The notes below the pieces were generated by a model that saw only the letters and a program-made list of their open reading frames with translations, made no database searches and had not been told where the DNA came from. The position numbers and the translations under genes were made by a program. Positions 1 to 64,000 of a stretch of 64,000 nt of DNA are shown here, piece by piece; position 1 is the first letter of the stretch, and the number at the start of each line of letters is the position of its first letter. This DNA is from Flavobacterium okayamense (lineage in GTDB: Bacteria; Bacteroidota; Bacteroidia; Flavobacteriales; Flavobacteriaceae), in assembly GCF_019702945.1 (NCBI RefSeq), contig NZ_AP024749.1, positions 2,604,001 to 2,668,000 on the forward strand, read 5' to 3'.

Positions 1-503
1 CTATTTTAAGAGCGAGTAAGACTGCTAAAATTATTATTATTGGACAAGCTCCAGGTATTCGAGTTCATAATAGTGGTATTCCCTGGAATGATCCAAGTGG
101 AATTGAACTAAGAAGATGGTTAAACATTGACTCAGAAGTCTTTTATGACACTTCTGAAATCGCTATTATTCCAATGGGATTTTGTTATCCTGGGACAGGC
201 AAAAGTGGTGATTTACCACCTAGAAAAGAATGTGCACCAACATGGCATGAAAAGCTTTTTAATTTTATGCCTAATGTTGAGTTAATTTTGTTAATAGGAC
301 AATATTCACAAAAGTTTTACTTAGAGAAACCCAAGAAAAATTTAACCGAAATCGTAAAAAGTTTCGAAGAATACTTACCAAAATATTTTTGTTTACCACA
401 TCCTTCTCCTCGTAATCGAATATGGATGAAAAAAAACTCTTGGTTCGAAGAAGATGTAATTCCTGTTTTAAGGCAAAAAATTGAAACTATTTTAAAAAAA
501 TAA
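1..503 (+). CDS. Uracil-DNA glycosylase superfamily protein (5' end outside window)
   Basis: The reading frame is open from base 3 and ends at the TAA at 501-503, so the N-terminus is missing. About 166 residues are visible. They include GQAPG followed by H-N-S-G-I-P-W-N-D near the left edge and HPSPRN near the C-terminus. These are the active-site water-activating loop and the DNA-intercalation loop of the uracil-DNA glycosylase fold. Family members excise uracil, or related damaged bases, from DNA. The exact UDG family cannot be fixed without the N-terminus, where Fe-S cysteines would sit in families 4 and 5. The gene converges on rocD across a shared terminator. Confidence 0.8.
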   Translation, partial: ILRASKTAKIIIIGQAPGIRVHNSGIPWNDPSGIELRRWLNIDSEVFYDTSEIAIIPMGFCYPGTGKSGDLPPRKECAPTWHEKLFNFMPNVELILLIGQYSQKFYLEKPKKNLTEIVKSFEEYLPKYFCLPHPSPRNRIWMKKNSWFEEDVIPVLRQKIETILKK

Positions 504-530
504 ATCCCGATTTCTCAGGATTTATTTTAT
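497..530. terminator. Bidirectional terminator between UDG-like gene and rocD
   Basis: A perfect 9-bp stem (AATAAATCC at 499-507, GGATTTATT at 518-526) has a 10-nt loop and T-rich flanks on both sides. It lies between two convergent genes. Confidence 0.6.
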
Positions 531-1772
531 TTATTCAAACTCTTGAAGTGTTTTAGTTATAATTGAAATACAATCTAACAATTGCTCTTCATTCATTACT
601 AAAGGCGGAGCAAAACGAATAATGTTTCCGTGAGTTGGCTTAGCTAACAAACCATTATCACGTAGCTTCATACAAATATTCCAAGCAGTATCACTTTCCT
701 CAGTATCATTAATTACGATGGCATTTAATAAACCTTTACCACGAACTAAAGTACAAATATTACTTGTTGATATATATTTATCTAATTCATAACGGAAAAT
801 TTCACCTAATTTTTCAGCATTTTCAGCAAGCTTTTCATCTTTTACAACCTCTAAAGCAGCAATTGCAACCGCAGCAGCAACAGGATTTCCACCGAAAGTT
901 GAACCATGCTGACCTGGTTTAATCACATTCATAATAGCATCGTTTGCTAAAACCGCTGAAACAGGATAAACGCCACCCGATAATGCTTTTCCCAAGATTA
1001 ATACATCTGGTTGAACATTTTCATGTTGAACCGCTAATAATTTTCCTGTTCTAGCAACTCCTGTTTGAACTTCATCTGCAATGAATAAAACATTGTGTTT
1101 TTCACATAAAGCTTTTGCTTTTGCTAAATAACCTTCACTAGGAACATAAACTCCAGCTTCACCTTGAATTGGCTCCACTAAGAATCCAGCGATATTAGGT
1201 GATGACGTAATTGCTTTTTCTAGAGCATCAATATCATCATAAGCTATTTTAATAAATCCAGCTGTATATGGTCCGAAATTTTTACGTGCATTCTCATCAT
1301 TTGAGAACGAAATAATAGTTGTTGTTCTTCCGTGGAAATTATTTTCACATACTATAATTTGTGCTTCATTTTCGTGAATTCCTTTTTTCTCATAAGCCCA
1401 TTTTCTACAGATTTTTAAAGCCGTTTCAACAGCTTCTGCACCTGTATTCATAGGTAAAACTTTATCGAAACCAAAATATTTCGTTACAAACTCTTCGTAA
1501 ACTCCTAATTTATCGTTGTAGAAAGCTCTGGATGTTAATGTTAATGTTTGTGCTTGTTCCATCATTGCACCAACAATTTTCGGATGACAATGACCCTGAT
1601 TCACAGCAGAATAAGCTGAAAGAAAATCGTAATATTTTTTCCCTTCAACATCCCAAACATACACACCTTCTCCTTTGCTTAAAACAACAGGTAATGGATG
1701 ATAGTTATGAGCTCCATATTTATCTTCTAACGCAATAGCTTCTGCAGAATTTAATTTTTCTAAAACTGACAT
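531..1772 (-). CDS. rocD: Ornithine--oxo-acid aminotransferase
   Basis: A 413-residue class-III PLP aminotransferase. It converts ornithine and 2-oxoglutarate to glutamate semialdehyde and glutamate, linking arginine/ornithine and proline metabolism in the cytosol. Visible marks are [12 protein letters not shown] (phosphate-binding region), F-H-G-R, the PLP-pyridine aspartate in IADEVQTG (D233) and the Schiff-base lysine in LGKALSGG (K262). The frame can be extended to 1841, but the -7 box at 1839-1846 lies at that extended start. The start is therefore taken as the ATG at 1772 (MSVLEKL), which gives the usual family length. proC, which completes the route to proline, lies about 21 kb away. 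Confidence 0.95.
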
Positions 1773-1838
1773 TCTTTTATTTTTTAATTTTTGAATATGC
1801 AATTCCTTCTTAATTTGGAGAGAAATCATCCATACTTG

Positions 1839-1846
1839 CAAAGTTA
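1839..1846 (-). promoter_or_regulatory. rocD -7 promoter box (TAACTTTG)
   Basis: On the minus strand TAACTTTG matches the Bacteroidota TAnnTTTG -7 consensus. It predicts a start near 1832 and a leader of about 60 nt. No clear -33 TTG is seen. Confidence 0.45.
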
Positions 1847-1886
1847 AGAATTAAAATATTTTATAAAAACCATTTTAATTTAAAAC

Positions 1887-1915
1887 TTGAAAAATAAAAA
1901 ATATCTATATATTTG
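1887..1915 (+). promoter_or_regulatory. Promoter of the secreted amidase gene
   Basis: TTG at 1887-1889, an 18-nt spacer and TATATTTG at 1908-1915 fit the Bacteroidota -33/-7 pattern. The ATG follows 22 nt later at 1938. Confidence 0.6.
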
Positions 1916-1937
1916 ATTTCTAATCAATTTGCAATCT

Positions 1938-4900
1938 ATGAGAAAAAAATTACTACTCCTCTTTTTACTATTAACTCAATTTTTATTAGCCCAAGAATGG
2001 GAAATTAATTCAAACAACCGCTATAATTCTTTTTTCCAAGAAGCTTATAATTTATATCCTTCAATACCAAAAGGAATTTTAGAATCTGTTGCATATACAA
2101 ACACTCATATTCGACATATTCAGCCAGAAAATGAAGCGCCAAGTTGTAGTGATTTACCACAATACTTTGGAGTAATAGGATTAGTTGAAAATGGAAAAGG
2201 TTATTTTAGTGAAAATTTAAAAATAGTCGCTCAACTATCAGGCTTTTCTGAAAAACAAATTAAAGATAATCCGAGAACTAACATTTTAGCATTTGCAAAG
2301 GCCTATGAAATTTTAAGAATTAGGCTAAATATCGATTCGAAAATAGAAAATCAATATCCTATTCTATTAGAATTGAGTGAACTACCAAAATCATCAGAAA
2401 AGAATGAAGCATTTATTTTTGATACGTATGCTTATTCCGTTTTCAAAAACTTAAATTCTGTTACGTTTCAAAATACACATCAATTGCCTCAATATGAAAT
2501 TGATTTGAAATTGATATTTGGTGATGAGAACTTAAAAGTTTTAGAAGCCAAAAAGGTTATTATTGAAAATAATAGAATTTCAAATCCAAACGGAAATAAT
2601 TATAATCCATATAATAGTCGTTTTGCTCCACCATGTGGAGATGTTTCAGGAAGTTTTCCTTATACTGTTTTATCAGCTCCTGCAGATCCTTCAAACTATA
2701 GCTCAAGAAGTGGAACTCCAATTACTCATGTTACTATTCATACTATGCAAGGAAGTTACGCCGGAGCAATTTCTTGGTTTCAAAATCCATCTGCAAATGT
2801 TTCTGCTCATTATAATATAAGAGCTTCAGATGGTCAAATTACACAATCGGTTTGTGAAATCGATAAAGCTTGGCACGTAAGTAATTCAAACCCTTATGCA
2901 ATTGGAATTGAACATGAAGGTTACATTGCAGACGCAACTTGGTATACCAACGTAATGTATACTGTTTCTGCAGAACTAACAAAAGATATTGCTTCAAGAA
3001 GAAGTATAAATTTAATTAGAACATACGATAAAAATGGAGATAACGGATTAAATCCTTTAAGTGATGGCTGTTTTAAAATTAAAGGTCACCAACATTTCCC
3101 AAGTCAAACACACGTTGATCCAGGTCAGTATTGGGACTGGAACAAATATTACGATTTATTAAATCCGGCAACAAGTGCCCCAACATCAATTTATACAGCT
3201 TGTAGTGGAACTTTTTATGACAGCGGAGGTTCTGGAGGAAATTATGGTAATGACGAGCGTAATTTCTATTTGATTAAACCAACTGGTGCTGGAAGTGTTT
3301 CGATTGATTTTACAAGTTTAAATTTAGAAACCAATTACGATTATCTTTACATTTATGATGGTGAAAGTTATAATGACCCGTTAATAGCTACTTTAAACGG
3401 AACAACATTACCTGGAACGATTACTGCAACCAGTGGAAAAATGCTTTTAGAATTCAGGACTGATTGTGCAACCGTTACATCAGGTTGGGTAGCAAATTGG
3501 TCATGTAATATGGCATCACCTATTTGTGAAGAACCAACAAATCTTAACGAAATAAACCTAACTCATAATCAAGTTACTTTGGATTGGGATGATGTTCCTT
3601 CTGCACAATCTTACGAAGTGAAATTTAAACACATTTTAGCTTCATCTTGGCAAACTTTTACAACTAATAATTCTTATTTAGATGTAACAGGATTAGCTGC
3701 TGATGGACATTATCTATGGCAAGTGAGAACAAATTGTGGTAGTGGAAATTATTCGCAATGGGCAGGAACCGAATTTACAAATACAAATGCCATTGTGAAT
3801 ACCACAACTACACTTTGTGAAGGAACTTTTACAGATACAGGTTCAGAAATAGGTGGCTATAGAAATAATGAAAGTTACAATTTTACTATTGCTCCAACAG
3901 GCGCTTCAAGTGTAACGCTAACTTTTAGCAGTTTTGACATTGAAAACAATTATGATTTCCTAAGAATTTATGATGGCCCTACAACGGCTTCTCCTCTATT
4001 GGGAACATACACAAATACAAATATGCCTCCTAGTATTACTTCAACCAGTAATAGTTTAACTATTCGTTTTACTTCGGATACGGCAACTACAAGACCAGGT
4101 TGGGTTGCCAATTGGTCGTGTTGTAAAAATCCAACGATTACTTCTTTAACAGCTTCAGATAATTCCATTTGTGAATTAGAAACTGTAACATTAAATATTA
4201 ATGGAAGTTTGAATGATGCAACGCAATGGGCAATATATAGCGGAACTTGTGGTGGAACTTTACTTGGAACAACAACTTCAAATACATTTGATGTTACACC
4301 AAGTGCTACAACTACTTATTTCGTAAGAGGAATTGGTGGTTGTCCTTCAACACAACCTTGTAGTTCAATAACTATAAATGTTGGAAATCCAGAAATTGAT
4401 GTTTTAGGAAATTCAATAAGTATTGTAAATAATGATGTTACACCTTCAACTACAGATGATACTGATTTTGGTACAGTAAGTACAAATACAACAAATACGT
4501 TTACAATTGAAAATAACGGAAGTGACGATTTAGTAATTACAGAAATTACTCTTTCAGGTGTTGACGCTACCGATTTTTCAATTAGTGGAATTACATTACC
4601 TGCAACTATTACTTCTGGAAATTCAATAACTTTTGATGTTAATTTCATCATTGTAACAAGCGGAACTAAAAATGCAACAGTAACAATTGATAATAACGAT
4701 TGTAATGAATCAAGTTATAGTTTTGATATACGTGCCACTTCAGGTTGTGGAAATACTACAACTTGGAACGGAAGCTCATGGAGTAATGGCTCGCCTTCAT
4801 TAACAAAAGCGGTTGTATTTACTGGAAATTATAGTTCTACAGCAAGTATTTTTGCTTGTAACATATTAATTACAAATAACGCTCAAGTAACTTTTAATAG

Positions 4901-6317
4901 CGGACACACATTAATTATTGATAACGAAATTACAGTTGACGTTGGTTCTTTATTAACAATTGAAAATAATTCGGCTTTACGTCAAGTCAATGATAATGCA
5001 GTTAATTCTGGAAATATTATTGTAAAAAGAAATTCAGCTCCAATGATTCGTTTGGATTATACAGCATGGGGAAGTCCAGTTGAAAACCAACAATTGCAGG
5101 CTTTTTCGCCAAATACAATATCAAATCGTTTTTATGAATATTTGTATACCGGAACTACAACAGCTACTGCATTTCAAAATGTAAATCCAAATACGAATTT
5201 TGAAATTGGAAAAGGATATTTAATTCGTGTCGATAATACTTGGCCGGCCGCTACTCCAACGGTTTTCAACGGAACATTTAATGGAATTCCTGCTAACGGA
5301 ATTTACTCAAAATCGGTAGGATTAGGATACAATTTATTGAGTAATCCCTTCCCTTCTCCTATAAGCGGAAATTCATTCTTAGGTCAAAATCCATCAATAA
5401 ATGCACTATATTTTTGGACACATACTGTTCCTTCTTCTGGAGGAAGTTATCCTTCTAACAATTATGCCAGTTATACAACTTTAGGAGGAACAGCTTCTGC
5501 TTCAGGAAGTGCCATTCCTAACGGAACTATTGCTGTTGGTCAGGGTTTTTATATAAACAAAACAGGTTCAGCTGGAACGGCAAATTTTAAAAACAACCAA
5601 CGTGTAAATGCTTCTGCAAGCACACAATTCTTTAGAACTACTGAAGAAACGGAAACACATCGTTTTTGGATAAACCTAAATTCGGTTAATCAACCTATTA
5701 ATCAAATATTAGTTGGTTACACAGAAAATGCGACAAATGGTTTAGACAATCAAATAGATGGAAGAATGCTAGACCAATCAAAATCAATGTTGTATAGTAT
5801 TGTTAGTAATGAAAGTTTAGTAATTCAAGGTAGAGCTTTACCTTTTACAAGTGACGATGTAGTTACTTTAGGATTTAAAGCAATTGAAAAAGGAACTTTT
5901 GAAATTTCGTTAGAAATGATTGATGGTTTATTTGCAGACCAAGATATTTATTTGAAAGACAAAGCAATTGGTTACACACATAACTTAAAAGAAAATAAAT
6001 ATAGTTTTATTACTGAAGTTGGTGAATTTGAAAACCGATTTGAGATTGTCTATAAAAAATCAAGTTCTCAATTAAACGAAATAACAAATAATGAAGTTTT
6101 TGCTTATTCGAGTAATGAAAATATTACAGTAAATTCTAACAACAAAAAGGTAAATAAAATTGAAGTTTACGATATTTTAGGTCGAAAATTGTTTGAAAGT
6201 AAAAATGTGAATCATAATAGTTTTTCTATTAATTCAATTTTAAAAGAAAACCAACCTTTACTACTGAAAATTCAATTAGAAAACAATGAAATTCAAATAA
6301 AGAAAATAATCCACTAA
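1938..6317 (+). CDS. Secreted multidomain N-acetylmuramoyl-L-alanine amidase with T9SS type C sorting signal
   Basis: A 1459-residue exported protein. A signal peptide (residues 1-20, ending LLAQ) is followed by a helical region (about 20-235) and an Amidase_2-like domain (about 255-415). That domain has zinc-ligand candidates in HVTIHT and GHQHFPSQTH, and it would cleave the amide bond between MurNAc and the stem peptide. Next come CUB 1 (420-530), a fibronectin type III domain (535-620), CUB 2 (625-730), an Ig-like stretch and a choice-of-anchor D domain (817-935). A long C-terminal region ends in a DILGR-type sorting module and basic tail typical of T9SS type C substrates. The frame opens with TTG at 1929, but the ATG at 1938 starts the signal peptide. 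It probably acts at the cell surface or on other cells' peptidoglycan. Confidence 0.88.
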   Translation: MRKKLLLLFLLLTQFLLAQEWEINSNNRYNSFFQEAYNLYPSIPKGILESVAYTNTHIRHIQPENEAPSCSDLPQYFGVIGLVENGKGYFSENLKIVAQLSGFSEKQIKDNPRTNILAFAKAYEILRIRLNIDSKIENQYPILLELSELPKSSEKNEAFIFDTYAYSVFKNLNSVTFQNTHQLPQYEIDLKLIFGDENLKVLEAKKVIIENNRISNPNGNNYNPYNSRFAPPCGDVSGSFPYTVLSAPADPSNYSSRSGTPITHVTIHTMQGSYAGAISWFQNPSANVSAHYNIRASDGQITQSVCEIDKAWHVSNSNPYAIGIEHEGYIADATWYTNVMYTVSAELTKDIASRRSINLIRTYDKNGDNGLNPLSDGCFKIKGHQHFPSQTHVDPGQYWDWNKYYDLLNPATSAPTSIYTACSGTFYDSGGSGGNYGNDERNFYLIKPTGAGSVSIDFTSLNLETNYDYLYIYDGESYNDPLIATLNGTTLPGTITATSGKMLLEFRTDCATVTSGWVANWSCNMASPICEEPTNLNEINLTHNQVTLDWDDVPSAQSYEVKFKHILASSWQTFTTNNSYLDVTGLAADGHYLWQVRTNCGSGNYSQWAGTEFTNTNAIVNTTTTLCEGTFTDTGSEIGGYRNNESYNFTIAPTGASSVTLTFSSFDIENNYDFLRIYDGPTTASPLLGTYTNTNMPPSITSTSNSLTIRFTSDTATTRPGWVANWSCCKNPTITSLTASDNSICELETVTLNINGSLNDATQWAIYSGTCGGTLLGTTTSNTFDVTPSATTTYFVRGIGGCPSTQPCSSITINVGNPEIDVLGNSISIVNNDVTPSTTDDTDFGTVSTNTTNTFTIENNGSDDLVITEITLSGVDATDFSISGITLPATITSGNSITFDVNFIIVTSGTKNATVTIDNNDCNESSYSFDIRATSGCGNTTTWNGSSWSNGSPSLTKAVVFTGNYSSTASIFACNILITNNAQVTFNSGHTLIIDNEITVDVGSLLTIENNSALRQVNDNAVNSGNIIVKRNSAPMIRLDYTAWGSPVENQQLQAFSPNTISNRFYEYLYTGTTTATAFQNVNPNTNFEIGKGYLIRVDNTWPAATPTVFNGTFNGIPANGIYSKSVGLGYNLLSNPFPSPISGNSFLGQNPSINALYFWTHTVPSSGGSYPSNNYASYTTLGGTASASGSAIPNGTIAVGQGFYINKTGSAGTANFKNNQRVNASASTQFFRTTEETETHRFWINLNSVNQPINQILVGYTENATNGLDNQIDGRMLDQSKSMLYSIVSNESLVIQGRALPFTSDDVVTLGFKAIEKGTFEISLEMIDGLFADQDIYLKDKAIGYTHNLKENKYSFITEVGEFENRFEIVYKKSSSQLNEITNNEVFAYSSNENITVNSNNKKVNKIEVYDILGRKLFESKNVNHNSFSINSILKENQPLLLKIQLENNEIQIKKIIH

Positions 6318-6318
6318 G

Positions 6319-6347
6319 AATAACCCCATTTTGGGGTTATTTTTTTA
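6319..6347 (+). terminator. Rho-independent terminator after the amidase gene
   Basis: The stem AATAACCCC (6319-6327) / GGGGTTATT (6333-6341) is followed by seven T residues. Confidence 0.75.
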
Positions 6348-6369
6348 TTTATCTCTTACCAAAACATTT

Positions 6370-6377
6370 TATCTTTG
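6370..6377 (+). promoter_or_regulatory. rlmD -7 box only 5 nt before the start codon
   Basis: TATCTTTG matches TAnnTTTG exactly, and the ATG is at 6382. A transcript starting about 5-8 nt after the box would be leaderless or nearly so. No convincing -33 TTG is visible at the usual spacing. Confidence 0.5.
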
Positions 6378-6381
6378 CCGT

Positions 6382-7794
6382 ATGGGAAGAAAAAGAACCG
6401 AACGTATAGTTTTTGAAAATATTGAAGTATTAGATGCTGGCGCAAAAGGCGTTTCAGTAGCTAAAGCACCTGATGGAAAAGTAATCTTTTTACCAAATGT
6501 TGTACCAGGTGATGTAGTTGATGTACAAACTACAAAAAAGAGAAAAGCATACTACGAAGGAAAAGCAACAAAAATTCATTCGTACTCAAAAGATAGAGTT
6601 GAACCAATTTGCGAACATTTTGGTGTTTGTGGTGGATGTAAATGGCAAAATATGAAGTATGAGAGTCAGTTATTTTACAAAAACCAAGAAGTTCAAAATA
6701 ACTTAAAACGAATTGGCAAAGTTGAATTACCTGAATTTGAACCGATTTTAGGTTCTGAAAAACAATTTTTCTATCGCAATAAAATGGAATTTGGTTTTTC
6801 TAACGCCCGTTGGATGACACAAGAAGAAATTGCCAGTGGAAAAGAATTTGAACATAAAAACGCTTTAGGTTTCCATATTCCAAGAATGTGGGATAAAATT
6901 TTAGATATTGAAAAATGTCATTTACAACAAGATCCTTCTAATGCAATTCGAAACGAAATCAAAGAATTTGCAGTAAAGAATGGATTAGAATTTTACGATG
7001 CTCGTAATCAAGAAGGCTTTTTAAGAACGTTAATGATTCGTACGGCTTCTACTGGTGAAATAATGGTTCTTATCCAGTTTTATAAAGAAAATAAGGCGAA
7101 TCGCGAATTATTATTAAATTTTGTTGCAGAACGTTTTCCTGAAATCACTTCCCTACTTTATGTAATCAATAGCAAAGGAAACGACACCTTATACGACCAA
7201 GATATTAAGTTATTTAAAGGTCGCGAATACATTTTAGAAGAAATGGAAGGTTTACATTTTAGTATAAATGCAAAATCTTTCTATCAAACGAATTCTGATC
7301 AAGCCTACGAATTGTATAAAATTACGCGTGATTTTGCAGGATTAACGGGTGAAGAATTAGTGTATGATTTATATACAGGTACTGGAACAATTGCACAATT
7401 TGTGTCTAAAAAAGCAAAGAAAGTTATAGGTGTTGAAGCAGTACCAGAAGCTATTGAAGACGCTAAAGCTAATGCAGAACGCAATAAAATTACAAATTGT
7501 GAGTTTTTTGTGGGTGACATGAAAAATGTTTTCAACGATGAGTTTATTGCAACTCACGGACAACCAGACGTAATTATTACAGATCCTCCTAGAGACGGAA
7601 TGCATAAAGATGTAGTAGAAATGCTATTAAAAACTAATGTTCCAAAAATCGTTTATGTAAGTTGTAATTCAGCAACACAAGCAAGAGATTTAGCTTTAAT
7701 GGATGAAAAATATAAAGTTATAAGAGTTCGACCTGTTGATATGTTCCCGCAAACACATCATGTTGAAAATGTTGTACTTTTAGAAAAAAGATAA
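6382..7794 (+). CDS. rlmD: 23S rRNA (uracil-C5)-methyltransferase RlmD
   Basis: A 470-residue SAM-dependent methyltransferase of the RumA/RlmD/TrmA family. It methylates C5 of a uridine in 23S rRNA. An N-terminal TRAM domain (about 1-65) is followed by cysteines in CEHFGVCGGCKW and a later C-H-L, the four-cysteine [4Fe-4S] pattern of the RlmD branch. The C-terminal Rossmann domain has D-L-Y-T-G-T-G-T (SAM loop), TDPPRDG and the catalytic cysteine in VSCNSATQARDL. The upstream TTG at 6331 lies in the preceding terminator, so the start is the ATG at 6382. DUF6452 and DUF6048 genes follow, a gene order I recall from Flavobacteriaceae. Confidence 0.93.
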   Translation: MGRKRTERIVFENIEVLDAGAKGVSVAKAPDGKVIFLPNVVPGDVVDVQTTKKRKAYYEGKATKIHSYSKDRVEPICEHFGVCGGCKWQNMKYESQLFYKNQEVQNNLKRIGKVELPEFEPILGSEKQFFYRNKMEFGFSNARWMTQEEIASGKEFEHKNALGFHIPRMWDKILDIEKCHLQQDPSNAIRNEIKEFAVKNGLEFYDARNQEGFLRTLMIRTASTGEIMVLIQFYKENKANRELLLNFVAERFPEITSLLYVINSKGNDTLYDQDIKLFKGREYILEEMEGLHFSINAKSFYQTNSDQAYELYKITRDFAGLTGEELVYDLYTGTGTIAQFVSKKAKKVIGVEAVPEAIEDAKANAERNKITNCEFFVGDMKNVFNDEFIATHGQPDVIITDPPRDGMHKDVVEMLLKTNVPKIVYVSCNSATQARDLALMDEKYKVIRVRPVDMFPQTHHVENVVLLEKR

Positions 7795-7797
7795 AAT

Positions 7798-7819
7798 GAC
7801 CCTCATCGAGGGATTTTTA
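7798..7819 (+). terminator. Short hairpin terminator after rlmD
   Basis: The stem CCCTC (7800-7804) / GAGGG (7808-7812) with an ATC loop is followed by ATTTTT. The stem is only five base pairs, so read-through into the next gene is possible. Confidence 0.5.
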
Positions 7820-7850
7820 AAAAACAATATAATAAATTAGATTTATTAGT

Positions 7851-8369
7851 ATGAAAAAAATAGTTACTCCTCTTCTTCTTTTAATCTTTGCAGTTTCTTT
7901 TTGGAATTGTGAAAAAGATGATATTTGTGCCGAAGGAACAGTAACAACTCCAAGACTTGTTATTGAGTTTTACGATGTAGCAAGCCCAACAACTCTAAAG
8001 AATGTTACTAATCTTAGAGTTGAAGAATCTGGAACTGGAATTGGAGTTGTTTTTAATACCGCTCTTGCAGAAACTGATGCAAATAGATACTTAATAAATT
8101 CGAATAAAATTGAAATTCCTTTAAAAACTTTTGCAGATCAATCTCAGTTTGATTTCAAATTGAATTATGGAGATACAACTAATGAAGTAAATGATATAAT
8201 CACTATTGATTATTCAAGAGAAGACATTTATATTTCGAGAGCTTGCGGATATAAAACAAATTTTACTTTAAGTAATTTTAATTTTGAAACTAACTGGATT
8301 AGTAATGCAACTATCGAACAAACAAACGTAATTAACGAAAATGAAGTACATGTTAAAATATATTTTTAG
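7851..8369 (+). CDS. DUF6452 family lipoprotein
   Basis: A 172-residue protein with a lipoprotein signal (MKKIV...WNC, lipid-modified cysteine at 20) followed by E-K-D-D-I-C, the usual opening of DUF6452 proteins. The rest looks like a beta-rich periplasmic or outer-membrane-facing domain. The function is unknown. Its 3' end overlaps the next gene by about 29 nt, so the two are probably translated together. This pairing with a DUF6048 beta-barrel protein suggests a lipoprotein and barrel that work together in the outer membrane, which is inference from context. Confidence 0.75.
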   Translation: MKKIVTPLLLLIFAVSFWNCEKDDICAEGTVTTPRLVIEFYDVASPTTLKNVTNLRVEESGTGIGVVFNTALAETDANRYLINSNKIEIPLKTFADQSQFDFKLNYGDTTNEVNDIITIDYSREDIYISRACGYKTNFTLSNFNFETNWISNATIEQTNVINENEVHVKIYF

Positions 8370-9027
8370 TCTAAGTTTTTTGGTTATTTCATTTTTAGGA
8401 AAAGCTCAAGATTCAACAAAAGTTTATCCACAACGATATGGCTTAAGAGTTGGTGTTGATTTACATCGCTTATCAAAATCATTTTATGATAAAGATTATA
8501 AAGGATTAGAAATTGTTGGAGATTATCGACTTACGCGTAAATTTTATATTGCTGGTGAATTAGGAAATGAAGATAAAACAGTGGACGATGATCGTTTTAA
8601 TTTTACCACAAAAGGAACCTATTTTAAAGTTGGATTCGACTACAATGCATTTGAAAATTGGCTCGATATGGAAAATATGATTTATGCCGGAATGCGTTTT
8701 GGAGTAAGTTCGTTTTCTCATACGTTAAACTCGTATAAAATTTATGACCCAACTAATTACTATGGCGAAAACATTGTTTCTAGTGGTGAAGAATTTAATG
8801 GCTTAAATGCCTCTTGGCTTGAAGTTGTAGGCGGTTTAAAAGCCGAATTATTCAACAATGTATATTTAGGTGTATCTGTTCGTTTAAATTATTTATTATC
8901 AAATAAAGAACCTGAAAATTTTGGAAACTTATTCATTCCCGGTTTTAATAGAACCTATGATGGAAAATTTGGCGCTGGATTTAATTATACGCTAAGCTAT
9001 TTTATTCCAATTTATAAGAAGAAATAA
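8341..9027 (+). CDS. DUF6048 family outer-membrane protein
   Basis: A 228-residue protein with a signal peptide ending LGKAQ. It is followed by alternating amphipathic segments, many aromatic residues and glycines, and a C-terminal strand FNYTLSYFIPIYKKK, all consistent with a small outer-membrane beta-barrel. The gene overlaps DUF6452. The ATG at 8341 is used; an ATG at 8350 (MLKYIF) would give a shorter and equally good signal peptide. Function unknown. Confidence 0.72.
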   Translation: MKYMLKYIFSLSFLVISFLGKAQDSTKVYPQRYGLRVGVDLHRLSKSFYDKDYKGLEIVGDYRLTRKFYIAGELGNEDKTVDDDRFNFTTKGTYFKVGFDYNAFENWLDMENMIYAGMRFGVSSFSHTLNSYKIYDPTNYYGENIVSSGEEFNGLNASWLEVVGGLKAELFNNVYLGVSVRLNYLLSNKEPENFGNLFIPGFNRTYDGKFGAGFNYTLSYFIPIYKKK

Positions 9028-9028
9028 A

Positions 9029-9685
9029 ATGGTTGAACAATTTTTACCTTTCAAAAGATTACCTTCTTTACAACAAGCTTTAGAAATCAAAGATAAACTT
9101 GAATCAAATTCTATACAAGTAATTTTAGCGGATAATGTACCTCCAGTTGATATCACTTTTAGTGGAAGTACTGTTCAAAATCAAATTGATTTAAAAATAA
9201 AAAAAAGTGATTTTGAAAAAGCTAATAAAATTTTAGAAGCCGACGCTGAAAAAATTATCAACGATTTAGATAAAGAATATTATTTATTTGAATTTACAAA
9301 TGACGAATTATATGAGATATTACTGAAACCAGATGAATGGAATGAATTTGATTATAAATTATCTCAAAAAATATTAACTGAAAGAGGAAAATCGATTGAT
9401 GCGGATTTATTAAATTCCTTAAGAAATCAAAGGTTAAAAGAATTGGCTAAACCTGAAGAAAATCAAAGAGGTTGGATTTGGGTTGGCTATATTTTAACAT
9501 TACTTGGTGGCTTTTTTGGAATGATCATAGGTTATTTAATTTGGACTTCTAAAAAAACATTACCTAACGGAGAAGTTGTTAATTCTTATTCAGAACAAGA
9601 TAGAAAACATGGAAAATATATATTTTTTCTAGGCTTATTTTTACTTCCATCCTATATTATTTTGAGAATATTAAACTTTTTATAA
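9029..9685 (+). CDS. DUF2007-domain membrane protein
   Basis: 218 residues. The N-terminal ~75 residues fit DUF2007 (the putative signal-transducing protein family), with pattern L-P-S-L-x-x-A-L and K-x-x-D-F-E-K-A. A charged middle section follows, then two membrane helices (about 150-170 and 197-217), the first containing GWIWVGYILTLLGG. It starts 1 nt after the DUF6048 stop and ends at a strong terminator, so it is the last gene of the rlmD run. Function unknown; it is probably in the inner membrane with the N-terminal domain in the cytosol. Confidence 0.75.
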   Translation: MVEQFLPFKRLPSLQQALEIKDKLESNSIQVILADNVPPVDITFSGSTVQNQIDLKIKKSDFEKANKILEADAEKIINDLDKEYYLFEFTNDELYEILLKPDEWNEFDYKLSQKILTERGKSIDADLLNSLRNQRLKELAKPEENQRGWIWVGYILTLLGGFFGMIIGYLIWTSKKTLPNGEVVNSYSEQDRKHGKYIFFLGLFLLPSYIILRILNFL

Positions 9686-9688
9686 ATA

Positions 9689-9718
9689 AAAAAAACCACT
9701 CAATTAAGTGGTTTTTTT
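9689..9718. terminator. Bidirectional terminator between DUF2007 gene and sucC
   Basis: AAAAACCACT (9691-9700), a 6-nt loop and AGTGGTTTTT (9707-9716), with A-run and T-run on the two sides, lie between convergent genes. Confidence 0.8.
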
Positions 9719-9741
9719 ATATAGAAAAATCTAATATCTAA

Positions 9742-10935
9742 TTAAGATAAAGCTGCTTTAACTTGATCTGCTGCTTCTTGGAATTGAACCGCTGATAAAA
9801 TTGGCATTCCAGAATTATCGATTAATTCTTTTGCAATTTCAGCATTAGTTCCTTGTAAACGTACGATGATTGGCACATTAATAGCATCTCCCATGTTTTT
9901 GTAAGCATCTACAACTCCTTGCGCAACACGGTCACAACGTACAATACCACCAAAAATGTTAATTAAGATAGCTTTTACATTTGGATCTTTTAAGATAATA
10001 CGGAAAGCTGTTTCAACACGTTTTGCATCTGCAGTTCCTCCTACGTCTAAAAAGTTTGCTGGTTCAAAACCTGCATACTTAATTAAATCCATAGTTGCCA
10101 TTGCAAGACCAGCACCATTTACCATACATCCTACAGTACCATCTAAATCTACATAGTTTAATCCAACTTCTTTAGCTTCAACTTCAATTGGATTTTCTTC
10201 ACGAACATCACGCATTTCAGCTAAATTTGGGTGACGGAATAATGCATTGTCATCTAAAACAACTTTTGCATCAACTGCCATTATTTTATTATCTGAAGTT
10301 TTTAAAACTGGATTAATTTCAAACATTGAAGAATCTGAACCAATATAAGCTTTGTATAAAGCATCAACGAATTTTACCATTTCTTTAAAAGCATTTCCTT
10401 CACAACCTAAGTTGAAAGCAATTCTTCTTGCTTGGAAACCTTGTAAACCAACAGCTGGGTCAATTTCTTCTGTAAAAATTAAATGTGGAGTATGTTCTGC
10501 TACTTCTTCGATATCCATTCCACCTTCAGTAGAATACATAATCATATTTCTACCTTTTCCACGGTTTAATAAAACCGACATGTAGAACTCTTTAGTTTCA
10601 CTTTCACCTGGATAATAAACATCCTCAGCTACTAATACTTTATGAACTTTTTTACCTGTTGGAGGTGTTTGAGGCGTAATTAAATCCATTCCGATAATTT
10701 GCCCAGCAATTTCCTTAACTTGATCTAAATTTTTAGCCAATTTAACTCCACCACCTTTTCCACGACCACCAGCGTGAATTTGAGCCTTAATAACATGCCA
10801 ACCCGTTCCCGTTTCAGCTGTTAATTGTTTTGCTTTTTCTACTGCTTCTTCAGCATTGTTAGCTACATGTCCGCGTTGTACTCGAACTCCATAACTAGCT
10901 AATATTTCTTTACCTTGATATTCGTGTAAGTTCAT
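9742..10935 (-). CDS. sucC: Succinyl-CoA synthetase (ADP-forming) beta subunit
   Basis: 397 residues. With SucD it interconverts succinyl-CoA and succinate with nucleotide phosphorylation in the TCA cycle. It opens MNLHEYQGKEIL, has the ATP-grasp region with HAGGRGKGGGVK, and has the C-terminal CoA-ligase domain with GCMVNGAGLAMATMD and NIFGGIVRCD. The open frame extends to 10953 but family alignment and the promoter favour the ATG at 10935. It stands alone here; sucD is not in the window, as is common in Bacteroidota. Confidence 0.96.
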   Translation of the reverse strand: MNLHEYQGKEILASYGVRVQRGHVANNAEEAVEKAKQLTAETGTGWHVIKAQIHAGGRGKGGGVKLAKNLDQVKEIAGQIIGMDLITPQTPPTGKKVHKVLVAEDVYYPGESETKEFYMSVLLNRGKGRNMIMYSTEGGMDIEEVAEHTPHLIFTEEIDPAVGLQGFQARRIAFNLGCEGNAFKEMVKFVDALYKAYIGSDSSMFEINPVLKTSDNKIMAVDAKVVLDDNALFRHPNLAEMRDVREENPIEVEAKEVGLNYVDLDGTVGCMVNGAGLAMATMDLIKYAGFEPANFLDVGGTADAKRVETAFRIILKDPNVKAILINIFGGIVRCDRVAQGVVDAYKNMGDAINVPIIVRLQGTNAEIAKELIDNSGMPILSAVQFQEAADQVKAALS

Positions 10936-10966
10936 AATTGTGTTATTATACAAATTTTAAGTGCCA

Positions 10967-10974
10967 CAAAAATA
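10967..10974 (-). promoter_or_regulatory. sucC -7 promoter box (TATTTTTG)
   Basis: The minus-strand TATTTTTG matches TAnnTTTG. It lies 32 nt before the ATG and predicts a leader of about 25 nt. The remaining AT-rich spacer up to lysA shows no other clear feature. Confidence 0.45.
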
Positions 10975-11184
10975 ACAAACAAATCTTTAACAGACTAACT
11001 TTTTTTGGAGTTAATTTAACACATGATAGCAGGAACAATTATTAAAAAATATAACTATATAATTAATTAAATAAAATTATTAAACAATTAATGATTTAAT
11101 ATAACAATAAGTTAATAATTGTTTTAAAATGTTATTTTTTATGTTTATATGTTTTTCCTTTATTTATTTGCAAAAAAATTAATC

Positions 11185-12411
11185 ATGAATAATTCAGAAC
11201 TTTTAAAAATTGTAGAAGAATTTGGTAGTCCCGTTTATGTGTATAATGCTGAAAAAATTGAGCAGCAATATAATAGACTAACAAAAGCTTTTTCAAAAGT
11301 AGAACAATTTAAGATACATTATGCAGTTAAAGCATTATCAAATATTTCTGTATTAAAGGTTTTAAAACGTTTAGGTTCTGGTTTAGATACAGTTTCAATT
11401 GAAGAAGTTCAACTAGGATTGTATGCAGGTTTTGATCCTTCAGAAATAATGTATACCCCAAATGGTGTTTCGTTAGAGGAAATAGAAACCGTTGCCGCTT
11501 TAGGTGTAAAAATAAACATTGATAATTTATCTATTTTAGAACAATTTGGTGCTAAACATCCAAACATACCTGTATGTGTTCGAATAAATCCGCACGTTAT
11601 GGCTGGTGGAAATGCGAATATATCTGTTGGGCATATCGATAGTAAATTCGGGATTTCTATTCATCAGTTACCACATTTATTGCGAATTGTTGAAAACACA
11701 AAAATGCATATCAATGGTATTCACATGCATACTGGTTCTGACATTTTAGATGTTGATGTTTTCTTGTATGCTGCAGAAATTCTATTTGACACCGCAAAGC
11801 ATTTTACTGATTTAGAATTTATAGATTTTGGTAGCGGATTTAAAGTTCCTTACAAAAAAGGTGATATTGAAACGAATGTTGAAGAATTTGGTAAAAAGCT
11901 AACAAAACGCTTTTTAGCCTTTGAAAAAGAATATGGAAAACCATTAACATTAGCTTTTGAACCGGGTAAATTTTTAGTAAGTGAAGCTGGATATTTTTTA
12001 GCAAAAGTGAATGTTGTTAAGCAAACAACCTCGACCGTATTTGCTGGAATTGATAGCGGTTTTAATCATTTAATTCGACCAATGTTGTATGGTTCACAAC
12101 ATCATATTGAAAACATAAGTAATCCGAAAGGAAAAGAGCGTTTTTATTCGGTTGTAGGATATATATGCGAAACCGATACGTTTGCTTCTAATAGAAGAAT
12201 TACTGAAATTACGGAAGGAGATATTTTATGTTTCCATAATGCTGGAGCGTATTGCTTTTCAATGTCATCTAATTATAATTCGCGGGTAAAACCTGCGGAA
12301 GTTTTATGGTTAGACGGAAAAGCACATTTAATTAGAAAAAGAGAAACTTTTGACGATATTTTAAAAAATCAAATCGAAGTAGCTTCCTTACAGGAAAGTG
12401 TTTTAGTTTAA
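11185..12411 (+). CDS. lysA: Diaminopimelate decarboxylase
   Basis: 408 residues, a fold-III PLP decarboxylase. It converts meso-diaminopimelate to L-lysine, the last step of lysine biosynthesis. The PLP lysine is K49 in IHYAVKALSN. HMHTGSD, the glycine-rich DFGSGF, EPGKFLV and the C-terminal active-site cysteine motif CETDTF are all visible. The frame extends upstream to 11149 but the conserved N-terminus (MNNSELLKIVEEFG) starts at 11185. The gene is monocistronic, with a strong terminator after it. Confidence 0.94.
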   Translation: MNNSELLKIVEEFGSPVYVYNAEKIEQQYNRLTKAFSKVEQFKIHYAVKALSNISVLKVLKRLGSGLDTVSIEEVQLGLYAGFDPSEIMYTPNGVSLEEIETVAALGVKINIDNLSILEQFGAKHPNIPVCVRINPHVMAGGNANISVGHIDSKFGISIHQLPHLLRIVENTKMHINGIHMHTGSDILDVDVFLYAAEILFDTAKHFTDLEFIDFGSGFKVPYKKGDIETNVEEFGKKLTKRFLAFEKEYGKPLTLAFEPGKFLVSEAGYFLAKVNVVKQTTSTVFAGIDSGFNHLIRPMLYGSQHHIENISNPKGKERFYSVVGYICETDTFASNRRITEITEGDILCFHNAGAYCFSMSSNYNSRVKPAEVLWLDGKAHLIRKRETFDDILKNQIEVASLQESVLV

Positions 12412-12425
12412 ATGATTGGTTAAAT

Positions 12426-12453
12426 AAAAAGCCCTTAGTTAAGGGCTTTTTTT
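12426..12453. terminator. Bidirectional terminator after lysA
   Basis: AAAAAGCCCTTA (12426-12437) / TAAGGGCTTTTT (12440-12451) with a 2-nt loop. The stop codon of the opposing gene (12439-12441) lies inside the hairpin. Confidence 0.8.
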
Positions 12454-12906
12454 ACTTACTCTATCTTCTGGCCCAATTAAAATATCGTCAACTAATTGTC
12501 CATGAACATTTATTATTCCAATATAATTATTGACTTTTAAAACCTGAAAACTTAATGTTTCAACATCAGAATTATTCTTAAAATGAATAACAGCAATAAA
12601 AATTTTTACGTTTTCAATGGAATAAACTTCTTTTAAAAAAAAATTACGATCTATTAAATCTACTTTATTAGTTTTAATTTTTTTAAGCTTAAAAGTAGTT
12701 TCATCTATTTGCTTTTTAAATTCATTTATTTCATTTTTTAAATTCTTGTCTGAAATATTATTCAAACTGTCAGATATAAATATATATGATGTAACATCAT
12801 TTGCTCCTTGAATAATTTCAGAAACTTTATTTTCAATAATATCCTTTAAAGAATTTTGAGCATAAAATGTACTAAATGAAAAAAGAAAAATAAATATAAA
12901 CTTCAT
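12439..12906 (-). CDS. Hypothetical exported protein
   Basis: 155 residues with a clear signal peptide (MKFIFIFLFSFSTFYAQ, no lipobox). The mature part is lysine- and asparagine-rich, with a helical first half (about 20-80) and a beta-rich second half. I do not recognise a family. It starts 4 nt downstream of pafA and probably shares its transcript, so it may be a periplasmic companion, but nothing in the sequence shows a function. The last codons run into the shared terminator. Confidence 0.6.
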   Translation of the reverse strand: MKFIFIFLFSFSTFYAQNSLKDIIENKVSEIIQGANDVTSYIFISDSLNNISDKNLKNEINEFKKQIDETTFKLKKIKTNKVDLIDRNFFLKEVYSIENVKIFIAVIHFKNNSDVETLSFQVLKVNNYIGIINVHGQLVDDILIGPEDRVSKKSP

Positions 12907-12910
12907 ACAA

Positions 12911-14518
12911 TTATTTTAAAACCTCCTCTAAAACTTCTGCTTCTGTACTATTAGGTAAGGTAATTTTCAATTTTAATGCAATTGTTGGTGCAATTTCTGT
13001 AATTACATGCTTATTGTAATTTTCTCCTTTAGGAATATTCCAACCGTACCAAAGCAAAGGAACATGTGTATCATAGGTATATAAAGAACCATGTGATGTT
13101 CCAGTTGTTGAATATTCTATATAGGCAGGCTTGAAAACATAAACTAACTCGCCATTTTGCGTAGGATCGTATCCTTTTGCTATAGCGTTTAGGAAATAAT
13201 CAGTTCCCGAATTTTCTAAAATATCTTCTTCAGAATATACTTTTTTAATGAACTTCTGTTCGTATAAAAATGCTCTAAAAGTTTCAATTACATCTTCTAA
13301 TTCTAAATTTTGTTCTTCAATTAATTTTTTATTCAAAAACAAATTAAAGTTAGAATTGTTCAAAACTACGTCTACACCAAATTTATCTTCAGAAAATTTT
13401 CGCAACGTATTGTCAAAATTCTTCGAAACAATATTATCGACATCGTATTTGTTATCTTTCAAATATGTTACATTTTCAGCACCAGCATGATCTGCAGTAA
13501 GGAAGACTAGATAGTTGTTTTTACCAACTTTTTTATCCAAATAATTCAATAAATCGGCAATGGTTTCGTCCAAGCGTAAATAAGCATCTTGTAATTCAAT
13601 AGAACGTGGTCCAAGTACATGACCAATATAATCAGTTGAAGAAAAACTTAAGGCTAGAAAATCTGTTATTGCATCATGCCCCAATTGTTCTTTTTCAATA
13701 GCAACTTTAGCAAAATCGGCAATTAAATTATTTCCAAAAGGAGTCGAACGTAAAATTCCAGCATTATTACTTTCATACATTTCCTTTAAATTGTATGGAA
13801 AAAAAGGTGCTTTCTTAAATAGTTTTCCTTCGTAAGGATTGTTATCAGTTAAACTCTCGTTATATGTTTCTTTAGGTTTAAATAACTCCCATTTTTGATT
13901 GGCATATTTTTCAAAATGCTTTTCATTGTTAAATTGAGAAACCCAACTTGGTAATTCTTTCCCGTAAAAAGTACTTGAAATGAAACTTCCCGTTTTACTA
14001 AACCAAAAAGCCCAATCCGCAAAATGTCCAGCTGGTAATATTGCACCTCTATCTTTTATACTTATTCCAATTACTTTTCCTTTAAAATTTGTTGCCAATT
14101 TTAGTTCATCAGTAATGGTTGAGCTTTGTAAGTTTGATGGCGACATTTTACCTTCACTTTCTGTACCATCACCAATTGTGGTTACCGAATTATCATCGGT
14201 ACAATACATTTCCTTACCTGTAGCTTTGTTGTACCATTCGTTTCCAACAATTCCGTGAAAAGCCGGCGTTGTTCCAGTATAAATAGAAGCATGTCCTGGC
14301 GCAGTATATGTTGGCAAATAATTATAATGCATGTTATGATAAGCATAACCATCTCGCATTAATCTTTTAAAACCATTTTCAGAAAAATCGTTTGAAAAAC
14401 GGTATAGATATTCCATTTTCATTTGGTCAACAACGATACCTACTACAAGTTTTGGTCGTTCTTGAGCAAATGATAATGTTTGTATAGCAAGCAAACTGGC
14501 TAAAAGAAGTTTTTTCAT
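12911..14518 (-). CDS. pafA: PafA-type alkaline phosphatase
   Basis: 535 residues, exported (signal peptide ending SFAQ). It matches the alkaline-phosphatase-superfamily enzyme PafA known from Elizabethkingia/Flavobacterium, a phosphate-irrepressible phosphomonoesterase. The nucleophile is T72 in TYTAPGHAS. N93 in GNEWY and the K155-x-R157 pair in ISIKDRGA are the PafA hallmarks that replace the arginine of the E. coli enzyme. The metal ligands are D31, then TADHAG and GTSHGS further on. The product would release phosphate from organic phosphates in the periplasm. The gene lies in a minus-strand run with a membrane gene upstream and a small exported protein downstream. Confidence 0.9.
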   Translation of the reverse strand: MKKLLLASLLAIQTLSFAQERPKLVVGIVVDQMKMEYLYRFSNDFSENGFKRLMRDGYAYHNMHYNYLPTYTAPGHASIYTGTTPAFHGIVGNEWYNKATGKEMYCTDDNSVTTIGDGTESEGKMSPSNLQSSTITDELKLATNFKGKVIGISIKDRGAILPAGHFADWAFWFSKTGSFISSTFYGKELPSWVSQFNNEKHFEKYANQKWELFKPKETYNESLTDNNPYEGKLFKKAPFFPYNLKEMYESNNAGILRSTPFGNNLIADFAKVAIEKEQLGHDAITDFLALSFSSTDYIGHVLGPRSIELQDAYLRLDETIADLLNYLDKKVGKNNYLVFLTADHAGAENVTYLKDNKYDVDNIVSKNFDNTLRKFSEDKFGVDVVLNNSNFNLFLNKKLIEEQNLELEDVIETFRAFLYEQKFIKKVYSEEDILENSGTDYFLNAIAKGYDPTQNGELVYVFKPAYIEYSTTGTSHGSLYTYDTHVPLLWYGWNIPKGENYNKHVITEIAPTIALKLKITLPNSTEAEVLEEVLK

Positions 14519-14523
14519 AGTAT

Positions 14524-14910
14524 CTATTTATTTTTAAAACTTGTAATCAAAAAGTATATTGAAACTATAAATGAAGGAATAAACATTAACAATAAAGTAA
14601 ACAATGCTAAAGTAGATTCTTCAAAACCATAAAATCTCATTAATACAAAAGGTAAAAATAAGCAGAAAAAACTTCCTACTATTAATGAAAAAATACTTAA
14701 TAGTTTTGAAAATCTATATATAATAAAATCTGATAATCCATATTTTCTAAAATATAGACCAAATAAAGAATTCCCAACAAATATTATGAAAGTTAAAAAA
14801 TGAGAAATCTCAAATTTTTCTGTAAAAATTATAATCACTGACACAAATGACATTATCGAAAATAATATCAAAGTATACCAAGCAAATATCCTAATAATCT
14901 TTTCTTTCAA
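14524..14910 (-). CDS. Small four-helix membrane protein of unknown function
   Basis: 128 residues with four predicted membrane segments (about 8-28, 34-52, 66-90 and 98-122), short loops and a lysine-rich C-terminus. No family is recognised. It ends 5 nt before pafA on the same strand. It is preceded by a small tandem repeat that separates it from the gene before, so it may be the first gene of a pafA unit. Confidence 0.55.
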   Translation of the reverse strand: MKEKIIRIFAWYTLILFSIMSFVSVIIIFTEKFEISHFLTFIIFVGNSLFGLYFRKYGLSDFIIYRFSKLLSIFSLIVGSFFCLFLPFVLMRFYGFEESTLALFTLLLMFIPSFIVSIYFLITSFKNK

Positions 14911-14933
14911 AATGACAAGTTATCCCTTATAAC

Positions 14934-14954
14934 TTTTTACTTTTTACTTTTTAC
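14934..14954. repeat. Tandem 7-bp repeat (TTTTTAC x3)
   Basis: Three perfect copies of TTTTTAC sit between two co-directional genes. Similar short simple repeats occur at other spacers in this window. Confidence 0.6.
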
Positions 14955-15368
14955 TTAATTAGTTTCTTCTATAATATCATAACAGAAAATAATATCAGTA
15001 AAATAGATGTATAATTGCGTTTTATTCTTTTCGTTTTTACGAACTATGAAAGAAAGCTTCGCTTGTTCGCCAAACTGATTTTTACATAGAAACGAGTTGA
15101 TTTCATCTACTTCTGTAACTTCTTTAGGCAATGATTCAATAATTTTATAATGTTGGATTTCTCGAGAATAAACAACAATTCTATTTTTATCAAAATCTAA
15201 TGTTACAAATAATTGCGTTTCTAAAGGTTCTGACCATTTTCCCCATTCGTTAAATTTTCCTCCTCTTTCTAAAACAGTTAGCGAAGTTGTTTTAAACTTA
15301 AATTGTTGCGCAAAAGCACTAGCCGAAGCTATTAAAAATAAAAAAACAAAATATCTTAAAATTCTCAT
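14955..15368 (-). CDS. Hypothetical exported protein
   Basis: 137 residues starting at MRILRYF, with a signal peptide ending ASAFAQQ. The mature part (about 115 residues) contains FKTTSLTVLERGGKFNEWG and beta-rich segments that look like a small single domain. The frame could start at 15389, but that would overlap the upstream gene. The ATG at 15368 begins a proper signal peptide 10 nt after the nitronate monooxygenase stop. Function unknown; probably periplasmic. Confidence 0.6.
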   Translation of the reverse strand: MRILRYFVFLFLIASASAFAQQFKFKTTSLTVLERGGKFNEWGKWSEPLETQLFVTLDFDKNRIVVYSREIQHYKIIESLPKEVTEVDEINSFLCKNQFGEQAKLSFIVRKNEKNKTQLYIYFTDIIFCYDIIEETN

Positions 15369-15378
15369 TTTGTATCTA

Positions 15379-16323
15379 TTAAAATTCAATTGAACTCATT
15401 TCTTTTTTAGCGTGTTCAAACTCGCTAATAACATTTTTAACTATTTCCTCAACTGGCAAAATATCATGAATTAATCCTGCAATTTGACCTATTTCTAATT
15501 CGCCTTCTACTAAATCGCCTTCAAACATTCCTCGTTTTGCTCTTGCTCTACCTAACAGTTCTTTCAAATCGTCTGGTGTTGGACATTTTGCATATAACTC
15601 TTGAACGTCGTTAAAAAATTTATTTTTTATTAATCGTACGGGTGCAAGTTCCTTCAAAGTTAACATGGTATCACCTTCATTCGTTTCCACAATAGTTGTT
15701 TTAAAATTATCATGCGCACTAGATTCGGTTGAAGCAGCAAAACGACTTCCCATTTGAACACCATCAGCTCCTAATGTCAATGCAGCTAACATTCCTCTAC
15801 CAGTAGCAATACCACCAGCAGCAATTAAAGGAATCGTAACTTGTTCTTTAACCATTGGAATTAATGTTAAAGTTGTAGTTTCATCTCGACCGTTATGCCC
15901 GCCAGCTTCAAAACCTTCGGCTACGATTGCATCTACTCCAGCTTCTTGCGCTTTTAAAGCAAATTTTGTACTACTTACTACATGAACAACAGTCATGCCA
16001 TTTTCTTTTAAGAAAGGCGTCCACGTTTTTGGATTACCTGCCGAAGTAAAAACCATCTTCACTTCTTCTTCTTTAAGGATTTGCATGATTTCTTCAATGT
16101 TAGGATATAACATTGGAACATTTACACCAAACGGTTTATCGGTAGCTTTTTTACATTTTTGAATATGCTCACGTAAAACATCAGGATACATAGAACCTGC
16201 ACCAATTAAACCTAGTCCACCAGCATTACTAACTGCACTTGCCAATTTGTATCCGCTATTCCAAATCATTCCACCTTGAATGATCGGATATTTTATATTA
16301 AAAAGTTGTGTAATTCGATTCAT
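15379..16323 (-). CDS. Nitronate monooxygenase / FabK-like FMN enzyme
   Basis: 314 residues of the 2-nitropropane dioxygenase (NMO) TIM-barrel family. IIQGGMIWNSG and AVSNAGGLGLIGAG are at the N-terminus. The FMN-phosphate-binding part has IVAEGFEAGGHNGRD, IPLIAAGGIATGRG and GADGVQMGSRF, including the conserved histidine in AGGH. Members oxidise alkyl nitronates or, in the FabK branch, reduce enoyl-ACP; the sequence alone does not settle which. The start codon overlaps the stop of the upstream subtilase gene (TAATG), so translation is coupled, though no functional link is obvious. Confidence 0.85.
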   Translation of the reverse strand: MNRITQLFNIKYPIIQGGMIWNSGYKLASAVSNAGGLGLIGAGSMYPDVLREHIQKCKKATDKPFGVNVPMLYPNIEEIMQILKEEEVKMVFTSAGNPKTWTPFLKENGMTVVHVVSSTKFALKAQEAGVDAIVAEGFEAGGHNGRDETTTLTLIPMVKEQVTIPLIAAGGIATGRGMLAALTLGADGVQMGSRFAASTESSAHDNFKTTIVETNEGDTMLTLKELAPVRLIKNKFFNDVQELYAKCPTPDDLKELLGRARAKRGMFEGDLVEGELEIGQIAGLIHDILPVEEIVKNVISEFEHAKKEMSSIEF

Positions 16324-17951
16324 TATCTTTTAATCAATTTCCCTCGCAATTTACTATTATTCGAAGAAAAATCATAGAAGTAAACGCCAGAATTCAAAAC
16401 ACTAACATCAATTGAATTTTGATTATTTAACAAATCAAAACTTAAAACATTCTGACCTAATTGATTATAAATTCTAATTGAAGCGTTTTGCAATTGAACA
16501 CCTTCAATTGTTAATATTGAACTAACTGGATTTGGATAAATTGAGACCTGATTTGTAGAAAAACTTTCCGTATTCAATGCATTTGTTAATGCCAATTGAA
16601 AATCAGGAACACCATAACCTTTATAAATATCGGGAGTATTGTATTGATCAGCTGATTCTTTTACATATTGAATTACTTGTGATGCCGATAAATTTGGTAC
16701 CGCTGACCAAAATGTTGCGACCATTCCTGCTAATATAGGACTAGAAAAGGAAGTTCCACTAGCAGTTGTAATTGCACCTGAAGTATTACTGATTGTTGCA
16801 CCTAAACCTTTTGCACAAACATCGGGCTTTATTCTTCCATCTGCTGTATTTCCAATAGAACTAAATGACACGTAGGCTTCTACATTATTAACCGCTCCGA
16901 TTGTCAAAATATTATCTGCATCGGCAGGAATTCCAATGTGTGGTTCAGTATTATTCCCTTCATTCCCCGCACTAATTACGCAAACAATTCCTTTTTGAAA
17001 TGCCATTGAAGCACCACGAGAGGCAAATCCTATTTGTCCGTTTCTTTGTGCATATGAGTATGAATAATTGGGATTATCATAAGCGCCATATCCTAATGAA
17101 GAATTAATAACATCAACACCTAAACTATCAGCCAATTCAGCAGCTTCCACCCAATAAGATTCTTCAACAGGATTCTCAGAATTTATATCCTCAGTAATAA
17201 ATAAATAATATTGAGCATCTGGTGCAGTTCCGACTAATTGTCCGTCAACATAACCTCCCATTGTTGATAAAACCATAGTTCCATGATTATGACGCATGTA
17301 AAAATTTGCATTTCCATCTGGAAAATTATATCCTCCTAAAATTAAATTATTATCATGCAATCGTTGAAAAGGAGTTGCCGTATCAACACCTGTAAAACCT
17401 GAATCTAAAACTGCAATAATTTTTCCTTGTCCCGTATGATCTTGTTGGTGTAGTAAATGTCCATTCAACATCTGAATTTGATTGTCTGAATTCCCATAAT
17501 TGAAATTTACTTGTACATCAAATTTATCGTTCGTATCGCTTGATTTACTTTCTGAAATTGGCGTAGTAATTGGATTCCCACTTCTTAAATTCAGGGAATG
17601 ATTTGCATAGTAAACATAATCTACAAAAGCTAAGTTTTCTAATGCTTGAATATTCGTTAAACTTCCTCTAACATGTAAAGCATTCATCCATTTTGATTTA
17701 GCCATAACCGTAATTCCAGTTGCATTTTCAATTTGGGTAATGTAATTAGGATAAACAGGAACGTCTGTATTATCTAAAGAAATTCCTTGAACTGTTCTTC
17801 TATCTAATGCTCTTTGGGATAACATTTCCAAAGGATTTGCTAAATAATATGCTGCATCAGGCTTATCAGTTAAATAAACCCACGCATCTTCTTGCGCATG
17901 AATTATAATTGAGAAGAATATAATAAATATGGAAAGTAATTTTCTATTCAT
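16323..17951 (-). CDS. Secreted subtilisin-like serine protease with T9SS type A sorting domain
   Basis: 542 residues. A signal peptide (ending IIIHAQ) and an N-terminal propeptide-like region (to about 150) precede an S8 peptidase domain. Its catalytic triad is D183 (AVLDSG), H223 (HNHGTMV) and S401 (ASGTSFSSP), with N330 in SAGNEG as oxyanion residue. The last ~75 residues (VSIYPNPVSSILTI... GVYFYDF... KLIKR) are a T9SS type A sorting signal, so it is exported through the gliding-associated secretion system. The ATG at 17951 is chosen over 17975 because it starts the signal peptide and lies downstream of the promoter box. Confidence 0.92.
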   Translation of the reverse strand: MNRKLLSIFIIFFSIIIHAQEDAWVYLTDKPDAAYYLANPLEMLSQRALDRRTVQGISLDNTDVPVYPNYITQIENATGITVMAKSKWMNALHVRGSLTNIQALENLAFVDYVYYANHSLNLRSGNPITTPISESKSSDTNDKFDVQVNFNYGNSDNQIQMLNGHLLHQQDHTGQGKIIAVLDSGFTGVDTATPFQRLHDNNLILGGYNFPDGNANFYMRHNHGTMVLSTMGGYVDGQLVGTAPDAQYYLFITEDINSENPVEESYWVEAAELADSLGVDVINSSLGYGAYDNPNYSYSYAQRNGQIGFASRGASMAFQKGIVCVISAGNEGNNTEPHIGIPADADNILTIGAVNNVEAYVSFSSIGNTADGRIKPDVCAKGLGATISNTSGAITTASGTSFSSPILAGMVATFWSAVPNLSASQVIQYVKESADQYNTPDIYKGYGVPDFQLALTNALNTESFSTNQVSIYPNPVSSILTIEGVQLQNASIRIYNQLGQNVLSFDLLNNQNSIDVSVLNSGVYFYDFSSNNSKLRGKLIKR

Positions 17952-17972
17952 TTCTGGTAAATATTTGGTAAC

Positions 17973-17980
17973 CAAATATA
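17973..17980 (-). promoter_or_regulatory. -7 box (TATATTTG) before the subtilase gene
   Basis: The minus-strand TATATTTG fits TAnnTTTG and lies 21 nt before the ATG. This supports 17951 as the start. No good -33 element is seen. Confidence 0.5.
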
Positions 17981-17993
17981 TAAAATATATTCT

Positions 17994-18929
17994 TTACTGA
18001 ATAGTAAAATAAATGAAAACAGAATAGGCTAAAACTAAAAGAATACCTTCTTTAAAAGATAAATTATTCCTTTTAGGAAGAAAAACCAATGGTAAAAGAA
18101 TGAAAGAAAATGCTAAAAGCCAATAAATGTCGAAAGTCATTATTTTTTGATCAACATTTTCAATAGGTTTTAGAATTGCCGTAAAACCAAGTACACTCAA
18201 AATATTAAAAATATTTGATCCTATAATGTTACCAATAGAAATATCACTTTCTTTCTTAATAGCAGCAATCACTGATGAAGCGAGTTCTGGTACACTTGTT
18301 CCTATAGAAACAACAGTTATAGCGATTACTCGCTTACTTACTCCAAGGCCTTCAGCCAAACTTACAGCACCATCAACTAATAACTCAGAACCTAACCAAA
18401 GTGCAAAACCACCAACTGCAAGAAAACCGAATATTTTAAAATATGACATTTCGGTTTCGGTATCTTCATCAAGTTCAATTTCAACTTTTTTATTTTGCCT
18501 TATCAAAACAACCAAGAAAGCCACAAGCAATAGAACAAATATAAAGCCTTCAATTCGACTTAACTTTCCATCGATTATTAAGAAAAAAAACAATAATACC
18601 GAAGCTAACATTTTCATTGGCCAATCGGTTTTATAGAAATTAGTTTCTACATTAATTGCATTGATTAGTAAAACAATACCAAGGACTAATCCAACATTTC
18701 CAATATTTGACCCAACAACATTTCCTACAGCTATATCAGGAAAACCATCTAAGGCAGCTTTTATACTAACAATCATTTCAGGTGCTGATGTAGCAAATGA
18801 AACAATAGTTAAACCTACAATTATCTTAGATATATTTAATCGTAAGGATAAACCTACTGATGATTTTAACAGCCAATTACCACCAACAACAAGTAGCAAT
18901 AAACCGAGAATGATATAGAGAAGATTCAT
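17994..18929 (-). CDS. Calcium/sodium antiporter (CaCA family, YrbG-like)
   Basis: 311 residues, ten or so hydrophobic segments with the two inverted alpha-repeats of the Ca2+:cation antiporter superfamily. These are FATSAPEMIVS with GNVVGSNIGNVGLVLG, and IGTSVPELASS with GNIIGSNIFNILSVLG. The acidic E in each (A/V)PE motif and the GSN motifs bind the transported ions. It would exchange Na+ or H+ for Ca2+ at the inner membrane. An acidic cytosolic loop (ELDEDTETE, about residues 150-158) separates the halves, as usual. Confidence 0.9.
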   Translation of the reverse strand: MNLLYIILGLLLLVVGGNWLLKSSVGLSLRLNISKIIVGLTIVSFATSAPEMIVSIKAALDGFPDIAVGNVVGSNIGNVGLVLGIVLLINAINVETNFYKTDWPMKMLASVLLFFFLIIDGKLSRIEGFIFVLLLVAFLVVLIRQNKKVEIELDEDTETEMSYFKIFGFLAVGGFALWLGSELLVDGAVSLAEGLGVSKRVIAITVVSIGTSVPELASSVIAAIKKESDISIGNIIGSNIFNILSVLGFTAILKPIENVDQKIMTFDIYWLLAFSFILLPLVFLPKRNNLSFKEGILLVLAYSVFIYFTIQ

Positions 18930-18956
18930 AAAATATATTTCTGCTAATATAATTTA

Positions 18957-19505
18957 TTATTTACTTTTTAATCTAATAAATAAATTATAAAAAAACAAAC
19001 TTATAACAGCCAAGAACAAGCCTTGAAAAAAAAACATACTTGTACTATACATAAAACCAAAATTATATTTTGACCAACTAGAAGGTAAATAATCTCTATG
19101 AAAACTAGAAAGTATAATTACATATCTCTCAAAATAGAATCCAATTTTAATACAAAAAGCCACAATTAATACGTACCAAAATTTATTTCTTAATTTTTTA
19201 AAAAGTAAAGTATATGGTAAAATTGTTGCACAAATAAACATTAACCAATATGACCACCAATATGGTCCAGTTGCTCTATTATAAATAGCAACATTCTCAT
19301 AGTTTACAAAAGCTTCAATCAAAAAACGTATCAAAATAGTTAGACTGTAAAAAATAATAATCCAACCAACAACATTTAATATCTTTCTAGAATGAAATTT
19401 CTCTTTAAAAATTGAATTTATAGTCCAAAGCATAAAAATCATTGGCAATAAACACAAAATTATATTTGTGTCTATAATATCAATAATTCTATCAAAAAGC
19501 TCCAT
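18957..19505 (-). CDS. Short ActC/NrfD-like integral membrane protein
   Basis: 182 residues with five or six predicted membrane helices. Two stretches match the C-terminal half of the large quinol-oxidising membrane subunit ActC/NrfD of alternative complex III. These are RATGPYWWSYWLMFICATILP (here about residues 77-97) and FYFERYVIILSSFHRDYLPSSW (about 123-144). The full family is about 450 residues with two four-helix bundles; only one bundle's worth is present. No Fe-S or haem subunit is nearby. It starts 3 nt after mnmA, so it sits in that transcript. Either a reduced stand-alone relative or a remnant; there is no stop or frameshift, so it looks expressed. Confidence 0.6.
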   Translation of the reverse strand: MELFDRIIDIIDTNIILCLLPMIFMLWTINSIFKEKFHSRKILNVVGWIIIFYSLTILIRFLIEAFVNYENVAIYNRATGPYWWSYWLMFICATILPYTLLFKKLRNKFWYVLIVAFCIKIGFYFERYVIILSSFHRDYLPSSWSKYNFGFMYSTSMFFFQGLFLAVISLFFYNLFIRLKSK

Positions 19506-19508
19506 AAA

Positions 19509-20696
19509 TTAAGAAATCACACCACTACCAAGAATCTCTTCACCACTATGCCAAGCTACAAATTGCCCTTCTGTAATTGCCGATTGTGGTTCATCGAACT
19601 CAACGTACAAACCATTTTCAAATTGATACAATTTAGCTTTTTGCAACGGTTGTCGATAACGAATACGAGCCATTACTTCCATTGTTTCATTTGGTTGCAA
19701 GACTAAGTCTTCACGAACCCAATGTACTTCATCTTGTTTAATAAATAAAGCTTTTTTAAACAATCCAGGATGATTATTTCCTTGACCTGTGTAAATAATG
19801 TTTTTTTCGACATCAGTTTCAATTACGTACAAACCTTCTTTGGTTCCTCCAACATTCAAGCCTTTGCGTTGTCCTTTTGTGAAATAATGAGCTCCTTGGT
19901 GTTTTCCTAAAACCTTACCTGGAACTTTCAAATAATCAATGTTTGCAGACAAAAAAGCTAATTCTTGTTGTTTATTTTCAAACGAAGGAATTTGATTTTG
20001 ATAAATAGCAGCATCAGCTGGAATTTCAATAATAACGCCTTCTTTTGGTTGTAATTTTTGTTGTAGAAACTCTGGCAAACGAACTTTTCCTATGAAACAC
20101 AAACCTTGAGAATCTTTCTTCTCAGCAGTGATTAAATCGAGTTTCGTAGCAATTTCGCGAACTTCTGGTTTTGTTAATTCACCAATAGGAAATAAGGCTT
20201 TAGACAACTGCTCTTGTGACAATTGACATAAGAAATACGATTGATCTTTATTTCCATCCTTACCAGCCAGCAATTGATAAATTTCATTGCCATCTTTCTC
20301 TATCGTTCCTTTGCGACAATAATGTCCGGTTGCAACATAATCAGCACCTAATGACAATGCGATTTTCATGAAAACATCAAATTTGATTTCACGATTACAC
20401 AATACATCAGGATTTGGCGTACGACCTTGTTCGTACTCGTTGAACATGTAATCAACGATACGGTCTTTATATTGTTCAGATAAATCTACGGTTTGAAAAG
20501 GAATTCCAAGTTTTTCGGCCACAAGAAGCGCATCATTACTATCTTCTAACCAAGGACACTCATTTGAAATTGTAACTGAATCATCGTGCCAATTTTTCAT
20601 AAAAAGTCCGATAACTTCGTACCCTTGCTCTTTTAACAAATAAGCAGCTACACTTGAATCTACTCCACCAGAAAGTCCAACGACTACTCTTTTCAT
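19509..20696 (-). CDS. mnmA: tRNA-specific 2-thiouridylase MnmA
   Basis: 395 residues. It thiolates U34 of tRNAs for Lys, Glu and Gln, using sulfur relayed to its own cysteines. The PP-loop GLSGGVDSS (8-15) binds ATP. The catalytic cysteine pair is C100 in [12 protein letters not shown] and C200 in [17 protein letters not shown] and [10 protein letters not shown] are also typical. The C-terminal beta-barrel domains are complete. It is flanked within 4 nt by a MORN-repeat lipoprotein-like gene and the ActC-like gene, so the three appear co-transcribed. Confidence 0.96.
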
Positions 20697-20700
20697 TTGC

Positions 20701-21462
20701 TTATTTTTTATTTTTTTCTTCTTTTAATTCTTCTTTGTATTCAAGTTCGTTAGGATTATCTAACTTAAATGTTTTTCCAGAAAACTCAGCAGCTGATTCT
20801 TTTTTAACCAACTTACCATTTTCATAAGTTTCCCAAGTTCCTGATTTTTTATTCTTTTTATACTGACCTTTTATTAACATGTTTCCTTCTCCATCATAAA
20901 AAATAGCAGTTCCATGCAATTCACCATTTTTGAAATTAGACTCCTCAATTGGCTTTCCATTTTCAGCATACTTAATATACTTCCCCTCCAGTAAATTATT
21001 TTTGTAGTACGATTTTTCAGCTAATTGACCGTTTGTATAATAAACATTTTTCTCACCATCAAGCTTTCCTCGTTTGTAGTTTTCTAAATTCATAATTTTA
21101 TCACTTCTATAATGATAATATTTCCATAGTCCTTCAGGTTGCTTATTTACTAAGTCACCTTCACTAACTTTAAATTTACCATTATAAAAAACAGTGTAAC
21201 AACTTCCATCACCTTTTGAAAAGTCACGAGTAGCCATTAACTGTTTGTTTTTAGAATCGGCATAAAACTTAAACAAACCAACTTCTTTTCCGTGTTCAAA
21301 AGTTCCTTCATAACGAAGATTCTTTGATTTTTCATAGTTTCCTTTCCATAATCCATGACGCTTACCTTCTTTATCAAATTCATTTTCTTGGGCAATGCCA
21401 ATTGAAGAAGTTACTATTAAAATTAATATTAGTTTTATTTTGCTTAACATTTGTTTATTCAA
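20701..21462 (-). CDS. Exported MORN/YwqK-repeat protein
   Basis: 253 residues with a signal peptide (ending IGIAQ) and at least six MORN-like repeats of the form G-x-x-x-Y-Y-x-N-G-(Q/K), for instance [20 protein letters not shown] and [20 protein letters not shown]. The C-terminus is rich in Glu and Lys. Such proteins are often auto-labelled as YwqK antitoxins, but there is no toxin next to it and the signal peptide argues against a cytosolic antitoxin. It is probably a periplasmic repeat protein. An ATG at 21450 is an alternative start. Confidence 0.75.
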
Positions 21463-21559
21463 TATTTTAATTTATAAGACTTTAGTAATCTGACAGTTAA
21501 ACAAACTATTAATTTAAGTTAAAAACATTCTAACTCTTTTATTTTGTTTAATTGTTTTA

Positions 21560-21567
21560 TAATTTTG
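21560..21567 (+). promoter_or_regulatory. -7 box (TAATTTTG) before the fasciclin gene
   Basis: TAATTTTG matches TAnnTTTG 23 nt before the ATG. TTG triplets upstream are not at the usual 18-20 nt spacing. Confidence 0.4.
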
Positions 21568-21590
21568 ATTAAACAAAAAAATCAATAGTT

Positions 21591-22559
21591 ATGAAAAACT
21601 CCACAAAATTAATGAAATTAATGTTATTGGTAGCAATACCATTAACATTGTTGTCATGTTCTGATGATGATTCAAACAACATGCCAGAAAATAATAGCAT
21701 TGCTGCTATTGCTTCTAGAGCCCCACAATTCACAATTTTAGTTGACGCATTAGAAAAAGCCGACTTAGTAACTACTTTAGATGGTTCAGGTTCATTTACT
21801 GTATTTGCTCCAACAAATACTGCATTTACTAACTTTTTAGCAGACAACGGATTTAATTCATTAGATGATGTACCTGTTGCAACTTTAAGAGAAATTCTTT
21901 TAAATCATGTTGTTGAAGGAACTAACCTTTCTTCAAATTTATCTACAGGATATGTAAAGACTTTAGGAAAAGGTGCTGCTTCTGCTACAAACACATTAAG
22001 TATGTATATTAATGTTTCTTCAACTGTAATGCTTAATGGTGTTTCTACAGTAACAACACCTAATATTATGGCAGACAATGGTGTAATCCATGAAGTAAAT
22101 GCAGTTATTGGCTTACCAACAGTAGTAACACATGCAACTGCAAATTCAAACTTTTCTACACTTGTAACTGCTTTAACAAGAAATGACCAACCAGATTTTG
22201 TTGGAATTTTATCTGGTACAACAAATTCACCGTTCACTGTTTTTGCCCCAACAAATTTAGCTTTTGGTGATCTATTAACAGAATTAAACGCTACATCGTT
22301 AAATGATATTGACCAACCTACTTTAGAGAACACACTAAAATATCATGTTGTAGCTGGTGGAAACGTTCTTTCCACTGATTTAACTAATAATATGATGGTT
22401 ACAACTTTTCAAGGACAAGATTTTACTATCGGATTAACTGGAGGAGCAAAAATTACAGACGCTCAAAATCGTGTTAGTAATATAGTTGCAACAGATGTTC
22501 AATGTGCAAATGGAGTAATCCATGTTATTGATAAAGTTATTTTACCAACATTTAATTAA
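21591..22559 (+). CDS. Lipoprotein with two fasciclin (FAS1) domains
   Basis: 322 residues. The lipoprotein signal ends LTLLSCSDDD (lipidated cysteine at 23). It is followed by two FAS1 domains, about 40-175 and 180-322. Each has the H1 motif FTVFAPTN(T/L)AF and the later box with LLNHVVEG or KYHVVAGG, and each ends with a N-G-V-I-H motif. FAS1 domains mediate adhesion or matrix interaction. The aspartate residues after the cysteine suit surface-exposed Bacteroidota lipoproteins. The gene is monocistronic between its own promoter and terminator. Confidence 0.9.
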   Translation: MKNSTKLMKLMLLVAIPLTLLSCSDDDSNNMPENNSIAAIASRAPQFTILVDALEKADLVTTLDGSGSFTVFAPTNTAFTNFLADNGFNSLDDVPVATLREILLNHVVEGTNLSSNLSTGYVKTLGKGAASATNTLSMYINVSSTVMLNGVSTVTTPNIMADNGVIHEVNAVIGLPTVVTHATANSNFSTLVTALTRNDQPDFVGILSGTTNSPFTVFAPTNLAFGDLLTELNATSLNDIDQPTLENTLKYHVVAGGNVLSTDLTNNMMVTTFQGQDFTIGLTGGAKITDAQNRVSNIVATDVQCANGVIHVIDKVILPTFN

Positions 22560-22593
22560 TCCTTACCTATACTTTTACTCAAAAATTGCTAGA

Positions 22594-22624
22594 GAAACTC
22601 CGTTTTCAACGGAGTTTTTTTTTA
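22594..22624. terminator. Terminator between fasciclin gene and proC
   Basis: AAACTCCGTT (22595-22604) / AACGGAGTTT (22608-22617) is followed by a run of T residues. The convergent proC gene ends at 22622. Confidence 0.8.
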
Positions 22625-23422
22625 TTTCCCTAAATCTTCTGCTCTTTTATTAGCCTCTTTAATTGCTTTTTCAATATTTTCAAATACTTTTTCATTTGCA
22701 AATACATCTAAAGCAGCTTCTGTTGTGCCTCCTTTGGAAGTTACTTTATTAATCCAATCTTCATGACTTAAGTTACTTCTACTTTGCAACTGAACAGCAC
22801 CTAAATAGGTATTATTAACTAAAAAAGTAGCTTCTGAATTTGAAAATCCTAAATTTTCAGCTGCCTTAATCATAGCATCCATAAAGTAATAAACATAAGC
22901 GGGTCCACTTCCTGAAATTGCTGTTGCAGGGTTTAACATTTTTTCATCAGAAACATACAATGATTTTCCTGTTGTATTAATTAAATTTTGAATGATAAAT
23001 AATTCTTTTCTATCAATTTCTTGAGAAGCACTAAAAACTGTAATTCCTTGTCCAATCTGTGTTGGAATATTTGGCATTGAACGAACTACTTTTTCAACGT
23101 TTAATTCGTTTTGAATTCTCTCAATAGAAATACCTGCCATAACGGAAAGGAACAAATGCTCTTCATTTAAAAAAGGCTTAATTTGATGAGACATTACCAT
23201 GAAATCTTGGGGTTTTACAGCTAGAATAATAATATCTACTTCAAATAATGCCTGAGTTGATTTAATTGTGAAATTTTCTTTAGGAATTGAAGCACGTTTC
23301 GTTTTTTCAACTTCACTTCTATTTAAAACAAAAATGTCATTAGAATTTACAAATCCAGAGCCTATAAAACTATTCGCATAGGTTTGCCCCATATTACCAA
23401 AACCAATAATTAATACTTTCAT
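22622..23422 (-). CDS. proC: Pyrroline-5-carboxylate reductase
   Basis: 266 residues. It reduces 1-pyrroline-5-carboxylate to proline with NAD(P)H. The Rossmann motif is IIGFGNMGQ at the N-terminus, followed by AVKPQD, MAGISIERIQ, VRSMPNIPTQIGQG and the C-terminal dimerisation helix signature with ATAISGSGPAYVYYFMDA and SKGGTTEAALDVF. It is the last gene of the yidC side of the minus-strand block but is separated from yidC by a strong terminator, so it probably has its own promoter. Confidence 0.93.
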   Translation of the reverse strand: MKVLIIGFGNMGQTYANSFIGSGFVNSNDIFVLNRSEVEKTKRASIPKENFTIKSTQALFEVDIIILAVKPQDFMVMSHQIKPFLNEEHLFLSVMAGISIERIQNELNVEKVVRSMPNIPTQIGQGITVFSASQEIDRKELFIIQNLINTTGKSLYVSDEKMLNPATAISGSGPAYVYYFMDAMIKAAENLGFSNSEATFLVNNTYLGAVQLQSRSNLSHEDWINKVTSKGGTTEAALDVFANEKVFENIEKAIKEANKRAEDLGK

Positions 23423-23431
23423 AAAATATAG

Positions 23432-23465
23432 TAAAAAAAAGAAACCCTGCCAAAAGCAGGGTTTC
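23432..23465 (-). terminator. Rho-independent terminator after yidC
   Basis: A perfect 10-bp stem (GAAACCCTGC at 23441-23450, GCAGGGTTTC at 23456-23465) has a 5-nt loop. On the minus strand it is followed by a run of eight T residues. Confidence 0.85.
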
Positions 23466-23474
23466 TATCTGTAA

Positions 23475-25355
23475 TTATTTCTTATTTTTTTGTTGCGCTT
23501 CAGCTTGTTCCATCATTTCGCGCATTTTCTTTTGGAATTTACTTTCCTTTTTTTGTTTTCCTTTATTTTCTTGAATTTTAGCATGAATCTTATCATTATC
23601 AATGATATAGTTTTTGATTACAAACATAATTCCAATGGTAATTAAGTTCGAGATAAAGTAATATAATGATAATCCAGAAGCATAATTATTAAAGAAGAAT
23701 AACATCATTAATGGAGAAATATACAACATCATCTTCATGATTTTACTCATATCTGGCATACCTTCTTGTTGAGGCGCTGCCATTTGTTGATCTCCTGTTG
23801 TCATTCTCATATAAAAGAATATTGCGACTGATGCTAAAATTGGAAACAAACTTACGTGATCACCATAAAATGGAATTTTAAATGGTAATTGGAAAACCGC
23901 ATCATACGAAGATAAATCATCTGCCCAAAGGAAGCTTTTTTGACGTAAATCGAACATCGATGGGAAGAATTGGAACAATGCATAGAAAACAGGTATTTGC
24001 ATTACTGCTGGAATACAACCTGCCATAGGACTTACACCAGCTTTCGAATATAGCGCCATTGTTTCTTGCTGGCGCTTCATTGCATTATCTTTATATTTAT
24101 CGTTTATTTCTTGAATTTCAGGACGAATTACTTTCATCTTTGCTTGAGACAAATATGATTTATAGGTAATTGGCGACATTACAATTCTTACTAAAATTGT
24201 AAAAACAATAATTGCAATTCCGTAACCTATTCCTAACGATGTAATAAATCCGAATGCTGGAATAAAAATGTAACGGTTAATCCAACCGAAAATTCCCCAA
24301 CCTAATGGCATTACCTCGTCTAAGTTTCTATCGTAATCATTTAAGATTTGATATTTAGCTGGTCCATAATACCAATTCATATTATAATTTACTGCACCAT
24401 TTTTAAATTCTAAAGGCAATTTTGCAGTGAAGTTTTTAGTATAAACAGTATCTACATCTTCATTTGCTACTAAATTTTCAGATTTAAATTCAGCTGTTTT
24501 AAAAGGCGTATCCGTTAATAAAATTGATGTAAAATGATGTTGTTTGAAAGCAACATAAGTAACTTCCTCAGCTGTTGTTTGAGCTAATTCTTTTTGTGCG
24601 TTTAAATAGTCATCTTTACCTTCTTCATATTCATAAACCAATTCAGTATATCTATTTTCATAAGAAATACTTTTTTCATTGCGATATGTTTTTAATTGCC
24701 ATTCTAAATCTAATGGTTTTGAAGTATTTACAACATTTTCTAAACCTTGTGAACGAATACTAAAATCTAGCATATATTCTCCTGGTTTCAACACATAACG
24801 ATACTCTAAAAACTGATTCGGTCCAGCTTTTAATTGCATTGTTAGCACTTGATTTTCTCCTTCTGTTGAATATTTTGGTTCGAAGAATAAATCTTTCGTA
24901 TGTAACGTTCTATTGTCGTTAGTATTTAATGTAATGTCGAAATTAGCATTATTATCATTTATAATTTTTACTAATTCGCCAGAGTTCTTCTCAAACTTTT
25001 CAAAACCTAAAACAGTAGCTTCGGTAATATAACCACCTTTATTAGCAATTTTTAATGCTAAAACGTCGTTTTTAATTTCAGTTACATTTTCATTTGCAGA
25101 AGGTAATGAAGCCGAATAAGCAAATGAACCTAAAGCTTGTTGTGCTTTTGCAATACTTAAAGAATCTGTTAGTGTCGCAACTTCAGGAGTAGCTTGAGTA
25201 TTTTCTACTACTTTATTTTGTTCAACTTGCTCTTTCTTCTCTTGTTCTTTTAATTCTTCAGGTGATGGTGTATTTGTATACATCATCCACATTAAAAGAC
25301 CTGAAATTAAAACAAAACCAACAATGGTTTTTACGTCTAGCTTTTTTTCTTCCAT
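23475..25355 (-). CDS. yidC: Membrane protein insertase YidC
   Basis: 626 residues, the Oxa1-family insertase that places proteins in the inner membrane with or without SecYEG. An N-terminal anchor helix (about 10-27) is followed by a large periplasmic domain (about 60-365) and the conserved five-helix core (about 370-590). The core has GYGIAIIVFTILVRIVMSPI, in which the arginine sits in the hydrophilic groove, and CIPAVMQIPVFYALFQFF. The C-terminal tail is highly basic and suits ribosome contact. It follows pyrG on the same strand with a 64-nt spacer. Confidence 0.96.
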   Translation of the reverse strand: MEEKKLDVKTIVGFVLISGLLMWMMYTNTPSPEELKEQEKKEQVEQNKVVENTQATPEVATLTDSLSIAKAQQALGSFAYSASLPSANENVTEIKNDVLALKIANKGGYITEATVLGFEKFEKNSGELVKIINDNNANFDITLNTNDNRTLHTKDLFFEPKYSTEGENQVLTMQLKAGPNQFLEYRYVLKPGEYMLDFSIRSQGLENVVNTSKPLDLEWQLKTYRNEKSISYENRYTELVYEYEEGKDDYLNAQKELAQTTAEEVTYVAFKQHHFTSILLTDTPFKTAEFKSENLVANEDVDTVYTKNFTAKLPLEFKNGAVNYNMNWYYGPAKYQILNDYDRNLDEVMPLGWGIFGWINRYIFIPAFGFITSLGIGYGIAIIVFTILVRIVMSPITYKSYLSQAKMKVIRPEIQEINDKYKDNAMKRQQETMALYSKAGVSPMAGCIPAVMQIPVFYALFQFFPSMFDLRQKSFLWADDLSSYDAVFQLPFKIPFYGDHVSLFPILASVAIFFYMRMTTGDQQMAAPQQEGMPDMSKIMKMMLYISPLMMLFFFNNYASGLSLYYFISNLITIGIMFVIKNYIIDNDKIHAKIQENKGKQKKESKFQKKMREMMEQAEAQQKNKK

Positions 25356-25419
25356 TTATGTTTAAGTCTAAAGTCTATAGTTGAAAGTCTAAAGTTTTTT
25401 TAGATTCAACTAAAACTGT

Positions 25420-27104
<1,685 letters not shown>

Positions 27105-27166
27105 TTTGAAAATGAAGCAATTTGAAAATTTGAAAAGGATAAAATTTGATAATTAAAATAAGGAAG

Positions 27167-27382
27167 TTATAACTTTCTAATATTTCGAACTAAATCTTCT
27201 AAACCATTTAATTGAAGTTCGTAAACTAAAGCCATTTGTTCGCCTAGTTTACCTTTTGGAAATCCTTTTTGTTTGTACCAAACGAGATAATATTCGGGTA
27301 AGTCGATAAGAAAACGTCCTTCGTACTTACCGAAAGGCATTTTTGTATTGGCTAGTTTTATGAGTTCTTGTTGATTGTTCAT
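27167..27382 (-). CDS. DUF3820 family protein
   Basis: 71 residues. The pattern M-P-F-G-K-Y-E-G-R-x-L-x-D-L-P-E-Y-Y-L-x-W-Y is the core of DUF3820, a small cytosolic family sometimes called a quorum-sensing-regulated virulence factor fold. No catalytic role is established. It starts 10 nt after the preceding gene and is the last of the six-gene purM unit. The following 130 nt up to pyrG's leader hold only AT-rich repeats with recurrent AATTTGAAAA. Confidence 0.8.
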   Translation of the reverse strand: MNNQQELIKLANTKMPFGKYEGRFLIDLPEYYLVWYKQKGFPKGKLGEQMALVYELQLNGLEDLVRNIRKL

Positions 27383-27392
27383 TTTTAGTTTA

Positions 27393-27917
27393 TCATGAAT
27401 AATTTAAAATAAAAAAATCAATCATACTAAATAGAAATTTTAACATTAACTCTAATGATTCATCTTTTTTATAAAATCCTAAATAATACTTAGCAGAAAA
27501 AACATAAACATTATTTGAAAAATTCCCCTCAATCAATGGTTCAAAAGCTTCCTCATTTGCTAATCTATTTAATCCAGAATCAGTTAAAATTTTAAAGATT
27601 TTTTTTTCAAAAATTTCATTTTTACAGGAAATGTTCCAAACTCTGCTTCTTTCATAAAATAGTCTAAAAAAATTATCTCTTGTTGATAAATAAAAGTTTG
27701 GTATTCGATTTCCAAACTTTAATTCAAATCTAAATTCAGCCATATTACTATTACCAAACTCAAAAACAACATCAATATCTATTCCAGAGTAATTTATTGT
27801 AATTGAATATATTGTTACAGGAAGCTTAGAACCTATTAAACCGTTAACAGTAAAATTTTCTACTTTATATTCACAGTTATATAATTGGGCTAATTCAATA
27901 AATTTATTTTCTATCAT
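27393..27917 (-). CDS. Hypothetical cytosolic protein
   Basis: 174 residues, no signal peptide and no membrane helix. It has mixed alpha/beta character with many aromatic residues and acidic and basic patches, and it ends SMIDFFILNYS. I do not recognise a family. It lies between OsmC (9 nt before) and DUF3820 (10 nt after) on the same strand, so it is transcribed with the purM-guaA genes. It may be a strain-variable insertion in an otherwise conserved run, but the sequence gives no direct sign of transfer. Confidence 0.5.
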   Translation of the reverse strand: MIENKFIELAQLYNCEYKVENFTVNGLIGSKLPVTIYSITINYSGIDIDVVFEFGNSNMAEFRFELKFGNRIPNFYLSTRDNFFRLFYERSRVWNISCKNEIFEKKIFKILTDSGLNRLANEEAFEPLIEGNFSNNVYVFSAKYYLGFYKKDESLELMLKFLFSMIDFFILNYS

Positions 27918-27926
27918 TAAAATTTA

Positions 27927-28331
27927 TCACTTCCAATTAAAAGTAACTTCTTTTTCAATTTCAGGATGTAAACTTAACAATACAGGACACGTCAAAGCGG
28001 CGCGTTCAAGTATCGTTTTGTTTTTATCGGAAGTTGTAATTGACATATTTAAAACCACTTCAATTTTAGCAATTTTTCGTGGTTCGGCTTGCATGATTTT
28101 TGTAATCGATACCGTAGAGTCTTTTAAGTCAATATCTAAATCTCTTGATTTTATGCCCATAATGGAAACCATACAACTTCCCAAAGCTGTTGCTACTAAA
28201 TCGGTTGGTGAAAATGCTTCTCCTTTACCATGGTTATCTGTTGGCGCATCGGTAAGAATTTTAGTACCCGATTGTAAATGCATACAAACGGTTCTTAATT
28301 CTCCAACATAAGTAATATTAGCTGTTGGCAT
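27927..28331 (-). CDS. OsmC family peroxiredoxin-like protein
   Basis: 134 residues of the OsmC/Ohr fold. The two redox cysteines are visible: C53 in TALGSCM and C115 in ALTCPV. The conserved region FSPTDLVATALGSC is intact, with the usual second-half arginine/glutamate context E-R-A-A. Family members reduce organic hydroperoxides in the cytosol through these cysteines. The sequence is closer to the short OsmC/YhfA-type than to Ohr. Its ATG overlaps the TAA of the LysM gene (TAATG), so the two are translationally coupled. Confidence 0.88.
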   Translation of the reverse strand: MPTANITYVGELRTVCMHLQSGTKILTDAPTDNHGKGEAFSPTDLVATALGSCMVSIMGIKSRDLDIDLKDSTVSITKIMQAEPRKIAKIEVVLNMSITTSDKNKTILERAALTCPVLLSLHPEIEKEVTFNWK

Positions 28332-30247
28332 TATTCGGCAGTTTTAACAGTATAATCTGTATCGTAGAATTGTATGTAAATCGCTTTGTTAACCCAAGTA
28401 CCATTTTCATTTACATAATTAAATCCATTTTCAACTCCATCTGTAGAAAACTTTTGAGAAGTTTCTTCAAAATTTTCACTTTGACAAATTCTTAATAAAG
28501 TATCAAAAGTTACATCAAAACCTTTAACAACATAATAATTTGGATTCAATTTGTTTGCAGTAACCATTTTTTTTACTGCTACTAACTCTTCAATTGTTTT
28601 AGCTTCTTTAGTTACTGAAGGAAATAAAAGCTTTAGTTCAATTAGATTTTGCATTTTGATTTCCTCATAATCTAAAGTATCGTAAATTTCAAAAACAACT
28701 AATTGAATATCAAACTCTTCCTTAAGCTTCATCAAGCTTGAAGTAATATTCATTACTTGTCCGGCTTTTTCAGAATCTAATATTACAAAATTCTTTTTCC
28801 CTTTTACTAATTGAGTTCTAATTGCATCAATAGTAAATGCGCCTTTTTCATCTGCTGTAGGAAATTTAACTAAAGCATGATTTTTTTGTAAATACTCTTT
28901 TGAAGCGTTTTTCTTCTGACTAATTACAGCAACAATATTTCCTTCTTTTGCATACAAATATTGCATTAAGGCTTCATTCAATTGTAGTTGAGAAGGAACA
29001 GCATTATATAAATTAGAAATTGGCTTGCTTAATTCTTTCGAGAGTGGAGAAATAACAGGTGTGTTATATTTTGACAAATATTGAGCAGCTGACTCAGCAT
29101 GAGAATTATAAAAGGGTCCAATTACTGCATCAACCCCAGAAAAATCATTTCTAGAAATAATTTGTGCAATATTAGATGATTTTGGAGAGCTTTCAACATC
29201 AATAATTTTCACATTAACAGGCAAACCTAAAGTTTTAGCAGAATCAATCGCAACTAAAGCACCTGAATAAAAATCTAGCGTTAGATTTAAAAATTTACTT
29301 GTCTTAATAAAATCTTTAGAAGTTTTTGTAGAATCAGCTTCCATTTTAGCAAGATTGAATGGAAGTAATAATACTAATTCTTTCTTAGTATTGTAATCAA
29401 TAGTTGCTAATAAATTAGCTTTAGGTTTCGTTGAAGCAAGAGAATCTTTAATAACTAAATTAGTTGGTAATTTTAACAACATACCTTCTCTAACACCTAG
29501 TTTTAAATCAGGATTTAAACGCACTAATTCTTCTTCCGTAACATTAAACTGTTTAGTTAGGCTAAATAATGTCTCATTTGGCTTTACAGCATAAAAATTA
29601 TTTTCAAGATTGTTTACTACTTGAATTTGACTTTGTTGTTTAATTTTTAAAACATCACCAATGTTTATAGCATCTTCAATTTGAGGGTTTAAAGCTTTTA
29701 ATTCATCTACAGTAATGTTATATTTTCTAGATAAACTATATAAAGTTTCTCCTGTTTTTACAACATGTGTAGAAACTGAACTTGTATTTTTTACTTCTTG
29801 AACTTCTACCGTATTTACACCCGAAGTAGGCTTATAAACTTTAGATACAATTAAGTCTTGACCAATTTTTAATCCGTTCTTTTCAACATCCGGATTCCAT
29901 TCTTTTAAATCGGCAACAGATACACTGTATTGTTTTGCTAAACTGTAAAGAGTTTCTTTTTTAGCAACTTTATGAGTAGTAACTTCTGCAGCTCCATCAT
30001 CATTAGTTGATGTTGAAGCTGTAGAAATTGCTTTTGGAATCAATAAAGTAGTATTTTCTTTAATTCCTTCTTTAGCATCAGGATTTAAACGATAAATATC
30101 AAAAGGTGTTACATTATATTTCTTAGAAATTGAATAAACAGTTTCTCCTTTTTCAATTGTATGTCTTAAATATGGATCTTGCTTTACTGTATTAGCAATA
30201 CAAGACGAAAAGAATAAAACTAAAAATAAAACTTTTAAAATTCGCAT
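28331..30247 (-). CDS. Lipoprotein with four LysM domains and a periplasmic-binding-protein domain
   Basis: 638 residues. A lipoprotein signal (cysteine 16 in FFSSC) is followed by LysM domains at about 29-71, 91-134, 160-203 and 218-261. Each has the pattern G/K-E-T-x-Y-S-(I/L)-(S/A)-K-x-Y, and LysM binds peptidoglycan. From about 288 to 630 there is a type I periplasmic-binding fold (KELVLLLPFNLA, VDAVIGPFYNSHAESAA, TPVISPLSKE). The combination suggests a peptidoglycan-attached sensor or binding protein rather than a transporter component, since no permease is near. It lies between guaA (3 nt) and OsmC. Confidence 0.85.
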   Translation of the reverse strand: MRILKVLFLVLFFSSCIANTVKQDPYLRHTIEKGETVYSISKKYNVTPFDIYRLNPDAKEGIKENTTLLIPKAISTASTSTNDDGAAEVTTHKVAKKETLYSLAKQYSVSVADLKEWNPDVEKNGLKIGQDLIVSKVYKPTSGVNTVEVQEVKNTSSVSTHVVKTGETLYSLSRKYNITVDELKALNPQIEDAINIGDVLKIKQQSQIQVVNNLENNFYAVKPNETLFSLTKQFNVTEEELVRLNPDLKLGVREGMLLKLPTNLVIKDSLASTKPKANLLATIDYNTKKELVLLLPFNLAKMEADSTKTSKDFIKTSKFLNLTLDFYSGALVAIDSAKTLGLPVNVKIIDVESSPKSSNIAQIISRNDFSGVDAVIGPFYNSHAESAAQYLSKYNTPVISPLSKELSKPISNLYNAVPSQLQLNEALMQYLYAKEGNIVAVISQKKNASKEYLQKNHALVKFPTADEKGAFTIDAIRTQLVKGKKNFVILDSEKAGQVMNITSSLMKLKEEFDIQLVVFEIYDTLDYEEIKMQNLIELKLLFPSVTKEAKTIEELVAVKKMVTANKLNPNYYVVKGFDVTFDTLLRICQSENFEETSQKFSTDGVENGFNYVNENGTWVNKAIYIQFYDTDYTVKTAE

Positions 30248-30250
30248 AAA

Positions 30251-31783
30251 TTATTCCCATTCTATGGTTGCAGGTGGTTTTGAACTGATATCATATACCA
30301 CTCTATTTACACCTTTAACCTTATTAATTATTTCATTTGATACTTTCATTAAGAACTCATATGGCAAATGTACCCAATCTGCAGTCATTCCATCTGTTGA
30401 TTCAACCGCTCTTAAAGCTACAACTTTTTCATATGTACGTTCATCTCCCATTACTCCCACACTATTTACTGGAAGTAATATTACACCTGCTTGCCAAACT
30501 TTATCATACAAACCGTGCTCTTTTAATCCGTTGATGAAAATTGCATCAACCTCTTGCAATATACTAACTTTTTCTGGAGTTATATCACCTAAAATTCGAA
30601 TTGCCAATCCTGGTCCAGGAAATGGATGTCTTCCTAATAACTCTTCATCTATTCCTAAAGTTCTACCTACTCTTCTTACCTCATCTTTAAACAACATTCG
30701 TAATGGCTCTACAACTTGTAACTTCATAAAATCAGGTAATCCTCCTACATTATGATGCGATTTAATCGTTGCAGAAGGTCCGCCAGTTGCCGAAACTGAT
30801 TCGATAACATCAGGATAAATCGTACCTTGTCCTAACCATTTCACATCAGTTAGTAAATGTGCTTCATCATCAAAAACTTCAATAAACGCTTTTCCAATAG
30901 CTTTACGCTTCGCTTCAGGTTCATCTAACCCAGCTAATGCATCCAAAAAGCGTGCCGAAGCATCAACTCCTTTTACATTTAAGCCCATATCTTTGTATTG
31001 ATGCAATACACTTTCGAACTCATTTTTACGTAACAATCCGTTATTTACGAAAATACAGTATAAGTTATCTCCAATAGCTTTATTCAATAATACTGCAGCC
31101 ACAGTTGAATCTACTCCACCAGATAAACCTAAAACAACTTTATCGTTACCAATTTTTTGTTTTAATTCTTCAACGATTTCTTCAACAAATGCGCTAGGTG
31201 TAAAGTTTTGAGGGACTTTTGCAATTTTAACTAAGAAATTTTCCAACATTTGTTTTCCATCAGTTGAATGGTATACTTCAGGATGGAATTGTATAGCATA
31301 AGTTGTTTCACCTTCTATTTTGTAAGCTGCATTTTCTACATCTTTTGTACTCGCAATCATTACACCATTAGTTGGTAATTTCTTGATAGAATCTGAATGC
31401 GACATCCAAACTTGGCTGTTATCAGAAACACCTTCTAAAAAAACTTCGTTTTTATCGATGTAAGACAAATTCGCTCTACCATATTCTCTTGTGTTTGAAG
31501 CTGCTACTTCTCCACCGGAAAAATGCGCTAAGTACTGTGCTCCATAGCAAACTGCTAATAGAGGCAATTTTCCTCTAATTTGAGATAAATCGGGATGAAG
31601 CGCTTCTTCTGAGCGAACTGAACATGGGCTTCCTCCTAATATTACCGCTTTATATGATGATAAATCTGCTGGAATTTTATCGAAAGGGAAAATCTCGCAA
31701 AATATATTTAATTCTCTTACTCTACGTGCAATTAATTGCGTGTATTGTGAACCAAAATCTAAAATTAAAACGTTGTGTTGCAT
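30251..31783 (-). CDS. guaA: GMP synthase (glutamine-hydrolysing)
   Basis: 510 residues. It converts XMP to GMP with ATP and glutamine. The N-terminal amidotransferase domain has nucleophile C79 in LLAVCYGAQ and H-P-E in [10 protein letters not shown]. The ATP pyrophosphatase domain has the PP-loop [14 protein letters not shown]. The C-terminal dimerisation domain ([23 protein letters not shown], ends PPATIEWE) is complete. It follows purM by 18 nt, with the same CA-rich leader type, so two purine steps share a transcript. Confidence 0.97.
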
Positions 31784-31801
31784 TATGTGTTGTGTGTGTT
31801 T

Positions 31802-32980
31802 TTAATATTCAAATTTTCCGTATTCGGAAGTTATTGTTAATTTCTTCTCAGTAGAAGCTTCCACTCTACCTACAATTTGCGCATCGATATTAAACGATTT
31901 TGAAATGGCAATTATATCTTGAGCAATTTTTTCGTTTACATATAATTCCATTCTATGTCCGCAATTGAAAACTTGATACATTTCTTTCCAATCCGTTTTT
32001 GATTGCTCTTGTATTAATTTAAATAATGGTGGAACCGGAAACAAATTATCTTTTATCACATGAACGTTTTCTACAAAGTGAAGTACTTTTGTTTGCGCAC
32101 CACCACTACAGTGAACCATTCCGTGAATATCTTGAGAATTGTATTTTTCTAAAATTTTCTTGATAACTGGCGCATACGTTCTTGTAGGAGAAAGTACTAA
32201 CTTACCTGCATCGATTGGACTATTTTCAACAGCATCAGTCAATTTAGTTTGTCCTGAATACACTAATTCATTTGGCACAGAAACATCGAAACTTTCTGGG
32301 TATTTTTCAGCCAAATATTTCGCAAAAACATCATGACGAGCCGACGTTAATCCGTTACTTCCCATTCCGCCATTGTAACCTTTCTCATAAGTTGCTTGAC
32401 CGAATGAAGCTAAACCAACAATTACATCGCCCGCTTGAATATTTGCATTATCGATAACATCTGAACGTTTCATCCGTGCTGTAACAGTTGAATCGACGAT
32501 AATTGTACGCACTAAATCACCAACATCAGCAGTTTCTCCACCTGTTGAATGAATCGTAACGCCGTGTTCTTTTAAATCTTCAATTAATTCTTCCGTTCCA
32601 TTGATAATAGCAGAAATTACTTCACCTGGAACTAAGTTTTTATTACGTCCTATTGTTGAAGACAACAAAATATTATCGGTAGCTCCTACACAAAGTAAAT
32701 CGTCGATATTCATGATCAACGCGTCTTGTGCAATACCTTTCCAAACTGATACATCTCCGGTTTCTTTCCAGTACATATAAGCCAAAGATGATTTTGTACC
32801 CGCACCATCAGCATGCATAATGATACAATACTCTTTGTCGTTTGTTAAGTAATCGGGAATAATTTTGCAGAAAGCTTTAGGGAATAATCCTTTATCGATG
32901 TTTTTGATTGCATTATGAACATCTTCCTTTGAAGCGGAAACCCCTCTTAGATTGTAGCGTTTGCTATTTTCAGAGCTCAT
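31802..32980 (-). CDS. purM: Phosphoribosylformylglycinamidine cyclo-ligase, Bacteroidota type (PurM family)
   Basis: 392 residues of the AIR-synthase/PurM fold. The product closes the imidazole ring of aminoimidazole ribonucleotide in purine synthesis. MHADGAGTKSSLAYMYW, KGIAQDALIMNIDDLLCVGA and STGGETADVGDLVRTIIVDST match the ATP- and substrate-binding parts. MVHCSGGAQTKVLHF replaces the usual GGG loop, as in the longer PurM of this phylum. Residue-level identity to E. coli PurM is low, so purM rests on fold plus its position immediately before guaA. Confidence 0.8.
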   Translation of the reverse strand: MSSENSKRYNLRGVSASKEDVHNAIKNIDKGLFPKAFCKIIPDYLTNDKEYCIIMHADGAGTKSSLAYMYWKETGDVSVWKGIAQDALIMNIDDLLCVGATDNILLSSTIGRNKNLVPGEVISAIINGTEELIEDLKEHGVTIHSTGGETADVGDLVRTIIVDSTVTARMKRSDVIDNANIQAGDVIVGLASFGQATYEKGYNGGMGSNGLTSARHDVFAKYLAEKYPESFDVSVPNELVYSGQTKLTDAVENSPIDAGKLVLSPTRTYAPVIKKILEKYNSQDIHGMVHCSGGAQTKVLHFVENVHVIKDNLFPVPPLFKLIQEQSKTDWKEMYQVFNCGHRMELYVNEKIAQDIIAISKSFNIDAQIVGRVEASTEKKLTITSEYGKFEY

Positions 32981-33006
32981 GAAATAGTGTGTTGTGTTGT
33001 GAGCTG

Positions 33007-33014
33007 CAAAGATA
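33007..33014 (-). promoter_or_regulatory. purM -7 box (TATCTTTG)
   Basis: The minus-strand TATCTTTG is identical to the pyrG -7 box. The leader to the ATG at 32980 contains CACAACACAACACAC. No clear -33 TTG is seen because of the simple repeat just upstream. Confidence 0.5.
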
Positions 33015-33019
33015 GTTTT

Positions 33020-33048
33020 TAAAATTAGAATTTAGAAATTAGAATTTA
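33020..33048. repeat. Short AT-rich direct repeat
   Basis: Two near-identical 14-bp copies built on TTAGAATTTAGAAA lie between purM's promoter and the next gene. Confidence 0.5.
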
Positions 33049-33054
33049 GAAAAG

Positions 33055-33396
33055 TTAATCAATATTTTCAATAGACTTAAAAGCATCGTAAAAGCACTTT
33101 GTATTTAAAAACTCTTGAACAACTTTTTCTATTAAATCTCTTTCAATTCTTTCAACAATAATCATTTCACTTGCCCAAAAATAATTTCCCGACAGACATT
33201 CTCTAGATTTTTTGTTTTTTTCTCTTAATGATAATAAATTTTTATAAGTAAAAAATGTTGCCACATAACTAGTTACATTTTCAAAATGCACTATAACATC
33301 ACTATTATCATCTAATCCATCAACATCTTCAATAATTGAACCTTTATTCTCACTTTCAATCCAAATAGATTTAACAAATTCGTTATTAAACATCAA
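33055..33396 (-). CDS. Hypothetical small cytosolic protein
   Basis: 113 residues, acidic, without signal peptide or membrane helix. It contains W-I-E-S-E, an acidic stretch DVDGLDDNSD and F-W-A-S-E-M-I-I-V-E-R, and looks like a mixed alpha/beta single domain. No family is recognised. An ATG at 33393 would give nearly the same product. It begins 4 nt after the lipoprotein gene upstream, so the two are likely co-expressed. Confidence 0.5.
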   Translation of the reverse strand: MMFNNEFVKSIWIESENKGSIIEDVDGLDDNSDVIVHFENVTSYVATFFTYKNLLSLREKNKKSRECLSGNYFWASEMIIVERIERDLIEKVVQEFLNTKCFYDAFKSIENID

Positions 33397-33400
33397 AAGT

Positions 33401-33841
33401 CTAAATTTTTACTTTAAAGATTCCATTAGCTAATTCGTTATCGTTATCAGGAAATGTAACCGAATTAGTTTTATATTGTGTGTAGCATTCTTCGTCAAAT
33501 CTCTCTGTTGAATAAAACAACTTAATTGAATCTTTTTGCATTGTTTCAGGATTATTCAATTTGATATAGATGGTATCATCAACCATATTTTTTTTCTCTA
33601 AAACAATATGCATTAATCGACTATCAAAAACTACATTAAAAGGAACATCATTTTCTTCAAAATCTAGAACTAAAACTTGAGTATCTAAGTATATTGAATC
33701 TTCAAATACATTTTCTTCTGTTACTTCGTCGATTATATCTAAAAACAATGATGGAGATGCAGGAGCATCTAAATCGTTACAATTATCATTACAACTAACA
33801 ATTGTTATAGATAAGATTAAAAAGAAAATATATTTTTTCAT
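33401..33841 (-). CDS. Hypothetical lipoprotein
   Basis: 146 residues with a lipobox (TIVSC, cysteine 17) followed by N-D-N-C-N-D. The mature part is acidic and beta-rich, with F-N-V-V-F-D-S-R and I-K-L-F-Y-S-T-E-R-F-D-E-E-C. The arrangement (cysteine soon after the lipobox, beta-strands, a late cysteine) resembles the DUF6452 lipoprotein at 7.85 kb in general layout only. It sits between a double-OmpA gene and a small cytosolic gene. Function unknown. Confidence 0.55.
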   Translation of the reverse strand: MKKYIFFLILSITIVSCNDNCNDLDAPASPSLFLDIIDEVTEENVFEDSIYLDTQVLVLDFEENDVPFNVVFDSRLMHIVLEKKNMVDDTIYIKLNNPETMQKDSIKLFYSTERFDEECYTQYKTNSVTFPDNDNELANGIFKVKI

Positions 33842-33896
33842 GAATTATATACTAATTAGATATTGAAAAAGTTTCAGCTTGACAAAAATAGTGATT

Positions 33897-34712
33897 TTAT
33901 TTACTTAGAATTTCAATTTCTACTCTACGATTTGCAGCTGCTTGTTCTTCGTTAGCTTCAGGAATAGGATACAATGGTTTTGTGGTTCCAAAACCCGTAA
34001 CCGAAACTCTTCCTGGCGGAATTCCTTTCCATTGTAAAAATCTTCGAACTTGTTTTGCTCTATCGAGTGATAAATGTCGGCGATCTAAATCAACACAACA
34101 AATATGTCCTTGAATTTGAATTTTTAAATTTGGATTGTTTTGCATCACAAACAACAAATCATACAATGCTGTTTGAGATTCGGGAGTTGTTTGGAAGGTG
34201 TTTTGAAAGAAGTTAATATTTTTTAATGTGATTTTTGTTCCCACTTTTGCCAACTTCACTTTTTCATGTAGTGGAAGATTATCAGGAATTACAAATTCAC
34301 CTTCTTCAATACCTAATATTTCATTTTCCTTACTTAAATCGGCTTCTTTTAAATAAAAAATTGAAGCTCTACGATTTTTTGCTTGTACTTTATCTCTTTT
34401 GAAATTTTCCCCAAAACCAACCGTTTTAAAATCTTCTCGAATCTTTACTTTTCCATTTACTTTTTCAAAAATATAGTTCACTCTATTTTGAGATAAAGTA
34501 TCATTAGCTTCAGATGTTCCTACTTCATCCGTAAAACCGTGAATGGCTAATATTTTTGAAGTTGAATTTTCGCTAATCCATTTAGAAAGTCGCTCATTTT
34601 CTTTTGTAGAAAGCTCAAATTTTCCAGAATCAAAATAAAATGATGTTGTGTCTTGTGCAAAAGCAACAAAACTAAATGTTAAAAAAAGTATGTATAAAAA
34701 ATGTTTTCTCAT
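33897..34712 (-). CDS. OmpA family protein with two tandem OmpA-like domains
   Basis: 271 residues, signal peptide ending FVAFAQ. Domain 1 (about 22-122) has SFYFDSGKFELS and I-H-G-F-T-D-E-V-G-T-S. Domain 2 (about 150-271) has I-N-F-F-Q-N, QIQGHICCVD, the peptidoglycan-binding box LSLDRAKQVRRFL and the ending ANRRVEIEIL. OmpA-like domains hold diaminopimelate of the cell wall. There is no barrel or lipobox, so the protein is probably periplasmic. Its neighbour at 34760-35566 has the same plan, which indicates gene duplication. Confidence 0.85.
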   Translation of the reverse strand: MRKHFLYILFLTFSFVAFAQDTTSFYFDSGKFELSTKENERLSKWISENSTSKILAIHGFTDEVGTSEANDTLSQNRVNYIFEKVNGKVKIREDFKTVGFGENFKRDKVQAKNRRASIFYLKEADLSKENEILGIEEGEFVIPDNLPLHEKVKLAKVGTKITLKNINFFQNTFQTTPESQTALYDLLFVMQNNPNLKIQIQGHICCVDLDRRHLSLDRAKQVRRFLQWKGIPPGRVSVTGFGTTKPLYPIPEANEEQAAANRRVEIEILSK

Positions 34713-34759
34713 AGATTCTACGAAGTAACGATTTTTTGAGGAAAATTTAAAATTGAAAA

Positions 34760-35566
34760 CTACTTTTCTAAAATTAAAATTTCTACGCGGCGGTTTGCAT
34801 TTCTTTCGTCTTCATTTTTTTCTGGAATACTATATATTGGTTGTGAACTTCCAAAACTTTTAAAACTCATTCTACTTTTATCAATCCGATTCTTTATTAA
34901 GTAATAATAAACTGCTTCAGCTCTTACTCTAGATATCAATTCATGCGGTTCGTTTGGCTGACAGCATATGTGTCCATGAATTTCAATCTTTAAATTAGGG
35001 TTTTCTTTCATCACTTGCAATAATTCTGCCAAAATTGGTTTTGACTTGGGAACAAAAATTCCAGAATTATTATAAAAATATAGATTCTTAAGTTTTATTT
35101 TATCGCCAATTTTAGATTGCTTTATGATTGAATCTAACTTGTTAACCTTAACATCTTTGGTAAAAATAATTATTGGTTTTGAGGCTTCAGTTAATTCTTC
35201 AACATAAAAATTATAATAGATATCTACTCTACGATTTAAATGTTGCTGCTCATTTTGTTCAAAACGTTTACCATATCCATTTACTTCAATTTGACTAATA
35301 TCAAATTGATTTTCTTTAAATATTTTAAGAATTGAATTAACTCTTTTTAATGATAACGAATCATTATAAGCATAACCACCAACCCAATCACAAAAACCTT
35401 CAATTTTAATAATTTTAATATTTGGATATAATTCAATCCAATTTAAAACTTGAGTTTTTTGCTCTTCATTAAATTCATGTTTATTAAAATCGAAATAAAA
35501 ACTTTGCTTTTCCTGAGCGAAGATTGTAATAGAGAAAAGCAATAAATATAAAATTCTCAACTTCAT
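34760..35566 (-). CDS. Second OmpA family protein with two tandem OmpA-like domains
   Basis: 268 residues, signal peptide ending ITIFAQ. Domain 1 has SFYFDFNKHEFN and IEGFCDWVGGYAYNDSLSLKRV. Domain 2 (from about 150) has NLYFYNNSGIFVP, KIEIHGHICCQP, the binding box ISRVRAEAVYYYL and NANRRVEILIL. The domain order, the GHICC motif and the ending match the downstream gene 47 nt away. The sequences have diverged by more than half, so the duplication is old. The aspartate of the classical GHTD binding loop is replaced by the Cys-Cys segment in the second domain. Confidence 0.85.
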   Translation of the reverse strand: MKLRILYLLLFSITIFAQEKQSFYFDFNKHEFNEEQKTQVLNWIELYPNIKIIKIEGFCDWVGGYAYNDSLSLKRVNSILKIFKENQFDISQIEVNGYGKRFEQNEQQHLNRRVDIYYNFYVEELTEASKPIIIFTKDVKVNKLDSIIKQSKIGDKIKLKNLYFYNNSGIFVPKSKPILAELLQVMKENPNLKIEIHGHICCQPNEPHELISRVRAEAVYYYLIKNRIDKSRMSFKSFGSSQPIYSIPEKNEDERNANRRVEILILEK

Positions 35567-35610
35567 TAATAATGATTTAAAATAAAACGAATTTACTCAC
35601 AATTTAGTAT

Positions 35611-35637
35611 AAAAAAATCCCGAGTAATCGGGATTTT
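35611..35637 (-). terminator. Terminator after glnN
   Basis: AAAATCCCGA / TCGGGATTTT hairpin with a 3- to 4-nt loop. On the minus strand it is followed by a run of T residues. It lies between the glnN stop and the OmpA genes. Confidence 0.75.
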
Positions 35638-35658
35638 AAATTTATAAATTAGATGGAA

Positions 35659-37848
35659 TTATCTTACAAATAATAATTCTCTATATTTTACTAATGTCCA
35701 CATTTCGTCATCTACTAATAATTCTAGCTTATCGGCATGGTAACGAATTTCTTCAAAGAATGGTTTTACTTTATTACAATACGCTTCTGCCATTTTCTCA
35801 ACACTTGAAAGGTTGTTTGCTTTTTTACGCTCTTCAATCATAGCTTCTGTTTTACTATTGATTCCTTCAATGTGTTCAGAAATTTCTTTAATCAGCGTCA
35901 TTTGCTCTTTAGCTAATTTCTCGAAGTCTTTTCCGAAAATTTCTTTCAAGCCTTTAACATTTTCAATTAAAGTGTTTTGATATTTTATAGCTGTTGGAAT
36001 TACATGGTTACGAGCAATATCACCTAAAACTCTACCTTCAATTTGAATACGTTTTGCATATTCTTCTAATTCAATTTCATAACGTGCTTCAACCTCAACA
36101 TGATTCATAATGCCTAACTCTTCAAATAAAGCAATTGCTTTTTTAGAAACCTTAGCTTTTAATGCTTCTGGAGTAGTTTTATGATTACTTAAACCGCGTT
36201 TTTTAGCTTCTTTTTGCCAATCGTCACTATAACCATCTCCTTCGAAAAGAATATTTTTAGTTTGCTTGATATATTCTCTTAAAACATTGAAAATCGCTTC
36301 ATCTTTCTTCAATCCCTTTTTCTCAACTAAAGCATCAACTTCTGCTTTAAAATCAATTAATTGCTTAGCAACAATTGCATTTAGAGTTGTCATTGGGTTA
36401 GCACAGTTTGCCGTAGAACCCACAGCTCTAAACTCAAATTTATTACCAGTAAATGCAAATGGAGAGGTTCTATTTCTATCTGTATTATCTAATAAAACGT
36501 CTGGCAATTTACCAACAACATTTAATTTTAAATCTGTTTTTTCTTCAGGCGATAATTTACCTTTAGAAACACCTTCTAATTCATTTAAAACTTTCGTTAA
36601 TTGATCACCAATAAACACTGAAATAATTGCTGGCGGTGCTTCGTTTGCTCCAAGTCTATGATCATTACTTGCCGATGCAATTGAAGCTCTCATCAATTCT
36701 TCATATGTATAAACAGCCTTAATTGTATTAATGAAGAAAGTCAAAAACTGTAAGTTACTCATTGGCGTTTTCCCAGGACTTAATAAATTAATTCCTGTAT
36801 CTGTTGCCATTGACCAGTTGTTATGCTTTCCAGAACCGTTTACCCCTTTGAATGGTTTTTCATGTAATAATACTTTTAAATCATGGCGTTCTGCAACTTT
36901 TTGCATTACATCCATTAAAAGTGAATTATGGTCTACTGCTAAGTTAGTTTCTTCAAAAATAGGTGCAAGCTCAAATTGTCCTGGAGCAACCTCATTATGA
37001 CGTGTTTTAACAGGAATACCTAATAACATACATTCGTTTTCTAAATCACGCATGTAGTTTAAGACTCTTGTTGGAATTGACCCAAAATAATGGTCATCTA
37101 ACTGTTGCCCTTTTGCAGCAGTATGACCTAATAATGTTCTACCAGTAGCATTTAAGTCAGGTCTAGCAGTAGCTAATGCTTTATCAACTAAGAAATATTC
37201 TTGTTCCCAACCTAATGTTGGAGTCACTTTTTTAACGTTTTTATCAAAATATTTTGCAACTGCTGTAGCTGCTTCATCAATTGAGTTTAATGCTCTTAAT
37301 AAAGGAGTTTTATTATCTAAAGCTTCACCTGTATAAGAAACAAAAATTGTAGGAATACACAATGTAGTTCCATATATAAAAGCTGGGGATGTTGGATCCC
37401 AAGCTGTATATCCACGAGCTTCGAAAGTATTACGAATTCCTCCATTAGGGAAAGAAGAAGCATCTGGTTCTTGTTGTACTAATTGACTTCCACCAAATTT
37501 TTCAACAGGATCACTTCCATCAAAAGAAGTTTCAAAGAAAGCATCATGCTTTTCAGCAGTAGTTCCAGTTAATGGCTGAAACCAGTGTGTATAATGCGTT
37601 ACTCCTTTAGAAAGTGCCCATTCTTTCATTCCCATCGCAACATACTCTGCAATATTACGGTCGATTTTTGTTCCGTATTGAGTTGCATTTTTTACTGCTT
37701 TGTAAGCATCTGGAGTTAAATACTGTCGCATTGTTTTATCGTTAAAAACATTGCTACCAAAAATCACTGATTTTTTGTCTAGTTTTTCAACTAAAACTGT
37801 TTTTCTTGTTGCAGTTTCTGCTAATGCTTGAAAGCGAAGTGTTGCCAT
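35659..37848 (-). CDS. glnN: Glutamine synthetase type III
   Basis: 729 residues, the GSIII length, which is much longer than GSI (about 470) or GSII (about 360). It condenses glutamate and ammonia to glutamine using ATP. The N-terminal GSIII-specific region (to about 170) is followed by the catalytic core with GWEQEYFLVD, TRHNEVAPGQFELAP, KPFKGVNGSGKHNNWSM and NRTSPFAFTGNKFEFRAVGS. The helical C-terminus is typical of the family. It is monocistronic, with a consensus promoter and an inverted repeat near the -33 element that could serve nitrogen control. Confidence 0.96.
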   Translation of the reverse strand: MATLRFQALAETATRKTVLVEKLDKKSVIFGSNVFNDKTMRQYLTPDAYKAVKNATQYGTKIDRNIAEYVAMGMKEWALSKGVTHYTHWFQPLTGTTAEKHDAFFETSFDGSDPVEKFGGSQLVQQEPDASSFPNGGIRNTFEARGYTAWDPTSPAFIYGTTLCIPTIFVSYTGEALDNKTPLLRALNSIDEAATAVAKYFDKNVKKVTPTLGWEQEYFLVDKALATARPDLNATGRTLLGHTAAKGQQLDDHYFGSIPTRVLNYMRDLENECMLLGIPVKTRHNEVAPGQFELAPIFEETNLAVDHNSLLMDVMQKVAERHDLKVLLHEKPFKGVNGSGKHNNWSMATDTGINLLSPGKTPMSNLQFLTFFINTIKAVYTYEELMRASIASASNDHRLGANEAPPAIISVFIGDQLTKVLNELEGVSKGKLSPEEKTDLKLNVVGKLPDVLLDNTDRNRTSPFAFTGNKFEFRAVGSTANCANPMTTLNAIVAKQLIDFKAEVDALVEKKGLKKDEAIFNVLREYIKQTKNILFEGDGYSDDWQKEAKKRGLSNHKTTPEALKAKVSKKAIALFEELGIMNHVEVEARYEIELEEYAKRIQIEGRVLGDIARNHVIPTAIKYQNTLIENVKGLKEIFGKDFEKLAKEQMTLIKEISEHIEGINSKTEAMIEERKKANNLSSVEKMAEAYCNKVKPFFEEIRYHADKLELLVDDEMWTLVKYRELLFVR

Positions 37849-37888
37849 GAAAATAATTTTTTAAATTAATACCCTTAATTTTTCAGTG

Positions 37889-37920
37889 CAAATATATAAA
37901 AAATCAACGCAATTGACAAA
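37889..37920 (-). promoter_or_regulatory. glnN promoter
   Basis: On the minus strand TTTG (37917-37920), a 20-nt spacer and TATATTTG (37889-37896) give a full Bacteroidota promoter. The leader is about 33 nt. Confidence 0.7.
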
Positions 37921-37943
37921 ACACCCCTAAAAAAATAGGGTGT
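37921..37943. repeat. Imperfect inverted repeat abutting the glnN -33 element
   Basis: ACACCCCTA and TAGGGTGT flank a short A-run, pairing with one bulged base. It lies directly upstream of the glnN -33 box and between divergent genes, where a regulator could act on both. Confidence 0.45.
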
Positions 37944-37969
37944 AATTTAATTTTTACTATTTTTACATC

Positions 37970-38524
37970 ATGAAAAATGAAAAATTACACATGATTATGC
38001 TTGGTTGTACTCCAAAAGGACGTTTAACAGAGCAACACGATATTTTTTTTGGAATTGCACCTACCCTTTCTGAACTTAAAACTGACATGTATGATTTTTG
38101 GCCTGAGGCTGAAAAACAAATGCACATTGATGCATGGCAAGAAGTAACTCAAGTAAATGATTATAAAATTGAAGTAATTTCTAGAAATGAATTAATAGAA
38201 AACCCCTTAAAATTATTCTTCATTAATTTAGGAGGTTACCAACCAAAACAATTTGAAGAATTTCATCACAAATTATTAATTGTTGCTACTTCTAAAAGTG
38301 AAGCCATAAAAAAAGCTAAACAAAGTAGTTTTTATAAAGAATTTAGTTTTAAGGGCGCTACATCACATATTGATGATCAATATGGAGTTGACATTGACGA
38401 AATCTACAATATTGAAGAAATACTTGTTGAAAAGTTTAAATCAAAATTTGCCTTAAAGATTTCACCAAATAAAGGTTTGGAAGATGAATTGCATATTGGA
38501 TACTTAAAAATGAGTAAACTATAA
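37970..38524 (+). CDS. DUF1543 domain-containing protein
   Basis: 184 residues, cytosolic. The opening M-I-M-L-G-C-T-P-K-G-R-x-T-E-Q-H-D-I-F-F-G and the repeated element with LFFINLGGYQP and ATSKSEAIKKAK match DUF1543, a family of unknown function with two related half-domains (about 10-85 and 90-184). It is divergent from glnN and has its own terminator. Nothing in the sequence suggests catalysis. Confidence 0.82.
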   Translation: MKNEKLHMIMLGCTPKGRLTEQHDIFFGIAPTLSELKTDMYDFWPEAEKQMHIDAWQEVTQVNDYKIEVISRNELIENPLKLFFINLGGYQPKQFEEFHHKLLIVATSKSEAIKKAKQSSFYKEFSFKGATSHIDDQYGVDIDEIYNIEEILVEKFKSKFALKISPNKGLEDELHIGYLKMSKL

Positions 38525-38526
38525 TA

Positions 38527-38555
38527 AAAAAGGCAGTTAATTTAACTGCCTTTTT
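38527..38555. terminator. Bidirectional terminator
   Basis: AAAAAGGCAGTTAA (38527-38540) / TTAACTGCCTTTTT (38542-38555), a near-perfect palindrome between convergent genes. Confidence 0.85.
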
Positions 38556-38573
38556 AAAACCAAACTCCAACCA

Positions 38574-39098
38574 TTATTGTGAAATTTTCACAATATCTTT
38601 TTCTTTAATATTATAATAAGTAGTTACAGCATTGTAATCACTAAAATCAATAGCTGTAGCCATTTTATTTCCGTAGTAACCAGGAATCACAACTACTCTA
38701 AATATTTGATCAAACTTAAAAGCATCGTTAAGACCAGGTAAATCGTAACCAAACATTGATACTTGAGCATCATATATAGTTGCATCATTTGAATATCCAA
38801 AATCAACAGTTCCATCACTAAAATAATACGTTTCTGGTAATAATTTCCATACATCTCCTGCAGAACCATAATCAGCTAATCGATAAACTAAAATCATATC
38901 AGAAGTATACGTTGTGTGGGGAAAATCTAAAAATACACTGTATCCATTTCCAGAATGTAAATCCACATTTGTATATTCCCAAACTTCACTTATCGTATCA
39001 TTATCATATCCATTATCAACAACATAAGTCTCTTCTACTGTACAACTTGTTAGCGATATCATCCCGATAAAAGCTAATATTAGAGTAATTTTTCTCAT
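38574..39098 (-). CDS. Hypothetical lipoprotein
   Basis: 174 residues, lipobox SLTSC (cysteine 19) followed by T-V-E-E-T-Y. The mature part has many Tyr and Asp residues, W-E-Y-T-N-V-D and V-W-K-L-L-P-E-T-Y-Y-F-S-D-G, and ends with an ITS-like stretch Y-Y-N-I-K-E-K-D-I-V-K. It appears beta-rich and globular. I do not recognise a named family. The 140 nt upstream (39099-39239), shared with the divergent gene, are AT-rich and hold no clear element. Confidence 0.6.
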   Translation of the reverse strand: MRKITLILAFIGMISLTSCTVEETYVVDNGYDNDTISEVWEYTNVDLHSGNGYSVFLDFPHTTYTSDMILVYRLADYGSAGDVWKLLPETYYFSDGTVDFGYSNDATIYDAQVSMFGYDLPGLNDAFKFDQIFRVVVIPGYYGNKMATAIDFSDYNAVTTYYNIKEKDIVKISQ

Positions 39099-39239
39099 AA
39101 CCTTTTGTATTTATAATTTCACTTATTATACCATTACCAATTGTCGTGCCATTTTTTTAAACCAAATAAAGAATACTGATAATAATCATCTTTTATTTCT
39201 TTTATAATGAGTAATTTCATACTATAAAATAATTTAATT

Positions 39240-39671
39240 ATGAGACGCCAAAGTATTATAGAATCCGTTATAGATAAACAAAAAGAATTCTTAAAAACAC
39301 TTGTAAAATCTGTATCACAATATAAAGTTGCTTCCGATATTGATGAAGACGATACCATCGACCCTGAAGATTTTTCACATCAAACTGAAGCAAAAGAAAT
39401 GCAATTTCGATTAGAAGAGCATTTAAAGGAAGAAGAAATAAAATTATCAAAACTTGAAAAGAGTATTGATAATGAAAAATTATTACGAATAATTATTTCA
39501 GAAAAAACAATTTTATTATTAGGAATATCAATTCCTAAATTTGAAATTGATTCAAAAACTTGCATTGGTATTTCTGAAACTGCACCTATATTTCAAAAAA
39601 TTAACTCCTTAACTATTGGTGATGAATTCAGAATATTACAATCTGATGAAAAAGTACTTTCTATTCTTTAG
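39240..39671 (+). CDS. GreA/GreB-like small protein
   Basis: 143 residues. An N-terminal coiled-coil half (about 1-80) has HQTEAKEMQFRLEEHLKEEE. A C-terminal half follows with ILLLGISIPKFEID, I-S-E-T-A-P-I and I-G-D-E-F. This pattern resembles the Gre factors, which enter the RNA polymerase secondary channel. It lacks the acidic tip residues at the expected hairpin turn in an obvious form, so cleavage stimulation is uncertain. Relatives in this family are often mislabelled as 3-oxoacyl-ACP synthase. It is divergent from a lipoprotein gene. Confidence 0.55.
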   Translation: MRRQSIIESVIDKQKEFLKTLVKSVSQYKVASDIDEDDTIDPEDFSHQTEAKEMQFRLEEHLKEEEIKLSKLEKSIDNEKLLRIIISEKTILLLGISIPKFEIDSKTCIGISETAPIFQKINSLTIGDEFRILQSDEKVLSIL

Positions 39672-39727
39672 AATAATTATATAACAAATACCGAAAATAT
39701 TATAATAAGTCAATAACCATTCACTTA

Positions 39728-39735
39728 TAAATTTG
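39728..39735 (+). promoter_or_regulatory. -7 box (TAAATTTG) before small membrane gene
   Basis: TAAATTTG fits TAnnTTTG 20 nt before the ATG at 39756. The -33 region lacks TTG. Confidence 0.4.
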
Positions 39736-39755
39736 TAGTATAAAAAATTCACATC

Positions 39756-39974
39756 ATGAAAACTACAAAAATTTTAGGAATAGTATTGTTACTAATTGGT
39801 TTATACACTGGGTATTTAGGAATGCAAAAAATCAATAATAATTCAGCCGAAATTAAAGCATTGGGAGTCGAATTAGATGTTTCAAATGAAAATGGCAAAC
39901 AAGAAGGTTTTATATATTTGGGTATAGGAGCTGTACTTGTTTTTGGCGGAGCTTATTTAACAGGAAAAAAATAA
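39756..39974 (+). CDS. Small two-helix membrane protein (DUF3185-like)
   Basis: 72 residues. Two membrane helices (about 5-24 and 50-68) flank a polar loop. The N-terminal ILGIVLLLIGLYTGYLG and the C-terminal IYLGIGAVLVFGGAYL resemble DUF3185 small membrane proteins. The loop INNNSAEIKALGVEL is not diagnostic. It has its own -7 box and terminator, so it is a monocistronic small gene. Function unknown. Confidence 0.65.
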   Translation: MKTTKILGIVLLLIGLYTGYLGMQKINNNSAEIKALGVELDVSNENGKQEGFIYLGIGAVLVFGGAYLTGKK

Positions 39975-39976
39975 AA

Positions 39977-40002
39977 AAAGCCATTCTAAAGAATGGCTTT
40001 TA
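39977..40002. terminator. Bidirectional terminator before icmF
   Basis: AAAGCCATTC / GAATGGCTTT with loop TAAA, A-run and T-run on the two sides, between convergent genes. Confidence 0.8.
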
Positions 40003-40020
40003 ATTTGTATATAAATATTA

Positions 40021-43000
40021 TTACATATTACGTCTGTACTGACCTCCTACTTCAAATAAAGCTGAAGTAATTTGACCAAGTGAACAAACTTTGGCAGCTT
40101 CCATCAATTGTTCAAAAATATTTTCATTTTGAATAGCTGCTGCTTGAATTTTTTCAATTTGAGATTTCACTTGTGCTTCTTTCGCTTTATGTAAATTCTC
40201 TAATGTTGAAATTTGAAATTGTTTTTCTTCTTCAGTTGCACGAATTACTTCCGCAGGAATAACCGTTGGCGAACCTTTCGAGCTTAAGAATGTATTTACA
40301 CCAATAATTGGGAATTCACCTGTATGTTTCAAAGTTTCATAATACAATGATTCTTCTTGGATTTTTGAACGTTGGTACATTGTTTCCATAGCACCCAAAA
40401 CTCCACCACGTTCCGTGATTCTATCAAATTCAGTTAAAACAGCCTCTTCCACTAAATCGGTTAATTCTTCAATAATAAACGAACCTTGAATTGGATTTTC
40501 GTTTTTCGCTAACCCTAATTCTTTATTAATAATTAACTGAATTGCCATTGCACGACGCACCGATTCTTCTGTTGGCGTTGTAATAGCTTCATCATACGCA
40601 TTAGTATGCAATGAGTTACAATTATCATAAATCGCATATAATGCTTGTAAAGTCGTACGAATGTCGTTGAAATCAATTTCTTGTGCGTGTAATGAACGAC
40701 CTGAAGTTTGAATGTGATATTTCAACATTTGAGCTCTTTCATTAGCGCCGTATTTATTTTTCAAAGCTTTCGCCCAAATTCTTCTCGCTACACGACCAAT
40801 TACAGCATATTCTGGATCGATACCATTTGAGAAGAAGAACGATAAGTTTGGACCAAATGCATTGATGTCCATTCCTCTACTTAAATAATACTCTACATAC
40901 GTAAATCCGTTAGCTAATGTAAAAGCTAATTGCGTAATAGGATTGGCTCCGGCTTCCGCAATGTGATATCCTGAAATTGAAACCGAGTAGAAGTTACGCA
41001 CATTCTTTTGAATGAAATATTCTTGAACGTCACCCATTAAACGCAGTGCAAACTCCGTAGAGAAAATACACGTATTTTGTGCTTGATCTTCTTTTAAAAT
41101 ATCGGCTTGAACTGTTCCACGTACTTGCGCTAAAGTTTCTGCTTTAATTTTTGCATAAACATCAGCAGGTAAAACTTGGTCACCTGTTAAACCTAAAAGC
41201 ATTAAACCTAAACCGTCATTTCCTTCTGGTAAAGCTCCATTATAACTAGGACGCGTTAAACCTTTGTCCTCATAAAGTTCCTTTTTCTTTTTCTCAACCT
41301 CAGCTTCTAAACCATTTTCTTTGATGTATTTTTCACAATTTTGGTCAATAGCGGCATTCATAAAGAATCCTAACAACATTGGCGCTGGACCATTGATTGT
41401 CATGGAAACGGAAGTAGCAGCGTGACTTAAATCGAAACCTGAGTATAATTTCTTCGCGTCATCTAAACAACAAATTGAAACTCCCGCATTACCAATTTTT
41501 CCATAAATATCTGGACGTAAGTCAGGGTCATTACCGTATAAAGTAACTGAGTCAAAAGCAGTAGATAAACGTTTTGCCGGCATTCCTAATGAAACATAAT
41601 GGAAACGTCTATTAGTACGTTCTGGACCACCTTCTCCTGCAAACATACGTGTTGGGTCTTCTCCTTCTCGTTTGAATGGATACAATCCTGATGTAAAAGG
41701 AAACTCTCCAGGTACATTTTCTTGTAAACACCAACGCAAAATATCGCCCCAAGCTTGGTATTTTGGTAACGCTACTTTAGGTATTTGTGAATGAGAAAGT
41801 GATTCAGTATGTGTTTGAATTTTAATTTCTTTGTCACGGACTTTAAATGAATAGATAGGATTTTTGTATTTGTTTACTTTTTCATCCCAAGTGGTAATTA
41901 CTTCCCAATTGTATGGGTCTAAATTCATTTTTACACGATCGAATTCTGCTAATAGCATTTTTACAAATTGCTCATCTGCTTTTGCTTTGTTTTCGATTTC
42001 AATTCCCGATTTTGTAATTACTGGTAAACTTCCAGTTACTGATTCAATCGTTTTAAAAATTCCGTATAATTTTTGTGCAACTTCAACTTGTGTTACTGCA
42101 GTTGCATCGTAATTTCTATTATTTTCTGAAATTTCAGATAAGTATCTTGTTCTATTTGGCGGAATAACAAATACTTTTTCACTCATTTCTTTCGTAATTT
42201 CAAAAGTTGAGTTTAAATCGGCATTTGTTTTTTCTACAATCTTATCCATAATCGCTTTGTAAAGCGAGTTCATTCCTGGATCGTTAAATTGAGAAGCAAT
42301 TGTACCAAAAACAGGCATATCATCAGGATTTTTATCCCAAAGATTATGATTGCGTTGGTATTGCTTCTTAACATCACGAATGGCGTCTAAAGCACCACGC
42401 TTATCAAATTTATTAAGCGCTACTAAATCAGCAAAATCTAACATGTCGATTTTCTCTAACTGCGTAGCCGCACCAAATTCTGGTGTCATTACATATAAAG
42501 AAGCATCTGAATGATCTAAAATTTCCGTATCAGATTGACCGATACCAGAAGTTTCTAAAATAATTAAATCGTAATTCGCTGCTTTTAAAACTTCAATCGC
42601 TTCCTGAACATATTTTGACAATGCAAGATTCGATTGACGAGTTGCTAATGAACGCATGTAAACACGTGAATTGTTGATAGCATTCATACGAATTCTATCC
42701 CCTAATAAAGCTCCACCTGTTTTACGTTTTGATGGGTCAACCGAAATTAATCCGATTGTTTTTTCTGGAAAATCGATTAAGAATCGGCGAACTAATTCAT
42801 CTACTAATGACGACTTACCAGCACCACCCGTTCCTGTAATTCCTAAAACAGGAATATTTTTAGTTTTATTTTCAGCATGAATAGCGTCTAAAACTTCTTT
42901 TGCATTTTCAGGAAAATTTTCTGCAGCAGAAATTACACGTGCAATTGCAAATGGATTTTTGTCTTTTAATTGATTTACTTCACCATTTAGATTATCTCCC

Positions 43001-43440
43001 ACAGGAAAATCTGAACGTTGCACTAAATCATTAATCATTCCTTGTAAACCTAATTCACGACCATCATCTGGCGAATAAATCTTAGTAATTCCGTAAGCAT
43101 GTAACTCTTCAATTTCAGATGGAAGAATTACTCCACCGCCACCTCCAAAAATCTTAATATGACCTGCTCCTTTTTCTTGAAGCAAATCGTACATGTATTT
43201 GAAATATTCATTATGACCTCCTTGATACGATGTCATTGCAATCGCATTTGCATCTTCTTGAATAGCGGTATTTACAACTTCTTCCACGCTTCTATCATGT
43301 CCAAGATGTATTACTTCACATCCTGTAGATTGAATAATTCTACGCATTATATTGATTGCTGCATCGTGTCCATCGAAAAGTGAAGCTGCTGTTACAATTC
43401 TTACTTTATTTTTAGGAATATAAGGTTGTTGTTGTTCCAT
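40021..43440 (-). CDS. icmF: Fused isobutyryl-CoA mutase (IcmF)
   Basis: 1139 residues. An N-terminal cobalamin-binding domain (about 10-145, lower-axial ligand H25 in DGHDAA) is fused to a MeaI-type G-protein chaperone (P-loop GTGGAGKS at 203-210, [33 protein letters not shown]) and a mutase TIM barrel (from about 530). The barrel has [20 protein letters not shown] and [13 protein letters not shown]. It isomerises branched acyl-CoAs, such as isobutyryl-CoA to n-butyryl-CoA, by a radical mechanism, with repair by the built-in GTPase. The frame runs to 43503, but the ATG at 43440 opens the B12 domain at the usual place. Confidence 0.93.
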
Positions 43441-43536
43441 TTGTAATTTTCTGTAAAATTTGGTGGTGCAATTTACGAATTTAATAAAATTTAAGCTAGA
43501 CAAATTCTTTAATTTTCATTCCGAAAAAAAAGGCAC

Positions 43537-43544
43537 TATATTTG
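43537..43544 (+). promoter_or_regulatory. -7 box (TATATTTG) before DUF4197 gene
   Basis: TATATTTG fits the consensus and lies 28 nt before the ATG at 43573. It also excludes the upstream TTG at 43552 as a likely start. Confidence 0.5.
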
Positions 43545-43572
43545 GTAACTATTGAAAGTAAAATACAATATT

Positions 43573-44277
43573 ATGACAAAAAAAATCTTTATTAGTTTAT
43601 TCGCTTTTACGTTATTTGGATGCGCTGAAATGCAACAAGTATTAGATCAAATGCCTCAAGGAACAGGTTTAACGCAAGCTGAAATTGGGAACGGTTTAAA
43701 AGAAGCATTAAACAATGGAATTACTAAACAAGTTTCGAAATTAACAGCTACTGATGGCTTTTTCAAAAATGAAGCAGTTAAAATTTTACTTCCAGAAGAA
43801 TTACAAAAAGTAGATAAAACCCTACGTGATATTGGCTTATCTAATTTAGCCGATGAAGGTCTAAAAGTGATCAACCGAGCTGCAGAAGATGCAGTAAAAG
43901 AAGCTACACCAATTTTTGTTGATGCGGTTAAACAAATGACTTTTAACGACGCTAAAAACATTTTAATGGGAGATGATCGTTCGGCTACAACGTATCTTCA
44001 GAATACAACTTCAAATGCACTTTACACTAAATTTAATCCTGTTATTAAAAACTCATTTTCAAAAGTTGGTGCTGATAAAGTTTGGAATCAAATCATAACG
44101 AAATACAATTCCATTCCATTAGTTAAAAAAGTGAATCCTGATTTAACAGATTATACGACAAATAAAGCGATGGATGGTGTTTTCAAAATGATTGCTGTTG
44201 AAGAGAAAGATATTCGAAATAATTTTGCTTCTCGAACATCTGATTTATTGAAAAAAGTATTCGCTTTACAAGATTAA
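43573..44277 (+). CDS. DUF4197 lipoprotein
   Basis: 234 residues. The lipobox FTLFGC gives a lipidated cysteine at 17. Repeated elements such as L-T-Q-A-E-I-x-x-G-L-K-E-A-L, D-A-K-x-I-L-M-G and S-A-T-x-Y-L define DUF4197, a helical envelope family of unknown function. It starts 29 nt after its -7 box. A signal-peptide-like start at MTKKIFI is used; the TTG at 43552 would add seven residues that fit poorly. Confidence 0.85.
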   Translation: MTKKIFISLFAFTLFGCAEMQQVLDQMPQGTGLTQAEIGNGLKEALNNGITKQVSKLTATDGFFKNEAVKILLPEELQKVDKTLRDIGLSNLADEGLKVINRAAEDAVKEATPIFVDAVKQMTFNDAKNILMGDDRSATTYLQNTTSNALYTKFNPVIKNSFSKVGADKVWNQIITKYNSIPLVKKVNPDLTDYTTNKAMDGVFKMIAVEEKDIRNNFASRTSDLLKKVFALQD

Positions 44278-44385
44278 TTTACTTCTTGTAGTTAATTTTT
44301 TACAATGAAATCGTTTTCGTAAAAATTTAATAATCATTAAGTTATAAATAACAATTTATTAACATAACCTATTGAAAAATAAGCG

Positions 44386-44475
44386 GATATTTGCATCATA
44401 ATAATAAATGATTTTCTCATTTTGGTTAGGGTTAGTTTAAAAAATAGCTCCGGAGTTCTCACCGGAGCTTTTTTT
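44386..44475 (+). ncRNA. Candidate short transcript with own terminator and 10-codon ORF
   Basis: A near-consensus -7 box (GATATTTG, 44386-44393) is followed after about 15 nt by an ATG (44408) opening a 10-codon ORF MIFSFWLGLV, then by a strong hairpin and T-run at 44446-44475. The 196-nt spacer holds nothing else. It may be a small regulatory RNA, a leader peptide or a relic. The sequence does not say which. Confidence 0.35.
44446..44475 (+). terminator. Strong hairpin terminator of the candidate small RNA
   Basis: AGCTCCGG (44446-44453), loop AGTTCTCA, CCGGAGCT (44462-44469), then a T-run on the plus strand. Confidence 0.75.
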
Positions 44476-45277
44476 ATGTCAATTTATTATGAATTGCTTT
44501 AAAATACTCGAAAGATTTTACCAATCTCGAGCCATACCAACTAAACATTTCTCCATCTACAAAAATTGCTTTAGCGTGATGTGTAAATCGTCCAATTTCA
44601 AATGCATGTTCATCTTTAAACGGATAAGGTTCTGATGACAGTAAAACGATATCAGGATCACCTTCAAGTCGCATTTTTTTGAGTTCAATTTCAGGATAAC
44701 GTCCTTCTTTTCTTTCGTAAATATTTATGAATTTATTTAGTTTCAATAATTCATTAATGAAAGTATTATTTCCTGCAACCATATATGGATTTGCCCAAAT
44801 AAAGTAAGCTGTTTTATTTTCTTTTTTATCTTTTATGAAATTCTTAAAATCTTCTAGACAAAAGTTAATTTTATCTATCCATTTTTTGGCATCTGTTCGT
44901 TTGTTAAACAATTCACCAAAATCATGAATCATTTTGGTGTTATCTTCAATCGTATAAATATCAGTCACCCAAACTGGACAAATTTCTTGTAATTCTTCAA
45001 CAATTTCTTTTGTATTTTCTTCCTTATTACAAATAATAATATCGGGCTGAAGTTCTTTTATCTTATCAAACTTTACATTCTTTGTTCCACCAACAATATT
45101 TTTTGTCGATTTAAAATGAAATGGATGTACGCAAAATTTAGTGATACCAACAATGGAATCTTCTAAACCTAAATCATATAATAATTCGGTTTGTGAAGGA
45201 ACTAAAGAAACGATTCTTTTTGGAGTGGTTTCAAAAGTATGTTTGATTCCTATTTGGTCTGTTAAAGTTATTGGCAC
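44474..45277 (-). CDS. BtuF-like helical-backbone metal receptor, cytosolic
   Basis: 267 residues of the class III periplasmic-binding fold (two lobes joined by a long helix). KRIVSLVPSQTELLYDLGLED, VGGTKNVKFDKIKELQPDII and GDPDIVLLSSEPYPF match BtuF-type cobalamin-binding proteins. There is no signal peptide: the conserved domain starts at residue 4. It is therefore expected in the cytosol or a remote partner of a transporter, not a conventional periplasmic receptor. It starts 5 nt after pyrF and is close to the B12-dependent icmF, so it may bind corrinoid. Confidence 0.7.
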   Translation of the reverse strand: MPITLTDQIGIKHTFETTPKRIVSLVPSQTELLYDLGLEDSIVGITKFCVHPFHFKSTKNIVGGTKNVKFDKIKELQPDIIICNKEENTKEIVEELQEICPVWVTDIYTIEDNTKMIHDFGELFNKRTDAKKWIDKINFCLEDFKNFIKDKKENKTAYFIWANPYMVAGNNTFINELLKLNKFINIYERKEGRYPEIELKKMRLEGDPDIVLLSSEPYPFKDEHAFEIGRFTHHAKAIFVDGEMFSWYGSRLVKSFEYFKAIHNKLT

Positions 45278-45282
45278 AAATT

Positions 45283-46098
45283 TTATTTTGAAAGAATTTC
45301 ACTCATTTCACTTTGAAGCTTTTTAGCTTCTACTCTAGCCTTTTCAACAAAATCAGTTCCGTTTGAAGCATAAATGATTCCACGAGAAGAATTGATTAAT
45401 AATCCAACATTTTCTGCTAAACCATATTTACAAACCTCAGCTAAACTTCCGCCTTGTGCACCAACACCTGGCACTAATAAAAAGCTAGTTGGAACAATTT
45501 TTCTAATCTCAGTAAAATATTCTGCTTTTGTAGCTCCCACAACGTACATTAAGTTATCAGAATTTTTCCAAGATTTTGATGTTTCTAAAACTTGTTTGTA
45601 TAATTCCCTGTCATCAACATTTTTAGTTTGGAAATCAAAAGCCCCTTCATTTGAAGTTAAAGCTAATAGAATAGTATGTTTATTTTCAAATGCTAAAAAA
45701 GGTTCAACCGAATCTTTTCCCATATAAGGCGCAACCGTAACGCTATCGAATTGTAAATCATCAAAAAATGCTTTCGCATACATGGTTGAAGTATTTCCTA
45801 TATCACCCCGTTTTGCATCAGCAATGGTGAATATTTCAGGATACTTTTCGTTGATGTAATTGATTGTTTTTTGAAGCGATTGCCAACCTTTGATTCCATA
45901 TGCTTCGTAAAAAGCAGTATTCGGTTTATAAGAAACGCATAAATCATGTGTGGCATCAATTATAGCTTTGTTAAACTCAAAAATAGGGTCTTCAGTTTCT
46001 AATAAATGTTTCGGAATTTTATTTAAATCGACATCTAAACCAATGCATAAAAACGAATTCTTTTTTTGTATTTGTTCGAAAAGTTGTTGAGTTGTCAT
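45283..46098 (-). CDS. pyrF: Orotidine-5'-phosphate decarboxylase
   Basis: 271 residues, group 2 OMP decarboxylase (about 270 residues rather than the 230 of the E. coli type). It makes UMP from [13 protein letters not shown], the catalytic K96 in [10 protein letters not shown] and the C-terminal phosphate-binding [10 protein letters not shown] and [10 protein letters not shown] are intact. It is followed 5 nt later by the BtuF-like gene, so the two form a small operon. Confidence 0.95.
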
Positions 46099-46116
46099 GT
46101 TGTAGTTTTATGGTTG

Positions 46117-46124
46117 CAAATTTA
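46117..46124 (-). promoter_or_regulatory. pyrF -7 box (TAAATTTG)
   Basis: The minus-strand TAAATTTG fits TAnnTTTG, with a leader of about 15 nt to the ATG. Several TTTGTAAA copies lie between this box and that of the divergent regulator gene. Confidence 0.45.
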
Positions 46125-46189
46125 CAAATGCATTGTTTATTTGTAAAATTTAATTGAAATTTTGTAAAACAAATCGTATTGATTGCCTC

Positions 46190-46197
46190 TAAATTTG
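46190..46197 (+). promoter_or_regulatory. -7 box (TAAATTTG) before the AraC regulator gene
   Basis: TAAATTTG fits the consensus and lies 37 nt before the ATG. A TTTG sits 25 nt upstream of it, slightly far for a -33. Confidence 0.4.
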
Positions 46198-46234
46198 CTT
46201 TAATATTTGTAAATTTACCCTAATTCACTTTTAT

Positions 46235-46798
46235 ATGAAGTTATTTCTTAAGGTTGACCAAAACTTCTTAGCTAATAAAATTTTAGCAGAAAAATTAGAT
46301 TCATTTAATCTAAAATACTCACTTATAAATACAAACGAGGTGCTTTTTCTAGAAAATGTTCCTGAAGAAATTTATAAATCACTCAGTCAACAATTAAAAG
46401 AATATGGTTTCGAAATTATAGAAAACCAGAAGAACATATTGGTTCAACGAATGAAAGACTTAATTGTAGAAACTATTCAAAAAGAGGAAGCTTTAAACGT
46501 GAAGTTTTCTTCTTACCTAGCTGATAATTTGGGGCATAGTTACGGATATTTGTCTAATTTATTCTCTGAGGTTACTTACACTTCGATAGAAAATTTCATT
46601 ATTTTACAAAAAATAGAAGTTGCAAAAAAATTAATTGCAAACGAAAAAATGAGCCTAACTGAAATAGCTTTTCAGCTGAATTATTCAAGTGTAGCACATT
46701 TAAGTTCTCAATTCAAAAACACAACTGGAATCACTCCTTCTGCTTTCCAAAGAATTGTTAAAAAAAGAAGAGAATTAATTAATAATTCAATCGTATAA
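46235..46798 (+). CDS. AraC family transcriptional regulator
   Basis: 187 residues. The C-terminal ~100 residues form the two-helix-turn-helix AraC domain. The second HTH has MSLTEIAFQLNYSSVAHLSSQFKNTTGITPSAFQR. The N-terminal ~75 residues have an alpha/beta look with no effector domain that I recognise. It is short for the family. The gene is 3 nt before a response regulator and is transcribed with it and the histidine kinase, so it is probably the DNA-binding output of the three-gene module. Confidence 0.85.
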   Translation: MKLFLKVDQNFLANKILAEKLDSFNLKYSLINTNEVLFLENVPEEIYKSLSQQLKEYGFEIIENQKNILVQRMKDLIVETIQKEEALNVKFSSYLADNLGHSYGYLSNLFSEVTYTSIENFIILQKIEVAKKLIANEKMSLTEIAFQLNYSSVAHLSSQFKNTTGITPSAFQRIVKKRRELINNSIV

Positions 46799-46801
46799 TT
46801 T

Positions 46802-47248
46802 ATGCAAAAAGATTTCACGTTAATCACTCTAGCAGATGATGACGAAGACGACCGTTTGTTATTTACAGATGCATTTGACGAACTTAAAATAAATACTGTT
46901 GTTAGTACTTTTAACAACGGACAATTGCTAATGGATTATTTAAACAATCCAGATAGTGTTTTACCACATATCATTTTTCTAGATTTAAACATGCCTATCA
47001 AAAACGGTATTGATTGTTTAAAGGAAATTAAGCAAAATGATAAATTTAAAAACATTGCAATCGCGATTTATTCAACTTCTTCTTCAGACGAAGATGTTGA
47101 AAACACTTTTGTGTTAGGCGCTAATGTTTACATCAAAAAACCTTCAGACTTTAATACTCTTAAGGAAGTTCTTAATGATGTTGTAACAACAAATTGGCAA
47201 TATTATACTTCAGGTTTAAATAAAGACAACTTTTTATTACGCTTATAA
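46802..47248 (+). CDS. Single-domain response regulator
   Basis: 148 residues, a receiver domain with nothing after it. The acidic pocket is A-D-D-D-E-D-D, the phosphoacceptor is D61 in FLDLNMP, the conserved serine/threonine is in IYSTSSSDED and the conserved K112 is in YIKKPSDF. Family members of this length relay phosphate without DNA-binding. The stop overlaps the kinase start (TAATG at 47246-47250), so the pair is translationally coupled. Confidence 0.92.
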   Translation: MQKDFTLITLADDDEDDRLLFTDAFDELKINTVVSTFNNGQLLMDYLNNPDSVLPHIIFLDLNMPIKNGIDCLKEIKQNDKFKNIAIAIYSTSSSDEDVENTFVLGANVYIKKPSDFNTLKEVLNDVVTTNWQYYTSGLNKDNFLLRL

Positions 47249-49014
47249 TGTTTAATTCTAGTTATTTTAATTCTATAAAATTTATACGAACTATATTTTA
47301 TGTAGCTCTCTTTATTTTGATTGCACTTTCATCGGTAACTTACCGTCATTATAAAGAACAAGAAAATATAAGTGAAGCCCTTCAAAAAAGATATGAAATT
47401 GCCATAGAATTAGAAAAACTAATTTCTCACATTAAAGATGCTGAAACTGGAGATAGAGGTTTTACATTAACTAACGATTCCATTTTTTTAGAACCCTATT
47501 TAAATGCTCGAAGTAGAGTTAATCAGTCATTTAATAAACTAAAAATTGCTACACGAAATAATGAAAAACAACAAGAGCATTTAAAAAAAATATACAATCT
47601 AGTTGACAACAGATTTGTTTACTTTAAAATGCAATTTTCTACGGGTAGAGAATTTAAAAACAACCTCAGAAATGGTAAATTAATCATGGACTCATTACGC
47701 ATTGAAGTAAACGAGATGATTGATTATGAGAAAGATTTACTTGTTGCAACTGATAAGATATACGAATTAAATAGCTCGAATTCACCTATAATTATCTTTA
47801 CTTCATTTTTAGTAGCTATTCTAATAATCGTTTTAGGCTATTTAAAACTATCTAAAAATTATAATAGACTACTCACTTCAAATGCTCAATTACGCATTTT
47901 TGATGAATCTAGTAAACAAGCAGAAATTTTAGGTAAATATGGTAGTTGGACCTACAACCTAAAAAATAATGAATTCTATTTCTCTGAAAATTTTTATAGA
48001 TTGTATGGCTATGAACCTCATCAAAAAGGCATTGATGTTGAAACCTTTATTAATCTAGTTCATCCTGAAGATTTAGAAGGTGTTCAGGAAAATTTTACAG
48101 TTTCTAAAACAAGAGAATTTAATGCTCCTTTTCCTTTTAGAATTTTTAGAAGTGATAACAACCAAATTTCACATCTTAGAGTTAAAAGCAAAATGTTCAC
48201 AACTTTAAATGGAGATAAAATATTAATTGGAGCAACAAGAGATATTACAGAGGAATATGAAAGTACACAAATAATTGAAGAGCGCAATATTGAACTTGAA
48301 AAAACTGTAAAAGAGTTAACAGAGTTTAATCATGTAGCAAGCCACGATTTACAAGAACCTTTACGCAAAATTCAAACCTTTATTTCAAGAATTGAAGATA
48401 AAGAACTCGATAAATTATCAGATAATGGTAAAGCTTACTTTGATAGAATTAAAAGTGCTGCTTCTAGAATGCGAATCTTAATAGATGATTTATTACAATA
48501 TTCGCGTACAAGCCGTTCTAAAAATGATTTTGAAAAAGTTAATCTAAACGATGTAATTGAGAACATAGTTATTGAATTATCTGAACCTATAAAAGATAAA
48601 AAAGCTACTATTGAAATTAAAAAGCTACCAAAAATAAAAGGAGTTGTTTTTCAGCTCAACCAACTATTTACAAACTTAATTAGTAATAGTTTAAAATATT
48701 CGAAAGAAGATATTTCGCCTATAATTGAAATTAATAGTAAAAAGGTCAGTTCTAAAACTGATACTAAAATTCCAGAAAATGATTCAAGAAAATTCTATCG
48801 AATCACTTTCACAGATAACGGAATAGGTTTTGAACAAGAACATGCAGAAAAAATTTTCAACTTGTTTCAAAGGCTTCATGGCAAAACAGATTATCCTGGA
48901 ACTGGTGTTGGATTAGCCATTTGTAAAAAAATAGTAGACAATCACAAAGGGTATATCTTTGCTGAAAGTACACCTGGCGAAGGAGCCACTTTCCTACTTT
49001 ATTTACCAGCATAA
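47248..49014 (+). CDS. CHASE3-PAS hybrid-type sensor histidine kinase
   Basis: 588 residues. Membrane helices are at about 13-33 and 180-199, with a CHASE3 extracellular sensor between them (HIKDAETGDRGF). A PAS domain (225-335, ending G-A-T-R-D-I-T) follows, then HisKA with phosphoacceptor H366 in ASHDLQEPLRK and an HATPase domain with QLFTNLISNSLKYS (N box), D-N-G-I-G-F and GTGVGLAICKKIV. It is complete and would pass phosphate to the adjacent receiver protein. A strong terminator follows, so the envelope genes downstream are a separate transcript. Confidence 0.92.
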   Translation: MFNSSYFNSIKFIRTIFYVALFILIALSSVTYRHYKEQENISEALQKRYEIAIELEKLISHIKDAETGDRGFTLTNDSIFLEPYLNARSRVNQSFNKLKIATRNNEKQQEHLKKIYNLVDNRFVYFKMQFSTGREFKNNLRNGKLIMDSLRIEVNEMIDYEKDLLVATDKIYELNSSNSPIIIFTSFLVAILIIVLGYLKLSKNYNRLLTSNAQLRIFDESSKQAEILGKYGSWTYNLKNNEFYFSENFYRLYGYEPHQKGIDVETFINLVHPEDLEGVQENFTVSKTREFNAPFPFRIFRSDNNQISHLRVKSKMFTTLNGDKILIGATRDITEEYESTQIIEERNIELEKTVKELTEFNHVASHDLQEPLRKIQTFISRIEDKELDKLSDNGKAYFDRIKSAASRMRILIDDLLQYSRTSRSKNDFEKVNLNDVIENIVIELSEPIKDKKATIEIKKLPKIKGVVFQLNQLFTNLISNSLKYSKEDISPIIEINSKKVSSKTDTKIPENDSRKFYRITFTDNGIGFEQEHAEKIFNLFQRLHGKTDYPGTGVGLAICKKIVDNHKGYIFAESTPGEGATFLLYLPA

Positions 49015-49035
49015 ATTAAGGATAAAAAGATTGTA

Positions 49036-49072
49036 AAAGAGCATTTGTTAAGGTAACAAATGCTCTTTTTTT
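49036..49072 (+). terminator. Strong terminator after the histidine kinase
   Basis: A perfect 15-bp stem (AAAGAGCATTTGTTA / TAACAAATGCTCTTT) has a 3-nt loop and a T-run. Confidence 0.88.
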
Positions 49073-49175
49073 ATTGCCTCTTGTGAAAATTTTATAAGAA
49101 TGCATTAAAATCTTATAACACAAACGCACTCATCATTTCTGAACTTTGTAATATAAAATTGATAGAAATAGTTAG

Positions 49176-49715
49176 ATGAGATATTTAATTAAAAAAATTG
49201 TGCTTTTAAACCTAATGTTGTTACTCTTCATTTCATGTAAAAAAGAAGATAAAAAGAATAATGTGATTTTAGAAATAATTAATGAAGACATTAACAATAA
49301 AGTTAATACTCAATTTTTAAACGATATAACAAGTTTAAACTTAAAAATTGTTGGGATTACACAATTAACAAATGATAGTTTATTAGATCAAAAGACAAAA
49401 AAAATAATTGCAGATATAAAGATTAATCATATAAAAATGAATAAACGTATAAAATCGATTGCAAAGAAAAATCTAATAATAATTCCAGATACAACATATG
49501 AAGAAGGCTTAATTAATATTAATGACAGTTTAGCTAAAAATAGAAACTATGTTTATCTAGTGGCTTTAGAAAAACTGATTAAAGAGGAAGTTGAAGAATA
49601 TGAATTAATAAAAGAAAATACAAATAATGTTGAAATTGAAAAATTAGCTTCAAATTCAATAGAAGAATTAAACAGTTCACTCAGTGAAATCGATTTTGCT
49701 CTAAATAATTACTAA
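49176..49715 (+). CDS. Hypothetical lipoprotein (DUF4142-like)
   Basis: 179 residues, lipobox LLFISC (cysteine 21) followed by K-K-E-D-K-K. The mature part is almost wholly helical and lysine-rich, with ITQLTNDSLLDQKTKKII and long Glu/Lys stretches. It resembles DUF4142 helical-bundle lipoproteins in size and helix pattern, but no single motif settles this. It opens the envelope gene run, 15 nt before the porin gene. Confidence 0.55.
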   Translation: MRYLIKKIVLLNLMLLLFISCKKEDKKNNVILEIINEDINNKVNTQFLNDITSLNLKIVGITQLTNDSLLDQKTKKIIADIKINHIKMNKRIKSIAKKNLIIIPDTTYEEGLININDSLAKNRNYVYLVALEKLIKEEVEEYELIKENTNNVEIEKLASNSIEELNSSLSEIDFALNNY

Positions 49716-49729
49716 TTAAAAAAAATGCT

Positions 49730-50350
49730 ATGAAAAAGAGAATTTTAATTGCCTTATGCTTATTCGGAATAACATTGGCAAATGCACAGGAAACAAACAC
49801 AAAAACATCGAATGCTAGATTTGGATTTAAAGGTGGTTTAAACTTTACGAATCTTTATGTAGATGAAGTTGATGATACTAATATGCTTACAAGTTTTCAT
49901 GCAGGTATGTTTGTAGAATTACCATTAACACAAGGAGTAGCAATTGTGCCAGAGGTTAATTTCTCAAGAAAAGGTTCAGAAGTACAAAACACAATTTTGG
50001 GAGAAACTTACAAATCAAAATTTAAACTTAGTTATTTGGAAGTACCCGTACTATTAAAATTAAATGTTGTGCCTAATTTTAATTTACATGCCGGTCCTTA
50101 TTTTGCCTACTTGTTAGATGCAAAAACTGATGTTGTAAATGAGAGTGGAGAAAACGTAAGTACGTTAACTTATGATACTGACGATTTTAACAAACTAGAT
50201 TATGGTTTATCTGCCGGATTAGGATTCGACTTTAATACAATATCTATAGGAGCTCGTTACAATTACGGACTAAACGATATTGATAAAAATGACAACTTTA
50301 ATGGTGCTAAAAATAGCGCATGGAACTTGTATTTAGCACTAAAATTTTAA
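49730..50350 (+). CDS. Outer-membrane beta-barrel porin family protein
   Basis: 206 residues. Signal peptide ending ANAQ, then FGFKGGLNFTN at the start of an eight-stranded PorT/OmpW-like barrel with repeated amphipathic strands (GMFVELPL, YLEVPVLLKL, LHAGPYFAYLL). The C-terminus ends L-Y-L-A-L-K-F with terminal phenylalanine as BAM expects. The leader immediately before the ATG is repeated before another gene of this run. Function is probably a structural or small-solute barrel. Confidence 0.85.
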   Translation: MKKRILIALCLFGITLANAQETNTKTSNARFGFKGGLNFTNLYVDEVDDTNMLTSFHAGMFVELPLTQGVAIVPEVNFSRKGSEVQNTILGETYKSKFKLSYLEVPVLLKLNVVPNFNLHAGPYFAYLLDAKTDVVNESGENVSTLTYDTDDFNKLDYGLSAGLGFDFNTISIGARYNYGLNDIDKNDNFNGAKNSAWNLYLALKF

Positions 50351-50369
50351 CCCTCAAAAATTTAATGCC

Positions 50370-50525
50370 ATGGGAAATTTATTGTATTTAATCGCAATAG
50401 TCCTAATTATACTTTGGGCATTAGGACTATACGTAGGAAGTTTTGGAAACTTAATTCACCTATTACTCGCTATAGCTGTAGTAGCTATACTATTAAGAAT
50501 TATTAACGGAAGTAGAAAAATTTAA
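50370..50525 (+). CDS. Lmo0937-like small membrane protein
   Basis: 51 residues, too short for many gene callers. It begins MGNLLYLIAIV and ends RIINGSRKI, with two membrane helices (about 4-20 and 28-45) separated by GLYVGSFGNLIH. This is the lmo0937 family pattern, G-x-x-x-W-x-x-G-x-x-x-G-x-x-x-x-x-L-I-H-x-L-L. The start is a plain ATG 20 nt after the porin stop; the YtxH gene follows 12 nt later. The role is unknown, but relatives are often in stress-induced operons. Confidence 0.75.
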   Translation: MGNLLYLIAIVLIILWALGLYVGSFGNLIHLLLAIAVVAILLRIINGSRKI

Positions 50526-50536
50526 AATTTAAAATT

Positions 50537-50773
50537 ATGAAAAATAGTAATGTATTATTAGGAATCTTAGGCGGTGTTGCTGCAGGAGCAATTGCAGGAA
50601 TTTTATTGGCACCAGACAAAGGTTCTAAAACTAGAAAAAAAATTAAACAAAAAGCCTCAAACATTAAGTCAGATTTACAAACAGAATTTGATGAATTCAT
50701 AGAAAAAATGGAAGGCAAGTATGAACAGTTAGCCGAAAAAGCAGAAGATATAAAAGAGGCTGCAAAAAAATAA
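50537..50773 (+). CDS. YtxH domain-containing protein
   Basis: 78 residues. The membrane helix (about 5-23, LGILGGVAAGAIAGILLAP) is followed by D-K-G-S-K-T-R-K-K-I, the YtxH motif, and then by a long coiled-coil rich in Glu and Lys. It is a small envelope protein linked to general stress in other phyla. Located between the lmo0937-like and holin-X-like genes, 6 nt before the latter. Confidence 0.85.
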   Translation: MKNSNVLLGILGGVAAGAIAGILLAPDKGSKTRKKIKQKASNIKSDLQTEFDEFIEKMEGKYEQLAEKAEDIKEAAKK

Positions 50774-50779
50774 GAAATC

Positions 50780-51142
50780 ATGAAAGATCAAAAAATTGTA
50801 TTAGAAGAAGTATTTGAAAAAGTTGAAAACTACACAAGAACAACTTTTGAGTTACATAAACTAAAGTTTATTGGTAAATCAAGTTCTGTTGTTTCAATAT
50901 TATTATTATACGTAACACTTTTTATAATTACACTATTCTTTGTGTCTTTCATCAACATTGCACTAGCCTTATTGGTTGGAAAATGGATTGGCAGTTATTA
51001 TTTAGGCTTTCTAATTGTTTCGTTTTTTTATCTTTTAATTGCATGTTTAGTTTATATTTTTAAAGATGAAATCTCAAACAAACTTCAAGATACCATTCTT
51101 TTAAAAATCTTAATCACACCAGATGAAGAAGAAGAAAAGTAG
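50780..51142 (+). CDS. Phage-holin/DUF1469-like membrane protein
   Basis: 120 residues. The N-terminal helix with VENYTRTTFELHKLKF is followed by two membrane helices (about 36-60 and 68-93) and a charged tail with D-E-E-E-E-K. It fits the putative holin-X/DUF1469 superfamily of small membrane proteins. The name reflects sequence family, not a phage; there is no phage gene nearby. The last 20 nt overlap the next gene. Confidence 0.7.
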   Translation: MKDQKIVLEEVFEKVENYTRTTFELHKLKFIGKSSSVVSILLLYVTLFIITLFFVSFINIALALLVGKWIGSYYLGFLIVSFFYLLIACLVYIFKDEISNKLQDTILLKILITPDEEEEK

Positions 51143-51464
51143 AATAGAGAAACTCGAAGAAAGAATAGTTATACTTGAAGCACAACAAAAAAGTGATTTT
51201 GAAGCGCTTAAAGAACAGCTAGAAATAACTTATGAAAGCCTAAAGCCAACCCATATTGTTTCCAATATTATTGATAACGCTTTAAGCAATAAGAAACTAA
51301 AAAATTCAATCTTTAAGATAGGATTGCGTTCAACATTGAGTTATCTCATAAAAAGAATGATTTTTAAAAACTCAAATTCAATTATGAGTAACATAACCTC
51401 TTCTATTTTAAAATCTATTATATACAAAAAGGTTCAAACCTTTTTACAATCAAATAATCATTAA
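51123..51464 (+). CDS. Hypothetical coiled-coil protein of the YtxH run
   Basis: 113 residues, basic. Coiled-coil at the start (KSRIEKLEERIVILEAQQK), then helical with I-V-S-N-I-I-D-N-A-L and R-S-T-L-S-Y-L-I-K. It overlaps the previous gene by 20 nt, so it is translated with it. A small stem (AAAAAGGTT / AACCTTTTT, 51426-51445) lies inside its last codons. No family recognised. Confidence 0.6.
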   Translation: MKKKKSRIEKLEERIVILEAQQKSDFEALKEQLEITYESLKPTHIVSNIIDNALSNKKLKNSIFKIGLRSTLSYLIKRMIFKNSNSIMSNITSSILKSIIYKKVQTFLQSNNH

Positions 51465-51474
51465 AAAAAATGCT

Positions 51475-52125
51475 ATGAAAAATTTAAAATTAACAGTAGG
51501 AACTTTATTACTAGCAACTGCATTTGTTGCCTGTGATAACACTAAAGAAAAAGAAGCTCAAAAATTAGTTTCCGAATATACAACTTACGTAGACTCGGTT
51601 AGTGATTTAAGTATGGAAAATTCATCATCTAACTGGGATGTTATTGCCGCAGAGTATGATACTAAAAAAATGAAAGCCGAAAGCGCTATAGTTGGTGTAG
51701 AAGATAAAACAAAAGCTGAAAATGAAATTGAATCAGCTTCTATGACCTTTGAAACCTATCAAATGGAAGTTCAAAAAACGAAAGCAAAAATGCACAAAGA
51801 AGAGTTAAGAAATTCATTGTTTGGAATGAATAAAGTTGGCGATGATATGTCTTTTGCTTGGGTAAACAAAGATAACATTCTAAGTGTGTATGAAAACTTT
51901 GTAAATACAGTTAAAGAAAACAAAGACAGTTATTCACGTGAAGATTGGGATGAAATTAAATTATTGTATGAGGCTTTAGACACTCGTAAAAACACGGTTG
52001 AAAATGAAGGTTTATCAACTGAAGATAACTTAAAAATTGCAGCTTTAAAAGTAGAATTTAGTCCAATGTACACCGTAAATCGTATGGGAGCAAAAGCTGA
52101 AGAAAACAATGAAGCTAAAGAATAA
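51475..52125 (+). CDS. Hypothetical helical lipoprotein
   Basis: 216 residues, lipobox AFVAC (cysteine 20) followed by D-N-T-K-E-K-E. The mature part is charged and helical, with several conserved-looking Trp positions (S-N-W-D-V-I, F-A-W-V-N-K, R-E-D-W-D-E-I). It may relate to DUF6565-type lipoproteins, which I cannot confirm. The 23-nt context around its ATG is identical to the porin gene's, which suggests matched translation. A terminator follows. Confidence 0.55.
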   Translation: MKNLKLTVGTLLLATAFVACDNTKEKEAQKLVSEYTTYVDSVSDLSMENSSSNWDVIAAEYDTKKMKAESAIVGVEDKTKAENEIESASMTFETYQMEVQKTKAKMHKEELRNSLFGMNKVGDDMSFAWVNKDNILSVYENFVNTVKENKDSYSREDWDEIKLLYEALDTRKNTVENEGLSTEDNLKIAALKVEFSPMYTVNRMGAKAEENNEAKE

Positions 52126-52127
52126 TT

Positions 52128-52154
52128 AAAAGGCTCAATTATGAGCCTTTTTTT
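52128..52154 (+). terminator. Terminator between lipoprotein and lipocalin genes
   Basis: AAAAGGCTCA (52128-52137) / TGAGCCTTTT (52142-52151) with loop ATTA and a T-run. It lies only 13 nt before the next start codon, so partial read-through is likely. Confidence 0.7.
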
Positions 52155-52166
52155 AAAATTAATACT

Positions 52167-52631
52167 ATGAAAAATATTGTATTTATAATTATTGCTTCAG
52201 TATTCTTCATTAGCTGTAAATCAACATCGGCTGTTGATAATTATGTAGATTATGAAGCACAACGAAATGTAAAAGGAGATTGGATCATTTCAAACATTGA
52301 ATATCCCAATTCAAATTATATTCAAGTAAATCATTTTGATATTGCTAAGAGCGATTGTTTTACAAATAGTACTTGGAACTTTGTTTCAAACAATAATAAA
52401 GGAACAGTAGTTTTTCCAAACAATTGTGCAGCTACTCGAAACATTACTTGGTATATCAATAGAGACGGACAAATGGTTCTGAAGTTTTTAAATTCAGAAT
52501 CCAGTAGAAAAACAGAAACTGGCTATGTGGTAGATTATATTCCCGTAAATGCTAATTCATTTATTCTAAGAGATAAAGCTATGATTTCAAATAGTACAGT
52601 TCAAATAGAAATAACTTTTACACGTATTTAG
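52167..52631 (+). CDS. Lipocalin-like lipoprotein
   Basis: 154 residues, lipobox FFISC (cysteine 17), followed by a lipocalin-like beta-barrel. N-V-K-G-D-W-I-I-S-N-I is the typical first strand G-x-W. F-T-N-S-T-W-N-F-V-S-N-N and the pair of cysteines C-F and C-A fit the lipocalin family that accompanies OmpA genes in Flavobacteriaceae. It would hold a hydrophobic ligand or fold in the outer membrane. The OmpA gene starts 47 nt later. Confidence 0.75.
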   Translation: MKNIVFIIIASVFFISCKSTSAVDNYVDYEAQRNVKGDWIISNIEYPNSNYIQVNHFDIAKSDCFTNSTWNFVSNNNKGTVVFPNNCAATRNITWYINRDGQMVLKFLNSESSRKTETGYVVDYIPVNANSFILRDKAMISNSTVQIEITFTRI

Positions 52632-52678
52632 TCATGAATTCAAATATTCACACATATAAAAAAATAAAATGTATACTA

Positions 52679-53359
52679 ATGAGTAAAAAATTAGCTATAC
52701 TATTATTAAGTGCAACTATGCTGGTTCAATGTAAATCGGTTAAAAATGCAAATAACACTCAAAAAGGAGCTGTGATAGGTGCTACCGGAGGTGCAATTCT
52801 TGGTGGTGTTTTAGGCAATAACCTTGGAAAAGGTGGACGCGGTGCAGAAGGTGCCATCATAGGTGGTGTAGTCGGTGGTATTACGGGCGGACTTATTGGT
52901 AGACAAATGGATAAACAAGCTCGTGAGATTGAACAACAATTACCTAGTGCAAAAGTTGAGCGCGTTGGAGAAGGTATTAAATTAACGCTTAATGAAAACT
53001 CTGTTAATTTCGATTTAAACAAATCGTCTTTAACCTCAACTGCAAAAGCAAACTTAGATAAATTAGTCGGAGTTTTTAAAGATTACCCAGATACTAATAT
53101 TATTATCTATGGTCATACAGATAGTACAGGTGATGAAAGTTACAACATGAATTTATCTGTAGATCGAGCAGAATCTGTAAAAAATTACTTGTCGTCTAAA
53201 GGATTAGTAAGGTCTAGATTTGAAATCGTAGGAATGGGTGAAACAGAACCTATTGATTCTAATGAAACAACAAGCGGTAGAGCAAACAATCGTAGGGTTG
53301 AGTTTGCCATACTTGCCAACAATAAAATGATTGAAGATGCCGAAAAACAAGCACAATAA
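52679..53359 (+). CDS. OmpA family lipoprotein with glycine-zipper
   Basis: 226 residues. Lipobox MLVQC (cysteine 19) is followed by a glycine-zipper membrane-associated part (about 30-75, GATGGAILGGVLGNNLGKGG) and an OmpA-like domain (about 110-220). The domain has VNFDLNKSSLTSTA, IYGHTDSTGD, LSVDRAESVKNYLSSKG and GRANNRRVEFAI, so the full peptidoglycan-binding loop is present. The frame opens at 52634, but the lipoprotein signal starts at the ATG at 52679. The protein would tie outer membrane to the wall; it is the last gene of the envelope run. Confidence 0.9.
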   Translation: MSKKLAILLLSATMLVQCKSVKNANNTQKGAVIGATGGAILGGVLGNNLGKGGRGAEGAIIGGVVGGITGGLIGRQMDKQAREIEQQLPSAKVERVGEGIKLTLNENSVNFDLNKSSLTSTAKANLDKLVGVFKDYPDTNIIIYGHTDSTGDESYNMNLSVDRAESVKNYLSSKGLVRSRFEIVGMGETEPIDSNETTSGRANNRRVEFAILANNKMIEDAEKQAQ

Positions 53360-53363
53360 TCAT

Positions 53364-53394
53364 AAAAAAAGCTAGCAAATTGCTAGCTTTTTTA
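53364..53394. terminator. Bidirectional terminator between OmpA gene and prfA
   Basis: AAAAAAGCTAGCA / TGCTAGCTTTTTT with loop AAT, between convergent genes. Confidence 0.85.
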
Positions 53395-53397
53395 TTT

Positions 53398-54471
53398 TTA
53401 GAATACTTCCGATTCTTTTAATTTTTCTGTATTGGCAACAAGCTGAAGTTCATCAATAAACTTCTGAATTTTTCCATTCATAACGCCATCCATATCAAAA
53501 ATATCCATTCCAATTCTGTGATCGGTTACACGTCCTTGTGGATAGTTGTAGGTTCTAATTTTAGCCGAACGGTCACCAGAGCTTACTTGCGAATTACGTT
53601 TCTTAGCGTCTTCTTCTTGCTTTTTCGCTAATTCCATTTCATATAAACGTGAACGTAATACTTGTAAAGCTTTATCTTTATTTTTGTGCTGTGATTTTTC
53701 ATCCTGACATTGTGCAACTAATCCTGTTGGAATGTGCGTCATACGAACAGCAGATTTCGTTGTATTTACCGATTGCCCTCCAGGACCAGACGAACAGAAT
53801 AAATCGATTCGAACATCATTCATATCAATTTGTACATCAAATTCTTCCGCTTCAGGTAAAACCATAACAGTTGCCGCCGATGTATGAACACGTCCTTGAG
53901 TTTCCGTTTGAGGTACACGTTGTACACGGTGCACACCCGCTTCATATTTCAAAGTTCCGTAAACATCTTCACCTGTAACTTCAAAAATAACTTCTTTATA
54001 TCCTCCAGCTGTTCCTTCGTTTAAATCTACAACCGAAGTTCTCCAACCTTTAGATTCGCAATAACGTGTGTACATTTTAAATAAATCACCTGCAAAAATA
54101 GAAGCTTCATCCCCACCCGTTCCAGCACGAATCTCAACCATTACGTTTTTCGCATCTTCCGGATCTTTAGGAATCAACATGAATTTGATTTCATCCTCTA
54201 ATTCTGGTAATCTATCTTGTGCTTCGTCTAATTGCATTTTTGCCATTTCAACCATTTCCGCATCCGAACCGTCTGCAATGATTTCTTTAGCCTCAGCAAT
54301 ATTTCCCGTTACATTAATATATTCTTCGCGTTTTTCAACAAGCGCTTTTAAATCTTTATATTCTTTATTCAACTGTACATAACGCTTCTGGTCAGCAATA
54401 ACATCCGGTTGGATAATTAAATCTGACACTTCATCGAAACGTTGTTTTACATATTGTAATCTCTCTAACAT
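53398..54471 (-). CDS. prfA: Peptide chain release factor 1
   Basis: 357 residues. It releases peptides at UAA and UAG. The GGQ loop is S-G-P-G-G-Q-S-V-N, needed for peptidyl-tRNA hydrolysis. The stop-codon recognition loop reads [19 protein letters not shown], in the position of the RF1 P-A-T motif (here P-Q-T), so this is RF1 and not RF2, which carries SPF. The coiled-coil N-terminal region is complete and the length is usual. A -7 box lies 24 nt before the ATG. Confidence 0.96.
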
Positions 54472-54494
54472 TGTGTTTGATAATTTTAGGAGTG

Positions 54495-54502
54495 CAAATT
54501 TA
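54495..54502 (-). promoter_or_regulatory. prfA -7 box (TAAATTTG)
   Basis: The minus-strand TAAATTTG fits TAnnTTTG. The leader contains CAAACACAATG at the start codon. Confidence 0.45.
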
Positions 54503-54577
54503 CGTAAAATTCTGTTTACTTCATCTATTACACTTATGGTTTAATATTTTTTTGTAAATCAATCAGTTATAAATTTT

Positions 54578-54657
54578 ATTTAAAATTAATCTAAATAAAC
54601 TTTGTAGATTAAAAATTCAGTTATATTTTTGCGTCGTTATTTTAAATAAATCTAAAT
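54578..54657. repeat. Two operator-like repeats flanking the siderophore-receptor promoter
   Basis: The 19-bp pseudo-palindrome ATTTAAAATTAATCTAAAT (54578-54596, two mismatched pairs) lies just upstream of the -33 element. A related copy (ATTTTAAATAAATCTAAAT, 54639-54657) lies in the leader next to the ATG. Both end in AATCTAAAT. The arrangement suits an iron-responsive repressor, though the family cannot be named. Confidence 0.45.
54601..54631 (+). promoter_or_regulatory. Siderophore receptor promoter
   Basis: TTTG (54601-54604), a 19-nt spacer and TATTTTTG (54624-54631) form a full consensus promoter. The leader is about 25 nt. Confidence 0.7.
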
Positions 54658-54660
54658 AAA

Positions 54661-56829
54661 ATGAAAATATATTTAACAGCACTAACAACAGCAGTATTCA
54701 GCACAATTGGATTATCACAAGAACATTTTGAAGCCAAAAAGGTAGAATTAACTATTGAAAACGACACTGTTAAGGTAAAGAAATACAACTTAAATGAAGT
54801 AGTAGTAGATGGCAAAAATAAAGACAAAGAATTAACTAGTGGCAAAGCAAAAATTAAAGAAATGGACTTACCACAAGCTTCTTCAATTGTTACTTCTGAA
54901 GTTTTAAAGCAACAACAAGTTACTACATTAACAGATGTATTGAAAAATGCCAATGGTGTATATATAATGGGAACAACTGGTGGTTACCAAGAAGAAATTG
55001 CATCTCGTGGATTCAATTTAGGTAGCAATAATACTTTCAAAAACGGTATTCGTTATTACAACGGAATGATGATTGAAACTTCTGGTTTAGAAAAAGTTGA
55101 ATTCTTAAAAGGTAGTACTGCTATGTTATATGGTAACGTTGCTCCTGGTGGAATTATGAACTTGGTTACCAAGAAACCTAAATACGAATTTGGTGGTGAA
55201 GCTGGTTTTGCACAAAGCAGTTTTAATACGTACCAACCTTCTTTTGATGTATACAATGCTATTGGTAAAAACAAAAAAGTTGCTTTTCGTGTAAATGGAA
55301 GCTATACCAATGGAGAAAGCTTTAGAAACTTTGTACAATCGGAACGTTACTATTTCAACCCATCGTTTGAAGTTAAGCTAAACGAAAAAACAAAATTATT
55401 AGTTGAAGCTGATTATATAAACGATTCAAGAACTCCCGATTTTGGTGCTGGCGTAATTGATTATGAAGTAGTTGATTTACCTCGCGATAGATTTTTAGGA
55501 GTAACTTGGGGATATTACGATTCAGAGCAATTCTCGAATACTATAACACTTACTCATAAAATTAACGATGCTTGGAATATTAACTTCATTAATGGTATTC
55601 GTTATTTTAAAACTGAATTATTCTCAAATACTCGCCCTAACACAAGTGGTGGAGGTGTTTTAGCTAATGGAGATTGGGACAGAAGTATTCAAAAAGCGGA
55701 TGCTAAAGACAATTATTTTACACAACAAGCTAACTTAAATGGTTTATTTGCAACAGGAAAAATCGAACATAATTTCTTATTTGGTGCTGATGTAGAAAAC
55801 TTCAAAAACTATGCAACACGTTATCAAAATGTTGCTTACGATCAAATTAACATTTTTGAAGAATACGATCCTTCATTAGAAGAAGCAATTCCTACTATGA
55901 CAGCTACAACTTTAACAACTGCTCCAACAAGTCGTTTCGGAGTTTATGTTCAAGATTTAGTTACTTTATCAGAAAAATGGAAAGTATTAGCGGGTGTTCG
56001 CTATACGTATCAAGATACTGAAAGTAATGTATTTACATATAGCACAAATAAAAATGAGCCTTCAAATCAATATGATGATGCTTTTTCACCAAGATTTGGT
56101 TTAATTTATCAACCAACAAAAAACCACACATTATTTGCGACTTATTCCAATTCATTTGAGACAAATTCTGGACAAGACGAAAATGGTAAGGCTTTAGAAC
56201 CTTCAATTATTGATCAATATGAAATTGGTGTAAAAAACAAATTCTTCAACAATAAATTAGGATTTAATGTTATTGCTTACCAAATCACAAATGATAAGAA
56301 TTACCAACAATCGTTAGCAAATAATAACTCCTACAATTACATTAAAGTTTTAGCAGGAACAGTAAGAAGTCAAGGTGTAGAAATCGATGTAAATTATAGT
56401 GCTTTCAAAGGTTTCTCTATAATTGCTGGATATAGTTTTAACGAAACTAAATTCTTAGATAGCGAATATTATGTAGAAGGAAGTTTATTACGTTACAATC
56501 CTAAAAACACAGCCAACTTAAGTTTCAACTACGAGTTTTTAGATGGTTCATTAAAAGGATTAAGCTTCGGATTAATTAATACGTATTTCGGAACGCGTTA
56601 TGCAGGTCGTTCTACAAGAGTTCAAGTAAATAATGATTCGAGACAATTAATTTACTTAAGCGATTATTTTCAATCAGATGCTACAGCAAGTTACACTATT
56701 AAAAGCTTTACTTTAAGAGCAAAATTGGGTAACATCTTTAACGAATTAAACTATAATGCACACGACGATAATAGCTTAAACCCTATTGCCCCAAGAAACT
56801 ATTCATTAGCATTAGCTTATAATTTTTAA
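54661..56829 (+). CDS. TonB-dependent siderophore receptor
   Basis: 722 residues. A signal peptide (ending GLSQ) is followed by a TonB-box-like region YNLNEVVVDG, a plug domain (about 65-175, with LTDVLKNANGVYIMG, ASRGFNLG, EFLKGSTAMLYGNVAPGGIMNLVTKKP) and a 22-strand barrel ending LALAYNF. It would import ferric siderophore across the outer membrane. There is no carboxypeptidase-like extension before the plug, unlike SusC-type receptors. The downstream PepSY gene is 6 nt away and is a typical partner. Confidence 0.93.
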   Translation: MKIYLTALTTAVFSTIGLSQEHFEAKKVELTIENDTVKVKKYNLNEVVVDGKNKDKELTSGKAKIKEMDLPQASSIVTSEVLKQQQVTTLTDVLKNANGVYIMGTTGGYQEEIASRGFNLGSNNTFKNGIRYYNGMMIETSGLEKVEFLKGSTAMLYGNVAPGGIMNLVTKKPKYEFGGEAGFAQSSFNTYQPSFDVYNAIGKNKKVAFRVNGSYTNGESFRNFVQSERYYFNPSFEVKLNEKTKLLVEADYINDSRTPDFGAGVIDYEVVDLPRDRFLGVTWGYYDSEQFSNTITLTHKINDAWNINFINGIRYFKTELFSNTRPNTSGGGVLANGDWDRSIQKADAKDNYFTQQANLNGLFATGKIEHNFLFGADVENFKNYATRYQNVAYDQINIFEEYDPSLEEAIPTMTATTLTTAPTSRFGVYVQDLVTLSEKWKVLAGVRYTYQDTESNVFTYSTNKNEPSNQYDDAFSPRFGLIYQPTKNHTLFATYSNSFETNSGQDENGKALEPSIIDQYEIGVKNKFFNNKLGFNVIAYQITNDKNYQQSLANNNSYNYIKVLAGTVRSQGVEIDVNYSAFKGFSIIAGYSFNETKFLDSEYYVEGSLLRYNPKNTANLSFNYEFLDGSLKGLSFGLINTYFGTRYAGRSTRVQVNNDSRQLIYLSDYFQSDATASYTIKSFTLRAKLGNIFNELNYNAHDDNSLNPIAPRNYSLALAYNF

Positions 56830-56835
56830 ACAGAA

Positions 56836-57384
56836 ATGAAAGCACAAAAAATTAGAGACTTACATCGCGATTTAGGTTATTTCTATCTTGGATTAATTGT
56901 AACATTTGCTTTTTCTGGAATATTAATGAATCACAGAGAACATTGGCATCCAGAAAAAATTACTATCGAAAGTAAACCTGTCGAATTGCAATTGCCTAAA
57001 AGTGAAAGTGAAATAACCGAAGAATTTGCTCAAAAAACGGCTAGTGATTTAGGATTAGTTGGAAAAGTTCGTCGCCATATGGTTCGTAAAGGAACTTTAA
57101 GAATACAACTAGAAAGTGCTGAAATTGAAGTGGATGTAAAAACAGGTAAAGGCGAAATGGTACAATTCATAAAAACACCTATTGTAAGTCAAGCTATGAA
57201 GTTGCACAAAAATACTTCAGCGTGGTGGATTTACTTTTCTGATATTTTTGGAATTTCATTAATTATAATTGCCATAACAGGTGCCATGATGGTAAAACAT
57301 GGAAAACACATCTTTAAGCGCTACGGTTGGAAATTAACGCTAATCGGAATGCTTTTCCCTATCATTTTCTTGTTAGTTTTTTAA
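56836..57384 (+). CDS. PepSY-associated membrane protein
   Basis: 182 residues. It opens with RDLHRDLGYFYLGLIVTFAFSGILMNHREHWHP, the typical PepSY-TM start with histidines near the membrane. A periplasmic PepSY segment (about 50-115) and two more helices (about 128-150 and 160-180) follow. Such proteins pair with siderophore receptors, probably in ferric-siderophore reduction at the inner membrane. It is in the same transcript as the receptor and ends at a strong terminator. Confidence 0.88.
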   Translation: MKAQKIRDLHRDLGYFYLGLIVTFAFSGILMNHREHWHPEKITIESKPVELQLPKSESEITEEFAQKTASDLGLVGKVRRHMVRKGTLRIQLESAEIEVDVKTGKGEMVQFIKTPIVSQAMKLHKNTSAWWIYFSDIFGISLIIIAITGAMMVKHGKHIFKRYGWKLTLIGMLFPIIFLLVF

Positions 57385-57388
57385 AGTT

Positions 57389-57421
57389 AAAAATCCCAAC
57401 TTCTAGAAGTTGGGATTTTTG
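57389..57421 (+). terminator. Strong palindromic terminator after the siderophore operon
   Basis: A perfect 16-bp inverted repeat (57389-57404 / 57405-57420) centred on TCTAGA, with A and T flanks. Confidence 0.88.
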
Positions 57422-57430
57422 TTTTTTATT

Positions 57431-57438
57431 TATATTTG
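57431..57438 (+). promoter_or_regulatory. -7 box (TATATTTG) before a TTG-started gene
   Basis: TATATTTG fits the consensus. It predicts transcription from about 57445, just upstream of the TTG start at 57464. Confidence 0.5.
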
Positions 57439-57463
57439 AAATCATATTTTAAAAATTCATTTC

Positions 57464-57931
57464 TTGAAATATCTCAAAATAATTAGTGTTATTACTTTTA
57501 TCGTTGCGTTATTTTATTTAGCATTTTACAAAACCGACAAAATAAATATTGAAGGTAATTGGGATCCTGAAGAAATAGTACTTAACAATAAAAAGGTTTT
57601 TCCAAATAGTATAATTGATAGTATTTTTAAAGATATTAGTCGAGAGCAAATATCTATAAGCGATTGGACAGATTCTATTTATTTACATCAAGAAAAAATT
57701 AGTGCTCATTTTTCAATAAGAAAGGAAAACAATAAAAAGATAATTTCATTATCATCTAATGAAAGGGCTTTGAATGGCGATTTTGAATTAAAAGTAGACA
57801 CCATATATTTTGATGATAAAAGTTATCAAATTAAAGTTGAAATTCTTTCAGAATCTACTTATCTCAAATTTTATAAGAACTTACATATTTTACCTTGGAA
57901 ACCTCAAATTCCAAGAAAAGGCCTTCCTTAA
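57464..57931 (+). CDS. Hypothetical membrane-anchored protein with TTG start
   Basis: 155 residues. A single N-terminal helix (about 5-22) anchors a mostly beta-rich domain with I-N-I-E-G-N-W-D-P-E-E-I and W-T-D-S-I-Y-L. The G-N-W pattern near the start is lipocalin-like. There is no ATG in frame between the -7 box and the conserved-looking N-terminus, so the TTG at 57464 is the probable start. The next gene follows 10 nt later. Function unknown. Confidence 0.6.
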   Translation: MKYLKIISVITFIVALFYLAFYKTDKINIEGNWDPEEIVLNNKKVFPNSIIDSIFKDISREQISISDWTDSIYLHQEKISAHFSIRKENNKKIISLSSNERALNGDFELKVDTIYFDDKSYQIKVEILSESTYLKFYKNLHILPWKPQIPRKGLP

Positions 57932-57941
57932 TTAAACTACC

Positions 57942-58409
57942 ATGAAAAAAAGAATTTCCACGAACTTAAGATGGGTTCGTTTTATACCAGCTGTAGTGTT
58001 TATGGCACTTCTATATAGTATTGTAAACTTAATTAACAGCCATAATAGAGAAAATGAAGCACTTATTGGCATTTGCATTTCAGCAATTGTTTGTGTGCTA
58101 CTTTATTTTATTTTCGACAGTGCTAAAAAAGTTGAATTCGATCAAAATCATATGTTTATTACAAGCAAAAATGGAGAAGAACGTATTCCGCTTAAAAACA
58201 TTCATGTAATTAAACTGACTTCACTTGAAATTAACAAACGTAAAATGTGGAAAATAAAATATACAGATAACTATGTAACAGAGAAATCTGTACGAATTCT
58301 TCCTAGGCTATTCAATAATGAATTTGAAAAATTCAAAGATGCTGTTTATAAAGCCAATAATAAAGTCTTAATTCAAAAATGGACACATACTTTCGATTTC
58401 GATCAATAA
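57942..58409 (+). CDS. Hypothetical membrane protein with two N-terminal helices
   Basis: 155 residues. Helices at about 12-30 and 38-58, then a cytosolic beta-rich domain (about 62-155) with V-E-F-D-Q-N-H-M-F-I and R-I-P-L-K-N-I-H-V-I-K-L, which resembles the PH-like fold of DUF304/bPH domains. Likely co-transcribed with the TTG-started gene. The spacer after it (58410-58592) holds no convincing gene. Confidence 0.55.
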   Translation: MKKRISTNLRWVRFIPAVVFMALLYSIVNLINSHNRENEALIGICISAIVCVLLYFIFDSAKKVEFDQNHMFITSKNGEERIPLKNIHVIKLTSLEINKRKMWKIKYTDNYVTEKSVRILPRLFNNEFEKFKDAVYKANNKVLIQKWTHTFDFDQ

Positions 58410-58592
58410 GCTAAAATATTTTAATAAACTCGAAGCTATGATAAAATTACTTTGCAAGTTAGATAATATACCGAACGTTATGGATTGTAGTATTTTGTTT
58501 AACTTTAAACCAGAAAAAAACAAACAGCACTATAATAGAAACAAAAAAACGATGTTATATAGTTAATTATAATATCGTAAATCACAAAAACT

Positions 58593-59540
58593 ATGAAAGC
58601 AAATTTTTTAAAAATTGAAAAGCCTTGTGAAGAGAAATGGGAAAATATGACTCCAAATGATAACGGCAGTTTTTGTGATTTATGTTCTAAAAACGTTATC
58701 GATTTTACACAATTAAGTCAAATTGAAATCTCAAAAATTCTTTCAAAATCGAAAGGTAACATATATGCTCGAGTTACGAGTGATCAATTAAAAATGCCTT
58801 TACTCGATACCAAGCCAACACATGAAATTAATTTCCCTTTTAAAAATGTTGCAGCGGGTATAATGATAGCTTCAACTTTAATTGGATGCCAAAATACTAC
58901 AAAAGGAAAAGTTAGTGTAGAAACCGAACAAATCGCGTCAACTAACTCTTCAAATCAATTGGAAAACAAAAAAACAAAAACTAAACCAGAACAACCTACT
59001 GTACCGAACGTTACTACATTTAAAGGCAAAGTAACTTCTGAAAAAACGGGTAAACCTATTGAAAATGCCGAAATCATTTTTGCTAATGCACAAAAGCAAT
59101 TTAGAGTATATACTGATTTTGATGGTACTTTTTCGATGGAAATTCCAAATGAATTAATAGACGATGACAATGTAGTTCGAGTTCTTTACTGGAATGCCAA
59201 AAAAACGGAAGAAAAAGAATCACAATTTGGTTACCAAGGTGCCGATTACATTTTGACAAAATCCGAATTAAAATCTGATTTCAATATTAAAGCAACAAAG
59301 CTCGAAATATATCTTGGAGGTATTATTGGTTATCCTGCAGATTATAGCCCGATTGTATTAGTAAACGGAAAGGAAACCAGTTATAAAGAATTTCAAAAAG
59401 CCCAAGAAGGGAAAAAAAGTACGTGCGACATCAACAACAAAGACTTTTTATTTTTTGAATCTAAAGAAGCCATCGCTATTTATGGTAAACGAGCAAAAGA
59501 TGGGTTATACATTTTAACGGATAAGAAAAGGGATAAGTAA
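58593..59540 (+). CDS. Cysteine-motif membrane protein with carboxypeptidase-like and plug-like modules
   Basis: 315 residues. A cytosolic N-terminal motif has cysteines at 12, 28 and 31 in the pattern P-C-x-x-x-W-x-x-M-x(7)-G-x-F-C-x-x-C-x-x-x-V-x-D-F-T. Its position relative to the helix at about 85-102 suggests an anti-sigma-like or metal-binding module. After a Thr/Lys-rich linker there is a carboxypeptidase-regulatory-like beta-sandwich (about 143-220, FKGKVTSEKTGKPIENAEI), then a segment ending A-I-Y-G-K-R-A-K-D-G-L-Y-I-L, which resembles the end of a TonB plug. No barrel follows, so it cannot be a full receptor. Confidence 0.65.
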   Translation: MKANFLKIEKPCEEKWENMTPNDNGSFCDLCSKNVIDFTQLSQIEISKILSKSKGNIYARVTSDQLKMPLLDTKPTHEINFPFKNVAAGIMIASTLIGCQNTTKGKVSVETEQIASTNSSNQLENKKTKTKPEQPTVPNVTTFKGKVTSEKTGKPIENAEIIFANAQKQFRVYTDFDGTFSMEIPNELIDDDNVVRVLYWNAKKTEEKESQFGYQGADYILTKSELKSDFNIKATKLEIYLGGIIGYPADYSPIVLVNGKETSYKEFQKAQEGKKSTCDINNKDFLFFESKEAIAIYGKRAKDGLYILTDKKRDK

Positions 59541-59595
59541 CTAGTAATTAGTAACTCATAATTCATAATTCGTAATTTTTAACTACTTTTAAATT

Positions 59596-59985
59596 ATGAA
59601 CCAAGAGATTGCATATTACCATAACAACCTATCGCCTACCGAAAAAGAAATTTGCGATACGTTATACCACATTATTAACGAAAACCTGTTAAAAGCCGAA
59701 CATAAGATTTGGCATGCGCACCCCGTTTGGTTTTTAGACGGCAACCCTATTGTAGGCTATAGCAAACAAAAAGCAGGTATACGCTTGATGTTTTGGAGCG
59801 GTGCCGACTTTGATGAACCGCAACTTAACGTATTAGGTAAAAAGTTTAAAGATGCTTCGTTGTTTTACACCAACGAAACCGAAATTAACGAAACCGACCT
59901 GAAACGCTGGCTACAAAAAGCTACGACTATACAATATGATTATAAAAATATTGTAAAACGTAAAGGTATCTTGGTGAAGTTGTGA
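59596..59985 (+). CDS. DUF1801 domain-containing protein
   Basis: 129 residues. K-I-W-H-A-H-P-V-W-F, G-I-R-L-M-F-W-S-G-A-D-F and the ending K-R-K-G-I-L-V-K-L match the DUF1801 (YdhG/YobI-type) cytosolic domain, whose function is unsettled. The base composition is visibly richer in G and C (for example GCGCACCCC) than in adjacent genes, which suggests acquisition. A short simple repeat (AATTCATAATTCGTAAT) lies just upstream, and the cassette array begins about 100 nt downstream. Confidence 0.8.
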   Translation: MNQEIAYYHNNLSPTEKEICDTLYHIINENLLKAEHKIWHAHPVWFLDGNPIVGYSKQKAGIRLMFWSGADFDEPQLNVLGKKFKDASLFYTNETEINETDLKRWLQKATTIQYDYKNIVKRKGILVKL

Positions 59986-60095
59986 ATTTATTTTTATATT
60001 TGATTTTGTTTGCAAAAACAAAAAAAACTAGTAAACCCTTCGCCAATCTTGCCAATATGGTATGATAGTAGTCCGAAATCTTCGCATATAAACAA
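59986..60095. other. Spacer before the attC-like array
   Basis: The 110 nt hold a TTTTGTTTGC/AAAACAAAA hairpin and lead into AACAAG at the first core site. I see no gene. It may be the insertion boundary of the cassette array. Confidence 0.4.
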
Positions 60096-60453
60096 GTTAG
60101 AACACATTCAGCTAAAGCTGACTTTTGTTGCTATATTTTGCTGCGCTAAATCCCACCCCAAAAGAAATGTGTTCTAACGACCTGCTAAACCAAATTGCTT
60201 GGAATATTTGCTATAATACAGCTTTAACTGCCCATCGAGGGAAAACGTGTACTAACATAAGCTAAAAGCAATTTGGCTCTATAATTTTTGCTCCCAATAA
60301 CCGAAATTTGAACCAATAACGTAAACTACGTTTACTATTGGACAATCAATTATCCGATTGGTAAACGGAAGTCCTTTAATCGGATAATTGCTCAACAAAT
60401 TTCTTATATTTACGCAAAAATCATAGAACTGCGTTTAGCAGGTCGTTGTAGGC
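60096..60453. repeat. ORF-less attC-like cassette (unit 0)
   Basis: The unit starts with GTTAGAACACATT (60096-60108). Its reverse complement, AATGTGTTCTAAC (60166-60178), opens the attC-like element at its end; the match is 13 of 13. Between them there is no ORF of note. The end of the unit is at the core GTTGTAGGC (60445-60453). It contains stems TCAGCT/AGCTGA, CCAAATTGCTT/AAGCAATTTGG (60190-60200, 60266-60276) and CAATTATCCGATT/AATCGGATAATTG (60347-60359, 60378-60390). Confidence 0.6.
60171..60453 (+). repeat. attC-like recombination element B
   Basis: The left core GTTCTAAC (60171-60178) is followed by ACGACCTGCTAAAC (60177-60190). The exact 14-nt reverse complement is GTTTAGCAGGTCGT (60433-60446), then right core GTTGTAGGC. 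TATATTTACGCAA (60405-60417) and TATATTTG (60454-60461) resemble -7 boxes reading into the next gene. Confidence 0.6.
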
Positions 60454-60505
60454 TATATTTGCTCAACTAAACCTTTAATAAATTAGTAACTTAACAACGT
60501 TAATT

Positions 60506-62176
60506 ATGAAGAACAAATTCAAATTTTTAATTGCAAGTCTTTCTATTGCAATGTTATTTCTTTCATCCTGCGAAAAAGAAATCTATGATGATGCTATTTA
60601 CAAATCGCAACAACCACAAAATTTAAGTATTAGTAAAATTAGTTTTAAAGAACTTAAATCTAATAAAAATGTGGTTGAAAAAATTAAAAGTGTAATGACT
60701 AAAAAACTGCCAACTTCAATTGCAAATCGTGCAGTTTATAATGAAGATTTTGGGGTTTTAATAGACACTACAAATATTGTTCAAATGACAAGTGCTACTG
60801 AACAATCTATAACTTTTAACATTGTTGATTATACTGATTCAACAAAAAAAGAAAACTTAGTGTTAGTTTCTAAAAACGACGGAAACTTTGAAGCTTATAT
60901 TGCTGAATATAATTTAACGCAACAAGATTTAGATATTTTAGCAAGTGGTGGAACGCTTCAAAATATTCAACCAACAAGTATTTCAGAAATCGAAAACGCT
61001 TCTAAAATTGCCGTATCTGGTGCATGTGTTTCTTCATATACCTATACTTATAGCGCTTGCTATAATTCAAGTGGTGATATTATTTTTAATAATGGAGAAT
61101 TAGGAAATGGTTGTGTTGGAATGGGTTTTGATTATGAAATGCAAGTAATAACTATAGATATGGCTTGTCTTGCAGATGGTGGAGGCGGAGGAACTTCTGG
61201 CACATCAGGTACAAGTGGTACAGGTACAAGCGGAACAGGAACCACAGGTTCTGGGCCTACTGGAGGTTCAACTAATACAGGAAGTAACAACCCTAATCCT
61301 AATCAAAGTATTTTAGATTTATTTAATACAACTTTTGTACCCTGCACTTCATGTTTAGAATTTAACCAAACTCTAAGCAACTTTTTAGTAGATTTATCTC
61401 CAGAACAATTAGAGTATTGGAATGATTTATCAGCATATCCAAGAATTCAACAAACAATTGTTGATTATTTAGAAGCAAATAATAGTTCTACTCAAAGTAT
61501 AGCATTTGCAATTAATGCAATTGAAGATTTGAACAATAATGAATGTACAATATTACCTTCTGTAACAAATCCATTAGATATTGTTGCTAATTTTGATTCA
61601 AGTTTTTTTGGAAGTTATCCAGAAGATCAAATTGAACATGATCATGATGCAATTCAACAACAATTTAATATTATCAGAAGTACACAAGGAAATTTAGCAG
61701 CTGTTACTTATTTGATAAATATTTACGATTTAAATAACTTTCGTAATGGCTATTATGTTAACACTAACTACACTATCACTTTTGAAAATGGATTATCTAA
61801 TGGAGCACATGCTAATGCGATAAGACAGTTTACAAATGGTGTTTTAACTTCATGTAATCTTGAAATTGATACTAATCTATTTTCAATTTCTGATTTTGGA
61901 TATATAACAAGAGTAATTAAACATGAATTACTTCATGTATTGCAAGGCGAAATTCATGGTCAAACTCAATCTGTTGCCCTTCAAGAATTTCAAGCTTATT
62001 ACAATCAACTTTTTGGTTTTACCGATTTAAAAAAATTACAAGATGTTGGGATTGTTGAAGGTTTGTTAGATAAATTGATTGAAAATATGAATCAATTAAG
62101 TGATTCTGAAAAATTACAAAATAAACGTCAAATAGATTTTATAAAACTACATTATCCTGAATTATGCAAAAGATAA
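60506..62176 (+). CDS. Lipoprotein with Gly/Ser/Thr linker and HExxH C-terminus, polymorphic-toxin-like
   Basis: 556 residues. Lipobox (cysteine 22 in FLSSC), then an N-terminal beta-rich region (about 30-220, with SITFNIVDYT and NLVLVSKNDGNFEAYIAEYNLTQQDL) containing several cysteines. A low-complexity linker follows (225-266, nearly all G, S, T, N, P). A helical segment (270-355, with PEQLEYWND) precedes a C-terminal domain with H473-E-L-L-H477, an HExxH zinc-protease motif, and E494 as possible third ligand. The modular plan is like that of Bacteroidota polymorphic toxins. It overlaps the next gene by 13 nt and is in one cassette with it. Enzymatic activity is inferred only. Confidence 0.6.
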   Translation: MKNKFKFLIASLSIAMLFLSSCEKEIYDDAIYKSQQPQNLSISKISFKELKSNKNVVEKIKSVMTKKLPTSIANRAVYNEDFGVLIDTTNIVQMTSATEQSITFNIVDYTDSTKKENLVLVSKNDGNFEAYIAEYNLTQQDLDILASGGTLQNIQPTSISEIENASKIAVSGACVSSYTYTYSACYNSSGDIIFNNGELGNGCVGMGFDYEMQVITIDMACLADGGGGGTSGTSGTSGTGTSGTGTTGSGPTGGSTNTGSNNPNPNQSILDLFNTTFVPCTSCLEFNQTLSNFLVDLSPEQLEYWNDLSAYPRIQQTIVDYLEANNSSTQSIAFAINAIEDLNNNECTILPSVTNPLDIVANFDSSFFGSYPEDQIEHDHDAIQQQFNIIRSTQGNLAAVTYLINIYDLNNFRNGYYVNTNYTITFENGLSNGAHANAIRQFTNGVLTSCNLEIDTNLFSISDFGYITRVIKHELLHVLQGEIHGQTQSVALQEFQAYYNQLFGFTDLKKLQDVGIVEGLLDKLIENMNQLSDSEKLQNKRQIDFIKLHYPELCKR

Positions 62177-62775
62177 TTAAACAATCTCTTTTATATGTAT
62201 TTATCACTTTTTTTATTTTTGGGTGTAAAACACACACAAGTAAAATTGAAGGTGAGTATTTTAATGATCTAGATTTTGACCATATAAAAAATCTAACAAA
62301 AAATGTTAATTTAGATAGTATTAGGTCAAATACCTCTGATTTTTACGACATTGAAATTTGTTCGAAACCAAATAAAAAGGTTTTTAATTTGGAAGAGAAA
62401 AAACTATTTTCAATGCAGATAACAAACTATGGAACAAAAGAATTATATCTACCTGAGTGGTTTAGAAATAATAAAGATTATAATAATGTAGAAATGACTT
62501 TCGAAATCTATAAAAAAGAAAAAGATAAGTATATAAAATACATTCAAAAAAGAATGAAAACCGACATTTTTAGACATCCAGCAATAAACCATCCAAAAAG
62601 AGTTATTTTTGAAACAAACAAAGGTAAACACATAGCTTATGAGAATATATGGTTTGACATTTACCAAAAAATAGTTGATGAAGGTTCATATAACGCAAAA
62701 ATTTATATTGACCTTTCAAACTTTGGATATTTTAAGATACTTGAAACAGAATTATTTTTTGAAGTAAAAGAATAA
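62164..62775 (+). CDS. Lipoprotein overlapping the HExxH protein, possible immunity protein
   Basis: 203 residues, lipobox FFIFGC (cysteine 21) followed by K-T-H-T-S. The mature part is charged, with Lys/Tyr/Phe-rich strands, FSMQITNYGTKELYLPEWF and I-Y-I-D-L-S-N-F-G-Y-F. No family is recognised. It begins 13 nt before the end of the upstream gene, on the same strand, and shares its cassette. The paired lipoproteins make an immunity or partner role plausible, because both would sit in the same compartment. This is inference. Confidence 0.5.
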   Translation: MQKIIKQSLLYVFITFFIFGCKTHTSKIEGEYFNDLDFDHIKNLTKNVNLDSIRSNTSDFYDIEICSKPNKKVFNLEEKKLFSMQITNYGTKELYLPEWFRNNKDYNNVEMTFEIYKKEKDKYIKYIQKRMKTDIFRHPAINHPKRVIFETNKGKHIAYENIWFDIYQKIVDEGSYNAKIYIDLSNFGYFKILETELFFEVKE

Positions 62776-62781
62776 ATACAG

Positions 62782-62918
62782 CCTACAACCACAGTTTGTA
62801 GCAATAGCGACTTTCAGGATAAACTGAAAGTCGTTTTTGTAATTGTAAAGGTTCATGATTTATTAAAAGTTTTGGTATATTTGATCGCTACTGATACAAG
62901 CTGTATAACGTTAGCGCC
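62782..62918 (+). repeat. attC-like recombination element A
   Basis: The left core CCTACAAC (62782-62789) is the exact reverse complement of the GTTGTAGG that opens this cassette at 60445. An outer imperfect inverted repeat pairs CAGTTTGTAGCAATAGCGA with TCGCTACTGATACAAGCTG. Inside is a perfect stem CGACTTTCAG/CTGAAAGTCG (62808-62817, 62824-62833). The right core is GTTAGCGCC (62910-62918). TATATTTG (62876-62883) reads toward the next gene. Confidence 0.65.
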
Positions 62919-62944
62919 AATTTTAAAACGACACCAGCAGAACA

Positions 62945-63637
62945 ATGGGAATATTTGACATTTTTAAGAAGCCTAACAACGGAAGCAATCCCAAAACGGC
63001 TGAACAGAGAAAGAAACAAACCGAAAAATACTTAAAATCTTTAAACATTCCATTCATTGACCATTTACCATTGATTGAAGAAGAAAGTGAAGTAAAAATC
63101 AGGACAGCCCAAGAAATTGCTGAACGAATTTTAGTTTTGGTTTATCTTGCATACGTTTCCGAAGTTCCTGATGAAACAGAAAGCATAATTGACTTTTTAA
63201 AAACAAATTCACTTTGGGATAAAGTTTCGCCAGACGAGAAAGAACTATTTCAAAAAGAAGAACTGACAGAACAAGAAACTGCAAATATTTCTTGGCGTTC
63301 AGAAGGAGTATGGCTATTGCTTTGGACAATCAAAAAAGTTGACAAACTTGAATTACCGACCGAACAAGTTCAGATACCAGAAATTGTTTCACGACTTCCT
63401 GAGTTTCTAACTGACCCGACTGAATTTATTAAAAATGCCAAGGTTAGACGGACAACAGAAATACTTGATGAGTCAGATTTGATTTATAGACTACATTGGG
63501 CGACAAGAAACTCTAACTTAAATAATCAACAAATGCCTGCAAATTTGGATTTGGGTATAATAATGGAAAGACATTATGCGATTAATTGGGTAACATTTTA
63601 CGCCGACGAATGGGACGAAATATCAACAGACACATAA
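62945..63637 (+). CDS. DUF4272 domain-containing protein
   Basis: 230 residues. VKIRTAQEIAERILVLVYL, ISWRSEGVWLLLWTI, RRTTEILDESDLIYRLHWATR and MERHYAINWVTFYADEW match DUF4272, a cytosolic family of unknown function, over nearly the full length. The first ~20 residues (GIFDIFKKPNNGSN) are a common adaptor. It starts 27 nt after the core GTTAGCGCC and ends 11 nt before the next core, so it is the only gene of a cassette-like unit. Relatives are frequent in accessory regions. Confidence 0.85.
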   Translation: MGIFDIFKKPNNGSNPKTAEQRKKQTEKYLKSLNIPFIDHLPLIEEESEVKIRTAQEIAERILVLVYLAYVSEVPDETESIIDFLKTNSLWDKVSPDEKELFQKEELTEQETANISWRSEGVWLLLWTIKKVDKLELPTEQVQIPEIVSRLPEFLTDPTEFIKNAKVRRTTEILDESDLIYRLHWATRNSNLNNQQMPANLDLGIIMERHYAINWVTFYADEWDEISTDT

Positions 63638-63644
63638 TAAAAAC

Positions 63645-63783
63645 TGGTGCTAACAGCCGTTTATTGCAATTGCTAGGCTCGGTGTGTGTTCGGAATTTTC
63701 TCCGAAAATTCCACGAGGAGTTTTGTACTTGTAATCTTTTATTATAAATTTACGCAACTGCCACAAGCGGCAACACGTTAGGC
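63645..63783 (+). repeat. attC-like recombination element C
   Basis: TGGTGCTAAC (63645-63654) matches, 9 of 10, the reverse complement of the GTTAGCGCCA that opens this unit. An outer imperfect inverted repeat pairs GCCGTTTATTGCAATTGC with GCAACTGCCACAAGCGGC. The inner stem is GGAATTTT/AAAATTCC (63692-63699, 63705-63712). The right core GTTAGGC (63777-63783) fits the integron GTTRRRY consensus. TATAAATTTACGCAA (63743-63757) is the -7-like motif. Confidence 0.7.
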
Positions 63784-63795
63784 AACATTTGAAAA

Positions 63796-64000
63796 ATGAC
63801 CGAAAACCAAAAAAAATCCGACAGACAATACGCTGCTTATATGGCTCGGAAATTTTTTAGTGGAGCAATTTCAAAGCACCAGATTTTAGACAGTTTTCCT
63901 GACTTTGAAAATGATTATAAGATAAAACGACTTTATAATCGGATAATGAATAAGCCGAAAAAAAGCTGGTTGTTTGGAATCTCTGAAACTAAATACCAAA
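63796..64000 (+). CDS. Start of a further cassette gene (3' end outside window)
   Basis: The frame is open from ATG at 63796 to the window end, 68 residues. It begins M-T-E-N-Q-K-K-S-D-R-Q-Y-A-A-Y-M and is basic, with no signal peptide. No family is recognised from this part. The ATG lies 12 nt after core GTTAGGC, the same arrangement as in the preceding unit. Confidence 0.55.
   Translation, partial: MTENQKKSDRQYAAYMARKFFSGAISKHQILDSFPDFENDYKIKRLYNRIMNKPKKSWLFGISETKYQ

Follow-up and report, generated by a model that had tools for sequence, protein, structure and literature searches.

The right end of the analysed stretch of the Flavobacterium okayamense genome (64,000 nucleotides, positions 2,604,001 to 2,668,000 of contig NZ_AP024749.1, hereafter the window) carries an array of gene cassettes that very probably belongs to an integron lineage of Bacteroidota, present here without its integrase. 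Each unit begins with about 10 nt complementary to the R'' box of its own downstream attC-like site, and in relatives a tyrosine recombinase gene immediately precedes an attI like the one found here. Judging from its sequence, this recombinase appears to form a branch that is sister to the integron enzymes known so far, and these bacteria seem to possess a gene-swapping system of their own.

Organization of the cassette array

The whole array consists of six cassettes (59990-65512 in window numbering), of which the window holds the left part only (Table 1). The preliminary description had quoted sequences that were all confirmed at their positions, and had reported three structured spacers; these correspond to the sites of cassettes A, B and C, whereas the array is larger and extends to 65510. 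Cassette boundaries were placed by hand using links with strong arm pairing. Chaining by tag alone was discarded, as it gave many false partners in AT-rich DNA, and scored chains left the arrays or mispaired. The leader, aligned with 12 other leaders, was matched by the leader model R2 at G000:C1:2663996-2664100, this leader being among the training rows of R2, and cleavage would occur at G60096^TT. We take the octamer assigned to Pc to be a Bacteroidota-type -7 box. The attC-like site of cassette B scores 93.7 bits with the site model R1, being itself one of the R1 training sites. Neither ORF of cassette B has a match in a Pfam scan, a transposase domain is absent from the five cassette ORFs scanned with Pfam, and no Rfam family reaches its gathering score in the window.

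Table 1. Features of the cassette array, given in window numbering.
Feature	Position	Strand	Basis or remark
Putative array promoter Pc, presumed -7 box TATATTTG	59995..60002	+	Sequence; similarly placed TAnnTTTG-like box after the integrase stop in related loci
attI-like leader, including conserved block CATATAAACAAGTT (60085-60098)	59990..60098	+	R2 match, leader alignment, orthologous leader in G082
Cassette A, geneless, 266-nt site, R'' AATGTGTTCTAAC (60166-60178)	60097..60445	+	
Cassette B, two ORFs	60446..62910	+	
Cassette B ORF, 556 aa, lipoprotein-like N-terminus and HELLH motif	60506..62176	+	Read by eye
Cassette B ORF, 203 aa, lipoprotein-like	62164..62775	+	Read by eye
Cassette B attC-like site (R'' 62781-62789, linker 62790-62909, core GTT 62910)	62781..62912	+	
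Cassette C, DUF4272 gene	62911..63777	+	
DUF4272 ORF in cassette C, 230 aa	62945..63637	+	PF14094, 211.5 bits
Cassette C attC-like site (R'' 63645-63654, linker 63655-63776, core GTT 63777)	63645..63779	+	
Cassette D, crossing the window end	63778..64000 within the window	+	ORF 63796-64329, R'' end 64330, core 64450
Second geneless unit A'	64451-64799		Beyond the window end
Cassette E, GNAT acetyltransferase, terminal core 65510	64800-65510		Beyond the window end

Complementarity of cassette ends

In the array, GTTAGAACACATT at 60096-60108 is complementary to the R'' of cassette A, AATGTGTTCTAAC, at 13 of 13 positions, GTTGTAGGC at 60445 pairs with GCCTACAAC at 62781-62789, GTTAGCGCCA at 62910 matches TGGTGCTAAC at 63645-63654 in 9 of 10 positions with one mismatch, and GTTAGGC at 63777 has its partner GTTGCCTAAC past the window end at 64321-64330. 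The first 59 kb of the window, with 1169 GTT sites, served as chance control: at these sites, at least 8 contiguous bases complementary to an AAC partner within 3 kb were found in 13.7%, 9 bases in 4.2% and 10 in 1.0% of cases, while 12- or 13-base partners did not occur. Consequently, 9-nt pairs alone prove little, since 4.2% of GTT sites reach this length by chance, and the earlier statement that matches of 8-13 nt exceed chance draws little support from such single pairs.

At the level of the family, by contrast, it does stand. The rule that a unit starts with the reverse complement of the sequence opening its far-end spacer was examined in 103 consecutive cassettes from 13 genomes, all seven variable tag positions being complementary in 60 and at least six in 89, compared with 0.57 and 4.9%, respectively, in a swapped control pairing each start with the R'' of another cassette. 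With the genome of the window left out, the values are 57 and 83 of 89. In that genome itself only 3 of 14 cassettes are exact, because R1 misses the geneless units between gene cassettes. Counting against the integron reading, 14 of the 103 cassettes fall below six of seven positions, eight of these in the genome of the window. The 4.2% rate of 9-nt matches might speak for structured intergenic spacers that are complementary by chance or in the manner of terminators. The family-wide controls, as well as the exact-boundary sharing described below, contradict this explanation, and its probability is close to negligible.

Cassette sharing and geneless units

Cassette C shows 87% DNA identity with a Dyadobacter sequence over 62909-63655, a likeness whose limits coincide exactly with core and R''. 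In the congener G082, an orthologous attI leader (77.5% over 138 bp) is followed by a different cassette. Two sister genomes have other contents, namely other genes between the same neighbours in G137 and DUF1801 followed by other genes in G149, and an empty site was seen in neither. Tags vary between units while linkers are common to units, and gene bodies and linkers shuffle independently of one another. Arrays of Vibrio VCRs likewise have near-identical sites behind unrelated genes; unlike there, the R box tag travels with the gene here, exposing the breakpoints of shared linkers.

The genome of the window contains five attI-led arrays, each with a promoter-like box, and two further attI matches that bring the total to seven, as well as 22 R1 sites at E 0.01 and 25 at E 1, counted with a model trained on 17 of its own sites. 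A geneless unit of 352 bp, of which cassette A is an example, is present in 15 copies (14 full, 1 partial) that are 97-100% identical. Its occurrence at 15 places, together with the inverted copies of the own tag flanking each gene body, could also suggest a transposon or MITE family with imperfect terminal inverted repeats of 13-15 bp moved by another enzyme. This is very unlikely, as tags are unit-specific while linkers are common, units are arranged head to tail in one orientation behind attI, and the arrays of relatives are headed by an integrase.

Attributes of the attC-like sites

R1 is our own site model, distinct from the published attC model. Six of its 130 matches were dropped (three truncated by the end of a contig, a 72-nt remnant and two weak matches with E 0.0025 and 0.021), as was one further match without AAC or GTT in place, resulting in 123 sites. 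The classical attC consensus is RYYYAAC/GTTRRRY. All 123 cores show GTTR, yet GTTRRRY fits only 7 of the 123 cores and RYYYAAC only 7 of the 123 R'' boxes, so that the preliminary description has to be amended in that these differ from ordinary integron sites. At two fixed places the sites bear an A.C mismatch on the top strand, corresponding to G.T on the bottom strand. Tag position 11 is A.C in 80 of the 89 cassettes with six or seven matches, with pairing returning at positions 12-15, and position 15 of the inner stem is A.C in 63 of 66 non-redundant linkers, its neighbours being paired in 94-97%. Folding of the sites in their excised form, which the earlier description had suggested, favours the bottom strand in 82 of 89 cases (Wilcoxon p 4e-15, energy only), the top strand being more stable in six, with one tie. 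The Bacteroidota-type promoter motif TAnnTTTG is found on the top strand of 42 of the 89 sites, at a median of 54 nt before the core, compared to 2 on the bottom strand and 5.6 in shuffles, although this motif is frequent in AT-rich DNA and shuffling preserved base composition only.

Integrases of related strains

In the whole single-contig genome of the window no matching integrase was detected; the best TIGR02249 matches are XerC and XerD, below the cut-off, and the other tyrosine recombinases score unlike the array integrase. The earlier inference of a recombinase missing from the window is thereby amended, since none was found in the complete genome either. A 96-aa recombinase fragment (genome positions 2519712-2519918) might have been a remnant of IntI, but this was discarded because by eye it resembles a CTnDOT-type C-terminus.

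Relatives do encode a candidate. Downstream of the integrase, R1 sites in the same orientation are found at 10 of the 13 loci retrieved, two contigs end just past attI (G009, G207), and at locus G060b an R1 site is absent and a leader was not found by motif search. Among the 150 attI leaders listed, 26 follow an integrase segment at a distance of 285-301 bp (8 of the 26 are R2 training rows) and no other attI-integrase arrangement occurs within 3 kb. These integrases lack the IntI patch, an insertion of about 41 residues in the catalytic domain: KGxKDR and HxLRHS are separated by 64-65 residues in 14 array integrases and by 106 in 8 IntI. The patch has been described as essential to integron function (PMC8138268). 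Eight whole integrases score 204-219 bits with TIGR02249, whose curated cut-off is 265, and 193-231 bits with NF040815 ("site-specific tyrosine recombinase/integron integrase", cut-off 220). In a tree of 28 sequences with few Xer rows, long branches and a root for drawing only, they form one clade (97/95), grouped with IntI and away from Xer (97/92). A structure model (mean pLDDT 80.6, pTM 0.50) has as best PDB matches the XerA-like 4a8e and 5hxy as well as IntI4 2a3v, the latter matching in two stretches parted by about 42 extra residues. The short patch-less catalytic domain and the NF040815 scores are Xer/XerA-like, whereas the separate clade, the position beside cassette arrays and an additional N-terminal module are not.

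The host XerC and XerD might be the movers, with the adjoining integrase of relatives being incidental, given that the genome of the window has these and other recombinases unlike the array integrase and yet carries nearly identical geneless copies. Against this very improbable reading stand the fixed distance of attI behind the integrase in the 26 listed cases, the higher number of sites where the integrase is present (see below) and the separation of the integrase clade from Xer.

As a side observation, about 190 bp separate the start of tet(X3) from a preceding 5'-truncated homologue of the array integrase, and downstream of the gene an R'' half resembling that of attC can be read by eye. 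The core before tet(X3) does not match that R'', and its surroundings have neither an R1 nor an R2 match.

Distribution in genus and phylum

Similar sites, predicted to occur elsewhere if the cassettes are real, turned up in 161 of the 395 phylum genomes sampled and, within the genus, in 158 of 199. Site numbers are higher in genomes with the integrase (median 9 versus 2, counts being capped at 16, p 1.5e-7). Other counts point against the integron reading: sites are present in 80 of 112 sampled genomes without detected integrase, although integrase detection used a strict threshold of E 1e-30 per segment, attI presence shows no association with the integrase (69/87 versus 82/112, p 0.40), and 9 of 87 integrase genomes have no site at E 1e-4. 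Even in integrase-bearing genomes, 49 of the 75 listed attI are located away from it; such dispersed copies may be relics of lost integrases or may stem from copying of leaders.

With at least two sites and no integrase, counted with our own site model, the genome conforms to what is called a CALIN. Integrase-free site clusters are common in bacteria (PMC8618304, PMC9668308), and the organisation shared as regards core, folded bottom strand, attI and array would agree with classical cassettes left by a conventional IntI, since lost or acting in trans. We nevertheless hold this to be unlikely: none of the 199 genus genomes exceeds the TIGR02249 cut-off in per-segment scoring, core and R'' consensus fit only the few sites given above, R1 scores stay at or below 6.9 bits in the one region of a class 1 integron that was scanned, and the adjoining integrases are patch-less. 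Also unlike in a CALIN, the sites differ in sequence type and attI plus promoter-like box precede each of the five arrays.

Proposed mechanism and significance

Anatomy and comparison support the view that the cassettes are moved by a site-specific recombinase absent here. Promoter and attI-like site (CATATAAACAAG^TT) would take up circular gene cassettes, each ending in an imperfect palindrome of about 120 nt whose bottom strand is predicted to form a hairpin. Its outer R stem, built from the two ends of the cassette itself, would comprise 10 bp and, beyond a G.T wobble, a further 4-5 bp. Inward of this, a short spacer left unpaired would lead into the inner L stem, which contains the second of the fixed G.T wobbles, and a variable tip would close the hairpin. 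The tyrosine recombinase would recognise the folded bottom strand and join the core to G^TT, either in attI or in another site, implying single-strand recombination and circular intermediates. The fixed wobbles may mark the strand, comparable to the extrahelical bases in classical attC, and the promoter-like box in many sites is directed towards the next cassette. The integrase has presumably been lost from this genome or is provided in trans.

Shared with classical integrons are the head-to-tail cassettes, the G^TT core, the more stable folded bottom strand, attI with promoter-like box at the array head, a geneless cassette and, in relatives, a related tyrosine recombinase beside attI, although the genome of the window has attI without integrase. 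Unlike classical integrons, the integrase is patch-less and bears an N-terminal module, the core is GTTR plus 6-7 free self-complementary bases, two A.C/G.T positions are fixed, a promoter-like box lies inside many sites, attI copies occur away from the integrase, and gene body and linker shuffle separately. An earlier survey retained only patch-bearing integrases (PMC2426708), and for Bacteroidetes IntegronFinder 2.0 names one complete integron, that of Salinibacter (PMC9024848).

A more far-reaching interpretation, which is possible but tentative, is that of a second, phylum-wide integron branch in Bacteroidota that parted from IntI before the patch arose, with many dispersed attI served in trans and bipartite cassettes composed of a gene body that has its own 10-nt tag at each end and of a swappable mobile hairpin linker with promoter. 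One way to swap linkers would be for two folded hairpins to undergo a second strand exchange, located at AAC and GTT. If true, such a swap would be a concrete route for new genes to gain attC, that is, for cassette genesis. The lineage would reopen the questions of how integrons originated from Xer-like recombinases, whether the patch is required in folded-site recombination and how cassettes are made, and it may bear on the surroundings of tet(X3).

The array and its counterparts in the same genome

Direct inspection of the sequence found all complementary core/R'' pairs of the preliminary description, R'' being the element ending in AAC that precedes linker and core (GTT) of each attC-like site and complements the first nucleotides (tag) of its own cassette. 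The array end placed there at 63783, on the other hand, had to be moved, as the array runs on in the adjoining genome sequence (see table). The peptidase gene on its right is presumably pepD. While one 9-nt complementary pair is weak evidence by itself, the whole family of sites is not.

Features of the cassette array and its right border (window numbering)
Feature	Position	Remark
Promoter-like box TATATTTG	59995	array start
attI-like block CATATAAACAAGTT	60085-60098	
Cassette A	60097-60445	geneless
Cassette B	60446-62910	
Cassette C	62911-63777	
Cassette D	63778-64450	
Cassette A'	64451-64799	second geneless copy
Cassette E	64800-65510	
Last core of array	65510	
Peptidase gene, 3' end	right after last core at 65510	ORF, opposite strand

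The geneless 352-bp unit (cassettes A and A') is found at 15 places in the genome (14 full, one partial, 97–100% identity); a single array at 1.81–1.83 Mb accounts for nine, each standing between gene cassettes. Between the gene cassettes at 1.814–1.828 Mb it is highly structured, and it may represent a promoter, a terminator or a non-coding RNA. A TAnnTTTG box and an attI-like leader head each of the five arrays read in this genome. R1, a covariance model of attC-like sites trained on 17 sites from this genome, retrieved 22 sites from it at E 0.01 and, at E 1, 25 (counts to be read against these 17 training sites); it missed the sites of the geneless units, which are 266 nt long. The integrase search in the same genome proposed by the preliminary description, made with the integron integrase profile TIGR02249, yielded no member of the family; the best segments were XerC and XerD at no more than 71 bits, compared to 107–128 bits per segment in relatives.

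Sites and integrases in relatives

The covariance search elsewhere, likewise proposed, gave R1 matches in the genus Flavobacterium and in its phylum: in 22 of 25 genus genomes at E 0.01 (the window's included, up to 61 per genome), in at least 158 of 199 at E 1e-4 (best 16 candidates per genome scored) and, in a phylum sample, in at least 161 of 395 genomes and at least 93 of 170 genera (best eight candidates per genome scored). Searches of the open-access PMC literature on integrons in Bacteroidota or Flavobacteria, on tet(X) surroundings and on strand choice listed no paper describing such cassette arrays from Bacteroidota. An excerpt of the IntegronFinder 2.0 paper names one complete Bacteroidetes integron, in Salinibacter ruber, and attributes to an earlier study by its authors Bacteroidetes integrases only, without sites (PMC9024848); an excerpt of another reports intI from the Bacteroidetes/Chlorobi group, keeping only genes bearing the patch, an IntI insertion of about 41 residues (PMC2426708).

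An IntI-like segment at E 1e-30 occurs in 87 of the 199 genus genomes, none of which exceeds the curated TIGR02249 cut-off. Sites were present in 78 of these 87 versus 80 of the 112 genomes without a detected integrase (Fisher p 0.0015), with a median number of 9 versus 2 (p 1.5e-7, best 16 candidates per genome scored), both p-values being optimistic because species are not independent. The presence of attI was alike (69/87 versus 82/112, p 0.40). Sites without a detected enzyme, as in the window's genome, are a common state.

In 10 of 13 integrase loci fetched from relatives, R1 sites lie downstream of the integrase in the same orientation; in genomes G009 and G207 an attI core follows the enzyme and the contig ends shortly after, and locus G060b showed no R1 site. 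Motif search gave the attI core in 11 of the 13, located 92–104 bp behind the integrase stop in eight loci with leaders of the window's type. In G016 the distance is 36 bp, and G011 (155 bp) and G009 (158 bp) have leaders of a different appearance. The two loci without a motif match, G023 and G060b, show a core-like sequence by eye. The common integrase form has 347 aa with PF13495 and PF00589 domains and, in contrast to IntI, does not carry the insertion. Its N-terminal module of about 65 aa apparently recurs in 552- and 580-aa forms (by eye). Long forms with N-terminal modules, in open frames of about 550–610 aa, were observed in L068 (6691-8349), L069 (3268-5010), G137 (C256) and G149 (C242); judged by the DUF1801 protein, G137 and G149 are closer to the window's genome than any other genome sampled. 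Eight whole integrases scored 204–219 bits with TIGR02249 (cut-off 265) and 193–231 bits with NF040815, a profile for site-specific tyrosine recombinase/integron integrase (cut-off 220). Among the 28 sequences of a phylogenetic tree, the 14 integrases of Bacteroidota fall into a single clade (97/95) that has an Acinetobacter homologue inside it and groups with nine IntI away from Xer (97/92), the Xer rows being few and long and the root drawn only. Databases name these proteins site-specific integrase, integrase/recombinase XerD or site-specific tyrosine recombinase/integron integrase.

Site anatomy and possible exchange of linkers

Of 130 R1 matches in fetched loci, 124 were used, 123 of them with both anchors (14 genomes), and consecutive sites defined 103 cassettes from 13 genomes. 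Cassette-start positions 4–10 complement R'' of the next site at 7/7 in 60 and at 6–7/7 in 89 of these 103, versus 0.57 and 4.9% in the control; leaving out the window's genome, 57 of 89 are exact and 83 have 6–7 matches. Only 3 of 14 cassettes of the window's genome match exactly, because undetected geneless units stand between. None of the 89 cassettes with 6–7 matches has a Watson-Crick pair at position 11, which is A.C in 80, pairing resuming at positions 12–15 (97, 94, 87 and 74%). Similarly, the inner stem has A.C at 5' position 15 in 63 of the 66 non-redundant linkers, and both neighbours of this position are mostly paired (94 and 97%). Both fixed mismatches are G.T wobbles on the bottom strand, which is predicted by folding energy to be the more stable one of the excised form in 82 of 89 cases (one tie, mean margin 3.3 kcal/mol). 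According to an excerpt on classical attC, strands are marked there by extrahelical bases, an unpaired central spacer and a variable tip (PMC8946536); the fixed wobbles would be an alternative strand-marking code. TAnnTTTG occurs in linkers on the top strand in 42 of 89 and on the bottom strand in 2, versus 5.6 expected from composition-preserving shuffles, counts that are not independent as linker families are related. These boxes mostly lie 42–45, 53–55 or 68–72 nt before the core, seven with an upstream TTG at -33 spacing.

Among 169 linker pairs with at least 80% identity, both flanks are at most 60% identical in 156 (ungapped, positions 21–100), while 10 have the downstream and three the upstream flank in common. 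Pair identity is 1.0 at AAC and GTT and drops to 0.2–0.5 at most outside positions, except for 0.6–0.75 at positions 4 and 8 and 0.91–0.99 at mismatch position 11. Cassette C matches Dyadobacter sp. CY356 at 87% DNA identity over 62909-63655, from core to R'' and no further. Linker pairs with unrelated flanks and this match together argue that gene bodies retain their tags while linkers change; that linkers are swapped here by a strand exchange is a guess. A contig search found seven relatives of the cassette C protein, three of whose loci hold an R1 match at E 0.1.

Locus history, plasmids and dispersed attI

In G137, the DUF1801 and peptidase pair of the window's locus encloses other genes, with no match in between to R1 or to R2, a sequence-only model built from 13 attI-like leaders; in G149, DUF1801 is followed by genes other than in the window. 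AAA/TOPRIM-like and DUF262-like genes adjoin DUF1801 in these sister genomes (L106 and L107, by eye), which suggests a defence-type hot spot. G082 has an orthologous attI beside the peptidase (77.5% identity over 138 bp); as read by eye, it carries a single cassette, different from those of the array, together with a shortened linker. The gene to the left of this attI stands some 2.6 kb further to the left in the window's genome, and in G023 a site ends beside the same flank as on the right of the array. From these relatives, attI seems to be old at this locus and its cargo to change.

A plasmid of Chryseobacterium sp. SNU WT5 (L154, NZ_CP041688.1, 9001-19041) carries the 347-aa integrase, attI (R2 20.5 bits) and five R1 sites, of which four are full-length and the fifth is truncated at the end of the locus, indicating that the cassette system travels on plasmids too. 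The C. oryzae plasmid (L155) has attI, and the R1 search gave no site. On an Acinetobacter baylyi plasmid (L156, NZ_CP104735.1, 2504-4607), a truncated array-integrase homologue (53.8% identity over residues 127–347) precedes tet(X3), whose start lies about 190 bp behind it. A half site resembling these attC follows tet(X3) (by eye), and its R'' is not matched by the core in front of tet(X3); a cassette origin of tet(X3) is possible.

R2 gave at least 898 matches at E 0.01 in 151 of 199 genus genomes (best 20 candidates per genome scored). Of 150 listed leaders, 26 lie behind an integrase segment, eight of which trained R2, and 49 of 75 listed leaders of integrase-bearing genomes do not. G051, G154, G017, G093 and G005 have at least 18–20 leader matches each, with one to eight R1 sites. 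Of 21 leaders inspected closely in eight genomes, two are without clear core and two (G127) stand beside an integrase. Among the remaining 17, a downstream R'' is complementary at 9–10 of 10 positions in 13, in 10 of these within 17 nt past the stop of an ORF; the other four have an R'' with 8 of 10 (three) or none (one). R1 sites were found at only some of these loci. The R'' behind 13 of 17 leaders points to dispersed attI copies that carry one cassette or a few, an arrangement that seems to be common.
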